From an uncultured Lachnospiraceae bacterium (GTDB lineage: Bacteria; Bacillota; Clostridia; Lachnospirales; Lachnospiraceae), in the NCBI GenBank assembly GCA_902803015.1, contig CADCOL010000214.1, forward strand, positions 1 to 11,442: DNA of 11,442 nt. The letters run 5' to 3'. The translations under genes and the position numbers were made by a program. The notes beneath the pieces were generated by a model. The model saw only the letters and a program-made list of their open reading frames with translations. It made no database searches and was not told the DNA's origin. Positions 1 through 11,442 of the stretch are shown piece after piece (within the stretch, counting starts at the first letter, position 1; the number at the start of each line of letters is the position of its first letter).

Positions 1-1418
1 ATGGATTCCATGTCGAGGTGGTTGGTCGGTTCGTCCAGGATTAAGCAGTTCGAACCGCTGATCATCATTTTACTTAAAAGACAACGAACTTTCTCACCAC
101 CGGAGAGAATGCGGACTTTCTTCACACCGTCCTCGCCCGCAAAGAGCATACGGCCCAGGAAACCGCGCACATACGTGATATCCTTGACGGGAGAGTAGCC
201 CATAAGCCAGTCTGCGATGGTTAAATCGTTATCGAATTCCTTCGTGTTATCCTTCGGGAAGTATGCCAGCGATGTGGTTACGCCCCATTTGTAGGTTCCT
301 TCGTCCGGTTCCATTTCTCCCGCAAGAATCTGGAAGAGTGTGGTCTTCGCGATTTCGTTGCTTCCGACGAATGCAACCTTATCGTCACGATTTAAAATAA
401 AGGAAATGTTATCCAGAACCTTTTCTCCGTTAATTGTCTTGGAGATGCCTTCCACGGTCAGAACCTCGTTACCGATTTCACGGTCGGGTCTGAAATCGAT
501 ATAGGGATATTTACGGCTCGACGGCTTAATGGTATCGAGCTCGATTTTTTCCAAAGCACGTTTTCTCGAAGTTGCCTGCTTGGACTTGGAAGCGTTCGCG
601 GAGAAGCGGGAGATGAATTCCTGCAGCTCTTTGATTTTTTCTTCTTTCTTACGGTTTGCTTCCTTCATCTGACGAATCAGCAACTGGCTGGATTCATACC
701 AGAAATCGTAGTTGCCGGCATAAAGCTGAATCTTGCCGTAGTCGATGTCCGCGGTATGTGTGCAGACTTTATTTAAGAAATAACGGTCGTGGGAAACCAC
801 GATGACGGTGTTCTCAAAGTTGATTAAGAATTCTTCCAGCCATGCGATTGCATCAAGGTCTAAATGGTTGGTCGGCTCGTCGAGTAAAAGGATATCCGGG
901 TTGCCGAAGAGTGCCTTTGCAAGCAGTACCTTTACCTTTAAGTTGCCGTCTAAATCCTTCATCATGGAGTAGTGATACTCGGTATCCACGCCGAGGCCGT
1001 TTAACAGGTTTGCGGCATTGGATTCCGCTTCCCATCCGTCCATTTCCGCGAATTCCGCTTCGAGTTCGCTGGCACGGATGCCGTCCTCATCGGAGAAGTC
1101 TTCTTTTGCGTAAATCGCATCCTTTTCCTTCATAACCTCGTATAGTCTGGGGTTGCCGAGGATTACCGTATCCATAACGGTGTATTCGTCGTATTTGAAG
1201 TGATCCTGCTCCAAAACGGAGAGACGCTGACCGGGCGTAATCGTAATGTCGCCGGTGGTGGTTTCGAGATCTCCGGAGAGAATCTTTAAGAAGGTGGATT
1301 TGCCGGCACCGTTTGCACCGATTAAGCCGTAGCAGTTACCTTCCGTGAACTTGATATTTACCTCTTCGAAAAGTGCTTTTTTCCCGAAACGGAGGGATAC
1401 GTTGTTTGCTGCAATCAT
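1..1418 (-). CDS. ykpA: ABC-F family ATPase, YkpA/YbiT type (3' end beyond window)
   Basis: This is a soluble protein with two ABC nucleotide-binding domains and no membrane segments; ABC-F proteins act on ribosomes in translation or in antibiotic protection, and the exact role of the YkpA branch is not settled. The visible 472 residues carry Walker A GANGAGKST (34-42), a divergent first signature LDGNLKVKV, Walker B ending LLLDEPTNHLDL (to 188), a basic linker around 250-300, a second Walker A GSNEIAKTT (352-360), signature LSGGEKVRC (438-446) and Walker B LILDEPTNHLD (459-469). The sequence agrees closely along its length with what I remember of Bacillus subtilis YkpA, about 540 residues, so roughly 65-70 C-terminal residues with the last H-switch are off the edge. 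The ATG at 1418 follows an AAAGGA site about 9 nt upstream. No convincing promoter is visible in the 86 bp gap to the upstream cyclase gene, so it may depend partly on read-through. Confidence 0.93.
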   Translation of the reverse strand, partial: MIAANNVSLRFGKKALFEEVNIKFTEGNCYGLIGANGAGKSTFLKILSGDLETTTGDITITPGQRLSVLEQDHFKYDEYTVMDTVILGNPRLYEVMKEKDAIYAKEDFSDEDGIRASELEAEFAEMDGWEAESNAANLLNGLGVDTEYHYSMMKDLDGNLKVKVLLAKALFGNPDILLLDEPTNHLDLDAIAWLEEFLINFENTVIVVSHDRYFLNKVCTHTADIDYGKIQLYAGNYDFWYESSQLLIRQMKEANRKKEEKIKELQEFISRFSANASKSKQATSRKRALEKIELDTIKPSSRKYPYIDFRPDREIGNEVLTVEGISKTINGEKVLDNISFILNRDDKVAFVGSNEIAKTTLFQILAGEMEPDEGTYKWGVTTSLAYFPKDNTKEFDNDLTIADWLMGYSPVKDITYVRGFLGRMLFAGEDGVKKVRILSGGEKVRCLLSKMMISGSNCLILDEPTNHLDMES

Positions 1419-1453
1419 GAATCATAATCCTTTCTTTTTTGCTTATTCCCCGT

Positions 1454-1477
1454 AAAAAGCAGGCCGAAGCCTGCTTT
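1454..1477 (-). terminator. Intrinsic terminator of the diguanylate cyclase gene
   Basis: On the minus strand a perfect 9-bp stem, AAAGCAGGC with GCCTGCTTT, closes a TTCG tetraloop and runs into five T residues. It begins about 27 nt past the stop codon of the cyclase gene and lies upstream of the ABC-F gene on the same strand. Confidence 0.85.
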
Positions 1478-1504
1478 ATGTCATTGCTGATTGATTTGAA
1501 GGAA

Positions 1505-2629
1505 TCAGTCCTTCAAATCCTGGTTGACCACCTGGTTTCTGCCGTGCTCCTTGCCGTAGTAGAGGCGGTTGTCGGCAAGCTGAATCAGGTCTTCGATACG
1601 GTAGCTGATTTCTGCCTGTGCCACGCCGAAGGTCATCGTAACCTTCACGGGCTGGCCCTCAAACATTACCGAGGTGTTCTCTATATTGGACCGCATACGT
1701 TCCGCAATCGCGGTAGCGGTCTGAAGACGTCCGTCAATGACGATTAAGATTTCCTCGCCGCCCCAGCGGCATACGAAGTCGCTTTCGCGAAGCTGTGAGG
1801 AAATGCTGTCGGCTACGGTAACGAGTACCTTATCGCCGCAGTCGTGTCCGTACACATCGTTTACTTTCTTAAAATGGTCAATGTCGCAAAGAATAACGGA
1901 GAATGGATGTCCGTCCTTCTTTAAATATTGCATTGCGAGATTTAAGCGCTCCATCATGCTTCGACGGTTTGCAAGCTTGGTTAAGGGGTCTTTTCTTGCC
2001 ACTTCCACAAGCTGCTGGTTACGTTTCTGCAACTGCGTCGTATTGGACTTGGTTTCCCAAACGAAGAGCAGTGAATATACCAAACAGAAGACGAAGGTTA
2101 CCAGTGCATTAAATAAGCGGATGACCAGCGTCAGAACCGGTCTGGAACTTAAAACATCCGGAATCGTAAAGAACGGCTCCGAAATAATGACAGTAAAGAA
2201 GCAGAGCATGGTAAGGAACGAGAATATGTAACAGCTGGCCGTCGGATATTTTAACGTCTTTACCGTGGATGTAATGTAGAAAATCGCCGGAATCATCGCA
2301 AAGCAGTAGAGCGAGTATCCGAGAAGCGACCCGTAGGTAAAAGAAACCAGAATTACCGCAATTAAAGCTTCAATCTCACATATCAGACTGACCGCGAAGA
2401 AATGCTTCTTCTGTGCCAGTGAAATCAGACCGAAGTAACCGATAATCGCAACCACATGAAATGCCACCAGCAACTGATTCTGCAGAATCGCAAAGAAGAC
2501 CGTGGATGCAATATGGATAAAAATAAATCCGATGAACATCCAGGTGAATTTCCTTCGATCCGACATGACTTCTTCGCCGGTGGAAAGGTTATGAATATAG
2601 GTTCTGATTCCTTTGAATAATCTCAACAT
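1505..2629 (-). CDS. Membrane-anchored diguanylate cyclase (GGDEF domain)
   Basis: The protein makes cyclic di-GMP from two GTP. From the ATG at 2629 it has 374 residues. The N-terminal half holds about six hydrophobic helices (near 29-49, 53-72, 75-96, 99-121, 130-149 and 166-191) with no recognised sensor domain. A short linker leads to a GGDEF domain from about 212, opening with DPLTKLANRRSM. D249 in CDIDHFKKVN is the metal-binding Asp, the active-site loop is GGEE (290-293), and RESD (281-284) lies five residues before it, matching the RxxD inhibitory site for product feedback. All key residues are present, so an active enzyme is expected; the input signal is unknown. I chose 2629 because GGAGAG lies 11 nt upstream; a GTG at 2653 would add eight residues. 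An ATG near 2566 would still keep all helices. Confidence 0.93.
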   Translation of the reverse strand: MLRLFKGIRTYIHNLSTGEEVMSDRRKFTWMFIGFIFIHIASTVFFAILQNQLLVAFHVVAIIGYFGLISLAQKKHFFAVSLICEIEALIAVILVSFTYGSLLGYSLYCFAMIPAIFYITSTVKTLKYPTASCYIFSFLTMLCFFTVIISEPFFTIPDVLSSRPVLTLVIRLFNALVTFVFCLVYSLLFVWETKSNTTQLQKRNQQLVEVARKDPLTKLANRRSMMERLNLAMQYLKKDGHPFSVILCDIDHFKKVNDVYGHDCGDKVLVTVADSISSQLRESDFVCRWGGEEILIVIDGRLQTATAIAERMRSNIENTSVMFEGQPVKVTMTFGVAQAEISYRIEDLIQLADNRLYYGKEHGRNQVVNQDLKD

Positions 2630-2663
2630 TACACGAAATGCTCTCCAAACCACAAACTACAAC

Positions 2664-2669
2664 ATTATA
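2664..2669 (-). promoter_or_regulatory. Probable -10 box for the cyclase gene
   Basis: A perfect TATAAT on the minus strand lies 35 bp upstream of the chosen start codon. The expected -35 region is only a T-rich run (TTTTTT at 17 bp spacing), so the promoter may be weak or need an activator. Confidence 0.5.
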
Positions 2670-2715
2670 ATAATACCACCGTATGAAAAAAAAGCAAACA
2701 ACAAAGGAAAAAATA

Positions 2716-2744
2716 TTGACTTAATCAAAGATTCGTACTATTAT
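2716..2744 (+). promoter_or_regulatory. Sigma-A promoter of groESL
   Basis: TTGACT at 2716-2721 and TATTAT at 2739-2744 are separated by 17 bp, giving an expected transcript start near 2751. It is divergent from the cyclase promoter, with the two -10 boxes about 70 bp apart. Confidence 0.8.
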
Positions 2745-2755
2745 GATTTTTGTGG

Positions 2756-2782
2756 TTAGCACTCAGCACAAAAGAGTGCTAA
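2756..2782 (+). promoter_or_regulatory. CIRCE operator (HrcA binding site)
   Basis: TTAGCACTC (2756-2764), nine bases, then GAGTGCTAA (2774-2782): an exact match to the CIRCE consensus. It starts about 5 bp after the predicted transcript start, where bound HrcA would block groESL transcription until heat or unfolded protein titrates GroEL away from HrcA. hrcA itself is not in the window. Confidence 0.97.
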
Positions 2783-2828
2783 CAAAGAGAGTAACCTATG
2801 AAATACAGGATAAAAGGAGGCAGGAACC

Positions 2829-3116
2829 ATGAGCAAATTGGTACCACTTGGTGACAAGGTAGTTTTAAAGCAGCTTGAGGCAGAGGAAACCACAGCATCC
2901 GGTATCGTTTTACCCGGACAGAACAAGGAAAAACCCCAGCAGGCTGAAGTAATCGCAGTAGGACCCGGAACCCTTCCCGACGGCAAGGAAGTGAAGATGG
3001 AAGTAGCCGTAGGCGATCAGGTCATCTACTCGAAATACACCGGAACGGAAGTAAAAATCGACGATGAGGAGTTCATCATTGTAAAGCAGTCCGACATTCT
3101 GGCGATTTTAAAATAA
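2829..3116 (+). CDS. groES: Co-chaperonin GroES
   Basis: GroES is the heptameric cytosolic lid of the GroEL chamber. The 95-residue length is normal for the family. The opening VPLGDKVVLKQLEAEE and the mobile loop with the GroEL-contacting IVL tripeptide (26-28, in TTASGIVLPG) are intact, as is the roof-region segment GPGTLPDGKEV and a C-terminal EFIIVKQSDILAIL. The start is set by AAAGGAGG ending 8 nt before the ATG. groEL follows after 16 bp on the same transcript, and CIRCE lies upstream. Confidence 0.98.
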   Translation: MSKLVPLGDKVVLKQLEAEETTASGIVLPGQNKEKPQQAEVIAVGPGTLPDGKEVKMEVAVGDQVIYSKYTGTEVKIDDEEFIIVKQSDILAILK

Positions 3117-3120
3117 TTAG

Positions 3121-4758
<1,638 letters not shown>

Positions 4759-4794
4759 TTTCCGATTTTACAATCCGAATAAAATCACGAAAAA

Positions 4795-4837
4795 CGGCTG
4801 TCTGTCGAAGGGAATTTCGGCAGACAGTTGATTTTTT
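4795..4837 (+). terminator. Intrinsic terminator of groESL
   Basis: A 12-bp stem (4798-4809 with 4816-4827, one G-U pair) closes a 6-nt loop and is followed by six T residues at 4832-4837. G-U pairs can extend the foot to 4795. Confidence 0.88.
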
Positions 4838-4900
4838 GGGGAAGAAGTGTTACTTTATTCTATGTTCATTTGATTTATTTAGTTTCAGGGAGATGAAAAA

Positions 4901-5635
4901 ATGAAAAAGTTAGTATCTGTATTATTAATGGCTTCCATGACCGGACTTCTCTTAATGAGCACCGGATGTGGCGCAAAGAAGCAGCTTGTAATGGCTACAA
5001 ACGCTGAGTTCCCGCCTTACGAATTTCACGAAGGCGATGCAATCGTTGGTATCGATGCGGAAATCGCGCAGGCAATCGCTGACGAAGTCGGTGCTGAACT
5101 TGTAATCGAGGATATGGCATTCGATTCCGTTTTGGCAGCAGTTCAGACCGGAAAGGCTGACATGGGTATTGCAGGTCTTACCGTTACCGAAGATCGTTTA
5201 AAGAACGTTGATTTCTCCAATCCCTATGCTACCGCAGCACAGGTAATCATTGTATTAAATGATTCCGATATCGCCACACCCGATGATCTTGCAGGAAAGA
5301 CCGTAGGCGTTCAGCTCGGAACTACCGGTGACATCTATGCGGATGACATCGAGGATGCAACCGTAGAGCGTTACAACAAAGGTTTTGAAGCAGTTCAGGC
5401 TCTGATCCAGGGCAAGGTTGATGCCGTAATCATCGACAACGAGCCTGCAAAGGTATTCGTTGAGCAGAACGAAGGCATCAAGATTATCGACGAAGCCTTC
5501 ACCTATGAAGAGTATGCAATCGCCGTAAAGAAGGGCAACACCGAACTTCTTAACAAGATCAACGATGCAATCAAGAAACTTCAGGATTCCGGAAAGCTTC
5601 AGGAAATCGTTGATAAGTACATCACAGCCGAATAA
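4901..5635 (+). CDS. Amino acid ABC transporter, substrate-binding lipoprotein
   Basis: A family 3 extracellular solute-binding protein that captures a polar amino acid outside the membrane and hands it to the permease encoded next. Residues 1-23 form a lipoprotein signal: MKK, a hydrophobic stretch, then MSTGC with Cys23 as the likely lipidated residue; the -3 position is Ser instead of the usual Leu. The mature part shows the family pattern ATNAEFPPYEF, GIDAEIAQAIA, LTVTEDRL (R99, expected to grip the substrate carboxylate), VQLGTTGD, and VDAVIIDNEPA with D179 expected to bind the amino group. Length 244 is normal. AGGGAG ends 8 nt before the ATG. The exact amino acid cannot be read from the sequence. 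A terminator follows, so this gene is probably expressed above the permease and ATPase. Confidence 0.93.
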   Translation: MKKLVSVLLMASMTGLLLMSTGCGAKKQLVMATNAEFPPYEFHEGDAIVGIDAEIAQAIADEVGAELVIEDMAFDSVLAAVQTGKADMGIAGLTVTEDRLKNVDFSNPYATAAQVIIVLNDSDIATPDDLAGKTVGVQLGTTGDIYADDIEDATVERYNKGFEAVQALIQGKVDAVIIDNEPAKVFVEQNEGIKIIDEAFTYEEYAIAVKKGNTELLNKINDAIKKLQDSGKLQEIVDKYITAE

Positions 5636-5659
5636 AACAGGTTTATGAATTGAAATCCG

Positions 5660-5698
5660 ATCTGCCGGATTAGGGGTGACCTCATCCGGCAGATTTTT
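5660..5698 (+). terminator. Internal intrinsic terminator between binding protein and permease genes
   Basis: A perfect 11-bp stem, ATCTGCCGGAT (5660-5670) with ATCCGGCAGAT (5684-5694), surrounds a 13-nt loop with a further 3-bp AGG/CCT helix, and leads into TTTTT. It starts 24 nt after the stop of the binding-protein gene. No good promoter is visible between it and the permease, so partial read-through probably sets the ratio of binding protein to transporter. Confidence 0.85.
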
Positions 5699-5735
5699 AT
5701 CTTTTATGCCACGCATAACAAAAAAACACATTTTA

Positions 5736-5761
5736 CGTCCGTCCGCAACAGCGGGCGGGCG
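5736..5761 (+). promoter_or_regulatory. GC-rich hairpin abutting the permease ribosome-binding site
   Basis: Bases 5736-5746 pair with 5751-5761 over 11 bp, including two G-U pairs, around an AACA tetraloop. No T-run follows, so it is not a terminator. It ends two bases before AAGGAG (5764-5769), which serves the permease ATG at 5776. It may protect the 5' end of a processed transcript or tune ribosome access; both roles are inference. Confidence 0.55.
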
Positions 5762-5775
5762 ATAAGGAGACATAT

Positions 5776-6519
5776 ATGCTTCCATTGTGGGCAGTGCCCG
5801 AATTTCTAGTAAAACTGCAGGATGACATTTACCTTAACTTCATTAAGGAGAACCGCTGGAAATACCTTGTGGAAGGTCTCGGCGTTACGCTTCGCGTGAC
5901 GTTCTTTGCGGTACTGATCGGTATTGCACTGGGCTTCCTCGTTGCAATTATCCGTTCCACGCATGACAAGGTCGGAACGGTTTCTACATTTACGAAGTTT
6001 GTGCTCGAGGTTTTGAACTTTGTTTGCAATCTGTATCTGACGATTATCCGCGGAACGCCGGTTGTTGTACAGCTTTTGATTATTTACTTCGTAATCTTCG
6101 GCTCGGTGCGAATTGACAAGGTGCTTGTTGCAATCCTTGCATTCGGTATCAACTCGGGCGCGTATGTGGCGGAAATCGTGCGCGGCGGAATTATGTCCAT
6201 CGATCAGGGACAGTTTGAAGCCGGCCGTTCGCTTGGTTTTAACTACACGCAGACCATGTGGTACATCATCATTCCGCAGACGTTTAAGAATGTATTGCCT
6301 GCGCTTGGAAATGAGTTTATCGTTCTTTTGAAAGAGACGTCCGTTGCCGGCTATATCGCACTTGCGGACTTAACCAAGGGCGGCGATATCATCCGAAGCC
6401 AGACATTCTCCGCTTATCCGCCTCTGTTGGCGGTTGCGGCAATTTACCTGTTTATGGTAATTATCTTGAGCAACCTTCAGAAACTTTTGGAGAGGAGGAT
6501 GCGTACAAGTGAAAAATAG
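5776..6519 (+). CDS. Amino acid ABC transporter permease (HisM/GlnP family)
   Basis: The membrane subunit of the polar amino acid importer. Hydrophobic helices lie near 40-60, 80-110, 115-135, 178-195 and 216-235. The family's [11 protein letters not shown] segment is at 90-100, and the cytoplasmic EAA coupling loop that docks on the ATPase is at about 148-177 (EAGRSLGF through [14 protein letters not shown]). Length 247 is slightly above average because of a short N-terminal extension. AAGGAG sits 6 nt before the ATG. The last 11 bp overlap the ATPase gene, which indicates translational coupling. Substrate is not determinable, but the full binding protein, permease and ATPase set makes an amino acid importer very likely. 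Confidence 0.94.
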
Positions 6520-7276
6520 CAAAGAAGTCGTTTTCGACGAAAACAAAGATCCTTTAATCCGTGTCGTGGATTTAAAGAAGCAATTCAAGGATTTGCACGC
6601 GTTAAACGGCGTTTCCATGGATATTTACAAAGGCGATGTCGTCTTTGTGGTAGGGCCTTCCGGAAGCGGTAAATCGACCTTTCTCCGTTGCTTAAACCGT
6701 TTGGAGGAACCGAGCGGCGGCGAGATTTTCTTTGAAGGTGTCGAGATTACGGACCGTAAGGTGGATATCAATCTTCACCGTCAGAAAATGGGTATGGTGT
6801 TCCAACAGTTCAACTTATTTCCGCACATGACGGTTATGAAGAACTTAACGAAGGCACCCATGACGCTGCAGCATAAGTCGAAGGCAGAAGCGGAAGCGGA
6901 GGCCGTGAAGCTTCTCGAACGTGTTGGCCTTGCAGACCGTGCGGATGCGTATCCGAACCAGCTTTCCGGCGGACAGAAACAGCGTATCGCGATTGTACGT
7001 GCGCTTTGCATGAAACCGGATGTGATGCTTTTCGACGAGCCGACATCGGCACTCGATCCCGAGATGGTCGGAGAGGTACTTCAGGTTATGCGTGATCTTG
7101 CGGAAGAAAAAATGACCATGGTGGTCGTAACACACGAAATGGCATTTGCAAGAGAAGTCGCAAACCGAATCGTCTTTATGGCGGACGGTCAGATTCTGGA
7201 GACCGGAACACCGGATGAGTTCTTTAATCATCCGAAAACGGAAAGACTTCAGGCTTTCTTGGAGAAGGTTTTGTAG
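6509..7276 (+). CDS. glnQ: Amino acid ABC transporter ATP-binding protein (GlnQ family)
   Basis: The cytosolic ATPase that powers the importer. All motifs are intact: Walker [10 protein letters not shown] (49-57), Q-loop [14 protein letters not shown] (Q99/Q100), signature LSGGQKQR (152-159), Walker [14 protein letters not shown] with E177, and H-loop VVVTHEM with H209. The C-terminal [23 protein letters not shown] is typical of GlnQ/HisP proteins. The start is a GTG at 6509, supported by GAGGAGG about 10 nt upstream inside the permease gene. At 255 residues it is some 12 longer than most relatives owing to a polar N-terminal extension ([15 protein letters not shown]). No terminator is visible after the stop before the next promoter. 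The symbol names the family; glutamine as substrate is not shown. Confidence 0.95.
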
Positions 7277-7302
7277 TTTTACGGACAAATGAACGAATTA
7301 TG

Positions 7303-7332
7303 TTGAACTTCTTATGAAAGAAGTAATATAAT
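7303..7332 (+). promoter_or_regulatory. Sigma-A promoter with an inverted repeat in its spacer
   Basis: TTGAAC (7303-7308) and a perfect TATAAT (7327-7332) are 18 bp apart. The inverted repeat ACTTCTT-ATGA-AAGAAGT (7307-7324) fills nearly the whole spacer and overlaps the end of the -35 box, which fits an operator site. A transcript would start near 7339, giving a leader of about 48 nt with AAAGGAGG at 7371-7378. Confidence 0.72.
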
Positions 7333-7386
7333 ATAAGTTGATGACGTCGTTTGTGGACGATGGTTATGTAAAAGGAGGAAAACACT

Positions 7387-8496
7387 ATGATTTGTACAGT
7401 ATGCGGTAAGGAATTCCCCGACGGAAGTTCTTTTTGTACGAACTGCGGAGCACCGATCAGCGCAATGAGCGCAGCAGCTCCCGCGGCAGAAGAGTTTAAA
7501 ACGGTTGCTCCGGCCGGATATCAGGATGCAATTGCGCCCGAACCCGTTCCCGTTGCAACGGATGAATTTAAGACAGTAGCACCTGCAGCATATCAGGATG
7601 CGGTTCCCGCTCCTGCACCTGCTCCCGTACCGGCTCCGGCGCCTGCGCCCGAACCGATTCAGCCCACTGTTGGTGTTGCACCTGCAGCACCTGCTCCGGA
7701 TGTAATCCAGCCCACCGTTGGCGTGGCACCGGCTCCTGCTCCGGAACCGATTCAGCCTACCGTTGGCGTGACCGCAACACAGGATTTCGCAGGAACGACT
7801 TCGGCAGCAGCACCTTTCGTGGCTCAGCCCGCACCTGCTCCTGCACCTGCAGCACCTGCTAAGAAGAAGGGCGGAAATGCGAAGTTTATCGTACCCATCA
7901 TCATTCTTGTTGTATTATTGTTCTTCACCTTTATCGGAATGATTGTTGGATTCGCTCTTTTCGCAGGAAAGAACAAAGCCTTAAACGAAGCAAATTTACA
8001 GATTGCGGAACTGGAAGCTGAAAACAGTGATCTGTCTGCACAGGTTTCTACTAAGGATTCCAAGATTAACAGTCTGACCAACGATTTAAACAACACCAAG
8101 TCCGAACTTGAAACCGCAAAACAGGAAGCGGAAGAGTATCGTCTGGAAGCTGAGAATGCAGGTACTTACAAGAAAGATCTTAATCAGATGATTAATGATA
8201 TTCGTGGAATTAAGCTTGCGAACCCGATTTACTACGCAACCAGAAACGTTATCGTATTGAAGAAGGGCGAGAGCGTAAACGTTCCCATTACCTTAAACCA
8301 GACCGGTAAGTTCAACTTCACCTACAACAAGGATAACTCCATTATTACTCCGACCTGGAAGAATGACTGGAGCAACGGCGGAAAGACCTGTACCATCGAT
8401 CTTAAGGCAGGAAACACCACCGGCAGAACGAAGCTTACCTTTACGAACAGTCTTACCAGCGATTCCTTCGATATCATCGTATTCGTAGTAGACTGA
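7387..8496 (+). CDS. Zinc-ribbon membrane protein with Pro/Ala repeats and coiled coil, function unknown
   Basis: I do not recognise this as a named protein. The 369 residues divide clearly. Residues 1-23 are a zinc ribbon with two CxxC pairs (C3, C6, C17, C20). Residues 25-158 are a low-complexity Pro/Ala region containing two copies of EFKTVAPAxYQDA (37-49 and 60-72) and three of IQPTVGV (91-97, 107-113, 122-128). After KKKGGNAK comes one membrane helix (about 167-193), then a charged heptad-like coiled coil (about 195-268), and a C-terminal domain of about 95 residues (275-369) rich in alternating beta-type residues, including a Lys-Lys-Gly-Glu-Ser turn and a hydrophobic end IIVFVVD. There is no signal peptide, so the ribbon probably faces the cytosol and the tail lies outside, which follows from the single helix and the preceding lysines. 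AAAGGAGG lies 8 nt before the ATG. Confidence 0.85.
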   Translation: MICTVCGKEFPDGSSFCTNCGAPISAMSAAAPAAEEFKTVAPAGYQDAIAPEPVPVATDEFKTVAPAAYQDAVPAPAPAPVPAPAPAPEPIQPTVGVAPAAPAPDVIQPTVGVAPAPAPEPIQPTVGVTATQDFAGTTSAAAPFVAQPAPAPAPAAPAKKKGGNAKFIVPIIILVVLLFFTFIGMIVGFALFAGKNKALNEANLQIAELEAENSDLSAQVSTKDSKINSLTNDLNNTKSELETAKQEAEEYRLEAENAGTYKKDLNQMINDIRGIKLANPIYYATRNVIVLKKGESVNVPITLNQTGKFNFTYNKDNSIITPTWKNDWSNGGKTCTIDLKAGNTTGRTKLTFTNSLTSDSFDIIVFVVD

Positions 8497-8506
8497 TAAA
8501 AAAAGA

Positions 8507-8535
8507 TTGACAATTCAAAGAGATAATGCTATTTT
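8507..8535 (+). promoter_or_regulatory. Sigma-A promoter of the T-box transcript
   Basis: A perfect TTGACA (8507-8512) and TATTTT (8530-8535) with 17 bp spacing; the transcript would start near 8542, exactly at the expected 5' edge of the T-box. The -35 box begins 10 bp after the stop codon of the preceding gene. Confidence 0.78.
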
Positions 8536-8750
8536 AACGAATAGTGAAAGGCTGTGACGAAGAAGACGCGTTCAGCATTGGTTTTCAGAGAGCCGTCGGG
8601 CGGTGCGAGACGGTAGCCGATAGGACGAGAGTTATCCCTTCCGAGCCGGGACACCAAAGGGAAGAATCCCGAGTAGATGTTCACGTACATGCTGCGTTAA
8701 AGCATAGAGCTTGTTGGAGCTTACTGAGGGCATCCTGTAAGGATGAAGCA

Positions 8751-8790
8751 TTGAGTGGTACCGCGGATTGTAGATTACGACCCGTCTCAA
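8751..8790 (+). promoter_or_regulatory. T-box sequence and antiterminator
   Basis: The conserved core TGGTACCGCG lies at 8756-8765. UGGU would pair with the acceptor end ACCA of the tRNA, implying discriminator base A, which is consistent with tRNA-Ile, Val or Tyr. The flank TTGAG (8751-8755) pairs with CTCAA (8786-8790), which is part of the 5' arm of the terminator, so the two structures exclude each other. Confidence 0.9.
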
Positions 8791-8811
8791 GAATCTTGAG
8801 ACGGGTTTTTT
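8781..8811 (+). terminator. T-box regulated terminator
   Basis: A perfect 11-bp stem CCCGTCTCAAG (8781-8791) and CTTGAGACGGG (8795-8805) with an AAT loop runs into six T residues (8806-8811). It is the off state of the T-box and, since no hairpin follows the zinc-ribbon gene, probably also ends that upstream transcript. Confidence 0.95.
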
Positions 8812-8940
8812 GCGCGAACTACAAGCGATGCGCGGATTTGACGCAAACGAAGCGATGCAAGTTTACTTGCAGTCGATTCGGAGGCGACGAAGACGCATAG
8901 CGCGACAGCGCGACACGAAATAAACGCGAAGCGTTTATGA
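8812..8940 (+). repeat. Palindrome- and repeat-rich intergenic segment
   Basis: About 130 bp between the T-box terminator and the next gene is made largely of short repeats. AAGCGATGC occurs twice (8823-8831 and 8850-8858). TGCAAG-TTTA-CTTGCA (8856-8871) is a hairpin with an additional CGA/TCG foot. AGCGCGAC is tandemly repeated (8899-8914), and its GCGC parts can pair. ATAAACGC-GAA-GCGTTTAT (8920-8938) is a perfect 8-bp hairpin. None has a T-run, so none is a terminator. No credible gene is seen here. The CG-rich character differs from nearby coding DNA and suggests a dispersed intergenic repeat element, which cannot be confirmed from one copy. Confidence 0.6.
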
Positions 8941-8997
8941 GTGACATCGTTAAACTTCTTGCCCACAGAAAGCAGCATTTTATTACAGGAGGTCATT

Positions 8998-11307
8998 ATG
9001 ACAAACAACACCGCACAACTTGAAACACAAATCCAGGAAGTCGCAAAGCGTATCAAAGCGCTCCGTGAGGATATGAACTTATCCCAGGAAATGCTTGCGA
9101 AGAAAATCGGCTTATCCGCCGAAGAGTACGCACGTCTTGAGTCCGGCGAGGAAGATTTTTCCTTTACCTTCATCTACAAGATTGCACAGGTCTGCAACGT
9201 GGAAATGACGGACTTAATGGAAGGTGAAAGTCCCGCTCTTTCCGAAGTTACCGTAACCCGTAAAGGCGAAGGGGATCAGATTGTAAGACGTGAAGGCTTT
9301 GAGTATTACCGCCTTGCACCGAAGTTTAAGAATAAGCTTGCTGAGCCGTTCTTTGTACGTATCCCGTATTCTCAGGAAGCATTGAATCCCCCTTACGAAT
9401 ATTCTACACATGTAGGACAGGAACTTGATATCGTTTTAAAGGGAAGCCTGAAAATGGTAGTCGGAGACGTTGTGGAAATCCTTCACGAAGGTGATTCCAT
9501 CTACTATAATTCCGCAATCCCTCACAATGAAATCGCACTCGGCGGCGAGGACTGCGAAATCTACGCAATCGTTATGAATCCCGATGCGAAGGGTCCTTCC
9601 AAGGTAGAGAATAAGGTTCAGAAGTTTGTAAAGACCAATGTGGACAAGGCAAACTTAAAGAACCCCGTATATGAGAAATTCGTTGAAACTACCGTCGATG
9701 AATACGGCGTGGTCAACAGCGTTAACTTTAAAAACGATGAGCACTTCAACTTTGCTTACGATGTTGTGGACGAGCTTGCAAAGAAGGTTCCTTCCAAGAC
9801 CGCGATGGTTTATGTTTCCAACGACAAGCAGTCGAGAAGATTTACGTTCTCGGATATGTCCAAATATTCGAATATGGCGGCGAACTATTTTGCATCCCTG
9901 GGAATCAAGAAGGGCGACAGAGTACTTCTTGTTGAGAAGAGACATTATCAGTTCTGGTTTACGATTCTGGGACTTCACAAACTCGGTGCCATCGTTATTC
10001 CCGCAACGCATCTGTTAAAGGATCACGATTTTGAGTACCGTTTCAATGCGGCAGGTGTTTCCGCAATCGTCTGCACCGGAACCGGTGATGTGTGCGAGCA
10101 GGTGGATGCGGCACAGAAGAAGAGCCCGACTTTGAAAATCAAAGTTGTCGTAAACGGTGAGAAAGAAGGATGGCACAACTTCGACAAAGAATTCGAGAAA
10201 TGCTCCGACCAGTTCCCGAGAACCGAAGATACTCCGGGCGGAAACGACACGATGTTGATGCTTTTTACATCCGGTACCACGGGTTATCCGAACATCGCAG
10301 CACATACTTACAAATATCCTCTCGGCCACTTCCTGACCGCGAAGTATTGGCACAATGTGGATCCGAACGGATTGCATTTTACCATTGCGGATACCGGCTG
10401 GGGCAAGGCACTCTGGGGTAAATTATACGGACAGTGGTTATGCGAGGCTGCAACCTTCGTATATGACTTTGAAAAATTCAAAGCCGAAGATATCCTTCCG
10501 ATGTTTGAAGAGTATCATATCACCACATTCTGCGCACCGACGACCATGTATCGTTTCTTCATCAAGGAAGATCTGGCAAAGTACGATTTGAGCTCGATTA
10601 AGTATGCAACCGTAGCGGGCGAAGCAATGAACCCCGAGGTATATTCACAGTTCTTAAAGGCAACCGGCGTACGTATCATGGAAGGTTTTGGACAGACCGA
10701 GACCACGCTTACCATCGCAAACTATGTCGGTGAAAACAATAAAGTCGGTTCCATGGGACGTCCTTCGCCACAGTATCAGGTGGAAATCATGCTTGCGGAC
10801 GGAACGCTTGCACCGGTCGGCGAAACCGGCGAAATCGTAATCCGTACCGAAGACGGCGTACCGAACGGATTGTTTGAAGGATATTACCTCAACGAAGAGA
10901 AGACCAAGAGTGTATGGCATGACGGTTATTATCATACCGGCGATACCGCATGGAAGGATGAGGACGGATTCTACTGGTATGTGGGCCGTGTGGACGATTT
11001 GATCAAGTCCTCCGGATACCGTATCGGACCTTTCGAAATCGAGAGCGTTATCATGGAGCTTCCTTACGTACTCGAGTGTGCGGTTGTTGCTGCACCGGAC
11101 GAAATCCGTGGGCAGGTGGTACGTGCAATCATCGTTCTGACCAAGGGCACCAAGGGTTCCGACGAATTAAAGAAAGAGATTCAGACCTACGTAAAGAGCC
11201 ATACCGCTCCTTACAAGTATCCGAGAATCGTGGACTTTGTGGATGAACTTCCGAAGACCATTTCCGGTAAGGTAAGACGTGTGGATTTGCGTAAGGAAAG
11301 CAAGTAA
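8998..11307 (+). CDS. XRE helix-turn-helix / cupin / acyl-CoA synthetase fusion protein
   Basis: A 769-residue protein with three parts. Residues 9-75 are an XRE-type helix-turn-helix (RIKALREDMNLSQEMLAKKIG, then LSAEEYARLESGEEDF). Residues about 115-195 are a cupin with possible ligand-site residues H138, E142 and H176, arranged as in XRE-cupin regulators. Residues about 245-769 are an AMP-forming acyl-CoA synthetase: A3 loop TSGTTGYPN (424-432), A5 EGFGQTET (562-569), A7 YHTGD (645-649), A8 GRVDDLIKSSGYRIGPFEIE (663-682) and A10 PKTISGKVRR with catalytic K758. The DTGWGKALWGKLYGQWLCEA segment resembles medium-chain/ACSM-type enzymes. It would turn a carboxylate, ATP and CoA into acyl-CoA, AMP and pyrophosphate; the acid is not known. 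The ATG at 8998 has AGGAGG 5 nt upstream; an in-frame GTG at 8941 has no site. The A3 loop ends in Asn where Lys is usual. A T-box controls it. No frame break supports a fusion artefact. Confidence 0.93.
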   Translation: MTNNTAQLETQIQEVAKRIKALREDMNLSQEMLAKKIGLSAEEYARLESGEEDFSFTFIYKIAQVCNVEMTDLMEGESPALSEVTVTRKGEGDQIVRREGFEYYRLAPKFKNKLAEPFFVRIPYSQEALNPPYEYSTHVGQELDIVLKGSLKMVVGDVVEILHEGDSIYYNSAIPHNEIALGGEDCEIYAIVMNPDAKGPSKVENKVQKFVKTNVDKANLKNPVYEKFVETTVDEYGVVNSVNFKNDEHFNFAYDVVDELAKKVPSKTAMVYVSNDKQSRRFTFSDMSKYSNMAANYFASLGIKKGDRVLLVEKRHYQFWFTILGLHKLGAIVIPATHLLKDHDFEYRFNAAGVSAIVCTGTGDVCEQVDAAQKKSPTLKIKVVVNGEKEGWHNFDKEFEKCSDQFPRTEDTPGGNDTMLMLFTSGTTGYPNIAAHTYKYPLGHFLTAKYWHNVDPNGLHFTIADTGWGKALWGKLYGQWLCEAATFVYDFEKFKAEDILPMFEEYHITTFCAPTTMYRFFIKEDLAKYDLSSIKYATVAGEAMNPEVYSQFLKATGVRIMEGFGQTETTLTIANYVGENNKVGSMGRPSPQYQVEIMLADGTLAPVGETGEIVIRTEDGVPNGLFEGYYLNEEKTKSVWHDGYYHTGDTAWKDEDGFYWYVGRVDDLIKSSGYRIGPFEIESVIMELPYVLECAVVAAPDEIRGQVVRAIIVLTKGTKGSDELKKEIQTYVKSHTAPYKYPRIVDFVDELPKTISGKVRRVDLRKESK

Positions 11308-11309
11308 CG

Positions 11310-11337
11310 GCAACCCCGGAATAATGCCGGGATTTGC
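11310..11337 (+). terminator. Possible weak terminator after the fusion gene
   Basis: CCCGG (11315-11319) pairs with CCGGG (11327-11331) around a 7-nt loop, and GCAA (11310-11313) can pair with TTGC (11334-11337) outside a small internal loop. There is no proper T-run after it, so termination would be weak and read-through into a following gene is plausible. Confidence 0.4.
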
Positions 11338-11373
11338 ATAAAGTAAACTTAATATTGCAGAATTAAAGCGGAT

Positions 11374-11411
11374 GTCATTCAACTTTGCCGACAATGACAG
11401 TTACTGTCGGC
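11374..11411 (+). repeat. Overlapping inverted repeats near the right edge
   Basis: Three pairings compete: GTCATT (11374-11379) with AATGAC (11393-11398); GCCGACA (11387-11393) with TGTCGGC (11405-11411); and GACAG (11396-11400) with CTGTC (11404-11408). No T-run and no clear promoter is visible. It could be an operator or leader for a gene beyond the window. The rest of 11338-11442 shows no gene. Confidence 0.5.
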
Positions 11412-11442
11412 TGTGATATTCTCCTTATCAGAGACGAGTTAA

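Follow-up and report, generated by a model that had tools for sequence, protein, structure and literature searches.

The window (the whole stretch of 11,442 nucleotides that was analysed) ends with a T-box leader followed by a gene for a multidomain acyl-CoA synthetase, both on the forward strand. The T-box covariance model RF00230 matches positions 8545–8792 from end to end (model positions 1–219 of 219, 90.9 bits, E = 1.6e-20). A default Rfam scan reports no match, because this score falls just below the gathering score of 93; among the matches listed, related leaders straddle that threshold (e.g. 99.2 bits in G103 and 86.4 bits in G030). A promoter-like site, TTGACA-17-TATTTT, precedes the leader at 8507–8535 (+, 10 of 12 consensus matches), and the consensus scan found three such sites on both strands against 0.6 expected. 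Stem I, placed by the RF00230 alignment and the sequence at 8550–8647, carries the kink-turn strands GGCUGUGACGAAG (8550–8562) and CUUCCGAGCC (8638–8647), the AG bulge AGAGA (8587–8591) and the GGUG apical motif (8602–8605), and the register of its paired arms puts the specifier codon AUC (Ile) at 8634–8636. The antiterminator (8751–8790, RF00230 alignment) contains the T-box sequence UGGUACCGCG at 8756–8765, with UGGN present. When the terminator's 3′ half was left off the folded piece, UUGAG (8751–8755) paired with CUCAA (8786–8790). CUCAA also belongs to the stem of the intrinsic terminator, a hairpin followed by U6 at 8781–8811, so the two structures are mutually exclusive. A simple terminator scan returned no site in the window; the minimum-energy fold nevertheless contains this hairpin with 13 pairs. 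The folding energy of the leader has a z-score of −1.92, with 7 of 200 shuffles as stable. The first-pass annotation had described a full T-box, from promoter to overlapping terminator and antiterminator, ahead of the synthetase gene, and the covariance match, although short of the gathering score, and the individual elements bear this out.

The gene at 8998–11307 (+) is preceded by the ribosome site AGGAGG (8987–8992) and encodes a protein of 769 residues. Pfam finds a helix-turn-helix (HTH) domain (residues 19–73, 9052–9216; HTH_3 PF01381, 49.6 bits) and a cupin domain (residues 136–191, 9403–9570; Cupin_2 PF07883, 36.6 bits), a fusion partner that had been left unnamed. These are followed by the two domains of an AMP-forming acyl-CoA synthetase, AMP-binding (residues 259–630, 9772–10887; PF00501, 197.3 bits against a cut-off of 29.9) and AMP-binding_C (residues 680–758, 11035–11271; PF13193, 80.8 bits against 24.5). 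The HTH-cupin part may add a further, local level of regulation by sensing an acid or an acyl ester. The fusion does follow the leader as the first reading had it, but it cannot be called the only gene downstream, because it is the last gene on a contig that ends at 11442, 135 nt past the stop codon.

Specifier codons of homologous leaders

Codon-blind extraction gave 92 distinct leaders before HTH-cupin synthetase fusions, of which 85 carry AUC (Ile) and 7 carry GUA (Val), with no other codon. The AUC set consists of the window, 67 of the 80 homologous loci and 17 leaders from a wider genome search. AUC is invariant in all 85 while the bases on either side vary, and other codons in the specifier loop were rejected, AUC alone being constant. 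As a control, the same register was applied to T-boxes of the window's own genome, where it gave a Leu codon before a LeuA-like gene, Thr before a ThrS-like gene and Trp before a TrpE-like gene. The first-pass annotation had read the specifier as isoleucine, and these data support it. The nearest competing reading places the specifier at GUU (Val), in which case the leader would answer to tRNA-Val; within the window GUU precedes A, the common pattern for a specifier, and AUC precedes C. Given the constancy of AUC between changing flanks and the codons that the identical register yields in the same genome, we regard this reading as very improbable. A script for the compact specifier loop gave mixed results, and the codon-extraction script overlooks some real T-boxes, namely the Leu and Thr ones of the own genome and that of locus L071.

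A T-box was found at 73 of the 80 homologous loci; three loci are cut too short, and the core search and RF00230 found none at the other four (4 of 77 judgeable loci), all from a single clade, so few homologues lack a T-box. L071 has an altered T-box core, but RF00230 matches it with 75.7 bits, ruling it out as a locus without a T-box, and inspection by eye gives AUC in its leader; it was counted as T-box-bearing. Five of the 72 core-positive loci contributed no separate codon: the contig start cuts the leader at L011, L015 and L053, the leader of L042 is identical to that of L038, and L061 is without that part of Stem I.

RF00230 recovers six of the seven GUA leaders (71.4–104.2 bits). The GUA copies form one clade in the HTH-cupin tree, joined with three copies without a T-box of their own (support 1.0), and fall in two separate places in the synthetase-domain tree, which taken alone would argue against a single valine lineage. 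As the HTH-cupin tree unites them, we read this split as the probable result of exchange at a later time between copies in tandem; Ile and Val units lie side by side in this way in G297 and G355. The codon thus does not vary at random between genomes: by the HTH-cupin part, the GUA copies are one paralogue.

Operon partners, gene content and the substrate pocket

Genes for a Vor-type 2-oxoacid:ferredoxin oxidoreductase or a transaminase had been expected downstream. In three relatives (G158, G324 and G349) an AUC T-box is followed on one strand by the synthetase, an ATPase and Vor, and in G060 a GUA T-box is followed by the synthetase, IlvE, an ATPase and VorABC; the operon partners score 533.6 and 557.2 bits for VorB (cut-off 399) and 483.3 bits for IlvE (cut-off 307). 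The expectation therefore holds in these relatives; in the window's own genome, which is 76.75% complete, no Vor alpha subunit was found. In G103, a genus mate of the window, Vor lies in a separate operon, where no T-box was found.

We compared 12 fusion-bearing with 18 fusion-free genomes of one bacterial family. IlvD was present in 2 versus 18, IlvC in 1 versus 17 and VorB in 11 versus 0; the Fisher p values (2.2e-6, 2.5e-6 and 2.2e-7, respectively) overstate the significance, because the genomes compared are related. The fusion-free set comprises 15 of the 20 genomes without a match (G004, G008, G012, G015 and G022 were unused) and three, G056, G091 and G151, with a synthetase that has no HTH-cupin part; G080, with pieces at 38–57%, was excluded from the fusion-bearing set. 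Among the 33 named fusion-bearing genomes, eight have the fusion together with IlvD above 430 bits, including R. flavefaciens FD-1, and in two, G209 and G228 (completeness unstated), neither IlvD nor VorB was found. G185 has the fusion plus both IlvC and IlvD. The citramalate route to isoleucine (TIGR00977) was above cut-off in 0 of 30 genomes, which is uninformative, since the fusion-free genomes score 0 as well. Vor is thus nearly exclusive of IlvC and IlvD, and the system appears to replace these two enzymes in most genomes tested.

Vor-type enzymes are reversible, and gene order by itself gives no direction, so the same genes could also be read catabolically, with Vor yielding acyl-CoA by oxidation of branched 2-oxoacids and the ligase acting on what amino acid fermentation produces. 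We consider this most unlikely. As an AMP-forming enzyme the ligase spends ATP, the classical pathway is mostly missing from the carriers, and the regulation would have the wrong sign, because a T-box turns its gene up during shortage of the amino acid.

The closest solved structure to the window's enzyme is that of Methanosarcina Macs (MacsMa, 3etc), with 288 of 526 residues identical (55%). According to the available text of PMC10455477, MacsMa prefers 2-methylbutyrate, and Trp259 is a critical residue of its pocket. In the alignment to 3etc, Trp473 of the window's enzyme corresponds to Trp259, and Gly469, four residues earlier, is also the same (codons 469–473, 10402–10416, +); positions 422, 472 and 484 differ. 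Residue 469 is Gly in 84 of 84 AUC-linked proteins and Ala in 6 of 6 GUA-linked ones, the seventh (L158, cut) being left out of the count. Ala469 is no unique mark of valine, because the Vor-linked (3/3) and acetyl-CoA-carboxylase-linked (3/3) synthetases of unassigned substrate share it. From this alignment, the window's enzyme probably activates 2-methylbutyrate.

The best NCBIfam model for the fusion is MbcS (NF047394; 447.7 bits, far below the curated cut-off of 850), an enzyme that, in the part of PMC10026030 consulted, accepts 2-methylbutyrate and isobutyrate, takes isovalerate poorly and serves fatty acid synthesis in Staphylococcus. This likeness raises the alternative that the main role is branched-chain fatty acid synthesis, in which 2-methylbutyryl-CoA would prime anteiso fatty acids and the T-box would signal that the isoleucine-derived primer is scarce. 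Synthetases without the HTH-cupin part, at 45–61% identity, indeed adjoin FabF, ACP or acetyl-CoA carboxylase genes, and the T-box unit of G103 neighbours FabF-, ACP- and FabH-like genes (all named by reading). However, no T-box was found at the fatty-acid-linked synthetases among the loci scanned, T-box units elsewhere adjoin Vor and IlvE in carriers mostly without IlvC and IlvD, and the paralogue with the valine codon is better matched to amino acid supply. We therefore hold fatty acid synthesis to be an unlikely main role, although the acyl-CoA may have a dual use, in amino acids and in fatty acids.

A predicted route to isoleucine and its relation to known systems

Taken with the anatomy of the leader, these data make it likely that a tRNA-Ile T-box controls an HTH-cupin synthetase that activates 2-methylbutyrate for isoleucine; the response to tRNA, the choice of substrate and the direction of carboxylation are inferred. 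When isoleucine is short, uncharged tRNA-Ile would base-pair at two places, the AUC of Stem I and the UGGU of the antiterminator, block the terminator and allow the fusion gene to be transcribed. The AMP-forming synthetase would convert 2-methylbutyrate to 2-methylbutyryl-CoA, which the Vor-type oxidoreductase would carboxylate to 3-methyl-2-oxopentanoate, and IlvE would transaminate this to isoleucine. The paralogue behind the GUA T-box would take isobutyrate to valine by the same route. The first-pass annotation had proposed that the synthetase salvages an amino acid under starvation; the codons, the operons, the gene content and the likeness to MacsMa support this, but the proposal was incomplete, as the system appears to cover valine too and to replace IlvC and IlvD in most genomes tested.

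For a broader reading we see about even chances: that a T-box-coordinated gene set replaces the classical branched-chain pathway in many Clostridia of the gut and rumen. Every amino acid would have one ligase with its own specifier (AUC for 2-methylbutyrate, GUA for isobutyrate, and CUC perhaps for isovalerate, the ligase there being a separate TIM-barrel-AMP-ligase fusion), and all would supply a single VorABC and IlvE. Through their HTH-cupin part, the first two enzymes would also act as gene regulators, so that a single gene would respond both to tRNA charging and to the supply of acid.

The requirement of cellulolytic rumen bacteria for branched-chain volatile fatty acids is long established, and the route, if true, would assign genes to a cross-feeding dependence that is important for fibre digestion. 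The specifier codons tell which amino acid each ligase serves, and therefore predict what an otherwise generic AMP ligase activates. Six named Ruminococcus flavefaciens strains (SAb67, MA2007, Y1, ND2009, 007c and FD-1) have the fusion behind an AUC T-box, which makes the claim testable in culture.

The literature searched gives no assignment of such a ligase to a branched-chain acid, with T-box surveys covered in part, so that an earlier mention is possible. The main text of one survey (PMC2494555) does not mention acyl-CoA, CoA ligase, AMP-binding or ferredoxin, and that of another (PMC3766115) does not mention acyl-CoA, CoA ligase, ferredoxin or paaK. The conversions of 2-methylbutyrate to isoleucine and of isobutyrate to valine by rumen bacteria (Robinson and Allison 1969; Allison and Peel 1971, as cited in PMC7356843) match the predicted reactions, but in the consulted part of that source they are biochemistry, with no genes or regulation given. 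VorABC and IlvE are operon partners in relatives, whereas neither follows on the window's contig, because the contig ends. MbcS of Staphylococcus aureus shares the likely substrate range, but differs in its fatty acid role and in a model match that contains no HTH-cupin part. MacsMa (Methanosarcina acetivorans) shares the pocket Trp and the Gly next to GW, but is an archaeal enzyme that, as solved, has no aligned HTH-cupin part, and the text consulted describes no T-box regulation for it. The closest regulatory relative is the isoleucine T-box, which has the same Stem I kink-turn and AG bulge, AUC specifier, UGGU T-box and competition between antiterminator and terminator; the difference lies in the gene under control, which in the window is an acyl-CoA synthetase fusion and not one for tRNA aminoacylation, classical biosynthesis or transport.

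T-box leader and acyl-CoA synthetase fusion

The first-pass annotation placed a T-box upstream of the acyl-CoA synthetase fusion, and this was borne out by an RF00230 match at 8545–8792 over the whole model length (90.9 bits, E 1.6e-20), which is absent from the default scan because its score is just below the gathering score of 93. The promoter lies at 8507–8535 and the terminator at 8781–8811. The same genome (G000) holds three further RF00230 matches, whose alignments show the codons CUC, ACC and UGG, upstream of LeuA-, ThrS- and TrpE-like genes respectively; the last two genes were named by reading and the first by models (below the NCBIfam cut-off, above the Pfam cut-offs for HMGL-like and LeuA_dimer). 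These T-boxes gave the specifier register, i.e. the codon, one base and a four-base arm pairing with an arm after the kink-turn, and in the window this register yields AUC at 8634–8636, in line with the isoleucine-specific reading made earlier. The T-box sequence, UGGU, suits a tRNA having A73, such as tRNA-Ile. The AGUA/GAA pattern that is usual in the RF00230 consensus is missing from the specifier loop of the window (8557–8641) and from those of its relatives; the loops may be short, and the outcome of a pairing script was mixed. Between terminator and ribosome site, 8812–8960 has a second copy, 73% identical, at G000:C96:6580-6703, and the two are perhaps a small dispersed repeat.

The fusion protein (8998–11307, 769 residues) contains the Pfam domains HTH_3, Cupin_2, AMP-binding and AMP-binding_C, and its HTH-cupin part looks like a regulator joined to the enzyme. 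Its top NCBIfam model is MbcS, a Staphylococcus aureus short-branched-chain acyl-CoA synthetase, at 447.7 bits, far below the cut-off of 850, and its top solved structure is 3etc, the Methanosarcina acetivorans enzyme MacsMa (664.7 bits), with 288 of 526 aligned residues identical. PMC10455477 gives 2-methylbutyrate as the preferred substrate of the 3etc enzyme, and PMC10026030 states that MbcS activates 2-methylbutyrate and isobutyrate, and isovalerate poorly. Elsewhere in the window, 4901–7276 encodes the binding protein, permease and ATPase of an ordinary-looking polar amino acid ABC transporter.

A homologue scan, with one genome per species, was used to follow the leader across the best 80 of at least 584 confirmed candidates (62–94% identity). 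A T-box core lies within 900 nt upstream of the fusion at 72 of these loci, and RF00230 adds L071, giving 73/80. RF00230 found no T-box upstream of L043, L045, L052 (with just 309 nt upstream) and L083, which form one clade, while the upstream DNA of L007, L009 and L018 (152, 3 and 132 nt) is too short to judge. A script seeking the paired arms, with the codon not imposed, was run on all DNA gathered and read 101 distinct T-boxes: 85 AUC, 7 GUA, 7 CUC and 2 UGG. Of the AUC leaders, 67 belong to the 80 loci, 17 come from further genome searches and one is the window's; the flanks of the codon vary on either side, the next base being C, A or G. HTH-cupin-synthetase fusions stand behind all 85 AUC and all 7 GUA leaders; for five AUC leaders, where automatic picking gave no gene or a truncated one, the downstream gene was taken from the homologue scans.

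A paralogue with a valine codon

The GUA leaders come from G060, G297, G324, G330, G336, G355 and G446; six are matched by RF00230 (71.4–104.2 bits), and for the G060 leader the reading comes from the arm rule only. Tandem pairs of an AUC unit (T-box plus fusion) and a GUA unit, both with a T-box of their own, are seen in G297 and G355. The HTH-cupin tree places the GUA copies in one clade with three others that have no T-box of their own (support 1.0), whereas three of the GUA copies fall with AUC copies in the synthetase-domain tree (L155–L157 against L160, L161 and L166–L168), a conflict that suggests later exchange between the paralogues. Despite this conflict, the codon-linked pocket residues remain distinct. 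Comparing six complete GUA-linked with 84 AUC-linked proteins, position 469 is Ala in 6/6 and Gly in 84/84, position 472 Met in 6/6 and Leu in 83/84, position 327 Asn in 6/6 and His in 82/84, and position 569 Ser in 6/6 and Thr in 81/84, respectively. The motif around 469 is TGW-G/A-KA-L/M-W, whose final Trp473 aligns with Trp259 of MacsMa, described as critical for substrate binding in PMC10455477. At 327, 469, 520, 536, 569, 572 and 574, 3etc has the same AUC-type residue as the window, but it differs at 422, 472 and 484. Judged from sequence, the bulkier residue near the pocket Trp may favour an acid with one carbon fewer. Outside the GUA copies, Ala469 occurs in 3/3 Vor-linked and 3/3 acetyl-CoA-carboxylase-linked synthetases, both sets with unknown substrates.

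Gene content and neighbours

Within the window's family, we compared 12 fusion-bearing with 18 fusion-free genomes. The classical enzymes IlvD (2/12 versus 18/18; Fisher p 2.2e-6) and IlvC (1/12 versus 17/18; p 2.5e-6) are largely confined to fusion-free genomes, and VorB, the alpha subunit of the 2-oxoacid:ferredoxin oxidoreductase Vor, to fusion-bearing ones (11/12 versus 0/18; p 2.2e-7), although these p values overstate the significance because the genomes are related. One of the two fusion-bearing IlvD matches (G176) scores 357 bits, like second copies elsewhere, and only one of the fusion-bearing genomes, that of the window (76.75% complete), shows no VorB. Eight additional fusion-bearing genomes of the order have IlvC in 0/8 and VorB in 7/8. 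The 80 loci led to 33 genomes, including two without the T-box (L043, L083); in these 33, IlvD gives no hit in 20, exceeds 430 bits in 8, reaches only 363–370 bits in 4 and is cut by a contig end in 1. VorB is found in 30 (29 above the cut-off), and G209 and G228 show neither. This distribution indicates that the set replaces the classical route in most tested genomes and accompanies it in some.

G158 carries, downstream of its AUC unit and on the same strand, genes for a CobQ/MinD-type ATPase (Pfam) and the three Vor subunits, the alpha subunit being VorB (533.6 bits, cut-off 399); in G324 and G349 the ATPase and VorB come after the AUC unit. The GUA unit of G060 precedes the transaminase IlvE (483.3 bits, cut-off 307), the ATPase and VorABC, and the order in G297 is AUC unit, GUA unit, ATPase, Vor alpha, beta and gamma, and IlvE (VorB by model, the rest by reading). 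Other genes adjoin the fusion at most of the 80 loci, so only some lineages have the Vor operon. In G103, the window's genus mate, Vor is found at another site, together with a stand-alone HTH-cupin gene and a more divergent synthetase, and the arm script found no T-box there.

The P-loop ATPase of CobQ/MinD kind, between synthetase and Vor or preceding Vor, was located at L147 2713–3384, L174 7704–8378, L142 2928–3674, L144 5191–5883, L177 4541–5254 and L184 2708–3382. At L126, L128 and L131, a stand-alone HTH-cupin gene and an Ala469 synthetase lie downstream of Vor alpha, beta and gamma; this is a split form of the pair, for which no T-box was found at these loci, and it might supply valine where the GUA paralogue is absent. 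In G030, an acetolactate synthase large subunit gene follows the AUC unit (L150 1347–3017 on G030:C27; TIGR00118, 596.3 bits), yet a model search of the genome found neither IlvC nor IlvD.

On G000:C166 (L086 1742–3157, L169 172–2691), and likewise at L170, L171, L173 and L152, a CUC (leucine) T-box and LeuA-like gene are followed by a gene in which a xylose-isomerase-like TIM barrel is fused to an AMP-forming ligase (Pfam); in Ruminococcus (L024, L059) a CUC T-box is immediately 5′ of such a fusion, a candidate isovalerate ligase for leucine. A further CUC T-box, near L070 1276 (minus strand), precedes a 342-aa frame without a model match. Closely 3′ of the synthetase, L059 6322–7764 is a gene whose product of ~480 aa contains an ACT domain and weakly matches metallo-beta-lactamase (20.4 bits, cut-off 22.7); it also follows the fusion in L022, L032, L034, L038, L042, L049, L060, L061, L068, L070, L073, L076 and L077, and its product is perhaps an amino-acid-gated thioesterase.

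Proposed route and relation to known systems

We propose that uncharged tRNA-Ile would stabilise the antiterminator, allowing the synthetase to be made; the enzyme would convert 2-methylbutyrate to 2-methylbutyryl-CoA, to which Vor would add CO2, and IlvE would turn the product into isoleucine. For rumen fermentation, PMC7356843 names 2-methylbutyrate as a precursor of isoleucine and isobutyrate as one of valine. The original idea, that isoleucine starvation turns on branched-acid activation for isoleucine synthesis, appears right as far as sequence can say. The parts are of known kinds; our literature search, whose reach did not extend to two key T-box surveys, found no earlier mention of their combination. 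Added here are the valine paralogue with its matching codon, the pocket change that accompanies it, the operons with Vor and IlvE, and the distribution against IlvC and IlvD.
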